Assembly (NCBI GenBank): GCA_015039465.1
Contig: MU130378.1
Span: 1,430,570-1,494,569 of the forward strand
Source of the DNA: Phlegmacium glaucopus
Lineage: Eukaryota; Basidiomycota; Agaricomycetes; Agaricales; Cortinariaceae
Length of the DNA stretch: 64,000 nucleotides
Direction: 5' to 3'
Part shown: positions 1 to 64,000 of the stretch, piece after piece
How positions within the stretch are numbered: the first letter of the stretch is position 1
Layout: every line of letters begins with the position of its first letter
Notes under the pieces: model-generated
Databases searched by the model: none
What the model was told of the DNA's origin: nothing
What the model saw: only the letters and a program-made list of their open reading frames with translations
Program-made: the position numbers and the translations under genes

Positions 1-1539
1 GGCAAGGGCCTTGAAATCATTAAGTCGAGCGTAGTAAGCCAGGAGGGTATTATAGGAAACGATATCTGGTGTTGGTCCTGTGTTCCGCATTTTAGCGAGG
101 AGACTGCTTACTTCATGGATGCGATTTAGGGTTAAAAGTCCCCGTATGACCGTATTATAGACAGCGATGGCACGGTCGCCGTGATCCTTGAAAAGGCGCT
201 GGTATTCACCGAATTTTTTCATAGCTTCTTCGGGTTTGCGGTCGTCAAATAGAACCGCGATAAGAGCGCGATACGACAAAGCATCTGGCTGAACTCCCTC
301 TCTTTGCATCACCCGCCAAGTGTCCATTACTCGAGATGAATCTCGAAGGTCTGCATAGGTGTCAAGAAGCGCCGTCCACATTGCGACCCCTGGACGGACC
401 CCCAGCTCTGAAAGATCATCCCACACTTTTGCAGCAAGATCGATACGTTCACATTTGATGAATGCCGTCTGAAAGGAAGTCCACCCAACTTGAGTCAAGG
501 CGACCAACCTGGTACCTGAGACTTCTGACGGCTGTACGGCAAGATAAGGGTCTGAAGCGCGAATTCCGTCCATGATCTTGGTGTATAGCTTCTCTAACGT
601 GTGCACCGTAAGTGGATGAGAAAGATTCATAATATGTTTGGATAAAGATGGAGGCCGAGCGACTGAATCTGCTATTTCAAGTCGATCCAAGTATTTCTGA
701 ACCTTTGCATGTAATTTGGGGTTGTATTCAAGATGTTGGAGGAATTTACTTTTGCGATAGTGGTGGAATCGGATATCAGTCGCCAGATATGTGTCGAATG
801 CACCTTTGAATGAATCTATCATTATATGTGCTGTCGCCGCAGCGAGCAGTACTGAAATACGGCCAAGATCTACGAGTTCTGAATTGTCGTCGTCGTCAGA
901 AAGCGCCAATCCCTCATCATTTGCAATAGGTTCCGGTGGTTGTGAAGGCGTCTGCCCCACGGAGTTGATAAAAGTTTGGTATAAGTCGATGACGACTTGA
1001 GGACGATTTCGTTTGATGTGAAATAGCAAGTAGGCTGCAAGGACATCACTACTTGAATGATGCGTTGCTGTTTTGAAAGCAAACCTCTCCACCACCGCTT
1101 TCGTCTCGGGACCCAATTCTCCAGGCGGACTCATCTGGTAAAGATGAGAGCAAATAAGCCCGGTCAAAGCCTTGTAATCTGATTCCGGCATAGGGTAGGG
1201 ATCACCCTCTGAACAGGATTCCTTGAGGTTTTCAAGGTATTGCCAGCGCTCCAGAGCAGCAAGGACGTCATGATTTTCCAAGGCGCGTTGTACATGGACT
1301 AGTGCATCGTTGAGATGCTTCCTTTTGGAATTGGAAAGAACAGGTCTGTTAGTCGTCTGAGCCATGATTTGGTCGCGAATCCTGCTATGAAGGAGAGGGT
1401 CAATTTTGAGCATGCGTTGTTGGGGAGTTAGCTTGGAAGAGCCAGGTTGAGTGGTGAACGATCTTGTTCGACATAAGAGGCTTGGAACCAGAAAATCCAG
1501 TAGATATACGGTGTTTTGTCTATGGATTTGCAGGAGCAT
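1..1539 (-). CDS. Pentatricopeptide-repeat (PPR) protein, C-terminus cut by window edge
   Basis: One open frame of 513 codons runs from an ATG at 1537-1539 to the left edge with no stop or intron. The N-terminus is rich in Leu, Arg and Ser and contains an RSFTTQ stretch near residue 30, which looks like a mitochondrial presequence cleavage region. From about residue 380 the protein has helical-hairpin repeats of PPR type, for example GVRPGVAMWTALLDTYA, GVQPDALSYRALIAVL and TGPTPDIVSYNTLLAYY. PPR proteins bind organelle RNA and act in its processing, stability or translation, so this one probably works in the mitochondrial matrix. The RNA target cannot be read from the sequence. An acidic DDDDN patch lies in the middle. 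Only 60 bp separate its start from the divergent cyclophilin gene. The family call is firm, the specific ortholog is not. Confidence 0.85.
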   Translation of the reverse strand, partial: MLLQIHRQNTVYLLDFLVPSLLCRTRSFTTQPGSSKLTPQQRMLKIDPLLHSRIRDQIMAQTTNRPVLSNSKRKHLNDALVHVQRALENHDVLAALERWQYLENLKESCSEGDPYPMPESDYKALTGLICSHLYQMSPPGELGPETKAVVERFAFKTATHHSSSDVLAAYLLFHIKRNRPQVVIDLYQTFINSVGQTPSQPPEPIANDEGLALSDDDDNSELVDLGRISVLLAAATAHIMIDSFKGAFDTYLATDIRFHHYRKSKFLQHLEYNPKLHAKVQKYLDRLEIADSVARPPSLSKHIMNLSHPLTVHTLEKLYTKIMDGIRASDPYLAVQPSEVSGTRLVALTQVGWTSFQTAFIKCERIDLAAKVWDDLSELGVRPGVAMWTALLDTYADLRDSSRVMDTWRVMQREGVQPDALSYRALIAVLFDDRKPEEAMKKFGEYQRLFKDHGDRAIAVYNTVIRGLLTLNRIHEVSSLLAKMRNTGPTPDIVSYNTLLAYYARLNDFKALA

Positions 1540-1599
1540 TGGTTAAGTGCAGGATGATTGTGTAATCGCTCAGAACAGGTTTACTTCAGAACCACAACC
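1540..1599. promoter_or_regulatory. 60-bp divergent intergenic (PPR gene / CYP8)
   Basis: The start codons of the PPR gene (minus) and the U-box cyclophilin gene (plus) are 60 bp apart. Both promoters must therefore overlap each other or reach into the neighbouring transcribed regions. I see no TATA-like element in it. Confidence 0.5.
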
Positions 1600-3640
1600 A
1601 TGGGTCACGGTAATTCTGATAAGCTCTACATCACTCATACTGAACATTCAGGCCTCCATGGCTCTCATTCATCGTCGACGGGATATAAAGCGTAACTAGC
1701 TTTTCTATCTCACACCATCTATATCTAACGAATCCTTTGTAGAAAGGCTGAAGCCCCACACCCTGGTGCTAGAACTCCATTCGACTGTTGCGCACTTTCA
1801 TTTCAACCATTTTCACATCCCGTTTGCGCCAGGAACTCGGACGGGACTGGTATTGTTTTTGACTTAGTTAATATTATTCCATGGCTCAAGTAAGCCAACA
1901 ATGTCACCCTTTTATTTCCAACTCATTCCAACGCTCCTACAGGCAGCACAACAATACAAACCCAATAACGCAGCAACCATTGTCGCCTTCTGACTTGATC
2001 TCTTTGAACTACTCGCGAAAGGAAGCAACTGATGAAATCCATGACCCAATCTCATTCAAACCCTTCAATGAACATTCACATATCGTTGCAATCGCAACGA
2101 CAGGCAATGTCTTTCTGGCAGATAGCATTAAAGGTGGAAAAGATTTGATTAATGACGTTCCCTTCAAAAAGTAATTCTTGTTTCTACGCGTATACTGCCA
2201 ACAATTCACCAATTGCTTTTCAGAGGAGACGTTATCACTCTGCAAAACCCCCATGGACTCCCTGCAGCCTCTATCCCTAATCCAACAGCTATCACCAAGG
2301 TGGTCAAAACCGAGAAAACCACTACAACCGGACCGGAAGCGCCTCGCGCTGTCACGGCCGTGAAAGCCAAAGCAAATGTACCCTGTACGATTTTTACTCC
2401 CCCCCCCGACAGAACCTGACCTTCATCTCAGGGAATATCTCTCCTTATTCTAGTGGCATGCCAGGCGCCTCCTTGACTTCTACCTCGGTGGATCCCTCAC
2501 AAACAACGAGCTCTAAACTCCTTTGGGACGAAGTATGTATCGTACCTCTCCCCCTGATATTGGCGTCCTCTGACACGCCATGTTTGCCTGGCAGGAAGAA
2601 TTAATGTTCGAAGATATCTCCAAACCCCTAAAGGGAAAGGGAAAAGAAAAGGATGTTGGTAAACGACGCGCATATGTACGCGTCGTTACTAGCCTTGGTG
2701 GTGCTAGCCTTAATTTGGAACTTTACTGTGAGAAGGTCGGAATTGTTGGCTTTAATTTTGTAATGGATCCCTGAATGCCTGTTTTTAGGCGCCAAAAACT
2801 TGTTACAACTTTTTAATGCTTGCTCGAGCGGGGAAATACAATGATTGTCTATTTCATCGCCTCGTTCCTGGATTCATGGTATGTTAAGTGAAGTTTTCAT
2901 GAAATGTGTGCAGCACCAATGACTTTCAGATTCAAGCTGGTGACCCTACTGGTACTGGTTCTGGGGGAGAGTCCTATTGGGGTACACCCTTCCGCGACGA
3001 ACATGATCTGAAGGGTGCCGCCAAACACGATAGTCGCGGGATCGTCGCGATGGCCAACAAGGGGGCAAACTCTAATGGGCGAGTATATCTATAGTTTATC
3101 GTCCTAATCTACTGACAAAAGTTTGCAGCTCTCAGTTCTACCTAACCTTCAAAGCGGCAGCGCACCTCGACAAGAAACATACAGTATTTGGAAAGCTTGT
3201 CGGTGGAGAAGATGTACTGGATGCTCTGGAGAAACTCCCTGTGAAACCGGGAACCGACCGACCTTCCAAGATGGTTCGAATAACTGAAGTCGTTATGTAC
3301 ATCATTCCTTTTTTTTTATTGAGGCGTGCTTAGTCCTGATTTCTTGCATCTTAGATATCAAGATCCCTTTGAAGACTATAAGACACGTCTCGCAAAAAAA
3401 TTAGCAAAGAGAGCAGAGGGTGACACACATGCCCCTGTAGAGGAGAAGAAAGACGAAGTAAATTGGTTTGGGGTAAAGGTTGGATCAGATAACTCTGCTT
3501 TCACCTTGGGTGAAAAGGGTAGTGGAGGTGTTGGAAAGTATTTGAGTCTAAAACGACCACAAAACTCTACCGAGATGACAGGTGCAGATGACGCTAAGAA
3601 AAAACGTAGGATAGGCTTTGGGAACTTTGAGGGTTGGTAG
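1600..3640 (+). CDS. CYP8: U-box cyclophilin, PPIL2/Cyp8-type peptidyl-prolyl isomerase and E3 ligase
   Basis: Ten exons (1600-1691, 1743-1889, 1943-2170, 2224-2377, 2413-2532, 2595-2735, 2789-2878, 2930-3078, 3129-3296, 3355-3640) join to a 524-residue protein. It opens with [12 protein letters not shown], typical of PPIL2. A U-box region follows ([16 protein letters not shown] ... DLVNIIPWL), then a linker, a cyclophilin domain ([45 protein letters not shown]) and the conserved tail ending [12 protein letters not shown]2 orthologs are nuclear, associate with the spliceosome, and combine a ubiquitin-ligase U-box with an isomerase fold. The active site may be altered: the family FHR is kept as FHR. 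The intron at 3079-3128 must start with GC rather than GT to give NSNGSQFYLTF in frame. The convergent VPS20 gene ends 90 bp downstream. Confidence 0.95.
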
Positions 3641-3730
3641 AATGCCATTAAAATTATGTATTTCGCCCGAAAATCCGATTTATAGAACTGCCCCTTAAGT
3701 GCTATGATATGGCAGTGATACCTATATATT

Positions 3731-4663
3731 TTATGCTGCAACAGGGACCTTGCTGGTCACGGCAGACTTGGTATCTGCGATTATTATGTAGAAGTGAGAG
3801 TGATGGAAATTCAAGAAAGCCTGACCTTCTTTAGGCCTCTCTATGGGTTTGGAAGATGGTATTGACGGTAGTTCCATATCCAAGGGTCCCTTCGATTCAG
3901 CAGCCTGTAAAATTTGAGGATCTTCAAATTTGAACAAAGAAGCCGACGAACAATATCTTGCTGCAATTCGAGCAGTTCCTTCTGAACAGCGTCCTCCTCG
4001 TCGAGTGAGAGATGGTTTGAAAGCATATCCCCCACTTCCTGGATAACTGGGATGAGTAATGCTTCGGACAAAAGGTTCCTTCCAACAATACTTTTTGGTA
4101 TTCTCGTGCCTCGGCCGTCTCTTCCAGAAGTTTCTCGACGCTCTCCACATTCATTTCCTTGTGTATCTCTCTGAGAATATCATTTCCTTGCTTTAAGCCG
4201 TGAAGTATGGAAACTTCAATGAGAGAGAATTCAATGGTAGAGACCTGATAAAGCACGAGGAGATAAACTGGAAGTATAAGTGACGACAGCAAACATACGA
4301 GTTGTTCCAGATTCTCTATCTGTGCATCCGTTTTAGTCAACAAACTTTGTTGATACTTCCGTCTACGTAGAGCAATTAGCGCTCGATCTTTCTGGCCTGC
4401 AGCGATCTGGTCCTTAGCAATAGTGTGTTCCCTATCTAAAATGACTTGTATCTGGACAAGAAGGGGTCTACTGTTGAGCATGAAAATGTGTTCATTGATA
4501 AGTACAGACCTTCTTTTGGTATTGTTTCAGCTTATCTCGCTGTAATTTGAGGCTGAGGCATAAGCCTTATCAGTAAATGCCCGTGGAATAGAAGTAGACA
4601 GCCGCACTCCAAGATAGCCCGATCTTGCGCGGTAATCTTGGGGACTGACTGATTGCCACCCAT
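3731..4663 (-). CDS. VPS20: ESCRT-III subunit Vps20 (CHMP6)
   Basis: Seven exons (4608-4663, 4510-4552, 4299-4451, 4092-4244, 3952-4038, 3826-3904, 3731-3774) give 204 residues. The start MGGNQSVPKITAQD carries an N-myristoylation signal (Gly2), as in known Vps20/CHMP6. The Snf7 core is clear: DREHTIAKDQIAAGQKDRAL, LRRRKYQQSLLTKTDAQ, STIEFSLIEVSILHGLKQGN and NVESVEKLLEETAEA. Vps20 is recruited by ESCRT-II to endosomal membrane and nucleates Snf7 polymers during multivesicular-body formation. The C-terminal tail (EEDAVQKELLELQ, then a Pro-rich stretch) fits the MIM region. The gene is divergent from the PP2C gene (161 bp between starts) and convergent with CYP8. Exon junctions fall inside conserved blocks, so the model is well supported. 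Confidence 0.95.
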
Positions 4664-4824
4664 TTGTATTCACATAGACTGACTTGGTGAGTTCGAAGGC
4701 AAGCAGACTGATGAAGCTGAGGCTAATGACGGTAATACTGACTTGGATGATTATAAGGCATGTACGGATGTCATTTACATAAGCTCCCAACTTGAACGGT
4801 TCTTTCTGCTCGGACTTGTATCGT

Positions 4825-6454
4825 ATGATCAAACCACAACTATATCGTCTTCCTAAACTGAGGGCTGCACGGTATCACGACTACATACGCGTTGCTTCTC
4901 AAGGCAATTATTGATTCTCTCTTGTTGTGTATCTCTGACGGCGAATACAGGCGGTACCCTCAGAGTACCCCTCGGTTCTCCTAAAGTCATTGGAGTAGTA
5001 AATTCACGCGGTAACAGAAGGTCGGGGCGTCCAATTTTAATGTCAATCGTCTCCTGACCAAATGCAGTCACCAGGAAGATTTCTATGGATTTGCGACCCT
5101 ATCTCTGAATCCAGAAGAATTACGACAAAGCGTCAAGCAGGCTCATGGACTGGATTGGCAGCCAGAACGAGTTAGTAACATTCTGGCTCGACAAGTGCTT
5201 TTTGTGGGAATATATGATGGGTACGCCTGTATCATTTGGTCGATATGAAAAGGTTTCATGTGTTGAAGGCATGGAGGGTCTGCTGTGGCACAGTACTTGC
5301 GGCAGGAATTGCATGGTTTATTCGAGTCAGTCGACAAATCATCAATACCAGAACTGTTCACTTGGATGAAAGAAATTGGAGGCTACTTCAAACGTTTTAA
5401 AGGTGGAGCACTTTCCCCTTGGACGGGAGGAAACAACACAACAGAGTTATCACTCGAAGCTCGTGCAACACTCGCATTTTTCGAAGTCAGTATTTACGCT
5501 TCCTTGTTTTTATTGGCCTTATTTATTGTTAGGTCGATAAAAATTTATCAGCAGATGATACAGCCCAATCATGCGGCGCAACAGCATCAGTCGCTATACT
5601 CCACTCCCTTGATTCTCCGGCAACCCCATTTTTCTCTGCGCAAAAATTGGCCCTTACCGTTGCCCATTGCGGGTGAGTTTGATGCGGATAACAGGCACAT
5701 GAACATTTTCCAATGCTGTTGAATAGAGATACAAGAGTACTTCTGTGCGCAACAAAGAATGGCCAAGTGCATCCCATGACAGAAACACATCACGCAGACT
5801 CGCATGTTGAGAGCATTCGGTTGCGAAGGATGATGGGATCGTCAATCATAACTGATTCATTCGGCGAATCTCGGTAAAACTCATAACTTCCTCTCAACGA
5901 ACGCCAGCTCAACGCCGCGCTTAGATGGATGGGGGTGCTTGCAAACACACGATGGTATGTCTAATAATTTGCATGTAATAAGGCAACGTCTCATAGAAAC
6001 ACTTCAGTCTTGGCGACCTCCGTTACAAGAAGTTTGGTGTTACAGCCGAGCCAGAAGTCAGAACAAAGGTCCTAGAAGGTAGTATTTATCATCGATTCCA
6101 GTTTCAATCTGAACCTTTCTTAGGAGCAGATTGGGCGTTCCTCGTCCTTGTATCAGACGGGATTTCAGCAATATTATCTGATGACGAAATTGTGGATCTA
6201 GTACGAGGTGCTAACGACCCCCAGACAGCTGCTGAGAGGATTCTGGCTTTCTCAGAAGAACTAGGAGGCAACGACAACGCGACCACGATCGTCATCCCGT
6301 TGGCCGGGTGGAACAAGATCGATGGTCCTGACAAAACCAGAGAGCTTCGAGATTATAGAAGACTGCAAGCAGGTATGATTCCTAGATTCATGTTTACATA
6401 TGTCATCTTAATGAATAAATCTCAGTGGGTAGCGAACGACAGCGTCGAATGTGA
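4825..6454 (+). CDS. PPM/PP2C-type Ser/Thr protein phosphatase
   Basis: Ten exons (4825-4903, 4951-5020, 5068-5220, 5269-5485, 5533-5672, 5727-5873, 5925-5954, 6008-6078, 6124-6372, 6426-6454) join to 394 residues. PP2C motifs appear in order: NSRGNRSHQEDFYGF, VGIYDGHGGSAVAQYL, SCGATASVA, LTVAHCGDTRVLL, NTRCLGDLRYKKFGVTAEPE, WAFLVLVSDGISAILSD and the closing GGNDNATTIVI. The Asp and Gly residues that hold the two Mn/Mg ions (E-D, DGHGG, SDG, DN) are present. The overall layout recalls the Ptc6 branch of fungal PP2Cs, some of which are mitochondrial, but I cannot assign the ortholog surely. The DGHGG motif is split by the intron at 5221-5268. Intron 1 (4904-4950) is best read as GC-AG. The stop is 51 bp from the end of the convergent GGT gene. 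Confidence 0.9.
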
Positions 6455-6505
6455 TTCTTCTTTGCTATGGAGTATCCGTACAACTTTCTCAAACAAGATC
6501 GTTTG

Positions 6506-9217
6506 TTATATCTGCGCAGCGGCATGCCCATCAGCTCGAAGGTCCGATCCTGCTGCCCAGACAAAACGTCCAGACGGGTCTTGCAGCTTTTGAATGACTT
6601 GACCGCGGCCCATTAATCCTCGATCGAACCCGCTCACAACTCTTGCATCATGTCCCATCTCTATACCCACATTAATTAGAAGAATGCATGATACCTGAAC
6701 ATAGCGCCAACCTCTCAGTTTTGCAACCGTCTCCTTTGAAAACCCGTCCTCAAAGTAAACCTCACTGTTAACATCCCCCGCTGAACTTGTAGAACTGCTT
6801 TCATTGTCCGGCATGCCAGCAGAGATACAAAAACGAGGAGCATCGAGTGCAGCTTGGGGAGTGAAACCGCGCAATATATTGAGTAATACCTGCACATGGC
6901 CTTGGGGCTTTTGTGCCGTCATTAGTAATGTTATGAACAAACTTCGGATACTAACCTGCATAAAACCACCCATAACTCCGTAGCTAAGGAACAATTCGCC
7001 ACCTCTGGTTGCAAGAGCAGGGATGATTGTATGGTACGGGCGCTTGCCTCCCTAGACAGAACATCAATCAGTGAGGGGAAAGCAGGTGCATTCGTTGGAA
7101 CCTGCCTTCAGTGCGTTAGGGTGATTTTTGTCAAGGACAAAACATGATCCTCTATTTTGCAGAGTGAAACCACACCCCTTTGGAACAGCTAGAAGATGAT
7201 CAAGACCAGAGCTTTATCCACGAACAAAGAGATATCCACCGGCAGTGCCAAATCCTTGTATTCGGTAAAAGTCATTCATAATGAATCATATATAGACCTT
7301 TTAGAGGTATACTGACCTGCGTAGTTGCTCTGGATGTAGCTGCAGACATTGCCCCACTGATCGGTGACTGGATGAAGAATGATCAGTGACTTGGGTTCCG
7401 AGCTGTTCTGTCAACTTCATTACCCGAGAAATAAACGGTATCCGAGGAATTCACTGGGTTGCCCTGGTCCAGCATCAGACTCATGAACACGATAACAAGT
7501 GAAAACAATTCACATGGACGACCCGAGGATTGGTGCCCGCGGAGTCGAAGAGTCGTGCCCTGGAGGATAGATACTCCTAAGGAGGGATTGAGAAAGACTG
7601 TAGCACCCAGTATCTAGAGCTCTTACTTTGCCCAAAAGTTCTTCCAAAGGAATATGCCCAACGTCAGGGTCTGTGACGTAATACAAGCTGTCTGAAATAT
7701 CATAAGGCTTTGCCAGGAGTAAATAAATATCGAATCACATACCTGCAAATGCGAGACTATTATAGAGTCTGACAGATGTTCATAGGTAGGAGTAAAGGCA
7801 TGAAACGCACCGCAAAGCTTCTATCAATGTATGAAGATATTCTGGTGAATTATGCTCCATCTCCAGTAGTGGTTTAGAACGGCCTTGTTCTTGTATACTT
7901 TCAAGTATTCCTAACGCGAGTAATGCAGTAATTCCTACGAGCCACCGTGTTAGCTAGGATGCCTGATGGTCGTGTATCTTGTACTTACCCTGTCCATTTG
8001 GGGGGCACTAAAGCAAATATGATGAGATACGTACACCATATAACTATTGTTGTTCAAATGTCTTACCTCGTACAAGGTTACATCCTTAGCATAGGTGTAC
8101 TTGATGGGCTCAACGATCGAGGTGGTATGGTTCGCAAGATCCTCAAGCTCCATTTTTCCACCTTTGCTTTTAATCAAATCGACGATAGCTTGAGCAACTC
8201 GCCCTTTGTAAAAACCATCCTTGCCCTTAGCCACTAGCTCTCTAAATGTCTTCGCTAGGTTGGGAAGTGTTATTATTTGTCCTGGTAAAGGCGCCTTTCC
8301 GTTCAAAAGCATCTCGTCTCCATTCGGAGACGCGTTTTTGATCAGATTCTAGTGTGTCGTAACATGTTAAAGGATCCTTAGATGCTGTTAAACACGCAGA
8401 CGAACCTCAGATCGCTGCCACTACGAAGAAGGATGAACGATAAGATGCGAAATAAGAGGATCTGGACATACTGAATGACTGTGAATTTCAGAGACAGGAA
8501 CCCTGGTTCATCATAAGTCTTTGAACTCAGCAAGAGAACAAGATATAAGTATACCCTTCTTCTGCCAAACGAATGGCTGGATCGAAGATCTCAGCAGCTG
8601 ACACTGAGCCACTTCCAAAATGTTGGATGGTGTCTATCCAAGCTGCAGCAGCTCCTGTGAAAATATGTGAGAAATTTTTGTGTCAAAGATAACTACAAGC
8701 ACCTGCTGACCTGGGACTGTGACGGAATTAAGGTCTGTGAGAGGAATACGGTCTCGGAACCCACGACTAAGGGCATAGTCAATATCGAGGTGTGCTGGTG
8801 CTCTTCCAGAGCCATTAAGTGCCTTAACTGTCTTGGTTTTGGCATCGTAAAACAGACAAAAGGCATCTCTAATTCCCATAAAGTTAATTCATAAGCAGGG
8901 GCTTCTTGTTTGATTATTGGCTGACTGACCCGCCAATGCCGCAGCAGCTTGGCTCCGTTACGTTTAGAGCAGCAGATGTAGCAACAGCCGCGTCCGCTAT
9001 TCAAGATGATCAATGTCATGAAGACCTAAAAATGAAATGAGGTAATACCTGCATTTCCTCCTTTCCTCAGAATCTCTAGACCAGCCTCCGTAGCCAAAGG
9101 TTGGGAAGAAGCTACCATGCCTTTTGTTCCATAAACGACTGATCTTCGACTCGGAAATCTTTGAAATACAAGTTCGGGATGATCAACTTTGGACCAATCG
9201 ATTGAAGCGGACGACAT
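6506..9217 (-). CDS. Gamma-glutamyltranspeptidase family protein
   Basis: A gene of about 15 exons starts at ATG 9215-9217 ([15 protein letters not shown]) and ends at 6506. Diagnostic segments are [73 protein letters not shown] and [12 protein letters not shown]. The small subunit starts near [13 protein letters not shown], whose Thr after Asp is the expected autoprocessing nucleophile, followed by [16 protein letters not shown]. The ECPPNGQG form belongs to the GGT-like branch shared by fungi and bacteria rather than to animal GGT1, so glutathione may not be the main substrate. No signal peptide is evident. Three exons are tiny: 8406-8420 (15 nt), 7989-8007 (19 nt) and 7743-7756 (14 nt). 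Near 6.7 kb a 51-bp intron must be removed to restore [14 protein letters not shown]. Confidence 0.92.
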
Positions 9218-10238
9218 GATAATTGCTTGTAGAGTTTTCACCACTGAAGAAAATCGTTATCTATCGTGGAATGCACTGATTGTTCCGACGGGGGACCGCG
9301 TCAGTATAATATACTTTATCTCATGGTGGGGCGGCATTTTCGGCTATGCATTATGTGACCCACTGGCAGTAACCATAGGAGAAGCGTGACAGATAACACA
9401 GATAAGATTGTCATAATAACCACGAGTGTCGCGGCGCCTGGGTCGATTTACTCATTTCTTCGTGACGCAAGTGAGCTCTGACGGAGCCGTTTGGTCAAGT
9501 CAAGAGAAGTGGAGGATTTCAGGCTCAATCTCTCTCCATTTGCTCGCAAGCATTATAGCCTGAGCAAGATCGCCATCGGAATCACCTGAATTACTTCATC
9601 AGCATCCCTAATTTCCTTTTGTACAAGCGACACAATTTCAGCGTCTGGATCAGCGTGTAAGAAAATGCTCGGCGTCGCAGTTGGTGTCAGTGTCGTGCCT
9701 CTCTTCAACAGGGGCAATGTTCTCCAGTCAGTTCCTGAGCAGCTGCAGGCATGGGATCTGGGAATTCAAAGTTTTTTTTTCTCCTCTGCGAATTATTTAC
9801 AGCTCCATCGAACCTCACAATGATTCGTCATTGATATTTATCACATCCACTATAACTTAACTAGGAAATTTTGATAAAACGTTCAAAAAAAATTCTACAA
9901 AATTGAATCTGATAATGCACTGTTGGATTGACCTATGCATTATGCGTTATGCGTTATGCACAAATTTCCCCGCAAACCACATGCATTATGAGGATTATGC
10001 TGCATTAGTAGCGCATGCGTTATGAGATAATCAACGATTGGAGGTATTTGCCTTCGGGACCACATGTCCATTGGAAGTATAGCCTTTTGACCACTCTAAG
10101 TCACACTGCTGTGTGATCGATAGAAAGGTGTGGGAGCTCGCCTTATCCATCTTCTTTTTTTCGACGAGGTGATCGATTCTGAATGCAGTGGCTTCAAGTA
10201 CCGTATTGGTCATCTTTTGAAATTTGACTTATTACAGA
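9218..10238. other. 1.0-kb AT-rich intergenic region, possible element relic
   Basis: This stretch separates the start of the GGT gene from prefoldin-6, both pointing outward. It holds no convincing gene. On the minus strand around 9540-9760 there is a short open stretch reading like coding sequence (TPSIFLHADPDAEIVSLV and following) that ends in a stop without a clear start. It may be the remnant of a gene or mobile element. From 9840 the sequence turns AT-rich and carries the short repeats listed separately. The last part should contain the prefoldin promoter. Confidence 0.4.
9935..10025. repeat. Tandem and dispersed 7-bp GCRTTAT motifs
   Basis: Three head-to-tail units of GCATTAT/GCGTTAT lie at 9937-9957. 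Further copies occur singly at 9983-9989 and near 10016-10022, mixed with GGATTATGC and GCATTAG variants. Clustered short motifs of this kind are seen in subterminal regions of DNA transposons and in regulatory arrays. Which applies here is not shown by the sequence. Confidence 0.6.
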
Positions 10239-10819
10239 ATGTCGCTAGAAGCAAAGTTGCAACAAGCATCTGTCGAGTACCAAAAACTGCAAGCAGATCT
10301 CTCCAAAGCTGTAGATGCAAGGCAGCGGCTCGATGCCCAATTATCAGAAAATGAATTAGTCAAGAAGGTGCCTTTGGCTATGTACTAATGCATAGAATCA
10401 GCACATCTCTGACGCAACTTTCCAGGAATTTGATCAACTTACGCCAGAAAATGCGGTATACAAGCTCATTGGCCCGGTTTTAGTGAAACAAGATCAAGTT
10501 GAAGCAAAGAGCAATGTTGAGACACGCTTGGGCTTCATACGCAGTGAAATGTCCGATTATTCTCCAAACTCGCTGAATAAAAGGGAAAGTCTAACGGATA
10601 TAATTATTGCAGTAAACGGGTAGAGGGCCAGATTAAGGAGGTGGAGGGGAAACAGGAGAAAAAGAAGACAGAGGTGAATATGAGAGTGATATACAAATAT
10701 TGGTACTCATTGCTCCTGGCCAGCTTATACAAGTCCAGAGTGCTTTGCAACAACAATCTCAGAGGAGTCCCTCTGCTCCTGCGGCTGCTACGACACCAGT
10801 TCCCTCCGTCGCTGTGTAA
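10239..10819 (+). CDS. YKE2: Prefoldin subunit 6 (Yke2)
   Basis: Four exons (10239-10367, 10426-10550, 10613-10673, 10724-10819) encode 136 residues. The N-terminal helix (EAKLQQASVEYQKLQADLSK), the hairpin segment NELVKKEFDQLTPENAVYKLIGPVL and the C-terminal helix (RVEGQIKEVEGKQEKKK) match beta-type prefoldin subunit 6. The hexameric prefoldin complex hands unfolded actin and tubulin to the CCT chaperonin in the cytosol. The C-terminal tail is Ala/Pro/Ser-rich (SAPAAATTPVPSVAV) and longer than in yeast. The gene converges on the mitochondrial ribosomal gene 47 bp downstream. All junctions keep the coiled-coil frame. Confidence 0.93.
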
Positions 10820-10866
10820 ATTACGATCCGGCCTTCCTATGTGTCTCGTGTGGTATTTTGAAGTCA

Positions 10867-11315
10867 TCATGAGCTCTTGATGGCTTGAAGCACGCTTCCT
10901 TGCGGTAATCCCGAAGAAGGCATCCCATGTTGAGCTCTGCGGGCACGAACCAGATCGTGTTCTGTCTCTGGACTTTTTAGAATCTTTTCCAATTTGAATC
11001 TTTTCATTGCTGATATTGGCGGACAATTGCGAATGACAACGATGTCATGCTGTCGGAGCACTGAAATTGTCTTGAGTTAGAGACACCAAAGACAAGTGAA
11101 GCAGGTCACGGACCATTGTGTTCATCATGAACTAGATATTTTTTGCTTCGCTCAATTTGCTTAACTATGGTTCAGTACCACACGAGGTTATATTTACAAC
11201 GAGGGCGAACCTTTCCAGTCAATTTGTGAATTATCTGCCGCGAAACAGTCACCGTTGCAGTCTTGTTCATAAACCCAGCCTTGGTAACAATGCCGTTGAA
11301 TGCCATTGGCGGCAT
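10867..11315 (-). CDS. MRPS17: Mitochondrial small-subunit ribosomal protein uS17m
   Basis: Three exons (11211-11315, 11114-11159, 10867-11060) encode 114 residues. The protein begins MPPMAFNGIVTKAGFMNKTATVTV and continues SKKYLVHDEHNVLRQHDIVVIRNCPPISAMKRFKLEKIL, the OB-fold of the S17 family. The KTATV and HDI..I.. blocks are the usual rRNA-binding part. The N-terminal form and the C-terminal extension (ARRAQHG...LQAIKSS) fit the mitochondrial rather than the cytosolic protein. It should bind the mitochondrial small-subunit rRNA. It shares a 73-bp divergent spacer with the WD-repeat gene. Confidence 0.9.
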
Positions 11316-11388
11316 TTTGGTGGTTAGTTGAAGACCTGAGGAAGCGTGGGACTATGCAATATCGTCCAATCTAAATTAGGATTGAGGC
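11316..11388. promoter_or_regulatory. 73-bp divergent spacer (MRPS17 / WRAP73)
   Basis: The two start codons face away from each other across 73 bp, so this short piece must carry or sit within both core promoters. No recognisable TATA or other motif stands out. Confidence 0.45.
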
Positions 11389-13370
11389 ATGGATTTCACA
11401 GAACTCTACAGGCATTCAGCATCTCTGGTGGCCTTCAGTCCCGGTGCACACTTCATTCTCACTGCCGTTCAAGACAGAATTATTGTTCGCAAGACGGATA
11501 CTTTTCAAATAACGCGTACTTGGTTGGTCGATAGCTCACCATCACCTACTCAAGCTGCTCTCTTTTCTAGCTCGAACTCTAAGCCAAAGTCGGTCCATAC
11601 AGCCAGTACACCGAATGATGGGTGGATTACTCATCTCGGTTGGTCTCATGATTCCGAGTTCATTTTAGCTGCTTGTGCAAAGAGAGGTGTAGTTCACCTC
11701 CGACAACTCAGAGACGAAGATTGGTCCGGTCGCATTGACTCAGGTGCCGAAGGTGACTGCCAGTATGATACGTGCCATGGACATTGTCATCTTATCACCT
11801 TGGCTAGGCCTTGTCAAAGCTGAATGGGCCCCAGATGGACGTACTGTTGTCTGCTTCTCCGATTGGGGTGTGAGTAACTTGGTGGTGTGGATACTGCATA
11901 TTAAAAACAACATCTCTTGTAGTTGCGTGTGTCTTTATGGTCTACTTCGACTGGAGCTGTTACATATATTCAATTTCCTATTCATCCTGACAAAGGTTTG
12001 CCTCTTGCTGCAGTCGCGACTCTTAGTCTGAAGAGATACATCAGGATATGCTTTTCGCCCAGATGGGCGTTATTTCGTTCTCGCCGAACGACATAAGTCC
12101 AAGGATACACTGGGCGTTTATGACGCAAGTGAGGCGTACAAACTTGTCCAAGTGAGTATGTTGCTCCAGTGTACAACTGGTCTCTTAAATACCCATAGCA
12201 TTTTCCCTTGCCGACTTCGTCATTTTCTTCACTTGTTCTTTCTCCCTCGGGGAACTATGTTGCTGTCTGGGAGGGACCCCTCGAGGTTAGTCTTCTATCA
12301 CCAGCTCACATAGTATTATTGCCTTAACCCAAGCTTTTGCTAGTATAAGTTATATATACTAACCCTCACTGGTAACCTTCTGACATCATTCACCCCGTAC
12401 CCCGACCCCGGCTTCGGTATTCGCGCCGTTGTTTGGCATCCCACGGGCCTGTTCCTCGCTGTTGGTGGCTGGGACGATAAAGTGAGCCTCCTCTGGTCCC
12501 GAATATCAAATGCTCACTCCATGATAGATCCATATTTTGGATTGTTTAACTTGGTCAGCTGTCGCAACCCTTGACATGTTGAGTCGGCTTCCGAACGGTG
12601 TGGTGGGCAAAAAAAAATTCAACCTGATCTTCATAGTTCAACAATTCATTTTAGAATATTTGGAGAGAGCCTGCAAAATGGCTGGAAACAACGGAAGGTC
12701 GCGGGTTCCTGTCTTGTTGGTAACTCATCCTAATCAGATAACATCTCTGCCCTGATATTCCGAATTTTTGCAGATGACCATATCAATGGGCCACACGTGC
12801 TTAGTACTATACGCGCTGACCCAACGAAACCCAACCCGAAGAGCGGTGTCGTTCAGATGGAATGGAATCTGACGGGAAACCTTCTGCTCGTACGGTTCGG
12901 TGTGTTTCACAAAGCACTCTTCCTTCGCGGCTTTCTAAACATGTCTACGTTAGATAATATACCATCGGCTGTGTATATCTTCGAATTTCCCGTCTCGCCT
13001 GAAATATTTACGCCTCGGCTAAGAACCGTGCTACTTCATACTCAACCTGTACTCCATGCACGATGGAACCCAGTTCGGAAAGGTAATTTGGCACTCTGTT
13101 GTGGGAATCAGAGTGTCTATACCTGGAGTGATGAGTGGCAAGGGGACTGTGGGGAAGAAGAGATGGCTGAATGTATTGGTGTGCCTGCAAGTACGTCTGA
13201 TTTCAAAGTCAGTATCTGCCGGCCATTTCCTGATCCCTGTAGAAAATTTTGAGACAAAGGATGTTGCTTGGGCTCGTGATGGAAAGGGCTTGATTCTTTT
13301 CGGCAAGGACCAGTTCTGTTGCGCTTTTGAAGTGCAGGAAGGGGACAACCATGTGGTGTCCGAATCTTAA
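11389..13370 (+). CDS. WDR8: WD-repeat protein WRAP73/WDR8
   Basis: The gene starts at MDFTELYRHSASLVAFSPGAHF and is split by roughly eight introns; the first two exons are 11389-11752 and 11808 onward. Recognisable WRAP73 segments are GWITHLGWSHDSEFILAACA, LVKAEWAPDGRTVVCFSDWG, LRVSLWSTSTGAVTYIQFP, GYAFRPDGRYFVLAERHKSKD, GIRAVVWHPTGLFLAVGGWD, DNIPSAVYIFEFP and the last blade DVAWARDGKGLILFGKDQFC. The protein is a WD-repeat beta-propeller. In animals and fission yeast it sits at the centrosome or spindle-pole body and helps anchor microtubule minus ends together with an SSX2IP/Msd1 partner. The donor near 12600 is ambiguous (GGT|gtggtg or GTG|gtgggc), which changes one residue. No other oddity is seen. 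Confidence 0.9.
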
Positions 13371-13764
13371 CTGGCGTCAAAGGCTCTTATCACAGGTATT
13401 GAATGTGACTATGGTGCTCGTAATGCTCTAACCTGGGCATTCACAATCTAGTATGTGTCCTTACAAAACAGGTCATATATATCGTTTATACAATCGTTGC
13501 CTTCTCTTGTTATCGCAGTACTAGTGTACTGACATCGTCGATATCATGAGCGGGGGAATGGGTCGGGCAACTGCCATCATTTCTTGAGTCCTCCAGCACT
13601 GTACATAGGGATGAACAAGAACATAAAAATTGTGTATTGGCCGCCAAGAGAACAAGCGCATCCAACAATCTATGCTTGATATATGAGTAATTTACGACTT
13701 GGGGTAATAATTTGGCCGTATATTACCATATCGATTGCAGAGAATGTTCATTCCTGATCCGAAA
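13371..13764. other. 394-bp convergent 3' spacer
   Basis: This lies between the stop codons of WRAP73 (plus) and the adenosine-deaminase-like gene (minus). It should contain both 3' UTRs and polyadenylation signals. I see no ORF, repeat or RNA gene in it. Confidence 0.5.
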
Positions 13765-14992
13765 TTATTTAAATCGTGCTTGTAGGCTCATCTCGCCAAT
13801 GTTTCTGACCATTTCTTCACTTAGGCCCAAGCCTAATGGCGGCTGAGCGAGTAAGAGTGCATATTCACCGAGAAGGGAAGTCCGGAAAGGGAGGATATCG
13901 TCTGTCTGTAGTCAGTGTAAGGTCAGCATGCTATTGACTTGACGACGGTGAAAATAACCATACACAGATCGCAAAGGGATGTCCTGATTTGAGATATTGG
14001 TGTATATGGTGTGATTCTAGCGTCGGAACCGTTTTGCACCTGGGTTGTACAGATGAAGAATTAGCTCTTGATGACTTAATAATTGGGTTTTTATAGGCAT
14101 GATCACTTACAACAGGTTTGAAGTCAGGCAAACTTCTATGCACATTTTTTTTTCCAAGACAATAGAGGTCGCCTCCTCATCTAGGAACGTGGCGTGTCCC
14201 AAACGTTCCGGGTTGAAAGATAAAAGTTTGTAAGTTTCTTCGGCTTTGTTCTGGGTTGTCTACATAAGATCAGAAAGATAAGCAGAAATACTGCGCAGAC
14301 AAGCAGCTATTATGAATTTATACCTCGGCAATGTGCAATGTAATACCTATTCCTATTTTCTTGACTTGAGCGAAATGAGGCGCAAATTTGTCTATATCGC
14401 CAACTGTAGGATCGCCACATAGATCCATGCCTACAACGCGCTTTCCTTCGGCTTTGAGTTCACAGGCCAACCTTACACACTCGCTTAGAACCTCGTCACC
14501 CATCCTTCGATCCAAACTTATGATTAGACCAACCCTGGATTGGTCATAACGTTCTAGTTCTTCGAGAACAATGCGCAAATATTGGTTCCTATCCATCCCC
14601 TCAGTTTGGCGTGGAGTGGTACGAAGTTCCAGGTAAGTGCATTGTGGCATATCGCCGTCTAAGAAAGTGCTCAGAACGGCACGCGTTGCGCGCCTCAATG
14701 AATCAGGGGTCGATGTCAAGGCATATATAACAGAGAAAAGAGAGAAAAAATCAGAAATTTTCTCTAGAGCTGGACCATCCAAGAGCTTTGAAATACCAGC
14801 TTTGACGTTTTCATTGTAGGCTGACGGAGAATCGGTCGAATCATACTCAGATGCCAGCTCTTGGAGAACGGAGATGGGAATGGATCCATTTAAGTGCGCG
14901 TGAAGCTCGGCCTTGGGTAAAGATTGTAGAAAATAAATTTGTGAGGGACTGAGGGAATCGAGAGCCGCTGCCGCGGGTCCTGCAATTGACAT
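13765..14992 (-). CDS. Adenosine-deaminase-like protein (ADAL / N6-methyl-AMP deaminase type)
   Basis: Four exons (14324-14992, 14111-14259, 13964-14039, 13765-13905) encode 344 residues. The metal-binding HxH is in PKAELHAHLNGSI near residue 27. YLELRTTPR, VGLIISLDRR, VVGMDLCGDP, TLHIAE (catalytic His-Glu), ERLGHATF and the final Asp pair ICTDD follow in the order of the ADAL branch. Proteins of this branch deaminate N6-methyl-AMP to IMP rather than free adenosine. Substrate preference here is inferred from the branch only. I chose the ATG at 14990-14992 (MSIAGPAAAALDSLSPSQ); an in-frame upstream Met at 15055 would add a hydrophobic stretch not expected in the family. No intron disrupts the catalytic motifs. 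Confidence 0.9.
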
Positions 14993-15774
14993 GGTATTAT
15001 TGAAATAACCGTAGAAAATGAAGAGAGTAGGGTAATATTGTACGGGCAAGTACACGTAGGGGCTTATGTAAAGACCTACAACGGTACGGCATATGACGGC
15101 TTATCATATACCCTATTCGACCCGTAGAGATGCCCACAGCGAATGAACAATGACTTCAAGTTTAGAGAATTGCCATCGAAGATTTCTCCTCCAATTTACC
15201 TTGAGTAGGAGAGAAACCAACTATATCAGTCATCGCGGAGCTCAAATCTACCACCTTAGAAAGTTGATTCTCGCTCGAGAAAAGATCAAATCAACATACC
15301 ATATTTACGGTATTTTGTGCCATGCGGTACGGGTATGTAAAAAAATACAACCGTTCGCATCCAGTGAGTTTGGGGGAATGTGAAAACGTCACCCAAGAAA
15401 ACATGCAGCTCTTGAATTTCGTTGGTAATAAGCCAGGGTTCTGATAGCGTTTTCCCGTATACTTTTGCCAAATGTTTCACTCATGAAGATGCATGACAAA
15501 GCCGTGCTCGGCATCTAACGCGTAGGCTTGTCCATGCCAAGGTTCTTGGATGAGGCCAATCGTATAGGGAGCTTGAAGTAAGGGGATGGTTAGTTCTGTC
15601 TGTAAGATATATTTCCTTTCCTAATGATATACATTGCAGGTAAACCCAGCTTGTCATCTATGGCCAGTGTCCATTCAAAAAAAAAATGAGATTGAAATTT
15701 TATTAATTTTAGATTATTATATAATCGTCCTGATTACATAGCATACCGGATTTCTGCTTTGCTTTCCAACCCTC
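14993..15774. promoter_or_regulatory. 782-bp divergent intergenic (ADAL / m-AAA protease)
   Basis: The two flanking genes point away from this stretch, so it should hold both promoters. Several short open frames occur but none has family features or codon pattern. A run of A/T near 15670-15725 just upstream of the protease start is the only compositional feature. Confidence 0.45.
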
Positions 15775-18179
15775 ATGCTTTCTCGTTCAATCAAGAGGGT
15801 GTCATTGCTAAGGTCTCGCACCCTCGCTGTCTCTGCATTTCGCACCTTTGCGACTCCGTCAAACGATGGCAAAGGAAAGGGAAAGGAAAGCGACAAAGAC
15901 GTACAGAAACCCACTAAACCGGAATTACCCAAGGCTCTCGAAGGCTTTTTCCAGCAATACCAACAGTCACAACGGAAGCAACAGGAGTCTTTCCCACAAG
16001 ACAATGACAAAGACCCAGATAGCAAGAAGCGCAACAACGATCCTCCCCCACCCAATAACAATGGCTTCTCGAACACGCAGCTCGCTTGGGTAATCGCATC
16101 TGCAACAGCATACCTTGCTTGGTCAAGTTCAACTTCGACCCATTCTAAAGAGATAACCTGGCAAGAATTCCGAACGGCTTTTCTTGACAAGGGTCTTGTC
16201 GACAGCTTAACCGTCGTCAATAAGCATCAAGTCCGTGTCAAGCTCCATTCCAATGCCACGGGCATAATGCATCCAGGCAACATCGCTGGTGGCGAATATT
16301 ACTTCTCAATAGGTAGCGTAGAAGCATTTGAGCGAAAGCTTGATAATGCCCAGGAGGAGCTCGGCATACCCAGTGGAGAATGCATCCCCGTTTCCTACCT
16401 AGATGAAATTTCCTCCGTTGGCGCATTACTCAACTTTGCTCCCACACTTCTTCTCATCGGTGTGCTTTATTGGATATCAAGGCGTGGTTCAGGTAGCTCA
16501 GGGGGTGGCATATTCAGCATCGGGAAAAGTCGTGCAAAACTCTTTAACAAGGATACCGACGTAAAAGTCAAGTTTAAGGACGTTGCAGGCATGGACGAAG
16601 CAAAGGAGGAAATTATGGAATTCGTCAAATTTTTGAAGGAGCCTGCGAAGTATGAGAGGCTCGGTGCCAAGATTCCTCGCGGAGCCATTCTCTCTGGCCC
16701 ACCTGGAACAGGAAAGACCCTGTTGGCCAAGGCGACCGCAGGTGAAGCATCCGTCCCTTTCCTTTCTGTGTCGGGTTCAGAATTTGTGGAAATGTTCGTT
16801 GGCGTCGGGTCATCCCGTGTCCGCGATCTTTTCGCCTCGGCAAAGAAGAACGCGCCCTGCATCATCTTTGTTGATGAAATCGATGCAATCGGAAAATCAA
16901 GAGGCAAGGGAGGCTCCTTCGGTGGAAATGATGAACGAGAGTCGACGTTGAATCAGCTTCTCGTCGAGATGGATGGGTTTGGCACCAACGAACACATCGT
17001 GGTTCTTGCAGGGACAAATAGACCTGACGTCCTGGATCCTGCTCTCATGCGTCCGGGGCGTTTTGACAGACACATCACCATAGACCGCCCCGATGTCTCA
17101 GGTAGAAAGGGTATTTATCTTGTCCATCTTGGACCCCTTCGTCTCGAGGAATCGCTCAAGAAGGACATTGGTGCCTTTGCCCAGAAGCTGGCTGTTCTCA
17201 CTCCCGGCTTCTCCGGTGCTGATATTGCCAATGTCTGCAATGAAGCGGCTCTTCATGCAGCGCGGAAGGGCTCAGAATATGTTGGCTCAGTTGACTTCGA
17301 CACTGCTATCGAGCGTGTCATAGTTGGTTTGGAGAAAAAAAGCAGGGTGCTGAGCCCGGAAGAAAAAAAAACGGTGGCTTATCACGAAGCTGGGCATGCT
17401 ATCTGTGGCTGGTTCTTGGAGCATGCAGATCCTCTTCTCAAAGTTAGCATCATTCCCAGAGGAGCTGGCGCATTAGGCTATGCTCAAGTACGTCAAAAAC
17501 ATTTTTCCAATATCCAGTTCATTGACTTGTAGCCAGTATCTACCGCCCGACCGATATCTGCTCTCTACCCCACAAATGGCGGATCGAATTTGCATGACTT
17601 TAGGCGGACGCGTTTCAGAAGAAATTTTCTTCGGTGCAGAGAATATCACTACTGGTGCTCAGGATGATCTCCAAAAAATTACCCGGATGGCTTTCGAGGC
17701 ATGTGCCAACTACGGCATGAACGACGTGATAGGTCCTGTTAGCTATGGAGGCGACCGCGCCGCCAAGGAAAGCTGGACAAAGCCATTCAGTGAGAAGACA
17801 GCGGAAATGCTTGACTTCCAAGTTCGCAAGATGATTACAACCGCTTATGATCGAACGCGGACTTTGCTCACAGAGCATCGTGGGGACGTGGAAAAGGTTG
17901 CGAAACTTCTATTAGAAAAAGAGGTTATCACTCGGTATGTTTCTCTTTTTTCCCATATTTTAACTCACAAACTTGTGAAAATATAGCGAGGATATGATTG
18001 ATCTCCTTGGCAAGAGACCTTTCTCACGTGGTGACGACATGGACAAGTGGCTCGACGAAAACCGCGGTGAGAAGAGTGCCCCTGCCCCTCTAGAGGCCCC
18101 CCCACCTACCGAATTGGATGATCCTATGCCCACACCGGCTCCCATCGCTAAATCCCTTGACGATGAACTCATGCGTTGA
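15775..18179 (+). CDS. AFG3: Mitochondrial m-AAA protease (AFG3/YTA12 family)
   Basis: Three exons (15775-17487, 17537-17934, 17987-18179). The presequence is Arg/Ser-rich ([26 protein letters not shown]). A charged Lys/Gln-rich matrix segment follows, then two membrane helices ([13 protein letters not shown] and [17 protein letters not shown]) around an intermembrane-space domain. The AAA module has Walker [10 protein letters not shown] near residue 307, Walker [13 protein letters not shown], and the second region [18 protein letters not shown]. The zinc protease site is HEAGH near residue 536, followed by ITTGAQDDL. Such hexamers in the inner membrane degrade misfolded membrane proteins and process MrpL32. 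Assignment to Afg3 rather than its partner Yta12 is not certain. The tail is Pro-rich and acidic. The convergent permease gene ends 87 bp away. Confidence 0.93.
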
Positions 18180-18266
18180 AAGGCCTTATTTAGACAAGGC
18201 ATTTTACAGATGCCGTTTGTATCCTATTTAATTGGTAGACTGCCAGTAACGAACGCTACAACCTAA

Positions 18267-20773
18267 TTACAGGGTATATCTAAAACCACTCCAATCATCA
18301 CCTTTTGCGTTTTTTGCCTCTGCTACATTTTGGTAGATCCCATTACGTTCATTTGCAAACTTATTGTTTACACCTTCAATAACCTCATCTCGTTCACCGC
18401 GGTCTCGTCGCGCGTTTTCTTTCTTGAGAAGAACGAAATATAGGACGGAAGACAAAAAACCCACGGCAATATATGCAAAGACGATACCATGACCCAGGCG
18501 ATACCAGGGGCGATCTCTTGCACGATACTAAAATAAATTGTGGCGTCAGAAGCGTGATGTATCCACATGGTGTTTGTGACCCCACAATGTTAACAGTAAT
18601 TGCTCCATTGATGTTGCCGAATCCAATGGCCATGGCCAAGGTCACGCTGCGTTTGTAAGAACCCTCGACGTTACTTGCAACCCACGCGACAGAATTGGCT
18701 GATTCCAGAAGTTAGATTCCCTGGGTTTTCTAACAGCCACGCCAGTTGTAACTCACGAATCGTAGGATAGATAGCACTAAAGGGGTATAATTGATCAGAC
18801 CAAAGTTCCCTCAATTACCAATGACTTACGAGGCTGCCAGATAGACGGCAAAGTAGGAAAGTGCTGGTGACCTTGATAAGATCAAGATCAAATATGCCAC
18901 AAGACCTATACCAAAAAGTGAACTGTGTAAGGACAATCAATATCGGGCGCACAGCGGCTGTGGAAAAGCTTCTAGACTTACAGGTTGATTGAACTTCGGG
19001 AACCAATCCGATCCCCTAGAATCCCAATGGCGCATGTCAGAAGACATCCCCAGGCATATACAGGAACCGATAAGAGGTTGGCCACCGTGGCTTGAAAGCC
19101 TTGGACATTATTAAGTATAGCTGCTTATATGTAACGATTTTCATAAAACTGTTACCAAGCTATAGCACCATTGTGAGTAGAATGAAGAAATTTCGCCGTA
19201 AGCATTGGCTGCACACCTGGTTGATAATAGTTGGCGTAAACAGCGAAAATGCATAGAGCGGACCATCACTAACGACAGGCTGATTGACAAGGCAGTTGCA
19301 TAGTGGTTGGAAAGCACTTACAAGCCCATGTACATCCCCACTTTCAACAATAGTCATTATAGTTCCTCATAAAGATGATGGATGAATAGTAGACGTACTT
19401 GCTATCCATGTTTTCCGATCGACTAGACTTTGCCATATGTATTTTTTTTGGTAGGATTCACCCGCCGCGCTAAATCTCATGTCATTTTGTAAGCGATGGA
19501 TGGCGAATGCCCCTATCAAAAAGGCGTTAGAATGGATCAATGGTAATGGTAAACTTGAGCAGCTCCATACTCTCTTCGGCGGTCAGAAATTTAGCTGTGT
19601 CCGGGAAGTCCTGGATCATCCAATATGATGCGATCCCCAGGAGAATGGTTGTAAGACCTTCAAGAATGAAGATCCACCCCCAGCCTTGTTTAGTCAGGTT
19701 AATGATCATAGTGGAAGGTGGAACGAGTCAAAAACCTGGCTTTCCACCAATCCCGTCCATGTTAGCGATTGCAGCAGCCAGAAGTCCACCTATTCCTTTA
19801 GTCTATGATAGTCTAGAAGTATCCGCGGGGTTCTCACTGAAAGCACCGGCAACAGTGGCCGATGAAAAGAATATCGCGACGCGAGTGCCCATCTCGGACC
19901 GTTTATACCAGCTGCATGTGTTCGTCGCCAATATCAGGTTTATGTGATTGGGCGGAAATTTTCCCGCTTACCATGTAATGTAGAATACAATTCCAGGGTA
20001 TAATCCCGCTTCCAATAAACCAAGCAAAATTCGGACGGCTATTCATTGGCACTGAAGTTGAGTAGTTATATCTCAATGCCAGCTATTCCGCTAACACTTA
20101 CTTATTAACCCACCATAATCACGAATAACACCATGGAGGGTCTGTTAATTGAACGCGTTTCGAAATAGATTGAACTTGACCATCGACTCTCTCTCACCAT
20201 GACGATCCCCCACATGAGGGTCATACTAGATAGCCAAACGGAAGGCTTGAGCCGACACAAAAGAACATTACTTGCCGGCTACGACAGAAAAAAAGGTCAA
20301 CACCAAGAACCTCACCCATTGGCGAAAGATAAACCTCGAATAACGCATATGGAAAGAAAAATACAGTCAATGCGATTAAGTATTGTTTGTCGTTGATACC
20401 GATATCTTCCTCCAGGTTGTAAAGCTAGAATGTTGTTCATGAGCCTGAGGGAGACAGACTGAGCATGAATAGTATGTTACCTTGGCATTTGCTATGCTTC
20501 CTCTATCCATGAAGTTGAGCAAGTACAATAATGCCAACCATGGAATGACGTGAAAGTCGATTTTCCTGAGCAATGCCTTTTCGTCGATGTGAGCAAGATA
20601 ATCAGTCTCTTTGGAGAGATATTTTGGCTCCTCATAGATTTCGCCGTTGAAGACATCTTGAACGGATGTTATTGAAGGACTTCGAAGGACGGGAGAACCT
20701 GGATTTCATTTGAAGTTTAGCTATGCGACGCGAAGGTGTTCAACAACCTACCTGTTTTGACCACAGTATTCAT
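18267..20773 (-). CDS. Major-facilitator permease, DAL5/allantoate-type anion:cation symporter
   Basis: About ten exons run from MNTVVKTGSPVLRSP (ATG 20771-20773) to a stop at 18267. Typical segments are ALLRKIDFHVIPWLALLYL, NFMDRGSIANAKLYNLEEDI, QYLIALTVFFFPYALFEVPSN, PSVWLSSMTLMWGIVM, GWGWIFILEGLTTILLGI and the closing GDDWSGFRYTL. The DAL5 family imports allantoate, ureidosuccinate, dipeptides, vitamins and related organic anions at the plasma membrane. The substrate cannot be fixed from sequence alone. The final charged cytosolic tail (KKENARRDRGERDEV) matches the family. The next gene on the same strand is UreD, which fits nitrogen assimilation. A GATAAG site lies at 20839-20844, 66 bp upstream of the start, and could bind a GATA nitrogen regulator. 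Internal exon edges were not all fixed. Confidence 0.85.
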
Positions 20774-21675
20774 GATGAGACTTCGAGCAACTTGAAGGTT
20801 TGGAAGCCTAAGTTATATAGTAAGAAAGCAAGGAAAATGATAAGCATGGTCGACTCCCTATTCAAGTTCAGACAACACCCTGACCCTTAGGACGTTTACC
20901 CTCGTGAGTCTAGACTTTCATTATTTAAACTCTCCAGTCATGGTCATGATCAAAAACTCCCACTCTCGGATACTAGAAGTATTGCCGTACCATGATCGGC
21001 TACAGCTGTTCTGGAGCGGGAGCAAAAAATAACGGTTGCAGGTATAAATACCTTCCACTTCTTTTTTTTCTTGCATCGAAAGGAGACTAATGATCGGCGG
21101 CCAAAAGATATTTGTGGATGAATGGTAGTGGGGCTGAAGGGAGTGAGAAATAAATCTATGAAATTAAAAATATCAGATTTTCCAAGGGAAGAGAAGATGA
21201 ATGAGTTATCCTTGTGTGAATAACCTGGGTGTGCGGGGGGCTTGCTTGCTAATTGACCTTAGCTTTCCGAAATCCGATGGATCACAACGTTTCGAATTGA
21301 GTTCTGCCAAAGTAGAGCGAGCCGATCCAGGGCCTGAGCGCTTGGGAACCAGATGGCAGGGTCAGACTAGTCAAACCAAAAACTGAAGGACGTAGGAGGG
21401 TCTTGGAATCCTTAAAATGTGCGCCAATTGCAAAACCACGCAGCAATGAAGAAGCAAGAGAATTGCAACGTTGTCTATTAACGGGTATTAAGATGAGTAG
21501 CAATTGAGAATCTCATTATATCCGTTGATATGCCGTTTGCTCATGCCTCGCACTGTAGGTTCATTGTGCAACCTGACAAATGATCTAAGCTTCCCAGTAA
21601 GAGCTGTGGCGTAAAGATATTTTTCAGTTCAAGAGTCTCTTTCTCTATCTGTAGGACGAAGATTAAACGAACCTG
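20774..21675. promoter_or_regulatory. 902-bp intergenic region upstream of the permease
   Basis: It carries the permease promoter at its left side and the UreD 3' flank at its right. A GATAAG motif is at 20839-20844. Pyrimidine runs occur near 21050-21075. Open frames on both strands (for example 21201-21386) have no family features, so I call no gene here. Confidence 0.45.
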
Positions 21676-22665
21676 CTATGAAAATATCCTCCTGTATACA
21701 TCTTTGCCCATGATGTATTCAATGCTGGATAACGCCTGCTTGAGCCATGCCTTAACCGTTTCCGTTTCAACGCCTCCCACTCTAACCACCACCCCCTGCC
21801 CAGTTGAATCAATGGGGCTAATCGACCAGATCAATGGAGATGGGACATTGGATTTGAGTATCGAAATTTTGTCGTACTGGGAAATTAGATCGTGCATGAT
21901 AGGTTGCACTCGAGGTCCATAGAGGATGAGCATAGCATAGCACGAATAAGGCTGGAGTTTGTTCTGCAAAGGTCGATCCGGAACACGCACGTCATGATGG
22001 TGGTTGTCCAGAAGAGTTACATCTTTTGCTATCCTTTTGCCGTTGTGCCAGATATCATTGACACTATAGTAGCGCGAGAATTCCCATTCCTCTCCTCTAG
22101 ATATGCGTCCGGAGGTTATCCAGTCGAGTATAACAGCAGATCCTCCTTCCGTAATTTCAAATCTCTGGATTTGATTGTACGATGCATCGCGAAAGCAGGT
22201 TACTGGCTCGGGAAGTAGAAGCAAGACACTCTCGGACGCGACAACAAAGTGACTGTTTTGTTTTGTTGAGGACAAGTCATTGTTAGGTCCGGGGTAGCGG
22301 GCCATTGAAGATAGCGATTCATTGGTGTTGGTGTGTGCAAGACGTCTTCCTAATCGTGTTTTAAAGACTTTGGTGGTCCCCTGTATATGTAACGAAGCTA
22401 TAAATGAGTGGGCGGACAGTAGCTATAGGCTGACTTGGGAGAGAAGGACCAGTCTGGCTCCAACTTGGACGTCTACGACCAGGTCAACTTGGTCGCCACC
22501 GACGAGACCCCCACCATATGTTAAGAGATAGACGATTGCAGTTGCATCGTGGATATGAGGCGATAGAAGCTTCAGTGGATAAGTGGATGAGAGTTCTGAA
22601 AGAACTGCTTTCTCTCCATGCAGAGATACTGTGATGCGCCCACTTCCCGAGTATAATTTGTTCAT
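21676..22665 (-). CDS. ureD: Urease accessory protein UreD (fungal Ure4)
   Basis: Two exons are joined across one intron (about 22381-22434). The first carries SGSGRITVSLHGEKAVLSEL, YPLKLLSP and VYLLTYGGGLVGGDQVDL. The second carries GTTKVFKTRLGRRLAHTN, FEITEGGSAVILDWITSGRISRGE and GKDVYRRIF. These are the conserved blocks of UreD/UreH, which binds apo-urease and, with UreF and UreG, delivers nickel to the active site in the cytosol. I set the start at ATG 22663-22665. An upstream ATG near 22780 joined to an internal acceptor would also stay in frame and give MVSSSTGIYNNNWS in place of MNKLYSGS; the SGSGRI version fits the family better. The only urease-pathway partner in the window is the neighbouring ureide-type permease. 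Confidence 0.93.
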
Positions 22666-22853
22666 CTGTATCAAAAGTCTTGTTACCCCGTAACCTTTAG
22701 GTCAGGCACACATGACAGTACTTACGTAGACCAATTGTTATTATAGATTCCAGTGGATGAAGAGACCATTACAAATGAGTGTGTGATGACGGAAAAAGAA
22801 ATAAAGAAATAACACAAACAAAAGGAGAGAAAAAAGACGGATGAGTCTCATGA

Positions 22854-25595
22854 CTAGTATTTACGTGTAGCAAGCGCTCGGATTTCATAAAGATAAGAAC
22901 GATCTGAGGCGAGCGAAGTATCTCGTTTGGCCAGGGTTGACTTCCAACCTTTCATTTCCACCCGGTGTCGTGCCTCGGCTGTCCTACAACCTTCAAGGAA
23001 GGCAGCGTCTACGTCACATACCATCATCGACGCTCGGGAACCGCGGTCACTGCCTGAATCAGAAATCGTACGCGAATGGCTACCCGCAGGACTGGCAGCA
23101 CCCGCCTGGGGGTCTGATAAGTTGCTTGAACTGCTGACGTCCGATACACGAGGAATATTGGCACGTATTGTGCCTTCTTTCGACTCCCAGGTGTCGACAT
23201 CCTCTTCGTCATCTGCCAAGTTAGCAAACACATCTGGTTCATCATCCTCTGGTGGTAATGTCGATATCCAGCACATCCGTCTTGGATCAAATACCATATT
23301 GCCCACTATTCGTGCGCCAGATGCAAATGAACCCAGGGGAGATCCGATTGATGAGCCTGTGAGGTGAGTGATGAGGGCAGGTCGCGATGATGTTCCAACT
23401 GCCACGTCAAAATCACGAAGGACGTGGTCATTGCCTTCCCACCGCAGGGTCTGAGGATTCCATTTCATATCTCCTACAACTGTGGCAACAGAACATCAAT
23501 ATCCAAAATAACCAAAAAATAACCAAGACTAGTCACAAACCTTTAGGAGCAGCAGACCCTCCCAAATTGCGAATGAGGGTGGGTTTCCGGCGGGCAATCC
23601 CTGGTTGAGAAGGCGACAAGGCACCCTTCTTCTTGGGAAGTACTTCAGTAGGGCATGGTGGAGGAAACTCTATGCGAGTGGCACTTCGTCGTAAGATATT
23701 CCAGGGTCCCAAAGCTACATGAGGTTCTAAACAATGGCGTTAGCTCAAATTGTGCAAAGTATAGAAAAAAAGTAAGTACCATTTGAGATGGAACCTTCAC
23801 GTTTGCCTTTCTTCCTTATGGTACCCTTATCAGGCGGTTTATCGATTGCGGTTATTTTATCCCCCACGTTAGGGGGATATGCAGCGCCTGGAATGCGATT
23901 TCCGAATCCCTTGGGCTGAACACGGTAGCGAACCTCCTTTTCTCTGTCGGTTGGAAGATCCTCTATACCATCTAGTTCTGTCCCATCCCCATAAGTTCGT
24001 TGACGTTTAGGTCGCCGGAGAAGTTTTGGTACAACAGGTGGTGGCGGGAAATGAGTTAGGCTACGTGGAGGTACCGATGCGCGTAAAGATAAACTAGATG
24101 GCGGTCTTGTTGGAGGGGAAGTGGCTCGGGGTGCGGGTGATTCTTTGCCACTAGAGGAAGATCCTCCAAATATTTGTGAGAGGGCAGGCCGACTTTTCAG
24201 TCGAGATTGTGTAGGCATAGTCAATCGAAGAGCTGCGGGATTCGATGAAGGGGTAGAAGGTCTTGTAGGGGGGATCTTAATATCATGTATGCGGCTTGTC
24301 GAACTCTTATGGCTCTTTGCTCTTGAAGCAGCGGTGGGCTCTTCATAACGTGCAGATTTGTTTTGATCCGAGCCTGAACATAAAGCCTGGCTAAGACCAA
24401 CTCCATTTAAACAAGACAAAGAGGCTTTGCGAGTTAAATTTCGAGTAGAAGCCGGAGGAGTCGGAGGTTTGAGTCCTGAATGAGACTTTTGACCACGAAG
24501 ACTGCCTGGTTTGGGTGAGAGAAAATTATTTGAAGATGATGAAGGGGTGGGGGTCGGAAAATTTGAAACAAGAGCTTGGAAATTTTGTGAATGAGAGGGA
24601 GGCCGAAGAGGCGGGGACGGTGACAGCCGAAGTTTCTGTAATTGTTTTGCAGAAGATGTCGGAGGATTGGCGGGTGACTTGGAGCGTTCTAGCTGTGGCC
24701 TTGAGGGCGGACGCAACGTAGAGGGGCGCTGAGTAGGCATGCTGTTACTACGATTGAAATGACGTTGTGTTTGATGTTGAGCATTGTACATCAATCGACT
24801 TGGGCTGAGATCAACATCATCATTGATTACAAGGCCCATCTCAAAATCGTCATCTGGATCCAGATTCGAGACTTTAACAGATTTATTGGTATGCTGGGCC
24901 TTCTTTTTCATCTCCAGGATTTTCTTTAGTTGGCGACCACTATGTCCCGATTCAAATAAAGCAGAAGGCAAGACTAAACCTTCGAGTTCATCGTCTTCTT
25001 CTTCCGTTTCTGTGTCGGGTAAAGAGACGGATGAAGAACTTGAGTTGGTAGAAGGAGACGCTTCAGCAAAACCGAGCGTTGAGTAAGCATCTGAGGATTG
25101 AGACGAGGAAGAGTTGTCTTTGTCTCCCCACTCCAGCGAGTTCTTTGATGATCGGTGGTTGAGTGACAAAGGGGCAAGTGAGAGTTGAGTCATATCGGTT
25201 GGTAGAGCGAAGGCATCCTCGAAGTCTTCGTCGATAGGGTCGACAGCTGGCTTTGCAGGTTTGGAACGCATGAGGGTCGAAAATGCCGCCGCTTTGATAG
25301 TAGAGACACCCTCGTCGTCGTCGTCGTCGTCATTTGAATCTGGTTGTTGAAGCGGCGGTCGGATGGTGATAGGGTGAGGAGAATGGGAGATTTCGGATCT
25401 GGCCACCAGTCCTGCGACAACTGCATTCACCTTTGCCCCTCCGGTACGACCTAAATCCATGTCAATGTCCCAATCTTCGTCTTCTCCATCTTTGTCGGAC
25501 GAGGCATGGATAGGCACGCCATCTGGAAGGTCGAAATCGGCGTCAGGCCATTCTTCACGAGGCAAAATGAGAGTTGGGGCAGGTATTGGGGACAT
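22854..25595 (-). CDS. BYR4: Byr4/Bfa1-type septation-network GAP component
   Basis: The first exon is a long 5' frame from ATG 25595 (MSPIPAPTLILPREEWPDADF) to about 23780. A second exon (EPHVALGPWNILRRSATRIEFPPP) and a third (GDMKWNPQTLRWEGNDHVL to the stop at 22854) follow. The signature is the C-terminal pair WNPQTLRWEGN and NMVFDPRRMCWIS, found in Byr4/Bfa1. With Cdc16/Bub2, Byr4 forms the two-part GAP that holds the Spg1/Tem1 GTPase inactive at the spindle pole body until mitotic exit. The N-terminal two thirds are low-complexity, rich in Ser, Pro and acidic residues, with a poly-Asp run coded by GTC-type repeats near 25312-25330. They are likely disordered and phosphorylated. Length (about 880 residues) suits a basidiomycete Byr4. 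Confidence 0.88.
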
Positions 25596-25721
25596 GTCAG
25601 GGAGTGAATAAATTACAAAAGGGCAGGATTTATTTGAAAAGGGTAGACGAAGAAAATCAAAAGATGAACCAAGCGTTCTTGAGACGCTGGTAAAGAAAAT
25701 TCAAGGTATGGCCCCCGAAGG

Positions 25722-25748
25722 GAGTAAACAGAGTAAACAGAGTGTACA
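25722..25748. repeat. Three tandem 9-bp units (GAGTAAACA)
   Basis: Two perfect copies (25722-25730 and 25731-25739) are followed by a GAGTGTACA variant (25740-25748). They lie between the Byr4 start and the NRDE2 stop, so they may be in the Byr4 promoter or the NRDE2 3' UTR. Confidence 0.7.
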
Positions 25749-25772
25749 AAGTAACGCGTCACTGTCACGCAA

Positions 25773-28700
25773 TCAATATGGCATAAGTCTCCTGAGTTCT
25801 CGAGCATTGTGTTCAATCTCGTCTTCACTCTCATTATCCTCTTGTCCATCTGCCTCTACAACGTTGTTCTCCATCACGTTTTCAAGCCCCTGCCGTAATC
25901 TTATCCCTCTTTCGGCCATTGTCTCGGCCAGAGCATTTAGTTCGTGCACCTGGAACACACTTCGAAGGGGTCCAAATGCTAATAGATAGAGCTCTGTTGA
26001 ACCGTAGTTAGATATCATATTCAAAGGTGCAAATGTTCAACTTGCCCTTCACAAGAGGGCATTCACCGATGGCACGGAAAAGTAGCTTCTTGGCCCGTTG
26101 TAACTCCTTCACACGAATTTCAAATTCAATGGAAATTCTCCAGATAACGAAGCTGCCTTTTGTTCTGTCCATGATTTAGTTTTTCGCTAAACGAAAGTGT
26201 GAAAAATCATACCGCTCATGCTCAACAGCCGCAGCCAATCCATTTCTTGTACGCTCAACTTCACTTTGCCATTTACCCTGTTGCCATCCTGCCATCCAGA
26301 CTTCCTCTACTCTTCTGGCAACGTCTTTGATTCTGCCAGCATTGCTCCCTAATGTAGTTCTGACTCTTCCCCATATTCCTTGGCCCTTTTCTGCTTCCAA
26401 GAATATCCCAAGGATTATGGAGTTACTTGGATAAACCTCGACCGCGGTCCCAGCACGTTCCCTAAGAATAGATGGAGGTGTAGGCCTCTTGAGAATCACA
26501 CCGTGGAAGTAAAGTAGAACCAAAGTAGCTGTTATTAAACTTTCACTGGGACAAGATCCTTTTTCCAATGGTCCGTCGAAGATAGCGAGAGCAGCCACGG
26601 GATCTTGACTAGTCAGAAGGTCCAACAAGGCACGAAGTTTAATCCACGATTCATATTCCTTCCATTGGGGAGAGAGTTCTGTAGATGCAATCATGTCTTC
26701 CAAAGAGCGTTTAGTCCGTAGAATCGTGATACCAGTAGCAGGGGCCGACATTCCAACAGAGCTGAGAATGACGCTTAAGGATTGTTCATCTCCGCCATCT
26801 AACCATTCCATCTCGGCCCAATTCCACCACAGCTGGCTTTCTCCAGGCCGTGTATTGCCCAGTCGCGAAGCAATGAGAATAGTCTGATAGATTTTGCGTG
26901 CTTCATCCAGTCGCCCCCGCGATCTCTCAAGTTGTGCATGAGCACTCCAGTGCTCTAAAGAGTCGCGATGGACGGACAGGAAAGACTTGGAAAGTTTCAA
27001 AGCACTTTGGACAAAAATAGGTCACAAATATGAACAGCAAGTGGAGGAATGGAATGTACCTTTTTTGATTAAAAGCCATTTCAAAAGCCAAAGTGAGCAC
27101 ATCCCACTCAGGATCACCTTGATTCAAGCGAAGGCCCGTAAAAAGCCGTCTGACGATGTTCGCGTCCACATCTGCAATGTCATCCGTTGTCCAAAGTGTT
27201 CTTCGAGGCAACCTTCCTGGTTCACCTGAAGTAAGATCAAGTGGGCGGGACACATCACAACCCCAATATCGAACCGGTCCAAAAGGGGTGGAATATGTCC
27301 TTTCGCGACCAACTATCACGCCTGCCGCTGAATCTGATAGCAGATTCTTCTGAGTCGTTTCTGAAGGGAAGAGTGAACGTAAATAGTTTGGACCCGTTAG
27401 ATAACCCGCGTTCCAACGATCGTCCCAATCGCTTTTGTCATTACCAGACAAAAAGAATCCAGGTACGTGAAGACCCAGGAAAGACAACCAAGCCATGCGA
27501 AACCCGTGCTTCGCTCGGTGGCCTTGAATGTCCAACAACATGGTGCGGATATCACTCAACAGCACGGTGGAATAGGGATCCGGTGTGTCTGAAGCCGCGC
27601 GTGTAGGAAGGTGTGATTTCAGATCCGCTTGTAATTCTTCGCTGGCCCATTGACGGTAAGGATCCAAGTCTGGCATTTTGGGCAAGAGAGGTGCTTCTGA
27701 GGGTAAGGGCGTTGCGTCTTTCTTGGCAGAATGCCATGAAGCCCAGCCTTCAGCGCATTCTTCTCCAATTCGTGGGTACTCTGAATCCCAGAATTCTTCA
27801 AGGTTGGTCAACCGTGCGTTGAAAGACATTTTGGCAATGTTCGGAGGAGCATTGAAGGTTCTAAATAAAGGCCGTTAGGTCAGCTCGATAAGAATGATGA
27901 AACTGTAGTACAGTTCAGCCTGCGCTTGGAACATTGCCACTGCACGTTCTGAGTATCCTGGAGACCAAATATGAGATGCTTCGGTATCAGCTGAATGCCT
28001 AGACATACCTGCATTTTTGATAGCTACGGCAACGCGCCAAAATATTCGAACTTTCCCGATCTCTGCTTCTTCGCCAATGCTGAGGCCGGCCAAAGCTCTA
28101 GTAGCAGATTCGAGAACCCCATCAATTCCTTTATTTCCATTCCTGATCCTCCATTCCAACCATTCAAGCCAAATCTCGATTCCTCCTACTTTTAAAGCGT
28201 CCTCCCATTCTGACCTTAACTTGCTTTCATGCCAGATGTTCTCCCCAGCTCTTAAATATGTAAGTCGTAGATGCAGATCCCGAGTATTTTGAGGGTCAGC
28301 GGAGAGGGCGCGTGCAATTATGGAAACGGTAATCTCGGAGCGTGCCTTCGTCGCGTTTTTGGAAGCGAAGGGTATGTCGGACAAAGTTTGGTTCAACAGA
28401 GCAAGCCACTTGCCGACGGCACGAGGATTTGCTTCCAAGTCTTGTTCCAGTAACTTGAGGCTCTCTTGGTTGGCGGATAGAACAAGTGTGTCACTGTCGT
28501 CGTAGCTGTCATCATCACTTTCGGATGGTGAGGAAGAATCTGAATTGTCGTCTGCTTCTATTTTACTTAAGGATCGGTAGGGTTCGTTATTTTCATTCAC
28601 TCCATGTCGGGAGGGTATACGAATAAAACCATCAACTTCGGCGTATTTATTGCTGTCTTTGGAAGGCAAAAGTCTTCGTGAAGGAGGTTGAGAGAGTAGA

Positions 28701-29191
28701 GCACGAGATGCAGAGTCAGTCAAACTAGACAACTTTCATACGGTTACGAGACGAATATCATTCAATAGCACCATTGACACACCATTCGATAGTTACTAGG
28801 TCCAATTTCAATCCCCTTACCAGCTCGCCGTAGAACCACGTAAGAGTTAGGAAGGCCAAGTATGTTCCTGCCACCTAGACGGTCATCAGATGTTACTCTG
28901 AATGAGATCTTTGGCTTTCATACCGCCAACAATTCGATATTTAGGAATATCACCAGCATGCAAGCCGCCGTATTGTATATTAAGTGAGTCACCCTTGCGA
29001 TCGGAGTAGAAGAAACGACTGAATGAGTCGAGTTTTTCCAAGTTTTGTTGCTTGACATTCTGATCTTCCTTAGCACGACGGTGCTTTTTGCCTTTTATTT
29101 TATGTTCGCGCTTATTTGATGACTGTCCGGGCTCAGGATGGGAGTACAGGTCAGGGAACGATGAAAAGGAGGGAGGAGACAGAGAAGACAT
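25773..29191 (-). CDS. NRDE2: NRDE2 homolog (nuclear RNA surveillance factor)
   Basis: Seven exons begin at 29191 with a basic N-terminus (KREHKIKGKKHRRAKEDQ) and the NRDE2 signature FYSDRKGDSLNIQYGGLHAGD. Then come VVLRRAGKGIEIG, a Ser/Asp-rich patch, and helical HAT-like repeats (WLALLNQTLSDIP, WLEWLEWRIRNGN, WWNWAEMEWLDGG, VIWRISIEFEIRVKELQRAKK). NRDE2 is nuclear. In S. pombe its ortholog works with Mtl1 in exosome targeting and cryptic-intron control, and in worms in nuclear RNAi. Exon 1 is 28924-29191 and exon 2 is 28783-28874. The intron at 25994-26045 uses GC (GCAAGT) as donor; only that choice gives CPLVKELYLLAFG. A divergent membrane-protein gene starts 94 bp upstream. Confidence 0.9.
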
Positions 29192-29285
29192 TGACTACGG
29201 CAACCCGGGCCGTTGTGATTGGTTTTGGTTAACTTTAGACTGAGCGTCATATGCATACACTAAACCTACTCCATTCCATTCAATA
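29192..29285. promoter_or_regulatory. 94-bp divergent spacer (NRDE2 / promethin-like)
   Basis: The start codons of two divergent genes are 94 bp apart. No TATA-like element is evident on either strand. Confidence 0.4.
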
Positions 29286-30053
29286 ATGGGACAACCTGAA
29301 CGCTCTTCGTTCGTTAGCCGGTTCGTCTTTCGTTCGCCATTCACATAGTTTATTCATTTTGAATAGCTTCGAGCTTAACTACGTCCGGCCTGCGTTGAAA
29401 ATTGGCACTGCTTACTTCAATGACCGCCCCATATTGACTGTATGACCTGCCTGCTCGCCCATCTCGGTTCATGCTTATTCCCTTAGAAGACATTTTTGGC
29501 CATATTCTTTGTCTTTAGCATACTGCCTGTCCTGGCGTTTCTGTAAGGCTCTAATTTTTTTAAAAAAAAGATTATTTGACCACTAACCCTTTTGCAAAAA
29601 TTAGTGGCATTGGTCTCTTTGTGATTATATCTTTCAATCTCATCGCTCTAGCCGTTGTGTTCATCGCTTCATCGGCTGTTATTTTGGGCCTCTGTAAGCT
29701 CCTCTTCTCCTTGAATGCAATGGCCAATTAAACTCTACTGTTCAGTTGCCATTCTTGTCGCTATCCTCCTTGGCGCATTATTCGCCTCAGCCTTTTTCAC
29801 CTTCATGGCTATTTCTGCATATATCCTACTCAGACTTGTCGTTCTTGTTCGAGAGGATGGTGTATCAGGCGTCTCAGGATGGGCATGCGAAATGAAGTCT
29901 CACATCCTCAATAACTCTGCATACGGTTATCACGCACAAGCTCAGGACGATCGGTCTGAATCAAACGAATCGGTCGTTGTCGTTCATGAACCAGAAGCTC
30001 GTTCTTCAGACTATCATGATGAAAGTGACTATAACGTTAAGGTTCAATGTTGA
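29286..30053 (+). CDS. Small hairpin membrane protein, promethin/LDAF1-like
   Basis: Five exons (29286-29320, 29367-29439, 29487-29542, 29605-29693, 29746-30053) encode 186 residues. After a short soluble start (MGQPERSSFVSRFELNYVRPAL) come four closely spaced hydrophobic stretches: TFLAIFFVFSILPVLAFLGI, LFVIISFNLIALAVVFIASS, VILGLFAILVAILLGALF and FFTFMAISAYILLRLVVLV. An acidic hydrophilic tail rich in Ser, Glu and Asp follows. Tight paired helices ahead of a soluble tail are the layout of promethin (LDAF1) and yeast Ldo proteins, which associate with seipin at sites of lipid-droplet formation. The family link rests on topology and weak similarity, not on a unique motif. Other small tetraspan proteins remain possible. 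Confidence 0.6.
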
Positions 30054-30671
30054 AGTCAGCTCAGTGGCCGATACGTTACGAAGATCACTACCAGTCTGAC
30101 AATATTTGTACCTTTTATTGTATTTTCTCAACCCGGTCATCTTTGTATACTACTAGTAGGGACACTATTCCTCAAGTTCTACATAGTCAAGTTTCTGTTT
30201 CTCAGACTGACACTGGCACTGCAGTTAACTTCGGTACCCGTCATGCTAAGCAGAAAGGAATGGTTTCTGTTCACGTGTTAATTACTGTACATGTAACATC
30301 AATTCCGAATTCATGACAGAATGCACTCAAAAAATTGCAATCATCCATGCTTGTAGTGTGACAATTTCGTGACATCATTAAAAAATGTGCAAAATTAGAC
30401 AAACTCACTGAAGAACTACCCTATTTATAGCAGAAATAGATAGCGCTTGTCCATACATACAAGAGTAGATAAACTGGAATGGAGAAAATAGGGGCTTGAA
30501 TGCCAAGGAGAGCAACAGAGTCCAGATTTTATACACCTCGTTACCTACTGAGCGTCACGTGGTAAACTCAGATTACAAGAATTTAAAACTACATATCTCT
30601 TTTAGTTCCCTTTTTACTATACGTATTGAAGTTAATATCATCAAGACTCACGACGTTATATTATCCCGACT
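30054..30671. other. 618-bp intergenic between two plus-strand genes
   Basis: It should contain the 3' UTR of the membrane-protein gene and the NIP7 promoter. Short open frames (30054-30316, 30496-30684) show no domain and run through AT-rich sequence. I see no RNA gene or repeat. Confidence 0.45.
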
Positions 30672-31477
30672 ATGCGCCCATTGACGGAAGACGAATCCAA
30701 GGCCGTATTTACAAAACTGGCCAATTACATTGCATGTTTTCCCCTTCTTTTTTAGCATACGAAAAAAAACTGAAGCTGGACATCCAGGGAAAGAATCTTA
30801 TTCACCTTATTGACCGTCCAGATGAGCCATATTGTTTTCGGCTGCAGAAGGACCGTGTCTACTATGTTTCAGAAGCCTCAATGCGCTTAGGGATCTCTGT
30901 GGCTCGATCGAATCTCGTCAGTCTCGGCACCTGTTTTGGCAAATTCAGCAAGAGTGGCAAATTCAAGCTGCACATCACTGCTTTGGACTACGTCGCGCAA
31001 TATGCAAAGTACAAAGTACGTCTGTGATTAATTGGATCGGTTGGAAAGGACTGACCTCTTTTAGATATGGATCAAACCCAACGGAGAAATGCCATTCTTG
31101 TATGGAAATCATGTTGTGAAGGCGCATTTAGGGAGGATAACGGAGGATACACCTGAACATCAGGGTGTGGTGGTCTTCAGCATGAACGATATACCTTTGG
31201 TATGCGCCTATGCTTCCTTGTATGAAAAATTGCTAATCTCTTGTAGGGCTTCGGAGTCACGGCGCGCTCGACCATTGATACACGGAAACTGGATCCCACG
31301 GCGATCATAGTTTTTCACCAAGCGTAAGTTGATAATTATTTTCTCCCAACCTGGGTAGGGGGGCTAATATTGCAAGGACAGTGATGTTGGAGAATATCTA
31401 CGTGATGAGGTAAGCTTTTTTTTGGTGATTGAATGTTAGACAAGTATTGACCGTACATGTAGGATACCCTGTTCTGA
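30672..31477 (+). CDS. NIP7: 60S ribosome assembly factor NIP7
   Basis: Six exons (30672-30731, 30788-31015, 31065-31199, 31247-31323, 31382-31409, 31463-31477) encode exactly 180 residues, the family length. It starts [20 protein letters not shown] and contains [48 protein letters not shown], the PUA-domain segment [21 protein letters not shown] and [20 protein letters not shown]7 binds pre-27S rRNA through its PUA domain and acts in the nucleolus during 60S maturation. Intron 1 (30732-30787) has a GC donor (GCATGT); no GT donor gives the conserved YIGKNL junction. The last exon is only 15 nt. SEC39 starts 93 bp downstream on the same strand. Confidence 0.96.
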
Positions 31478-31570
31478 TGTAATAATGTTCTCTACTCTCC
31501 TTTGCTGGCATTTGTAGAGTTGTATATCTGTAGTTGGCCCGATTTAGAAGTATCCTCTTACCACATCATT

Positions 31571-34500
31571 ATGTCCACTCTGTACACACAATGGATAGCT
31601 CTCGACGACGCACACCTCAACGAGCAGAACATTCGCCAAATACTTGGCGCCGTCCATGATGACCTCTGGCTCGTCTCTGCATGTGTTGACCGCGTACTTG
31701 ATGACACTGTTGCACAGCACCTTCTCCTGAATCTCGGTATATCAAGAACAGAACAGGCTGTCGAGAGATGCAATGAAATTCTTGCACTCAATTCACCTCC
31801 TAATAACGATTCACAGAATTTGAAACACGACACCCTACTCGCACATTTCAAGAATGTACCTGTCGATGCTGAGCTACTGCGTTTGCGTGCCACGCTTCTT
31901 CATCGACTTGACCGCCTCAATACTTATGTGGAGATGGAAAATTCATTTCCAAAGTATTCTGAAAGAGAGGTGGATGAAGAGGTGGATGAATGGGAGGATG
32001 ACCCATGGGCAGATGGGAACACTGCTTCGACTTCAAACGCCACCCCACAAAGTATATCTACCGAACGTTTTCCTCTAACGCTCTCCGGCGTCCTTCAAAG
32101 CGATTTGGTTTGGTTGGCCTGCCAGCTGGCATCTTTGCAAGCCCTTGCAGCTCTTCGGATTCTTCTACAAAAACATGCCTCAATATTATGGCCCAACCGT
32201 TTTAAGATCTTGGAATGTATACCCGAGCATACCGATCCTGCACTTTGTCGTGATATTTTCCCTACATGGGATCCCTCCACAAATCTCGAAGCAATAGTTC
32301 TGGAGGACAAATGGAGACCCGACCTAGACTTTTCAGAACTTCCCGAAACACAAGCTGCCATTCAGAATATCAGTTCCACATCATCCATAACATGCGACCG
32401 TCTCATCACAATTGACTATGCACCCACGCCTGACCCGCTTACCGCAGAAGGACTTTCAACATGGTATAAAAATCGCGTGAATAACGTCATTTCATCAGCT
32501 GGAATGATTGACGTGGCTCTTTCCCTCATCCAACATGGTGCATCCCAAGGAATTGCTTCCCTTGACGAGCTAGGCGAAGAACTGAGTCTTCTGTCTCGAC
32601 TTGTATATGACGTTCCTAAAGCACAAAGCATTGTAGATGATTGGACGCTCAGTGGATGGTATTCAATGGACCCCTTAACCGTTGTTCGCGCGTATCTTGC
32701 TCATTCCGAACCGAGTTCTTTGGCTCGTGACATATCCCGCCTCGTGATGCCATATCTTTTCGTGCTCGAGACCAGGTCAGAGCGTGCCGGAATTCCCGAC
32801 CCTGCCCTTCCTGCTCGTATTCTCAATGATTACATATTGACAACCACTCTCGAAAACGCAGCGGCAATTTTTGACTCCTCAAAGCCGACTCTGCCAGCAG
32901 GCCAGAGGCTGATAAAGAACGACGAAGAGATGGCTCGCATTGCACTAGCTTGTCTGTATGGTAGCGACAGCCTCGACGAATGGTCTACAATGAGCAGCAT
33001 ATTTGAATGCCTGCCAGCATGGGAACTTGCCAAAGATGAAGATGGTAATGAAGACGCAGCTGATGCGACAGTCGCTTCTCTAGGTGCTTTCGTCGCCCCG
33101 ACAACAAACCAACCCCAATGCACAGCACGAGACCTCTTGACCTTTTTTTCGCCTCTACCCTTTACATCATTATCGCGAGCACTGGATATTCTTGATGCGC
33201 ACCTGATATCGGCAGAGATACTTGCCCGATGGTCTGTTCCCGCTCCACTGCGATGGTTCCTTCAAAGTAGTGAAGACGTGAAAGAACAACGTGCTTGGGC
33301 CAACAGAATGGCACGGCAAGCAGGCGGCAAAACTGATCAACCAAAGGGCAGGGAGGATTGGGAATGGCTGCTGAGTGATATGTTGAAACTAACTGGAAAG
33401 AGTGATCCTAGTTTCCGAGGCGCGTTTTGCTTGCTAACACAAGAAGAAGTCACCGGCATTTTCTTCGGTGGCCTCTTGACCACGGGCAGTGAGTGTTGAA
33501 ATAAATTACAATTTATGTCAATTTGCTCTAAATCTTATATCAGACTTCGACATTGCAAAAACCATGATTCATGGTTCACACGGGAAGATTAATCTTGACT
33601 CAGAAGCAATAGAAACTGTGTGTCTTTCTTGTTCACGGGAACTCTACGATAATGCGAGTTCAGGAAACTACAAGTTTGGTGATATGAAACTTGCTTATGA
33701 CTGGTAAGTATGCCCAACTCTTGAACAAGAACCTCCTGAACTTTTATTCTAGTCTCGATGTACCCCAACCCTCTGAAAATATTGCCAAGGAAAAGGAGTT
33801 CATTGAAGCTACGTCGCGTATCTGCTCATTCAATGTTTTTTCGACCCCTGGCACCCCAATTTCTCCGATTGAAATCCGATTGACAAAGGACAAACTCTCA
33901 CTTGTTGCAAGGGTCCTTTCAAGTAACGAGGATGCTTACAAGCACACGGAAGTTATCCTAGACCTATGTTACAAAATCGGCTTCCGTGGAGACCTTGTAG
34001 CCGAAGTCAGAGTCCTCGCCATGCTAGCAGATACTGCACTTCAGGCAGAAGACTTCACGCTTGCTTTTGAAAGTACTGAGCGTATGGTGCACATCGTTGC
34101 CAAGCTCAGAAATTCCACGTCTTTGGGCGTTGATGAAGTCCGGGTCGGAGAGGCGGCAGAAGTTTGCTGGATCGCATGCTTCCAGCTAGGACGACAACCA
34201 GAATTTCAAGACCTACCCAGGAAGATGACCTTGTTAGGTCGTGCGTTGGAGCTCTGTCCATCTGAGAAAATCCATGACGTTTTGACAGCATGGCGGAAAT
34301 TGGAGGCGGAAAATATACATGACCGAAGAGAGAACTTTGAACTACGTCGTAGCCAGGCGGCATCTGCGACAAAGACGCGTAAAATGCACTTCGATGTTGC
34401 ATCTTCTTTGCGTGCACGTCTCCAGGATTTCCATGTCCCTTCACCGCCGTTACTTAGCACCCCAGATGCGGCAGCTCTTGCCTCAAGGACCTTCAAAACT

Positions 34501-34674
34501 GTAGCGGCCAATTTCCCATTCTCTGTGGGTCATCGTGGACGTTCTGACACAGATGAAAGGGGTTCATTCTCAAGTGAGGGATCACGGAGGATAGATGACG
34601 ACGTTTCAAGTCAAGCTTCAAGAGTATTTTCAAAAGGCATAGGATGGTTGATTGGTGCTGAGGATCAGGCCTAG
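31571..34674 (+). CDS. SEC39: Secretory pathway protein Sec39 (Dsl1 tethering complex)
   Basis: Three exons (31571-33488, 33544-33703, 33753-34674) encode about 1000 residues. The N-terminal MSTLYTQWIALDDAHLNEQNI and the alpha-helical body (AVHDDLWLVSACVDRVLDD, GLSTWYKNRVNNVISSAG, ASLDELGEELSLLSRLVYD) match the Sec39 domain. The C-terminal part has VARVLSSNEDAYKHTEVILDL and WIACFQLGRQPEFQDLPRKM. Sec39 is a peripheral ER protein that, with Dsl1 and Tip20, tethers COPI vesicles returning from the Golgi and supports SNARE assembly. The open frame extends upstream of the first ATG without a Met; I start at ATG 31571-31573. An acidic EEVDEWEDDPW patch sits near residue 140. The Ser/Arg-rich C-terminus ends in GIGWLIGAEDQA. 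Confidence 0.9.
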
Positions 34675-34990
34675 CCACAGTTATAGTTATCCTAGGCGAG
34701 GTTTTCCAGACTGGACAAATCAAAGAGTAGAAGGAGATCTGATTTAAAAAGGAAAGTGAGGCTAGTGGCCAGGATACCCCGCAATTTTTTATGATAGAGC
34801 CTTCAAGGGGGAAGATAATAAAGAATAAAGACATAAAGACATAATAAGACAAAGAACACAACGAACAGAAGTAGGAAGTTTGAAAGAAGTAATTATAAGT
34901 AGTGAATAAAGGAGCGTGCCATAAAGGAGTGATACGGACGACCTGTATTAGTACACGAGTCCATCCTCATATCCAACGACGAAAAAGTAT
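34675..34990. other. 316-bp convergent 3' spacer
   Basis: It lies between the SEC39 stop and the stop of the convergent unknown gene. It is AT-rich after 34800 with AATAAAG-type strings that could serve polyadenylation. No gene is visible. Confidence 0.45.
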
Positions 34991-37562
34991 TTAGGGTAAT
35001 GCGCTAGTGAACCGCGATGATGTTCCTGTGCGTGCTCTAGGACGCTGCATAACACTTGTTGAGTGAGGTGCTGCAACGGCCATTTCCTTCTTGCCTCTTC
35101 CGCAGTTCTGACAGTAGTCTTTGTTATTAGAGCTTTTTAAGTCCTCTACAGTAGCTTTGAGATCCCGCACTTGTCCCTCTAGCTCCCAGATGTGCAATTG
35201 CCATGCCTTCTTTTCTTCTTGAAGGGATCTGACCACTGACGCTTGATCGCCAGGTAGCGGAATTGTAGATAGCTGTTCGTGACTTGCTCGGGCGGCCGAT
35301 ACAGGCGTCAAGGTAACTTGCCTGGAACTTGATGATCGTGGCCTGGCTAAGTCGATTTCTGAAGATTCGGTAGCCACGATGTGATCCCCAAAGTGAGCAC
35401 TGAAAAGGGTTGACACAGGTCGTAACTTCAGTGCTGGGAATTCGGAAACATTGGCCGGAGCACTTCGACGTGGAGGGTCATTTGGCCAGGGACAGTTTGA
35501 TGTGAATGGCAGTGGTATTTGTGCCCGATTTTGGCGGTTGTCAATGACTGACGCAGATGCAGTACTTACAACTGGTGGTTGAATGTCAATAGAAAGGGTA
35601 GGCGGGATGCGTTTGGTACTCTGCTTCCAGGTATCACTCGTCAATGTATCACTACTTTGCGTACTGGACGATTCAATCAATGAGGGAGAGGGATTAGGGA
35701 CGGGAATACGATGGATCGAAGACCTTGGTGTCCGCTGGACGACAGGTTGGATATGATGGATAGAATGGCTATCCGGTAAAGATGGGACAGAGGGAGGTAT
35801 TTCATCTTTCTCTGAGACCTTGCCTGCATTGAAAAGACGCATAAATCCACTTTTCTTGTGTTTCAGGGTCTTTCCTGGATAGCCAGCACCGTTGGGTTGC
35901 GGTGCAGTGATGGTGGGCTCTGAGTCTCGACGCTCTGGTTTCGGTTGGCTAACAATAGTCTGCAGTGCATTTCGCGCCTTGTTGGCGCCAGCACTGATTG
36001 AGCGCGCACGAGTCCTCGTCGTCGAGCCACCAACATGAGAGGGGTCAGCTCCGGGAACGGCTTCAGTTTCAATAGGAGGCGACATTACAAAAGGATTTGA
36101 CATCCCACCTGGAGTCGATATCATTGAAGTAGGATTAGCGGTGGCGCTTCGCATCCGCTGTGCTCTCGCTTCCTCCAGCGATATAAGAGAAAAAGCAGGT
36201 ACGACGTTGGGGTCTGTCCAACTTGAAAGGCTATTGATGCCTGGTGATATTGAACTGGGATTCTGCTCCAGGTGGTTATCAGCCAATGGAGTTTCAATTC
36301 GGATGGGAGCCCCAATGACAGACACGGGGGAAGATATATTCTTCGCCTGAATGGACGACATGCGATGCTTGGGCAAGGCAGAATTCACCGTGGTATCCGG
36401 TATGAAAGTAGGTCGCCTCGAAACTGGATCCGTGATGCAGGATTCAGACAGCGTGGTATTGGCCTCATCATGAGCGCGTTGTTGGCAGTTTGATGTGGCC
36501 CGAAAAGGCGAACGAGGACGGTCGACAACACAGGATGCAACTAAATCGGGGTTTGCATATGGATGTACGTTGTCTTCAATCTTGACTGAATTTCCCTTCG
36601 CTGTGTGAGAAGCGGTGATGCGCATAGGAACTTCAATGGAAGCGGCAAATGGGTCGTTATCTCCTGGAGAAGGAGGGAAACGGCCAGTCAGCGGACTTCT
36701 CCCTGGCGAAGGATTACATGATGGCGACAAGTCGACGTTGGAGGGTTCTGAACGAAGGCGACCAAGGGAAAATTTAGAACGCAAGGTCTCCTTCTGTGCA
36801 GGTGGAGTGGATCGCCCAAGAGAGTATGATGATACACTTTCTTGAGCCAGCGTACTGCATCATAGAAATGCGTCAGGATACTAAAGAATAATAACAAAAT
36901 AAGAACACTGACTATAAGACACCTCTTGGATAAGATATCTGAGAATTTATAGTCTCAAATGAACGCTTTGGAGGAACCTGTGAGCGTGAGGATTCTCCAC
37001 TCGGTCGACTGGCCGTATAGCTGGGCCTTGGACTTGATGAGGACGAAGTAGCACTTTTAGCCCCATTTCCGCGAAAAGGAAAGACCGACTGAAAAGAGCG
37101 GTGGTCCCCTTCTGGTTCAGCCTCTTCCTCGAGTGTGTCGTCATCTAATTCCCAGGGTGCTCGCGAGTGAAAGCGCATCTTAGGTCCAAGGTAGCTCATC
37201 CGAGCTGTAGAGCTGCTGTCGCCGTCTTCATAACCAGCGTCATCAATATTAAACGTTTCTGAGGTTGCGAATGAAGAACGTGGGTCGTCGAGGTCGAGCA
37301 TACTTGGGGTATTATCATTTAGTTGATCACGATGGGACCGAGTGGCAGAAGTCGGGGACGGATAATCCTGGTCACTTTGATATTCATCGTTATCCAGTGG
37401 CTTTGGAGAAAAGAATGGACGGCTATAAACCGAAGGGGTATCTGAGTATTCTGAGATAGCAGAGAAACGACCGCGGATGTCCGCCCTAGTTGAGCGTTGG
37501 TCTATGAGATTCCGAAGGTGGACGACATGCGTATCCTGAGGAGAATCAAGAGACCTGAGCAT
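34991..37562 (-). CDS. Ser/Pro-rich protein of unknown function with C-terminal coiled coil
   Basis: Two exons are joined by an intron around 36830-36924. The first (to 37562, MLRSLDSPQDTHVVHLRNLI) is acidic and Ser-rich. The second is long and mostly low-complexity Ser/Pro/Thr (RSKFSLGRLRSEPSN, TRTRARSISAGANKARNAL, HKKSGFMRLFNAGKVSEKDE). Near the C-terminus is a predicted coiled coil (SLQEEKKAWQLHIWELEGQV, RDLKATVEDLKSS) followed by a CQNCGRGKKE motif. About 810 residues in total. The protein looks largely disordered, with an SRS-type basic patch and a short CxxC near the end that could bind metal. I do not recognise a family. The junction used (PR|ES into VSSYSLGRS) is the one that keeps both frames open. 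An additional upstream exon cannot be excluded. Confidence 0.65.
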
Positions 37563-37710
37563 CTGTGAATATGAATGAGGACGCGGTTGCCCAACGACCC
37601 GCGTCTTGTGGTCGTCCTGGGTAAGTTTGGTCTTTGAACAAATTTAACTTTCTATCATCCAAACATGCACAATGTCAAAGTCAAATCCAAGTAGCAACCT
37701 TGTAGGGCAA

Positions 37711-37747
37711 GTTACAGTAACAAGTTACAGTACAGACGGTACAGTAT
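37711..37747. repeat. Three direct copies of GTTACAGTA-like motif
   Basis: Copies at 37711-37719 and 37724-37732 are identical and a third at 37739-37747 differs by one base (GGTACAGTA). They lie 54-90 bp upstream of the CGR1 start inside the 238-bp divergent spacer, a position suited to a transcription-factor site. Confidence 0.6.
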
Positions 37748-37800
37748 AGACATATATTAATAGGGGCCATCTAGTAAAATGATCGTGGGATTTACGTATC

Positions 37801-38321
37801 ATGTCCACACCCACCATCTCCCTGGCCTCCTCAGCAAACGGTCGGGTCTCTGGGAAGCCATGGAAAGAAACAAAGAAACCAACTGTGTAAAGCAATTATA
37901 TCCTTCAATGAATCTCTCTTCTAAATCGTTATCCTAGCCGTTCGCATCTCCAAGCAGGCGTCAAGACTAAGAATTGGGAGGACCGTATGCAGAAAACACA
38001 AAAAGCTCTTTCCATCAAAAAGTTAGAGGCTGAATTGATAGAAGAAAAGCAGGCAGAACTCAGAAGGCCAGTCATTACTTACTACTCCCATATATGTTTC
38101 CTGACATTTTTTTCTTCCTCAAGGCGTAGAGAAGTGACCGCAGAACGCAAGAAAGTCGCAGAGGAAAAAAGCAGGCTAGAGGAAGCAAAAGCACAGGTCC
38201 GTATATATAATTATCGCGCTGCTTGTCGTCTTTTGACCTGTTCAACAATATCTAGATGGGAGCGCGGAAGGCTGCGAGACTGCGTCGTCGGGCGGGCAGA
38301 ACAAAAAAAATCAACCATTAA
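37801..38321 (+). CDS. CGR1: rRNA-processing protein Cgr1
   Basis: Four exons (37801-37886, 37938-38066, 38124-38196, 38256-38321) encode 117 residues. The protein starts MSTPTISLASSANGRVSGKPWKETKKP and continues VKTKNWEDRMQKTQKALSIKKLEAEL. It then becomes a highly charged Lys/Arg/Glu helix (RREVTAERKKVAEEKSRLEE) and ends in ARKAARLRRRAGRTKKINH. This is the Cgr1 family, small basic nucleolar proteins needed for 60S pre-rRNA processing. The intron at 38067-38123 is read as GC-AG (AG|GCCAGT); the only GT nearby leads to an in-frame stop. VPS18 ends 63 bp beyond the stop on the other strand. Confidence 0.93.
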
Positions 38322-38384
38322 ATCCCATACGGGTTTCTCCAATTTGTGTTGTATCCTAAATATGCATGCCCGAACGCAGTAATA

Positions 38385-41300
38385 CTATAGAGTCCATGAT
38401 GTCTCTCCTTCCTCCTTCACGAATGGCTTGTCAAGTCCCACAACCACACTTTCACACAACGGACAGCTGCCTGAGAGTACATCGTCGAGCTCCGCCCTCA
38501 GACCTTCCAATTTTTTGTCTCCCACTTGCTCATTGCCCATTGTTCGATTTCCGCCGCCCATACCTGGTAGCCAGTTTGGCGCTGTAACTAAAGCAGCAAG
38601 AGCATCTGGGATAATCAAGTCCCGCAATCGATCTCCCGCAGAGATCACGCTACGACCCAAAAGGTTTGCAGCCTTTGCACCATTTTGAAGTGGATTTGCG
38701 ATCGGTCCAAAATTAGTAGATAGTAGAGGTCGCTGTGTTGTCGGTTGACGACCTGTTGGATTGGATAAGATTAGGGATGGTTTATTGAGATTTAAATGAC
38801 TCTTGGAAGCATCCTTCATCAATTCATGCTGCACATTGATTATTCTTCGAAGTGTATTGGCGGGTAGATATTCTTTTGCCTAGAATAACCAGAGTTAGAT
38901 TCTTGACGCAAAAAAAAAGAAAAAAAGATACCAATCCAATTAAACAGTCGGCATGGAAAGTGTGATGACAAGGGAAGACATAGAACTGCCTTGTTAAAAG
39001 AAGGTTTGAACAAGTCGAACATTGTTCATTTGCATCAATGGTAATAAATCGATTTTTGAGGGCCGCAATATCTTGCTTAATAGCTTCGGCCGTCCGCGTT
39101 GCCTCGTCCATTTCTCCTTTGAGTGTTTCGATCTGAGCCGAGTAGCCCTCTAACGCATGGGCGATTTCTTCTTTGAAGTCGTCGATTACGACAAAGTCTG
39201 GGAAGAAAGGAAGAATGTCTTCAATCTTGAGGAGATCTGCATTCTCCAAAAATTGCATCGCCCTATAAACATTCTCCTGGGGTGAGCGGGGGAAAATGAC
39301 GAAGGATGGAGTACCGACGATTTGATGTCTTTCTTGTCTTGAACGACGTAACGAGCAACTTTTAGCCATAACTTTTTCCGCAAAGGCTGGTCATCTTCTG
39401 GCATATCAGCGTTTATTTTCGCCAATTCCAGATCGCCCTTTTCTAGTGCCAAGTCAACGCTATTTTCCCAAAGACCCATCTTCGAATAGATATGGACACA
39501 AGGTTGTGTCCGGCCCGCGAGTTTGCATATGCGGAGAGCATAATCAAGGTCATAGTAGGGTTTACCAGTGAGCGGATCCGTTGGGGCCGTTGAGATAAAA
39601 CGCAACAACGGACCGTCGTCATCAGTTGAGGGGGCATAGGAAGGCGGTGATGAAGGTGATATATGGAGCGTGATAAGTAAATTATGTATAGTTGGAGAAA
39701 TGTTACTTTGTTCAAAAACAATATGATTCAAGTAACGAATAGCGTGATTGGAAGACAGAGGGTCTCGGACAGAGTGCTGAAGCTGAAGCAGTGATGGTAT
39801 TAGACGAAGGGGGTTTAGAGAAGGTTGACGAAGCCATGAATCAACAGTTTCCTTGGGAGCGTGATGCATGAGGACTGGTCCAAATCGATAGTACAATTCG
39901 AGGTCTGACTAGAAAGAAAACGTTATCGTGAAACATGTATTCGTTTATAAATACAACGAAGTACCTGGCGACTGATGATCTCTAGTGCCTTAAGCCAGTC
40001 TTCTTCGAGAATCCAGTGTTCAATGACACGCTGGAAATCACCAACAATGGTCGCATAGAAGAGATATATATCTGTCCGTCCGTGGCTTTGTATCAACTCG
40101 TAAATGGTCTTCTTGCTCAGAGCAGTCTTGATACAAAACATGTCAGAAAATCTTTAGGTGGAAGTATTCTGATGAGGGGGCCCACTTTATATGTTTCCAA
40201 GAATTGGCGGAGATCATCTTCGATGATAGTTCGTTCAGCTTGAAGATCGCCAATATCATGCGATACGGATTCGGAAGCAACCACATCGTCCAAATCGTTA
40301 CATTTGCTGAGGTACACTTCAACTAGCCACGTTGCAAGCATCATTCGTTGCGTGACATCCTTGCAGAAAAACGTCAACTACAATGCAAAGTATGATATAT
40401 AATCGTTTACCGTCTTCCGTGTGCGTTCAAGCCGTGATATTAGATATGACCTTAATGAATCTCGTTCGTCCACATCCAGAAACTTCAAGGTAACCTCTTC
40501 AAATTTTGCAGAACAATGAGCATAGCATTGTGCAGCCTTGAAATACTGTCCAGTATTAAAAAGATTGTTTGCTTGTGCAAGCAAAATCTGGTCTCTTTGG
40601 CGTGCGGTCTGAAGGATTAGGATGCAAATCACAATTGAAATAATTTCCCTTACTTTTGTGTAACGGAGAGCGATGTCGAATTGAGCCTTCTCAAGATAGA
40701 TCTTCCACACGTCACGGTCTTCATTGCCAACAACCAGTTCGAACAGAGACTGGTCTGTATATACCCAATACGTTCTCCGGACCGGATCGGTTGCCAAGCC
40801 TAGCACAGTTTCGTTAGGTTTCTGGCCTATCAGTCAATATAGAAATGGATACAAAATAAAGGAAATGACACACAATTGGTAGCGCTTCTTCGTATGCCAT
40901 TTTATCGTCAAGAGAGCAAATACCCACAATGCGGTCCTTGTAAAGTAGAATAAAGTGAAACTCTGTTAGACTCAAGGACAACGGAGTCTCTATTTCATCT
41001 TTGCCAGAAGATGGGTATGGTAGCAGAGCGGCGCCATCGATATGATCTTCGGAGTCGGCATCAATATTCAGCGATCCATGGTAGATCCCAGGTCCTTGAT
41101 ATCATATAATATTTAAAACACGAAATCGAGCACGATTTCACTACTCACCTGTCATCCAGGCCATTCGTTTGGGAAGTGAGAGGGCTTGGTCGGGGTTAGG
41201 AGTAAAGAACTGTAATTCCGAGTGTTGTAGGTTTCCAGGGAGTTCCAAAATTTCTAGAAAAAAGTGTGATCAACACGCCAGATATAGTATACATGTGAAT

Positions 41301-42250
41301 TTGAATACTTGGCGCAGTATCCCGATATGAGGCAAATAGTGATGTAAAAATACGCCCAATATCTTCAGACTTCTTGTCAATCGGGCCGCTAAACTGATAA
41401 ATGCGAGTCGGCGTAGTTACAAGCACCAAGGCCCTCTTCGGGTCTGAAGGCGGAAGATAATCGAATTTAATTCCCGTTATTGGATGTCTTTCCGGAAGTG
41501 AGAACACAGACTGCAAATATCGCTCTTGAGATTTGAAGAAGTCTTCTTCTGCATCAAGTACGGCCTCAAAGATTGTCCCATTTCTGGCGCCAATAAGAAT
41601 TTCTCGAGTCGAAGTTGAATGGGATGACGACAGAAGTGCGGATTTGTTCCATGCAACGCTTTCAATGACCATTTTAAAGCCCTTGAGCTGCCGGGGTTTC
41701 TTCCAGGACCGATACAGATACCAATTCTCTCCCTGTACCGATGTAATGATGATATGGCGGCCTGAGGGATCCATGAATAGCTTGTAGATCGACATTTCAT
41801 TTGATGTTCTTGGTATCTTTATCTTTATGACTTGGTCTGCGTGCGATAGTTCAATAAGAACGAGCATATTCGAAGACAGACCCATAATAAGCATGTCTGA
41901 GCTGACGGCGAAGGCGTGTAGAGGGGCCGGGAACGCATATTGAACTTGAGATAGTTCAAAAATAGGGGCACTGTTTATGTTCACATCCGAAGTGGTCTCC
42001 TACAAATGAAGTTGTTATCTTCAAATTAGATTAGATAACAAACTATGCGCACTAGCCCCTCGTCATTTTCTGCGCGTGCATCATTCCTGTCGTATGGTGA
42101 TGGTTCGAAACCTTCATAGTGCAACTGCGGAAGAGACAAGGCGTTCTGAGCCTGCTTCCCTGAATCTTCGGCAGCATGCTCAACATCTATGTGAACAATT
42201 TCTGAATAGAGAGCTTTGGGGAAATAAGAAAGCTTACAATCGCCAAACAT
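38385..42250 (-). CDS. VPS18: Vacuolar sorting protein Vps18/Pep3 (HOPS and CORVET core)
   Basis: About ten exons. The first is 13 nt (42238-42250); removing a 51-bp intron gives MFGDYVEHAAEDSGKQAQNA. The N-terminal propeller includes PAPLHAFAVSSDMLIMGLSSN, FMDPSGRHIIITSVQGENWYL and GIKFDYLPPSDPKRALVLVTTP. The alpha-solenoid part contains LFELVVGNEDRDVWKIYLEKA, DLYFYATIVGDFQRVIEHWI-type segments and VCIYSKMGLWENSVDL. A RING-like C-terminus has CSTCSNLLLTRQFYVFPCHHTFHADC and, after a disordered insert, CPLCE. Vps18 is shared by the HOPS and CORVET tethers and needed for endosome-vacuole fusion. The RING half-sites are separated by about 110 residues of low-complexity insert (PTGRQPTTQRPLLS and following), longer than usual. 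Its promoter is shared with the Shb17-like gene. Confidence 0.92.
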
Positions 42251-42418
42251 TTGTGATTTGAGTAAGGCTTACACTGTTACAGGCTACCTACAACAAGTAC
42301 TTGGCTCAACGTACAATGCATTCCAGCGAATTGACACGTGACCGAAAGTGCTTAAGTAATAGTTCACAGCGTTGATGTGAATGTCATCGATACTTGATCG
42401 ATACTCGAACTATCCTCC

Positions 42419-43582
42419 ATGGCTGAATCCCGTCCAATGCCCCGTTTGTTTGTAGTAAGGCATGGTTTGTTATTTGATTGAGTCATTGGAGATATTTATT
42501 GATGAATTTTGAAGGAGAAACTGAGTGGTCACGGAATGGGTGAGTTACTAACATGATAAGATTATCCAGTTTTGATAAACTGAGCATGGCGTTGCAGAAG
42601 ACACGTTCGATTTATACTTTCTTTCAGACTTATATTATTGGACTCACTTAATAGTCTTTAGACCGGCTTAACTGACATACCCCTTACCTCGAGAGGAGAG
42701 GAAGAAGTCAGGAAGATTGCCCAGCGTTTAGTCGGCCCTGGGCGTAAGCTACCTTCTGTCGGTGATAAACTGATCCGGTGACTGATCATGGAACACCGAA
42801 GTTGCTATAGAACCAACAAATTTGTGCAATGTGCTGGTATCACCTCGTCAACGTGCATATAGAACATTTCAACTGCTCTTCGACCACCTTGAGAATAAAC
42901 CGAAACATACATTGACTGAAGAGGTTCAGGAATGGAATTATGGTCCTGTCTTGCCTCGCTCCTTTAAAACATTGGATTGACAAGTATTCCAGGAGACTAT
43001 GAGGGACTGACATCAGCAGAAATTCATAAAATTGATCCAAATTGGCAGATATGGTTCAATGGGTATGTGATGTCTTCCCCAGCTTTACTGAGGAACCTTT
43101 CGCTGTGATCTTTCATCTACCAGATGCCCTGGAGGTGAATCCGTTGAGCAAATGGAGGCTCGAGTAGACGCAGTCATTAGCAAGGTAAGGGGGATTTACT
43201 TTTTGGGCCCTGGGCTCTTCTTATATATGATATCAGGTACGCGATTACCACAGAAAATACAAAGATGAGGGAATAAATACCAGAGATGTTCTTATCGTGG
43301 CGCATGGGCATTTCAGTCGTGTCCTCATCTCACGTTGGATCAAATTCCCCCTTTGCCTCGGTATGAGACATCTTACCTAACAATTTCAACCTTAAGGTGA
43401 ACAAAATTCGCATTGACAGGGACCCACTTTAATGTTGAGCCCGGATCTGTATGTCACTTTCTTATCCTCGTTGGGTGATCATCATAAACATTTGTCCCCA
43501 GGTCGCAATACTGAGTTACAACCACAACTCTCTTGAAGAACCAGCTCTCAATGCGCTTAATTTGTTTGCTGTCATCAATTAG
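42419..43582 (+). CDS. SHB17: Histidine-phosphatase family sugar bisphosphatase, Shb17-type
   Basis: Ten exons (42419-42464, 42515-42539, 42598-42604, 42662-42743, 42802-42942, 42993-43062, 43124-43184, 43237-43360, 43420-43448, 43502-43582) total 666 nt and encode 221 residues. The catalytic RHG motif is in LFVVRHGETEWSRNGRHTG, followed by LTDIPLTSRGEEEV, VSPRQRAYRTFQL, VQEWNYGDYEGLTSAEI and VLIVAHGHFSRVL with the second catalytic His. This fits Shb17, which removes the C1 phosphate of sedoheptulose-1,7-bisphosphate and feeds ribose synthesis in the cytosol. The exact substrate is inferred. Exon 3 is a 7-nt microexon coding the centre of GRH; without it the conserved RHTGLTD block cannot form. 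Confidence 0.9.
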
Positions 43583-43784
43583 TTTGTTTAGATATGATCT
43601 CAATGTTTTTCTTGTATATACATAGATGTCGCGACGCGTTTGTTGACCTTTGTATGGTTGTAAATCCCTGTCTGGATTCATCTTCCCACAATCATTTTTA
43701 TATGCTGGCCATTGTCCCAATTGCTTGACTTCACAAGTCCCCAAGGCCCAAGACTTGGCTGCTCTCCTCCTCCTTTAGTTATTA

Positions 43785-46700
43785 ATGACTGAGGTAGAAT
43801 CCTTGTTACCCACTTCAACGAACGATAACCTCGTATCTCAATCTGACACTGTTGATCTTGAACACGAGGACGGAGGTCAGGCTGACAACGTCGTTCAAGT
43901 TATGATTTCTGACAGTGTGCAGGTCACCAACAAATAGGTCTTACCGTAGACAGCAATTTTCATCCTGGAGTGCCGGACGCAACGTTTAATATGACTCAAG
44001 AGAACGAGGACTCCAACACAATCGCTGACAGCAAGCCCACTGCACCAAAGACGAAAGGCCCTATATCTGTCACTGTACCTCCTGGGAAGCCTAATGGAGG
44101 ACCCTCAACACCTACTGTTAAGAAGGTGGGTGTTTGTAACGTTTTCATTACCTCACTTGTTGACGATTATCTAGATCATCAATTCAGGAACGTTCGGTGC
44201 TGGTTCTGTAAAGCCAACTGGTTCCAAAGCCGCAGCAACTGCAGTTGCGGCAGTTCCAAAGGCAGCGGCTCCCCCATTGAAGAAGCCAACTACGTCTGCA
44301 CCTACTGCTTCATCTCGTCTAGCTATGTCCTCGACCTCCTCAAAGCCAGCTGCAACTCGCAGAGCTTCGGTTGCACCCGCGAAGTCTTCCGCCTCCCCCG
44401 CCCCAAAAGCCTCCTTGTCTGCTTCTACAAGTACGAAACCGTCTCCAGATGCCGTCGCTGCTGTCCGTAATTCCGCAGTCTCTCCAACCGGTTCTATTGC
44501 CTCAATGAAGGGGAGTACCAACACTGCCGCTCGTCCTCGTGCATCGGTGTCCGACGCTGTGAAGAAGACCCCCCTTGCCCCTAGGCTAAGCGTTGTTAAC
44601 CCAGCAAGACCTGTTGCCGCAGCAAAGACCTCCACTGTTTCTCGATCCTCGGCTGCTCCTGCAGTCAAGTCATCAAAGACTGCCAGTCCTATTTCCTCCA
44701 GCAAGGAGATTAAAGAAGATAATACCAAAGAGCGTCAGGGAAATGAGCAAGCGCTTGCAGATCTGCAAACCCAGGTCAGTTGCCAAGGTTACTAAGCACT
44801 TCCGCCCAGTTCTGACTATTACATAGCTCGAAGAGGCAACCGAATCATTGAAATCGAAAAACGACAACGTTCTCGACCTTGAGAGTCAGATTGGGAAGTT
44901 AGAGGCCTCTTTAGCGACCGCTTTGGCAGAGGTTGAAGCCAAAACTATTTCCATGGAAGAGATGGAAAACGCTAAAGCTCTCGTCGAGGCGCAGCTCCAA
45001 GAGACGCAGGCTTCTTTGGGTAAACCTCAGACTGAAGTCCTGGTTCTCAACGCCTCTCTATCCTTGATTCAGAAAGAGGTATGTAGCCATTTTTTTAAAT
45101 GCCTACACGTTTTGATTGGATTCAGCTTGAGGAAGCGAAATTCGCTGCAAATGCTCAAGATACGCTGGTTGGGAAACTAAAGGCTCAAATACAGAAGCTC
45201 GAGGCGGCGCTATCCTCGTCACAGGACAAAATCAAAGCTCTCGAAGAGAGTCATGCCGCAGCCGCTGCGTCTGCCGCAGAAGCCGCCTCTGTTGAGCGCG
45301 AGAGGCTCCTCCAGGCTCAGGGAAATCTCAAGGCTATCTCTGAGGAAAGTGAAAAATTGAAAGCCACTTACAAACAAGCATTGGAGGTTTCCACAACTCA
45401 AGCCGAAGCATTGGCAAAGAAAGCTGCGGAGACTGACGAACTTAAGACACAAGTGGGATCTCTCAAGTCAGAAAAGGAAGACAATGCTAACAAACTATCG
45501 GAGTTGGAGATCGAGATTCTTGAATTGAAGGAGACGCAAGAAAACCTTGAAGACACCCGTGATGATTTGCAGGGTCGAATCACTACTCTGGAGGGCGACC
45601 TTGCCAACGCTGCTGTAGCATCTGCCTTGGCAGTTGAGGCCGCAAGTGGCAAGGAGGCGGCATATTTAGCACAGCTCAGAGAACAGGTTGAACAGCACGA
45701 GAAGGAATTGGCAACCCGATCGGAAAGCCATGCAGAGATAGTCGCATCTCTCGAAACTCTCAAGGCGCAGCATGCCGACACTTCAAAAGCTTATGAGCAA
45801 ATCAAGCAGGACATAATTTTGACTGAGCAAGCCCACGCTTCAAAGCTCAGTGAACTTGAACTTGCACATGCCGCTCAACGGGATGCTCAATCTGCTGAAT
45901 TTGCAAAGATCAAGGCAGAACTCGAGGTTCTTCATTATTACTTTTCCAAGTTTCCTTTTACAAATGCTTCGTTCACAGAATCAAGAAGCCATCTACAATT
46001 CCAAGGTTGATATTGTTAAAGCTGAACATGTCCAACTTTTGCAAAATGCTTTCGAACGAGCCAAGGTCTGGTTCATTTGCCCGTTGACTTTGACGGTCAT
46101 ATCTGATTTTATCCCCTTGTTAGCAAGACGCTGGTGACGTTCATGCTCAGGAATTGCAGTCTCTTCGAGCAACCTCTAATGCGACCATCGAACAAATTCA
46201 AGCGGCCAACCAAGTTGCATTGGAAGCATTGAAGGCTGACCACCAGTCCGCTCTTGAAAACGAAAGCAACGCTCTGAACAAGCGAATTAGCAAGCTAACC
46301 ATCGAGCTCAAGGCCACCCAAGATGATCTTTCTAAATCCAAGGCTGCTCTCGAAATCTCAAGATTCGAGATGGAAAGCCTGAGCAAACAACGGGACGAAG
46401 CTCGTGCTCGTGCTGATGCCGGTCCTACCTTGTCTCCCGAACACGCCGATGAGATTGCACGCTTGACTAGGGAGCTGGCGAATACTAAAGACGACCTTGC
46501 TGTTGTGACGGATACGTTAAACTTGACGAAATCGTCTATGTTAGAGATGTCCGACAAACACACCAGAGAGCTGGAGGAAGGCGCGAAGAGTCGAGCGGAC
46601 GAAGTCATCCAATTGAAATCGACTCACGACAGTGAGGTTGCGACTCTTGCAGCTCAGAAGTCAGAGGCCTTGGTTAAACTTTCAGACCTGGAGGGTGAAC

Positions 46701-47204
46701 TTGCAACCGTTAAGGCAACTTTGGCCGCCCAGCAGAGTATCGTTCCTAAAAGTTCCAACGGATCAACACTACCTCAACAACAAAGCGTCACTAAAGAAGA
46801 TCTAACGAAAATGCACGAGGCGCATAATCTCAAAATCTACGATCTACAGGCTGAGCATCAGAAAGCTCTCAATGCCTTGAGGGAGGAGGTGGAACTGGCC
46901 AAATCCCGGGCGGGCGAACTTGAACAGGAAGTGGGACGAAAAGCCATGGAGATACAATATCTAGAACAAGATCAAGATGAAAATCAAGAGCAAATAAGCC
47001 GGTATGTCAGATTTTTCGGTATTAAGGGCTTTGTTGGAAGCATCGTCGCACTGGCAGTGGTTCATTTCCTATAATCGCTCCTCATGTCATATATTTTACC
47101 TTTTGAACGTGTCATAAGGCTTATTTACTGACTGCTCCGTTCAACATAGATTAAAGGAAGACGTCGAAAATCTGACTGAAAAGCTCAGGCAGGCGTCTGA
47201 ATAG
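43785..47204 (+). CDS. Large coiled-coil protein of unknown function
   Basis: About eight exons encode roughly 1000 residues. It begins MTEVESLLPTSTNDNLVSQS and has an acidic then Ala/Ser/Pro/Lys-rich segment (KAAATAVAAVPKAAAPPLKK, TRRASVAPAKSSASPAPK), which is basic and probably disordered. From about residue 230 to the end it is nearly unbroken coiled coil (DLESQIGKLEASLATALAEV, KLSELEIEILELKETQENL, ARLTRELANTKDDLAVVTDT), closing with KEDVENLTEKLRQASE. The layout, a basic Ser/Pro-rich head and a long rod, resembles microtubule- or cytoskeleton-associated proteins, but I see no defining domain (no CAP-Gly, kinesin or SMC head). Splice sites at 43902-43962 and near 44128-44188 were set by keeping the frame open. 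The 3' end is a short exon near 47150-47204. Confidence 0.75.
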
Positions 47205-47560
47205 ATTTCATATTAATACGCAGGCGCCGCATGGTTTCCTGCAACCGAGTTCGGGTTTATCGTTTATTACTGTGTTAGGACCTTATTGACCTCATTTTTT
47301 TCTTCACATTATGCTTATTGCTTTCAACACTACTCATTCCGTCGACGTGTTTATACCTTTTACATCTGGATCATGCCACAATTTCATTTTCATTTTATTC
47401 CGGAACCTGTACACTTCAAATAATTAGCATAACATAATCATACGTTTGATTTTCGGATTTTAATAAGTCCCCACGGCTAAGTCCGACCATAATAGTCGTC
47501 AAACCCTTTTTACTCTGTAACCTCCATCTCATCTCCCTGTTCGCTGTCACCTCTAGAGTC
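47205..47560. other. 356-bp intergenic upstream of YHM2
   Basis: It holds the 3' flank of the coiled-coil gene and the YHM2 promoter. A pyrimidine-rich stretch just before the ATG (47521-47555) is typical of fungal promoters. No other feature is seen. Confidence 0.45.
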
Positions 47561-48959
47561 ATGGGTGTCCCATCAGAACCAGGTCAAAAGGGTGTCAACT
47601 GGTCTAACATTGCTGTTGGTGAGCGTGTTATGTCGCTATTATGTTCTCCCTGTGCTGATGCCAACGGAAGGTGGTATCATGAATATGGTAATTTCTTCGA
47701 ACAATGACGCGAGAATGGTACTGACTATCACATCGTCTCATAAATAATTAGTTCGTGAGTACTGCCAACTTCTTCATGTTTCCGTGCTGACATTGCTTCA
47801 CTTTGTAGGAGGCAAGTCGTGTGCTAGCATCTTTCGGTTGGAAGACCAATTTTAATTATACAGGTAACCACACTTGGCCAACCCCTGGAGGTTCTTAAAA
47901 CCCAAATGGCTGCCAACCGGTCGCAATCGATGCTACAAGCTTGCAAGTATGTTTGGGCTCGAGGTGGTGTAGCAGGTTTCTATCAAGGCCTCATCCCTTG
48001 GGTAAAATCTCGTCCTTGTTTGTCCTTTAGTGGTGCTGACCGGGGCGGGGTACTCATAGGCTTGGATTGAAGCCTCTACAAAAGGGGCTGTCCTCGTCTT
48101 TGCGGCTTCTGAGGTGGAATCTGCGTCACTCAATTATGGTATAAACCCTGGGTTGGCTGGCTTGTTAGGCGGCATGACTGGCGGAATTGCTCAAGCCTAC
48201 GCGACGATGGGTGTGTATACGACCTGTCCTCTGTTTTATTCCCTATGACTAACATCCAAATAAATAGGGTTCACGACGTGTATGAAAACTGCAGAAATTA
48301 CGCGTGCTAAGTCTGCTTCCACTGGTGTAAAGCCCCCTTCCACTTGGGCTGTTTTCGCCGATATCTACCGTCGTGAAGGTCTTGCTGGAGTAAACAAAGG
48401 TGTTAATGCTGTTGCCGTTCGTCAATGCACTAATTGGGGCTCTCGGTATGACATTACACAATTCATTCTCAAGCTGCATTCTCAGTCTTGATGTATAGGA
48501 TGGGTTTTGCGCGTTTAGCCGAGGATACCATTAGGAAAGTGAAGGGTAAGGGCGAGACCGAGAAACTTGGTGCAACAGAAAAAATTCTGGCATCATCTAT
48601 TGGTGGTGCCTTGGCTACATGGAACCAACCTATTGAAGTTATTCGCGTCGAGGTGATTGCAGCGCTTCAGTAATTTGAGCGTTTACTGACATCCTTTCTA
48701 GATGCAAAGCATGGCCAAGAATACTGGAAATGTCAAGCGACCTGCTAAGCTGACGATCATGAACACCCTCCAGTTCATTTACCAAGAGAACGGGATTAAA
48801 GGCTTGTACCGTGGGGTTACACCTCGTATTGGTCTTGGTATTTGGCAGACAATATGCATGGTGTCACTAGCCGATTACGTTAAAATCTGGTGAGTTGATA
48901 GTCTATGACGGCTGTAGAGAATATGGCTAACATAATGATATAGGGTGAAAGGGCATTAG
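47561..48959 (+). CDS. YHM2: Mitochondrial citrate/2-oxoglutarate carrier Yhm2
   Basis: Ten exons total 906 nt and encode 301 residues: 47561-47618, 47671-47687, 47752-47754, 47809-47811, 47864-48001, 48060-48210, 48268-48445, 48499-48652, 48702-48889, 48944-48959. Key segments are [94 protein letters not shown] and GLYRGVTPRIGLGIWQT, matching Yhm2 closely. Yhm2 exchanges citrate for oxoglutarate across the inner membrane, supplying cytosolic NADPH, and also associates with mitochondrial DNA. Exons 3 and 4 are 3 nt each (TTC and GAG) and restore [12 protein letters not shown] at the conserved length. The intron after GAG starts GCAAGT. The MPV17-type gene starts 131 bp downstream. Confidence 0.95.
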
Positions 48960-49090
48960 ATACATAGAAATATAAAGTTTATTAGTTTATACCTTGAAAT
49001 AATACTTATAGAGAGCGGGAGCTATTTCAAGGCACCGGTTATTGATTTAAGAACTACCGGACATGACTTGACTCTTGCCACTGACCAGCT

Positions 49091-50043
49091 ATGAACGCCA
49101 ACAAGAATGTGACTCACCCTCTCCTCCACAAGTATTTGACCCAGCTTAGCCTCCACCCTCTCCGGACCAAGGCTATCACAACTGGTATCTTGTTCAATTA
49201 AGCCCTCATTTTGGTCGCTTATAGCCTCCGGCAGCTATCCTATGTTTCTTGCAGGAGGTTCTTGGAAGTAACTTGTCTGGCACTCCGGCAAACGTGTCAA
49301 AAAATGCGTCAGCGATGGTACGCTCATTGCAGAGCGTTCACCTAAACACAAAGGCTGTCAAGATGGCCATCTACGGCTTCTTGGTCTCCGCGCCATTGAG
49401 TCATGCTCTCATCGGCCTTCTTCAGAAGGCATTCGCTGGAAGGACGGGCCCGCGCGCGAGGGTGGGCCAGATCATCACAAGTAACCTGTTCGTCTCTCCA
49501 ATCCAGGCCTCAGGTAACAGCCGCCTCATTAAAATGTTTTCCCTTTTGTTTCTCAACGTTTTTTTTCCTTCTTACAGTATACCTTGCCTCTATGGCCGTA
49601 ATCAATGGAGCAACTTCACTTGATGAAGTTATCAAAACAGTCAGAGCTGGTTTTTTCTCGGTAGTTCGGGTATGAACGCCACTGTCAATCTCTACACATT
49701 CCAGCTTCACCATACCTACCCACAGATTTCTTGGCTTGTTTCGCCCTTGTCAATGACGATTGCGCAAAACTTCATCCCTGTTGAGGTACATGTAATCTAT
49801 GGAACTCCTCCAGCAAATTTTATTCACCCTTTCATTTCAATTGCAGCTTTGGGTCCCATACTTCAACGCCATTCAATTTGTTCTCGGGGTGCGCTTCAGT
49901 CCCCGTTATAGTCCCTATCCAAGCTCATTGATTGATTTTATTTCTAGACATACTTCAACATGCGCGTCAAACAGGCAAGATTGGCAGCCCTCAAGAAAGA
50001 GAAACAAGGAGGCGAAAAACAAGAAAGAGAACGCAAGGATTAA
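49091..50043 (+). CDS. Mpv17/PMP22-family membrane protein
   Basis: The gene starts MNANKNVTHPLLHKYLTQLSLHPLRTKAIT (first exon 49091-49194; second from 49235). The following exons give ILCFLQEVLGSNLSGTP, HLNTKAVKMAIYGFLVSAPLSH, VGQIITSNLFVSPIQASVYL, SWLVSPLSMTIAQNFIPVELW and PYFNAIQFVLGTYFNMRVKQ. This is the four-helix Mpv17/PMP22 family, with the conserved W.SP....AQ.F.P motif near the end. Members sit in peroxisomal or inner mitochondrial membrane and form small non-selective channels. The Lys-rich tail (RLAALKKEKQGGEKQERERKD) and closeness to PMP22 favour the peroxisomal branch, but location is not shown by sequence. The stop is 58 bp from the end of convergent TRS85. Confidence 0.88.
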
Positions 50044-50101
50044 GCATCTACATACAAGCAGTATATATAACCTTTTGTCTAAACTCTGTATACCATCTTA
50101 T

Positions 50102-53100
50102 TCAAGTCGTCCGGGCGTCACAAACAATCAGGCACATGCCTTCGCTCAATTGAGGCTCTTGTAAGTACCGTCGTTTCCTCGTATTTTTCGTTGGGTCCGC
50201 AACATCCGCCGTATTGATCTCCGTCTCTAAAGTCCAACTTCCCGGCTCGTAGGATCCGGCTCGAGTAATCCATACTTTTGGTCGGACAATGACCGACTGC
50301 GATGGCGGAATGACTCCGCGAAATGTAAGACGGCCATGATAGGGTAAATGCAAAAATATTCCGCTGGAAAGACATGGTTCAATCATCAGGCCCTAACAAG
50401 AAGAAAAAAGAAGGCCTTACCTAGACTTGATTGGTTTGGCCATTAGATTAAGCGTATACCGTGCAGGATGAGTCGGAGAGTGATTGCGGAGAAGAAACTC
50501 CAGGGGTAGGACAAAGGGTCTAGAATATGATATGTTAAGATTGTGAGGAAGGCGACGTCCAAGAAGGAAACTCACCCTTTTGAAAAATCGTGAACTTTTG
50601 TGCCCACATCTTGTAGAGACAGTACAATAGGGTTCATCTCAACATTCCATTCACTTCCCCGAATCGCATCAAGTACCTCCATATTTTCCCTTCGCGTCTC
50701 CGCGTACATGCTTCGCTTAACTTTGGCGCTCTCCGCCTCTTCAATGATACCGTCCAAAGCAGCATGTCCAGCTCCAAGCGTAACTCCGTGAACATTTATA
50801 TGACCAGAAATGTTTTGCAGAGGTATTGTCCAGAACACGATCATATCAAGAGAAGTGGGATTATAAAGAGGAAATATTGATGGATGGTAGGTGAGTGGGA
50901 TGTAGGAATGGACATGAGCGATGGTTCGCGATGCAAACTTCCGACGGCTACTTTGTATGAAGTCCATAATGGTTGCACCTTGGATTGTTCTTCGTCTAGC
51001 AATCTATGCAAACGGGTTGAGAACCTTTCTTATTAACTCTTTTGATGGAACTAGTTACCTCTGATACATGGCTGCAATGCACACTAATGTGAGGAGGGGT
51101 AGAGGGGTCATTATCTTTTCCTTGCAGGAGGTGTCTGAGCTTCCCAGTAACAAAATCCACTGTTTCTCGAGAACCGGAACATTCAGACCACCTTGATGCC
51201 CCTAGCATCAATCGAAAGCATTGTAACGGTGCAATGACTCCACTGGTGAAGACTCAGTCACCACGAATGACCATATACGATCGGGAAATTACATACAAAT
51301 TAATGTCCGTCAGGGGCATGGCCGTCCACAACGGACTCAGACAAGAGATCTGCACGAGTTCCGCTTCCACTGTCGTCGACACGTTCACTATGTCGGTATT
51401 CAAGATATAAGAGTAATCTAGAGTTTGTGATGGCTCTGCCGAGATTGAGATATCGAATAACGGTTGAACATCATATGAACGGTTCAATTTTGTTGAATAG
51501 AATAGCTGAGTGTCGTTCTATGAGCAGGACATCAGGAGAGGAAACATGATAATGAAAAGGCATTTTGTTCAGACCTCTCGAAAGACGAATAAAAGGCAGA
51601 GCTCATGACTCCCAATCGTTTCGGCATGAAATATGAAAGGAACTTCAACACTATTTCCAGGCTCAAGCATCGATGAAGATGGCTGATTTGAACCAGATAT
51701 TGGCAATCGATAAGGCTTTTGGGGTTCCAGTGAGTTTTGAGATCGGACAACCTCCGTCACTGCTATCGCTATCCAGATTCATGAGATGCAAATCACCATA
51801 ATAAGCATTGTCAAATCATACGCACGATCATACATTGCATCCTTATCAGCAGCACCAACCCAAATCTCATCTTCAGCACCAGCCACCATCCAAATGTCAC
51901 TAATAGGCCTTGTACCCGCATTAGTCAACCAAAGCCTCATCGACTTGTTTTCTCCTTGTATTAACACCAACTGTTCGTCTTCAATATAGCTCGCAACGAG
52001 TTTATGATGCGATGCTACCACTTCCACCCCCATGATGACATCTGGTGCATAAGTGGGTTGCTGCCGCTGTAATGGAGTGTCATGCAATCTGCGACCACGA
52101 GATGCCAGAGATTCCGTCACGGAGAGCAGACCGAGGAAATCATATTTAGCATGAGTTACGCTTAATTGTGTTGGGACTTTTGATTTTATTGATACTGGGA
52201 TCTGAAGGACGTCAAGTTAGTTTCATTAGATCGATCCTTCGTCAATGCAACTTACTGAACTTGTTTCCTTCGCCCCTAAAGTAACCTCCTTTATGATTTC
52301 GACTTCAACAGAGTCGTCTGTAGAGTCGGAATGGGACGCCTGTAAAATAAGGGTAAGATTCGACAAATTGACTTCAGTGTCCAGTGGGTTTTGAAGGACG
52401 AGATCCACCCAAAACAGTTCTGGACGGATGCAATTAGCGAATTATTTGGGAGAAGATATTCCCCCAGCAAGCCACCAACCGTTCGTGCTGACTTTCCCTG
52501 CCTTGGCAACACTCTCTTTGCCTCCCTGAGATTTCCAAAATGCCTTCCAATCCTCTTCACGAGCACGCCAGACATCATTATCCCCATCACCACTATCTCC
52601 CAGAAATCTTAGCCGTAGATGAGGAGTTGCACAAAGCTTGATAGGCAACTGCAACAATGTTGAACCAACTTTTTCAGGTTCAGTCGACTTGAAATACTGC
52701 ATGCCACCATGTTATATCTCACTGCCAGAGAACTTGGATTATGCTCACACTATAAGCCACTCTGAAGTCATCCAAATAAAGCTTGTCGCTTCCTGAAATC
52801 TTACCCGTACCTTCCTGGAGGAGACGAGCATTATATGAAAAAGCAGAAGCACCCCTGAGTAGACCTAAAAATAATCGAACAGCACCAGCCACATCGCCTG
52901 TTGTGTAGAGCATTCGACCTAAGAGCACGCATTCAATACCTCCCAATTTATAACTTAGTAGCAAGGAATTTTCAGGACCTAGCGGATGTTCGATCCCGGA
53001 TAGGATATCTTCCAGCCCTTCGGCAATCATGGCTGATTTTCCTTCAGAGTCCCAGAACGAGGGTGATAATTCCTTGGATGGAGGTATGCTGTACAATTCC

Positions 53101-55070
53101 TGCGCTTTCCGCAAGAAATACATAGTCAAAGGTTTCTAACAAGAGAACCATCAGCATTCTACGATTAACAATAAACTCGGTAAAAAAAGGGTTTACAATA
53201 CCGCATTTCTCTAATCTTCCCGCTGCAGAAGCATACCACAGCGCAGCTCTCCTTCTTGCTTGCTTTTTCGCGCTCAAAAGTGCAGCTTGCGCCATTAACA
53301 GAGCAGACGGCGCTTCTTCTGCCTTGAATTCAAAATAAATAAAAAATCAGACTATTAGCATGATGTCTACGGGTGATAGACATGAAAGCCAGAAATGGAA
53401 ACGGTCACGAACATTACCAGCTGCCCAGACAAGCCAACGTTCTCCTTCCAAAACGTTGCTAATAAAATCCTGTGGCGAAATGCCTGCTTCCCATCGTACG
53501 GCGCAGAGTAGAGCACGGACTTGGGCATGTGGATGGACTTCCGTCGAGTTTGAATGGATACTTGTCAGAGCGGTTGAGGCATGTAGAGGGATTGTAGGTG
53601 AAGGCGTCAGTAGCAGGGGAAGGATGTCCTGTAGAGACATATGAGTGTACATCGTTTGTTTTTTTCCCTTTTGAAAACTCACAGAGCCACCTTTGCTTTC
53701 TTTTCGAAGTGCTTCCCAAACCATCACGGCCAACTTGTAATCACCCAATATAGTGGCAAACTCTGCAAGACGTCGCAGCTGGGATGGAGGGCCCCAACCG
53801 TCAGAGACCGATGTCCGACCAGGAAGGGAAGCGACGGAAGACGTCACTTGCATAGGTGAAGGAGATGGAGATGGAGAACCGAATAAACGACGGGTTGAGG
53901 AGAACAAACGCGAAGGAAGCCTTCGAGTGGAGGAGAACTGACGATAGGTAACATAAGAGTTTCGAACTAAGAATACAGAGTAAATGAAAGGCAGCCTTAC
54001 ATTCTCGTTCCAATCTACGACACATTTCTCCATCCATGGGATCAAGCTCATGACTAGAAACTCCCTTGTGAACCGGGCCGTCTGCTGAATATCCTTTTCC
54101 TCCATGCTTAGCGTGTTCAATGAGGCCGCGTGTGTTGTAGTTGTTGGCATTGTGGCAGTAAGTGGGGTCATTGGATTTTGAGGAGGTGGAGCATCGGGGG
54201 AAGGTGGTGAGGGTAGGCGTGGCATGAGTGCAGGAACGGGAATTGGCTTTGGAGGAGGCTTGGGTAGAGTGAGGGAGAGGAGATAACTGTGTAACCCGAA
54301 TTGCTTTTTAACGGCATTATAGAGAGCACCTGCTCTATTAAGCATTATAAGAATTAGAAAAGGGTGAAGAGAAAAGACGGACGTACTCTTCGTCTGAGAG
54401 TACCGAGTCTTGGGGATGAATGACGAGTGTATATCTGAGGAAATTAGTGTCTACCCAAGGGGGGAATTGTAGAGCTCGAGAATGCAGTGCTGTTATAGCC
54501 TGCAAAGGGTTAGGTGTTGTAGTTGATACAGCCAAGATCACTAGAAGAATTTGAACAGGAAATTCTGTGGAATGGGAACAGAACGTACATGCAACGGGAT
54601 GGTTCCAGGCTTCTGATTTTGAAGGTACAAAGTCCCCTTCTGCACAACGACGAAGGTCATCCCACCATGGTGTTCGAAAGCTTTCCTTGTCGAGTAGTTT
54701 ATCAGCATCTTGAACCCATTTGACGGATCGATTGGCGATGCGTGCGGTCAACCAATCGAGGGTGCGGACGGCACGTTCGTCGTCATCTTCTCGACAAGCC
54801 AGCTCAACATCATTTAAAGCTGAAAACCGAAGTGCAAAAGAGGGGTGTGGAATAGATACGAGGGATGTTGTGCGAGTTGTAACTGGATGAAAGTGGTTAG
54901 AAAGAAGGATCAAGATATTATATATTCTGTGTACCTTGTGGTAAAGGAGAAAAAGATTGTAATATATTATGTAGAGGTGGTAAAGAAGCCGATTCGAGTA
55001 GGATATCAAGATCTAGCGAGGTAAGGATACATATTTGTGGACTGAGTGATGAAGGAATTGAGAAAGGCAT
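50102..55070 (-). CDS. TRS85: TRAPPIII complex subunit Trs85 (TRAPPC8)
   Basis: A long gene of more than ten exons. It starts MPFSIPSSLSPQICILTSLDLDILLES (ATG 55068-55070) and continues FALRFSALNDVELACREDD, ANRSVKWVQDADKLLDKESF, NPLQAITALHSRALQFPPWV, TARFTREFLVMSLIPWMEKCV, LRRLAEFATILGDYKLAVMVWEALRK and WLVWAAGN, as in the Trs85 N-terminal and middle regions. The C-terminal Ig-like part has GNSVEVPFIFHAETIGSHEL and ends FRGVIPPSQSVIVRPKVW and LSEGMCLIVCDARTT. Trs85 defines TRAPPIII, the exchange-factor complex for Ypt1/Rab1 in autophagy and Golgi traffic. A Pro-rich insert lies in PKPPPKPIPVPALMPRLPSP. A small ORF ends only 21 bp upstream of the start, in the same frame. Confidence 0.88.
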
Positions 55071-55091
55071 CAATAGATTCCCACGGTCAAG

Positions 55092-55343
55092 TCAGTCTTG
55101 AAGAGTTTCTAAAAACAATTCGAATTTGAGTTCTTCTCCTCGATTTGCCGCCTCAACGCCTTTGTACCAATATTCAACCATCAGATTCAATTTCTCAGTT
55201 TCCGTCCTCGCAGACCAGTCTGACTTCTTCATCTCTTCACCATCTGCCATCCCCCATGCATTCCTCAGATCCCACTCTTCCTTCTCAATCTGATACACAT
55301 GTTCTTCACTGATTTCGTGTAGTTTCGCAGCAGTCGAGCTCAT
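55092..55343 (-). CDS. Small acidic protein of unknown function (83 aa) upstream of TRS85
   Basis: An uninterrupted 83-codon frame begins MSSTAAKLHEISEEHVYQIE and ends in FLETLQD at a TGA. The product is hydrophilic and acidic with several Trp (EEWDLRNAWGMADGEEMKKSDW, LMVEYWYKGVEAANRGEELK) and looks alpha-helical. I recognise no family, and no signal peptide or membrane helix is present. Composition and clean start support a real gene rather than chance. The TGA is followed by seven sense codons and then the TRS85 ATG, all in one frame, so the two may share an mRNA. A role linked to TRAPP is only a guess from position. Confidence 0.6.
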   Translation of the reverse strand: MSSTAAKLHEISEEHVYQIEKEEWDLRNAWGMADGEEMKKSDWSARTETEKLNLMVEYWYKGVEAANRGEELKFELFLETLQD

Positions 55344-55772
55344 CTTCTCTTTCTCCTTATTTCCGGCATCACATAGATTGCAGATAAACCATCTGCCTTG
55401 TCTTTTGAAGGCTACATTTCATTCGTTCAACATCGTTCAACCATCTACAGATCCATTGCTCACATTCGGGTTTCAAAAATGATCCTGTGTGCATATATTC
55501 CTTCGTCTGTTTAGGATGGTGGTAGTGTCAAAAGACCAGCATGTTCACGTTGTCATCTCACCTTTTATATACTTGTGCGGGCACTTCCTGCCGTGACTGT
55601 TACCTCATCACAAGGATACTAAACGGTAATTCCTCGTATACACCACACAACTCTACGTAGTTTCCAAAAACTGTCCACTTGCATTCTAAATAGTATCCCC
55701 TCAAAATAGCCAGTGTAGTAATAATAATAACCAAAAAAAAAATCCAAAAAAAGGTATAAAAAAACAAACGGT
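55344..55772. other. 429-bp intergenic region
   Basis: It contains the promoter of the small ORF (and possibly TRS85) and the 3' flank of the LCCL gene. A run of A near 55730-55765 is present. I see no gene. Confidence 0.45.
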
Positions 55773-57923
55773 TCAAGAAGGTCCTGGAAGTGGGTCCACC
55801 CATGTCATGTTGGGCCACAGAGTAGCAGCCATAGTGAAATCGCCTGCCACACCACTAGACGTGTACTAACAATCACATTATTAGAATCACTACCACAAGA
55901 AAACAAATTCCACTTACAGCAAGCCTAAAGAAATGGGGTAGACCTGGGTTCAAAGATCCCAAAGAAAAATTCAATCCCGTTCCTGCAAATCTCTGTACAT
56001 CATCCACCAAGAGCGCAAATCCGTCCCAGCCCTCAATCAGTGGGTTCCAAAAAATGGTCTGATTGAGGAAAGGAATACTCGAATTGAAATTGGTAGAGTT
56101 GGTCCCAAATATAGGTAGATCAGATCCCAATGGCGCATCTTGGCGAAGCTTGACGAGTCAATCAGTATAAAGTGAACGAAGAGCCAAGAGCCACACTTAC
56201 ATCGCTGGCAGTTTGCAGAATCGAGTCGAACCCAAAGGCAGCAGTGCCGTTAAGAAAAAGTCCAAGAAGTAAGCCTTGATAAATTGCAGATAATCGTGTC
56301 GGGAAACCAGTTCCAGGTATAATTACCTGTACAAGGTACCATCATGTTAGCTGAGGAAGCATGTGTTTAATTGGTTGGAGGGAAATTTACCATTGGTAGG
56401 ATGTAATGGTGCAGTCGAAGCGACAAGCCAGGGAGGAAGGCCAACACCAAAGTGACAAGGCCACCAAGGATATACCATCCAAGATAATGAGGAAGCCATC
56501 CCGTCTTGCGTACAACACGTACTTGGTTAATAGCCAAGACAACAACTATCACCAATATAACAACCAGTGTCGCGATAGCTCCATTCCGCTTCGTAATATC
56601 AGATGCAGTCAAACGACTAAGCGGGAGTCTGTCAAAAGTAAGGTTATTGAGAACTCCAACCCAAAATCCACTCAGATAGAGTATACATGACTCCAAAGGA
56701 GCGTTTGCGAATACAGGCAGGACAAATCGGAAGGCCAATCTCCAAAATGCATAGGCGACAAAGAGTGCAGGTAGGAAAGATCCGAAAGCAACGTCTAATT
56801 TTGGAGGAGGCCCCTGCGGCTGTGAGAAAAGTGCTACGTGCCAAAACCCGATGCAGACGAGACACCAGTAGAGCACTATGGGTTTGGGTCGTAGAAGGAT
56901 AAACAAGGCGCAGGTGACGAGGATGTTGAAAGCGAGAGCTGCATCTCGTAGGTCCGTACAGTGAGTCAACGAAGTGAATTCCAAAAAACGGAAGGAGACC
57001 AGAAAAACTGTTGGGAATCCGATGGACGTGAGCCCATTAGATGTGAATGGAAGGAAGTCCGTAAAATTTCCCCCAAGTTGAAGAGTCCCGCAACCACCTT
57101 TTTTATTCGAAATGATACCTCTGGTAACGAGATGAAAATTATCAGTAAATCTTAACTGAGAATAAAAAAAGGCATACGCTTGGACAGCAGCAGCACATAT
57201 AAAACTATCCCCTCTATATGTTCTATTTGCATCCCCACCTCCAACAATGAGCGGCTTAAACACTGTTTGCTCGTCCCCAACCGTCCTCGGATTTTGTAAA
57301 ATCACACCGCTGCATTGAGCGGGGCATCGGAAATCAAACGTGGCATTATCAAATGGGCCGCAAGCGTTGCCGTCTTGACCACATTGGTTATTGGCTAGCC
57401 AATACGTCGAGGTACAACCAATGAACGAGTCAGGAGGGGTCAGGAAAGATTGAGAACGTGTAAAAAAGGCAAAGCCTATTATATACACAGCGCCCAGGAA
57501 AATGAGAAGCCAGGGCGACGTGAGGACGTGGGTAGATTTGATTAAGGTTGATTCGATGGGTGCGACGATATGAATCCCAACTATGTGCGTGTCAATGTTC
57601 AGTAACGGTGTAGGTGCTGTGATACCAGGTTATTCAGTTAATGACAATAGTCAGTAGTAGACAGACGCACGAGGGAGGTCAACTTTCGGCCGCGGTCCTC
57701 TTACGTATATCACCGCTTTAGTGAGCCAAGCATGAAAGGCGGGATGATTACTAGCCAAACGCCGCGAGGCTGTCGAAAGCCACGTTCTTCGTTCGGACCC
57801 TATTACGGCACCTGTGGAGATGATGTGTAGTTCGTAAGGCCGATCGTCTATACTCGGTTTGGAAATGTGTAAAGAAGAGTTTCCAGGATGAGAAGAGCTT
57901 GAAGCAGTACTATCCCCCTCCAT
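55773..57923 (-). CDS. LCCL-domain multi-pass membrane protein
   Basis: The gene starts MEGDSTASSSSHPGNSSLHI. The cytosolic N-terminus (TWLSTASRRLASNHPAFHAW) is followed by a first membrane helix (PWLLIFLGAVYIIGFAFFT). The LCCL domain carries Cys pairs in GCTSTYWLANNQCGQDGNACG and FRCPAQCSGV, then the motif YRGDSFICAAAVQAYAF and GGCGTLQLGG. Six or more helices follow (AALAFNILVTCALFILL, VLYWCLVCIGFWHVALF, FLPALFVAYAFWRLAF, GAIATLVVILVIVVVLAI). The last exon reads TSSGVAGDFTMAATLW and ends GPS. LCCL domains are extracellular or lumenal modules of unknown ligand. The fungal membrane-bound form is widespread but not functionally characterised. Several NxT/NxS sites flank the LCCL part, consistent with lumenal exposure. 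Confidence 0.85.
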
Positions 57924-58017
57924 GACTTTTCAAAAGAGAGGCAGTAGCAGTGCGTGTGATTTGGCTCTTAGCAACCAGACACTCATAAAAATAGGTTATG
58001 GTACATATAACATAGGA

Positions 58018-58764
58018 CTACAACAAAGGTCCCACTGCAATAAATATGAGCGACCACCGCAAATACCAGAAACAGAAAAGGTACGAACAGTAATCGTAAA
58101 CTAGGCGGGCTTCAACGTCTTGGTTTTTAGGTCCTGTAAACTTGACATGCCTCACGTATCTTCTCTCATCCTCGATGTTTTCAATTCCCCAGGTCTACAT
58201 AATATGATATATGTCGAGTAAACGAGAAAGTGCTGAAGCGCTAAAGACTTACCTGATCTGCGATCCAACTTATGCCACTCTTGGGGGTATCGCTCTCAAC
58301 GTATGACTGAACGAGACCATGCTCGATAGTGTCTGCAGTCCATCCTTCCTTGAGGAAGGCAACATCAAGTTGGTCAACTGGCACCCTCCTCGATTTTCCC
58401 ATGACATGGCCAAAAACATGATCATTGTTCTCTCGCTCCCTCCAGTTTAGCACTCTGGTCTCTCGAGTCCCGGGAATTCCGCCTGTGACAGTCTGATCGA
58501 TGTCGATGTGCTCAATGGCGTTCCCATCCGAGTCGTCCTTGTAATGTTTAACAGAGAGAGTGATAGTGCCGTATTTAATGGCCAATCTAGTAAGCCAACT
58601 GACATTTTGCATAGCCAAGATATCGTCAGTACGCGGGTCCGAGAGTGACTTGTTCTGTGATACCCGGTCAGCCATTGGATTGTTGAAAAGTAATAAAGGG
58701 CTTGCCGTACCATGGTGTACTTTCCTGTTATGTCGAGAACGGTCAAGTCAGATGGGACGGCCAT
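58018..58764 (-). CDS. Conserved fungal lipocalin-like protein of unknown function
   Basis: Four exons encode a protein of about 200 residues starting MAVPSDLTVLDITGKYTMNK. Further segments are LSDPRTDDILAMQNVSWLTR, ITLSVKHYKDDSDGNAIEHI, DQTVTGGIPGTRETRVLNWR and QSYVESDTPKSGISWIADQT. The end is assembled as KFTGPKNQDVEARLVYDYLGPLL by removing an intron that starts GTTCGT near 58085. Alternating hydrophobic strands and a small size suggest a lipocalin/fatty-acid-binding-like barrel, which I recall for this fungal family, but no ligand motif proves it. It is cytosolic by appearance, with no signal peptide or membrane segment. Confidence 0.7.
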
Positions 58765-58939
58765 TGTGATAGTTGAAGTTGAAGATTCAGTCGCCTAGAA
58801 CCGGTACTCTGAGACGAGGAATGAATCACATGGGATGCAAATATGATGATACATATGCTATTTTCCGCACACTTCAATACATAAGTTCAAGGCTTTGTGT
58901 CGGAAAAAATACGGAATCGAGGTCGCCGAGGTTTACCCT

Positions 58940-59575
58940 TTAGATTGTAGGAGAGAATATAGTTAGGATTTTCCAGACAGCATCCTTTCCTCGCTCCCAT
59001 GCCTGAGGTCCTTTAGCCTCTTCACCACCAAACTCAACCATTATGCCATCCTTTGACCATTCACACCATATGCCAATTGAGCCCGAAGACGGACCTGCAC
59101 CACCGCCTTTGCGATCAGGCTCGCCCAAGGTCTGAACAAAATCCTTGCCAGATGTGTCTGCATGGACATCTAGCTTGGGAGGACGAGGTATAGAGTTTCC
59201 ATCTTTGTCCTTGGTGTCTGCTGTGAGTACCAATGTAAGAGGAAGGTCGGAATAGGTGGAATAGGCGGTCTCAGCTGTATGCGAAGAAGTGCCTTTCGAC
59301 CGGGGATGGGAAGCGTTCTGGGGAGGGACATTATAGATATAAATGCTCTCTAACACGAGTTTATCGTTATCAAGCTCGTGTAATTTTAGACCAGTGGTAA
59401 GCTTGTAGCCTATCTCTGGCGAGAACAGGAGACTCAGGCCAAGGCTAAAGTAATTGAAGTAGACAGCATCTGGATAAGATTTTATTTGTGGTGTTGGCGT
59501 TTGAGTTGAAAGAAGGGTTATATATTGTGTGAGTTCTGGAGACGAGGGATGCAAGCCTAGTAACTCCCTGACCAT
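58940..59575 (-). CDS. Intronless conserved hypothetical protein (211 aa)
   Basis: A single open frame from ATG 59573-59575 (MVRELLGLHPSSPELTQYIT) to the stop at 58940. It contains SYPDAVYFNYFSLGLSLLFSP, GYKLTTGLKLHELDNDKLVL, ESIYIYNVPPQN and GIWCEWSKDGIMVEFGG, ending AVWKILTIFSPTI. The middle has a Ser/Gly-rich loop (GGGAGPSSGSIG). I do not recognise an enzyme or binding motif. The open frame continues upstream to 59929 in the same phase, but that part overlaps the divergent seipin gene on the other strand, so I use the later Met. It shares a 94-bp spacer with seipin. Confidence 0.7.
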   Translation of the reverse strand: MVRELLGLHPSSPELTQYITLLSTQTPTPQIKSYPDAVYFNYFSLGLSLLFSPEIGYKLTTGLKLHELDNDKLVLESIYIYNVPPQNASHPRSKGTSSHTAETAYSTYSDLPLTLVLTADTKDKDGNSIPRPPKLDVHADTSGKDFVQTLGEPDRKGGGAGPSSGSIGIWCEWSKDGIMVEFGGEEAKGPQAWERGKDAVWKILTIFSPTI

Positions 59576-59669
59576 TGGAATACAAAGTTTAGTCGAGCAC
59601 GTGATGACTGGCGTAATAAGAGTGGAACAAACGCAGTCACGTGTCAAAATTCGTTTCATTCTCCCCATC
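59576..59669. promoter_or_regulatory. 94-bp divergent spacer (unknown protein / seipin)
   Basis: The start codons of two outward-facing genes are 94 bp apart. GCACGTGATG and TCACGTGTC occur at about 59598 and 59637, two CACGTG E-boxes on either side of the centre, possible sites for bHLH factors. Confidence 0.6.
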
Positions 59670-60765
59670 ATGGCTGGGCGTCGCCAAGAATTCGACTGGG
59701 TAACAGTAATTGCGACTGCTCCCTTCAAAATTTTCTTTTCTTTTCTCTCAACTGGTCTATCGCTCATCCGACCATTTGCACCAAGATTGATTCCTTTGCT
59801 TATTTTCGCATGCTTCATACCTCTTATCCTTACCTGCTCGATATCAGCAGGGTGGATGGTCTGGTCAAGTCTGTTAGTGAGCTGGGAGGTTCCATTGTAT
59901 CTGCAATATGGGTAATGCATTCTCTTCATTCTTTCTGGATTCTAATCGCCTCACCTTCACACCAGTGATGGCATTCCGCCTTACGCATATGCTCCACTGC
60001 CCAAACTGAATTCTCGTCAACGATATGATATCATGGTAGACCTGCTGGTCCCATTCACGAATTCAAATTTAAATCTCGGCAATTTCATGACTAGCATGAC
60101 ACTCTCTACATCAAGTAATAAAACATTGGCTCATGTTCGTCGACCGGTGTGTATAGTGCCTCCCATGCTAGGAGCTCCTCATGTTCATTGCCCTCATAGG
60201 CAATAGCTCTGCGACCCCCTTTTGCCTTCTCTTTGCTCAACCGGCGTAGTGCTCACGTCAAAGTGCCTATGCTGGAATCCTTTGAAGCCGATTCATCAAA
60301 GTTATTTGCAAGCGTTGAAATAGGTCGACGTGATGGCTGGACATTGTTGCACGCCGGTCAAGGTCGTGAACTTAGCGTAATATCAGCGTCTCTTCGCGGT
60401 CTTGCTGTTCCTCACGGTATTCGGTGAGAGACCTCCTAGAGATGTAATGATGTAACTGATCAGGCTTATCTTCTATTTGTAGGGGTCTTGCCACCCGTTT
60501 TCCTCTGTTGTCTGCTGTTACCACTGCTATCCTTTTCTCACTAATTTTGTCGCTCATTCTTGGGCTCTGCCTTCTGCCCTTGGTATTGAGAACCACGACT
60601 ACTGAGCATGCCGAAGACGAAACTGGATTGAGTGAAGCTTCGTCGACTTCTGCTTCTCCGAAAACTGGCGGCCGAGAAAGTAGGCGAAGAAGACGTTCAC
60701 TTTCAAGCAGGGAAGGTACTGAAGGGACTGTAGGTCGGGCCAAATATAATCTGGCTTCGTATTGA
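59670..60765 (+). CDS. SEI1: Seipin (lipid-droplet biogenesis protein)
   Basis: Four exons. It starts MAGRRQEFDWVTVIATAPFK. The first membrane helix (LIPLLIFACFIPLILTCSISAG) is followed by the lumenal beta-sandwich: PLYLQYGDGIPPYAYAPLPK, QRYDIMVDLLVPFTNSNLNLGNF, FMTSMTLSTSSNKTL and, after an intron, AHVKVPMLESF. A second helix (TTAILFSLILSLILGLCLLPLVL) and a charged cytosolic tail (RESRRRRRSLSSREGTEGT) close the protein. The VDL.VP.S(T)..N...GNFM block is the seipin signature. Seipin oligomers sit in the ER at lipid-droplet contact sites and organise droplet assembly. The N- and C-termini face the cytosol. The window also codes for a possible promethin-type partner at 29.3 kb. Confidence 0.93.
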
Positions 60766-61125
60766 CATTTTTCTGTCCCAAGTCCATCAAAACGGAAGGC
60801 CCAGTACAGGCAATACCTTCTGGAAAAATTACAACAACAAGGCTTCGTCGACGATCTTCGAGGACTGCTGTTAGCAGTTCCGAAACGGAAATATAGCACT
60901 CTTCCCTGGCCACAACTTTCTGACACAAGTTGATTTTCCTATGCTTCTAGTTCTTCTCTCATGATTGAACTCCTGAACTTTTCTTTGTTTCTTGCGAACG
61001 TTGTATCTGTGATCCCACTGCCGAAATACCGAATACTAAAGGACACCACCCATATCCCGTTGATACATGATTACCCCACAAAATTGTACATTATCATATA
61101 GCGCTACATACACCAATAGCACTCT
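60766..61125. other. 360-bp convergent 3' spacer
   Basis: It lies between the stop codons of seipin and the SH3BGR-like gene. Minus-strand open frames that run back through the seipin exons (up to 60928) are shadows. I see no other feature. Confidence 0.45.
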
Positions 61126-62077
61126 TCATGCTTTCTCTGCTGCAAGCTTTGGGCTATCTGGATCGAGTGACTCTTTGTGTACTATTTCATCCACGTTTTC
61201 TGATGAAGCCGCCGCCTGCTTGGGCGGGGTATGAGCATCAGTCAAACCTTTCACCAGATCTCCAGCGTCATCTCCATCAAGTCCCAATTCTGCAACCAGA
61301 TCGCGTAACTCGTCTTCTGTCACCTTGACTCCCTGCAAGCCATACCCACTCAATTCATCTCCAGCATCAAACTCACCGACGCGTTTGTTGACAGGCAGGA
61401 CCTTTCCTTTCAGTGGGGATGCTGGAGCCTGAGCCATGATCTTGCTTTTGAGGCGATCAGGGGTCATTTGCAGAGGCGAGGATGCACCTGGTACTCCGAC
61501 TGGTTTGGCAACTGGCGCTGGTCTATCTTCATCGACATCCGGATTCCACTTTTCCTTTAGTCGCAGGAATATATCAAGCTCATCATACTCAACAGCATCT
61601 TCGCTAAATAAAGACATAAGTCCTTGCAGGGAACGCTCTAGAAGTGACCTGAACCCACAATTCCTCGAACGTCTTTTGAAAATGGCCATGAAAACGGTAA
61701 GCCGTATTGAAATTTCTGAAAAGTCAACATGAAGACGTACACCGGGGTACTTCCCTCCTACAAGCATTCCAGGAAGCTGTTGTTTATCTGCAAGATTGCT
61801 TGCAATTAGTTTTTTTTCTTTTTGGACCTTGAGCACAATTAAGAATACGAGCCAGTTGGAGCTTTTCTTTTCCATAGTCTCTTGGCATCCTCATCTGAAG
61901 CGAGATCATATGCAGTGTAGGGTATTTTCTTGACCTGCAAGATGCGAAGGATATATTCTACCTCAATTTTAAGCATCTCGCATGAGGAAAGTTAGATTTG
62001 ACCAGACCTTGACGTTTACGCAGCGCTGGCTGAGATGCAATAGTCGTCATAAACAGAGCTATGGGCGGAGAGGTCAT
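61126..62077 (-). CDS. SH3BGR/glutaredoxin-like thioredoxin-fold protein with acidic tail
   Basis: Start at ATG 62075-62077 (MTSPPIALFMTTIASQPALRKRQ). The next exons give EYILRILQVKKIPYTAYDLA, SDEDAKRLWKRKAPTDKQQLPGMLV-type sequence and GGKYPG, then TFEEFEDAVEYDELDIFLRL. This is the thioredoxin fold of the SH3BGR family, which lacks the CxxC pair of true glutaredoxins; here too no active-site Cys pair is seen. The LPGMLVGG turn is the usual GSH-side loop. An extra C-terminal tail of about 120 residues is acidic and Ala/Pro-rich with TEDELRDLVAELGLDGDDAG. A 14-nt microexon (61659-61672) codes for TFEEF. The intron at 61788-61852 is either GC-AG (KAPTDKQQ) or a shorter GT-AG (KAPTGSSNLADKQQ). 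Confidence 0.8.
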
Positions 62078-62193
62078 GATGGCTTGACGGTCAGAGGTCA
62101 AGTTGACTTTGATCACTGAGATCTCTGACTCCGGTCCGTCGAATGATTTGCTTCCGACTCTTGCCTCTTCTTCATTACTGATAGAATCGTAAA
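62078..62193. promoter_or_regulatory. 116-bp divergent spacer (SH3BGR-like / LTP1)
   Basis: It separates the start codons of two outward-facing genes. A CT-rich patch (62160-62172) lies near the LTP1 start. An in-frame extension of the SH3BGR-like gene to 62233 would cross this spacer, but does not match the family. Confidence 0.4.
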
Positions 62194-62901
62194 ATGGCTT
62201 TGCATGATCAATCGCCAACGCAAGTAAAGGCATTAATAGTTTGTTTAGGCACGAATTATCTTGCGGTTAAAAAAAACCAATGTTTAATAACTAGTCGAAT
62301 TATCTAGGCAACATCTGTCGTTCTCCGATGGGCGAAGCTGTCCTTAAAGACATCGCAAAGAAGAGGGGAATTGACATTGTCGTTGACAGTTGTGGAACAG
62401 CTGGTTATCATGTAGGTGAAAGCCCCGATGAGCGGTACGTACTTTATCTTTGAAGTCTTTTTACAATTCTTTATCATTACCTAGGACGGTAGCTGTTTGT
62501 AGAAAGGTTCACTTCATATAGATTCCTTGTGATGATCAACCATTGAGGCAAACGTTGAATCATAGAACAACGTGCCGATAGATAGTTTTGCTCGTCAAAT
62601 TTCGACTTCAGATTTCATTCAATTTACCCATATTCTTGCGGCCGACGAAAACAACCTTCGCCAACTCAATCAGATCAAGCCTTTGAATGGAAGTGCAGAA
62701 GTTCGTCTCTGGGGTTCATACGATGACAATAAACCTATATCCGATCCCTACTACGGTGGAATGGTCCGTTGCGATCAGTTATTGAGATACTGTCTTCAGC
62801 TAATATGTTTTCAGAGTGGATTCGAAAAGGTATTCGAGCAATGCGTCCGACTGTCAAACGCCTTCTTGGACGAAGTTGCTAGTGACAAGACATCCATGTA
62901 A
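62194..62901 (+). CDS. LTP1: Low-molecular-weight protein tyrosine phosphatase
   Basis: Five exons (62194-62248, 62308-62434, 62485-62506, 62566-62763, 62815-62901) encode 162 residues, the family length. The P-loop CLGNICRSP near residue 17 has the nucleophilic Cys and the Arg. VDSCGTAGYHVGESPDERTV, PIDSFARQISTSDF and the acid loop SDPYYGGM with the general-acid Asp follow. LMW-PTPs are cytosolic and dephosphorylate phosphotyrosine. The yeast Ltp1 substrate is unknown. Intron 1 (62249-62307) splits the P-loop between L-G and N and has a GC donor (GCACGA); no GT donor fits. MMSDH ends 77 bp away on the other strand. Confidence 0.93.
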
Positions 62902-62978
62902 TGTATGGTTTCTCTAGCAAGGTTGAGTAAAGGGCTTTCCATTGATGTATTATACAAGACAAGTAGATGGGATCCTCT

Positions 62979-64000
62979 TCACTGATGAGTGGGCATATCC
63001 ACAGTCGCGCGATTACTAATGGCGTCTGCGGCTCTCCAGAGACTTGTTGTTGTCTAGTTCAATTAGTGAGTTGTATTTCATCATTGCGGGGAAGAAATTA
63101 CCTTATTTTGAGTATAGAAGTTGATACCACTGTTTTGTGATTTTAGTGGGTGATGTCCAGAAAGAAAAGAATTTACATCCTCACCTCTTGCCATAAAAAC
63201 CAATATCACCAAGGACGCTTCCCTAATAAAGTCGGATTGGGTCAATGGCTAGTTAAAGTTCCTGCTGGAAAGACCTCACCTTGTTACCACTCCAAGAGAA
63301 CATCGGCAAGGGTACGGGAATGGGAACATTAATTCCAAGCTGGCCGACATTGACCTCTGTTTCAAACCGTCGGGCGGTTGCACCAGATTGAGTGAAGATG
63401 GCGGCGCCATTCCCGTATTTATTTTCATTGATGATTTCAATAGCATCGTCCAACATGTTGGCCTGAAGGACGACCAAAACCGGGCCAAAAATTTCTTGCC
63501 TGAGCAAAATGATCATCCACTCATCATAAAAATCTTGAAACACATACTGGTAGCATTTCATAGAGGTGTCTCCCTGGATGATGGTGGGGCCAACAAAGTT
63601 TCCATTAGGGTAAAGTTCAGGAGGCGTGATGTTTCGTCCATCAAGGATAATATTTCCGCCATCCTCTTCAGCCGATGCAATAAGTCCAGTCACCCTTTGT
63701 TTCGCAGCCGGGGATATGAGAGGTCCTCTTGGAGTGAAAATTCAGTGGAGAACACATGATCTCACGAATGCTGCCGAACTCACAGATCGGTATCCTTCTC
63801 AAATCCTCCGTTTACTTTAAGTAATTTAGCTCTTTCCACAAGCCCAGGCAACCAATCGGAAGTCTCCCCAACGATGATGGCTACGGGTATTTGAGGGAAC
63901 AATAGACAAGAAATAACGCGGTGGATACACACCCACTGAGATCGCCATACAACGCTGTCCAGCGGCTTGAAGACCAATCAACACCTCTCCAACCAAAAGT
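62979..64000 (-). CDS. Methylmalonate-semialdehyde dehydrogenase (acylating), N-terminal part beyond window
   Basis: The right edge cuts the gene inside the catalytic domain. Present are the nucleophile region [12 protein letters not shown] with the active Cys, [136 protein letters not shown] and the C-terminus [19 protein letters not shown]. This is the CoA-acylating aldehyde dehydrogenase of valine and pyrimidine breakdown, converting methylmalonate or malonate semialdehyde to propionyl- or acetyl-CoA in mitochondria. Introns interrupt the visible part at several places. No defect is seen in what remains. Confidence 0.93.

What the first reader, a model, noticed from the sequence alone, without database searches (positions are those of the whole stretch)
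47671..47864. Two consecutive 3-nt microexons in YHM2
To encode the conserved [12 protein letters not shown] block of Yhm2, the Phe codon TTC (47752-47754) and the Glu codon GAG (47809-47811) must each be a separate exon. They are flanked by good splice sites (ATTAG|TTC|GTGAGT and TGTAG|GAG|GCAAGT). A 17-nt exon precedes them. The whole 906-nt model is in frame and ends at a stop. Two adjacent single-codon exons challenge exon-definition and suggest intron definition or stepwise splicing.
Basis: partly seen in the sequence, partly recalled or inferred. Interest (0 to 1): 0.8.

Follow-up and report, generated by a model that had tools for sequence, protein, structure and literature searches.

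The report
Twin three-base exons in mushroom YHM2
A mushroom gene for a mitochondrial transport protein seems to be assembled from pieces that include two neighbouring exons of only three bases each, and the same two residues are lost or garbled in many published mushroom gene models, which suggests an old and often missed feature.

Summary
The YHM2 carrier gene (47561-48959) is an in-frame 906-nt, ten-exon model in which Phe26 (TTC, 47752-47754) and Glu27 (GAG, 47809-47811) are separate 3-nt exons. Of 296 in-frame splice chains enumerated, one gives [12 protein letters not shown]; 3 of 20,000 shuffled intervals allow a two-microexon F-E chain. Homologues support it: 97 of 97 non-NCBI records carry F-E (81 of 97 on contigs too short for this gene's introns), against 33 of 82 NCBI records; 29 of 82 delete exactly F-E. 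Deviation is confined to these columns (42 and 43 of 82; next of 155 conserved columns, 5 of 82). Exact deletions occur in seven orders looked up. So the crowded introns are probably ancient in Agaricomycetes and often misannotated; in 13 of 82 records just one of the two residues is right, which favours two separate exons elsewhere too. Stepwise, intron-defined splicing is the best mechanism but is inferred: no RNA of this organism and no relative's genomic DNA could be read. Microexons, even of 1 nt, are known; a tandem of 3-nt exons did not appear in what I saw of the literature.

The parts
47561..47618 (+). YHM2 exon 1 (58 nt; M1 to the first base of codon 20)
   Evidence: in-frame model
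47671..47687 (+). YHM2 exon 2, 17 nt (GGIMNM)
   Evidence: similar residues in homologues
47688..47751 (+). intron 2, 64 nt, ATG|GTAATT ... ATTAG|TTC; branch-like CTGAC and CTCAT 27 and 11 nt from the 3' end
47752..47754 (+). microexon 3, TTC = Phe26
   Evidence: only in-frame F-E chain; F26 in 97 of 97 non-NCBI homologues
47755..47808 (+). intron 3, 54 nt, TTC|GTGAGT ... TGTAG|GAG; branch-like CTGAC 18 nt from the 3' end
47809..47811 (+). microexon 4, GAG = Glu27
   Evidence: only in-frame F-E chain; E27 in 97 of 97 non-NCBI homologues
47812..47863 (+). intron 4, 52 nt, GC-AG type: GAG|GCAAGT ... TACAG|GTA; only a weak branch-like motif TTAAT, 8 nt from the 3' end
47864..48001 (+). YHM2 exon 5 ([12 protein letters not shown]...)
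48060..48210 (+). YHM2 exon 6
48268..48445 (+). YHM2 exon 7
48499..48652 (+). YHM2 exon 8
48702..48889 (+). YHM2 exon 9
48944..48959 (+). YHM2 exon 10, 16 nt with stop codon

Best explanation
Three short introns (64, 54, 52 nt) sit within six coding bases of the YHM2 gene, so that Phe26 and Glu27 are each a complete 3-nt exon. The spliceosome most likely recognises each intron as its own unit (intron definition) and removes the three one after another: U1 at the donor after a 3-nt exon would cover that whole exon, so it can hardly be bound at the same time as the factors at the acceptor just before it. After one flanking intron is gone the microexon is part of a longer exon and the next intron can be defined. 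Inclusion is probably constitutive, because F and E lie in the predicted first helix, 7-8 residues before Pro34 of the carrier signature, where losing two residues would turn the helix register by about 200 degrees. The arrangement is probably ancestral to Agaricomycetes. Shown: the only F-E chain among those enumerated, and F-E in every non-NCBI homologue record tallied. Inferred: the order and mode of splicing, constitutive use, the helix effect, and the age.
For: One chain of 296; rarity by chance, 3 of 20,000. F26 and E27 in 97 of 97 non-NCBI homologues; for 81 of these 97 the longest contig exceeds the ORF by at most 300 nt, against 493 nt of introns inside this gene, so they read as spliced transcripts. 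The closest record, P0001 (94% identical), reads [12 protein letters not shown]. NCBI records: 33 of 82 F-E, 29 of 82 exact deletion, 20 of 82 otherwise different. Deviation at F26/E27 is 42 and 43 of 82 against 0 of 97, while residues beside the other six introns deviate in 0-2 of 82, apart from the generally variable position 296. Near-identical pairs differ by a two-residue gap: Botryobasidium P0169 vs P0161 (99%), Rhizoctonia P0178 vs P0166 (97.7%), Auricularia P0156 vs P0135 (97%). 7 of 82 records keep F but not E and 6 of 82 keep E but not F, hard to explain if FE were one 6-nt exon. Helix 14-31 in a model of P0001 (mean pLDDT 69.5, pTM 0.59), whose top fold matches are ADP/ATP carrier and UCP1.
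Against: No RNA of this organism was available. Isoforms lacking F or E could be hidden, since the database is clustered at 90% identity. Genomic DNA of other Agaricomycetes could not be reached (searches found none), so shared intron positions are inferred from errors in gene models, and 33 of 82 NCBI records show no error. The second microexon needs a GC donor, and intron 4 has only a weak branch-like motif. The structure model is of moderate confidence.
Confidence: 0.88

Rival explanations
1. The interval 47688-47863 is one 176-nt intron and the protein lacks Phe-Glu (MNMVTTLGQP), as many database models say.
For: The chain is in frame. 29 of 82 NCBI homologues read this way.
Against: 0 of 97 non-NCBI records lack F-E; in near-identical pairs the deletion is on the NCBI side; 176 nt is nearly three times the longest intron of the model (49-64 nt); Somion occarium has both versions listed, each from a contig of 4107596 bases (P0068, P0127).
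Confidence: 0.05
2. The two in-frame microexons are alternatively included, giving FE, F, E and zero forms that differ in carrier activity.
For: Each exon is 3 nt and phase 0, so every skipping product stays in frame; two forms are listed for Somion occarium, though these may be predictions only.
Against: No skipped form among 97 non-NCBI records, though clustering could hide them; the residues lie in a predicted helix.
Confidence: 0.1
3. F and E are one 6-nt exon, or part of a neighbouring exon, in most other Agaricomycetes; the split into two 3-nt exons is local to this lineage.
For: An exact F-E deletion would also result from missing one 6-nt exon; 33 of 82 NCBI records have F-E; relatives' genomic DNA was not readable.
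Against: 13 of 82 records get one of the two residues right and the other wrong; two of the 13 are the same species, Schizophyllum commune.
Confidence: 0.2
4. The strings AG-TTC-GT and AG-GAG-GC are chance matches picked to fit a known protein.
For: Allowing GC donors widens the choice; 28 of 20,000 shuffles offer some F-E chain.
Against: Only 3 of 20,000 offer a two-microexon chain and 2 of 20,000 a chain with introns of 45-70 nt; the donors match U1 as well as those of the other introns.
Confidence: 0.02

Closest known systems
Single-nucleotide exon in CYP621A of Fusarium (PMC12940212; passages and Discussion section read)
   Same: Ultra-small fungal exon inside a conserved motif, noticed because the protein could not be assembled and because the intron is more than twice the median length; RNA support is reported there.
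   Different: One 1-nt exon in an ascomycete P450; here two consecutive whole-codon exons in a carrier of an apparent basidiomycete, without RNA of this organism.
1-nt exons of plant APC11 and VPS55 and the adjacent 5-nt and 12-nt exons of rice (PMC8831610, passages; same pair in Zygnema, PMC11096116, passages)
   Same: Conserved tiny exons, pervasive misannotation, neighbouring microexons.
   Different: Sizes 1, 5 and 12 nt; plants and algae; verified by RNA.
RPS24 consecutive microexons of 3, 18 and 22 bp (PMC12686416, passages)
   Same: A 3-bp exon next to other microexons.
   Different: Human, alternatively spliced and tissue dependent; only one exon of 3 bp.
Solitary 3-nt exons of animals: Drosophila homothorax (PMC7392893; search listing with start of abstract), Drosophila TnT and mouse Ncam (named in PMC8042270, passages)
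   Same: Single-codon exon.
   Different: What I saw describes single exons, alternatively spliced in homothorax and TnT. The same passage also names two 5-nt exons of Drosophila Ubx, a pair of equal tiny exons.
Microexons of Phanerochaete chrysosporium P450 genes (PMC1184071, passages)
   Same: Basidiomycete, short introns, tiny exons.
   Different: Shortest exon given there is 6 bp; conservation in other species did not appear in the passages seen.

Membership tests
Yhm2-type mitochondrial carrier (SLC25) | Mito_carr repeats | tested here: met
   PF00153, 3 stretches, E 3.2e-30
Yhm2-type mitochondrial carrier (SLC25) | Full-length homology to proteins named YHM2 | tested here: met
   82% identity over 99% to P0037, 'putative YHM2-protein' of Irpex rosettiformis
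Yhm2-type mitochondrial carrier (SLC25) | Citrate/2-oxoglutarate exchange | not testable with these tools
   function transferred by name; citrate transport by yeast Yhm2 seen in the abstract of PMC10855732; exchange for 2-oxoglutarate is recalled
Constitutive microexon | Internal exon of at most 15 nt with its own acceptor and donor | tested here: met
   AG|TTC|GT and AG|GAG|GC
Constitutive microexon | Included in mature mRNA | tested here: inconclusive
   97 of 97 non-NCBI homologues carry F-E, but none is shown to be from this organism
Constitutive microexon | Conserved exon boundaries in relatives | tested here: inconclusive
   inferred from gene-model errors; no genomic DNA of relatives found
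Alternatively spliced microexon switch | Skipped isoforms in RNA | tested here: inconclusive
   0 of 97 non-NCBI records skip, but clustering at 90% identity could hide skipped forms, and no reads were seen

The most novel reading that the evidence does not exclude
Two adjacent single-codon exons have been kept since the ancestor of Agaricomycetes as a built-in splicing switch: order-dependent removal of three introns within six coding bases sets the ratio of active FE carrier to in-frame skipped forms, tuning mitochondrial citrate export.
Probability: 0.1. Interest if true: 0.85.

Novelty: new variant of a known kind. Interest (0 to 1): 0.62.

Why it matters
If RNA confirms it, this is a natural substrate for asking how a spliceosome handles exons no longer than the U1 pairing site, twice in a row, in a conserved gene of mushrooms, some of which can be grown and transformed. 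It also points to a concrete, class-wide annotation problem: 49 of the 82 NCBI records tallied do not read F-E, in a helix of a conserved carrier, which matters for structure prediction, orthology and metabolic models.

Tried and rejected
Genomic DNA of relatives: the search for related loci with P0001 in genome contigs (10 stretches matched a pattern, none a relative by tblastn) and in viral contigs (no match). A second allele or paralogue by DNA search: one match, the gene itself (that search skips simple repeats). Origin of the crowded introns by tandem duplication: introns 2, 3 and 4 are no more alike than shuffles (204, 203 and 403 of 500 shuffles reach the observed scores). A GT-only solution: none. 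Reaching outside Agaricomycetes: the three protein searches list 120 hits each of 2448, 2392 and 2479; the only named record that I recognise as lying outside the class is Calocera cornea (Dacrymycetes by recall), which reads F-E. Papers: ten searches; I saw listings, the starts of abstracts and passages of eight papers, plus the outline of a ninth. No tandem of 3-nt exons and no microexon in YHM2 appeared there. This is no proof of absence: one search listed 40 of 270 papers and one search listed 30 of 5,432, and the library lacks most subscription journals. Dropped after checking: the invariance of F26/E27 in the 56-sequence alignment as evidence, since I gave that alignment F-E records only.

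Full report
What is there. The window lies in an assembly of 60,534,613 bases in 259 contigs; its closest named homologues are mushrooms. At 47561-48959 on the plus strand lies a gene whose ten exons join into 906 nt encoding 301 aa, with three Mito_carr stretches, 94% identity to an unnamed JGI record, 90% to Galerina marginata and 82% to a protein named YHM2 in Irpex. Exons 3 and 4 are TTC (47752-47754) and GAG (47809-47811).

Is it forced? With the start of exon 2 fixed and up to three introns of at least 35 nt using GT or GC donors, 296 in-frame chains exist and exactly one gives [12 protein letters not shown] (recounted). A separate enumeration of ways to insert F-E between ATG and GTA (up to two internal exons, introns of at least 40 nt) again finds only TTC + GAG, and none if GC donors are forbidden. 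Dinucleotide shuffles of the 176-nt interval yield some F-E chain in 28 of 20,000, a two-microexon chain in 3 and a chain with introns of 45-70 nt in 2. Among 462 GT...AG 176-mers of the window, 2 allow some chain and only the real one does so with introns of 45-70 nt. The three introns (64, 54, 52 nt) are about as long as the other six (49-58 nt), whereas a single intron would be 176 nt. The microexon donors match U1 as well as the others do (5 and 7 of 9 against 5-7), but the GAG donor is GC and intron 4 has only a weak branch-like motif.

Homologues. Three protein searches (the best 120 listed of 2448, 2392 and 2479) gave 179 distinct records, and all 179 were tallied. I split them by source: 82 with an NCBI record and 97 without. 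Three of the 82 also have a jgi or lgn source (P0089, P0105, P0145); all three read F-E. All 97 non-NCBI records carry F-E before the VTTLGQP block (96 by the first pattern; the other, P0163, begins MNMFE). For 81 of the 97 the longest contig exceeds the open reading frame by at most 300 nt, where this gene has 493 nt of introns; I infer that these are transcripts. For the other 16, P0001 among them, contig length does not tell. Of the 82 NCBI records, 33 read F-E, 29 lack exactly F-E and 20 differ in other ways. On an alignment of all 179, F26 and E27 deviate in 0 of 97 and in 42 and 43 of 82 (Fisher p about 3e-18 and 8e-19; the records are related, so these are only indicative). Of 155 columns with at most two deviants among the 97, the next worst is M25, 5 of 82. 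Residues beside the other six introns deviate in 0-2 of 82, except the generally variable position 296. An earlier run on 162 records gave the same picture. Near-identical pairs make the point: Botryobasidium (99%), Rhizoctonia (97.7%) and Auricularia (97%) models differ from a non-NCBI record by a two-residue gap.

Age and separateness. Exact deletions occur in Cantharellales, Auriculariales, Hysterangiales, Hymenochaetales, Polyporales, Boletales and Amylocorticiales, by taxonomy look-up of one species each, and in genera that I recall as Agaricales. Thirteen of 82 records have just one of the two residues right (7 F only, 6 E only; two of the six are Schizophyllum commune), as expected if a gene finder catches or replaces one of two separate exons. 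The simplest reading is that the crowded introns were present in the ancestor of Agaricomycetes. This is inference: no genomic DNA of a relative could be read, and the 33 NCBI records with F-E may reflect RNA-guided annotation, good prediction or intron loss.

Mechanism. Inferred, not shown: each short intron is defined on its own, and because U1 pairing would cover all three bases of a microexon, the two sites of one microexon cannot well be used at once, so removal is stepwise. Any skipping keeps the frame, so the protein would lose one or two residues rather than be truncated. In an AlphaFold2 model of P0001 (56 sequences, chosen as F-E records; mean pLDDT 69.5, pTM 0.59) residues 14-31 form a helix that contains F26 and E27, followed by PLEVLK at 34-39. 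The 14 fold matches with E of at most 0.001 are ADP/ATP carriers, UCP1 and two chains of Tetrahymena complex IV, with TM-scores by query length of 0.42-0.56, so the model is only moderate. Removing two residues there would shift the helix register, which argues for obligatory inclusion. Introns 2-4 show no mutual similarity above shuffles, and the DNA search with the whole gene, introns included, found no second place in the assembly.

What is known. Ultra-small exons are established: 1 nt in Fusarium CYP621A (PMC12940212, passages and Discussion) and in plant APC11 and VPS55 (PMC8831610, passages); consecutive 3, 18 and 22 bp in human RPS24 (PMC12686416, passages); adjacent 5 and 12 nt in rice and Zygnema (PMC8831610, PMC11096116, passages); two 5-nt exons in Drosophila Ubx and single 3-nt exons in Ncam and TnT (named in PMC8042270, passages); 6 bp as the shortest exon in Phanerochaete P450 genes (PMC1184071, passages). 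A Trichoderma paper of 2024 says that functional microexons had not been described before in filamentous fungi, and that in fungi they had been tested only in S. pombe (PMC11121469, passages). In what I saw of ten searches no two adjacent 3-nt exons appeared. I therefore file this as a new variant of a known kind: the extreme is the tandem arrangement and its apparent class-wide conservation.

Verdict. On re-checking, one argument was withdrawn (the invariance) and the alternative-splicing membership test was set to inconclusive; neither changes the odds.

Noticed in passing
window 44277-47204: Plus-strand coiled-coil reading frames, the last stop (by eye, position confirmed) about 360 bases before the YHM2 start. 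One frame matches Pfam Nucleoprot-TPR just above its cut-off (28.7 vs 27 bits) with no single stretch passing, so perhaps only coiled coil.
   Followed up: partly
window 49091-49623: Reading frames just downstream recall an Mpv17/PMP22-like membrane protein to me (recall only); the one frame tested, 49249-49620, matches no Pfam family at E 0.001.
   Followed up: partly
P0017, P0085, P0136, P0163 (homologous records): Four non-NCBI reading frames start at the Met codons of exon 2 yet have M-F-E-V joined. They could be transcripts that retain intron 1 while the crowded introns are already spliced, a hint about splicing order; the gene caller's choice of start or an incomplete contig could also explain it.
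   Followed up: no
P0117, P0119 (Schizophyllum commune): Gene models keep E but lack F, as if only one microexon is missed there; possibly the intron between E and V was lost.
   Followed up: no
window 48944-48959: The last coding exon is also tiny, 16 nt including the stop codon.
   Followed up: no
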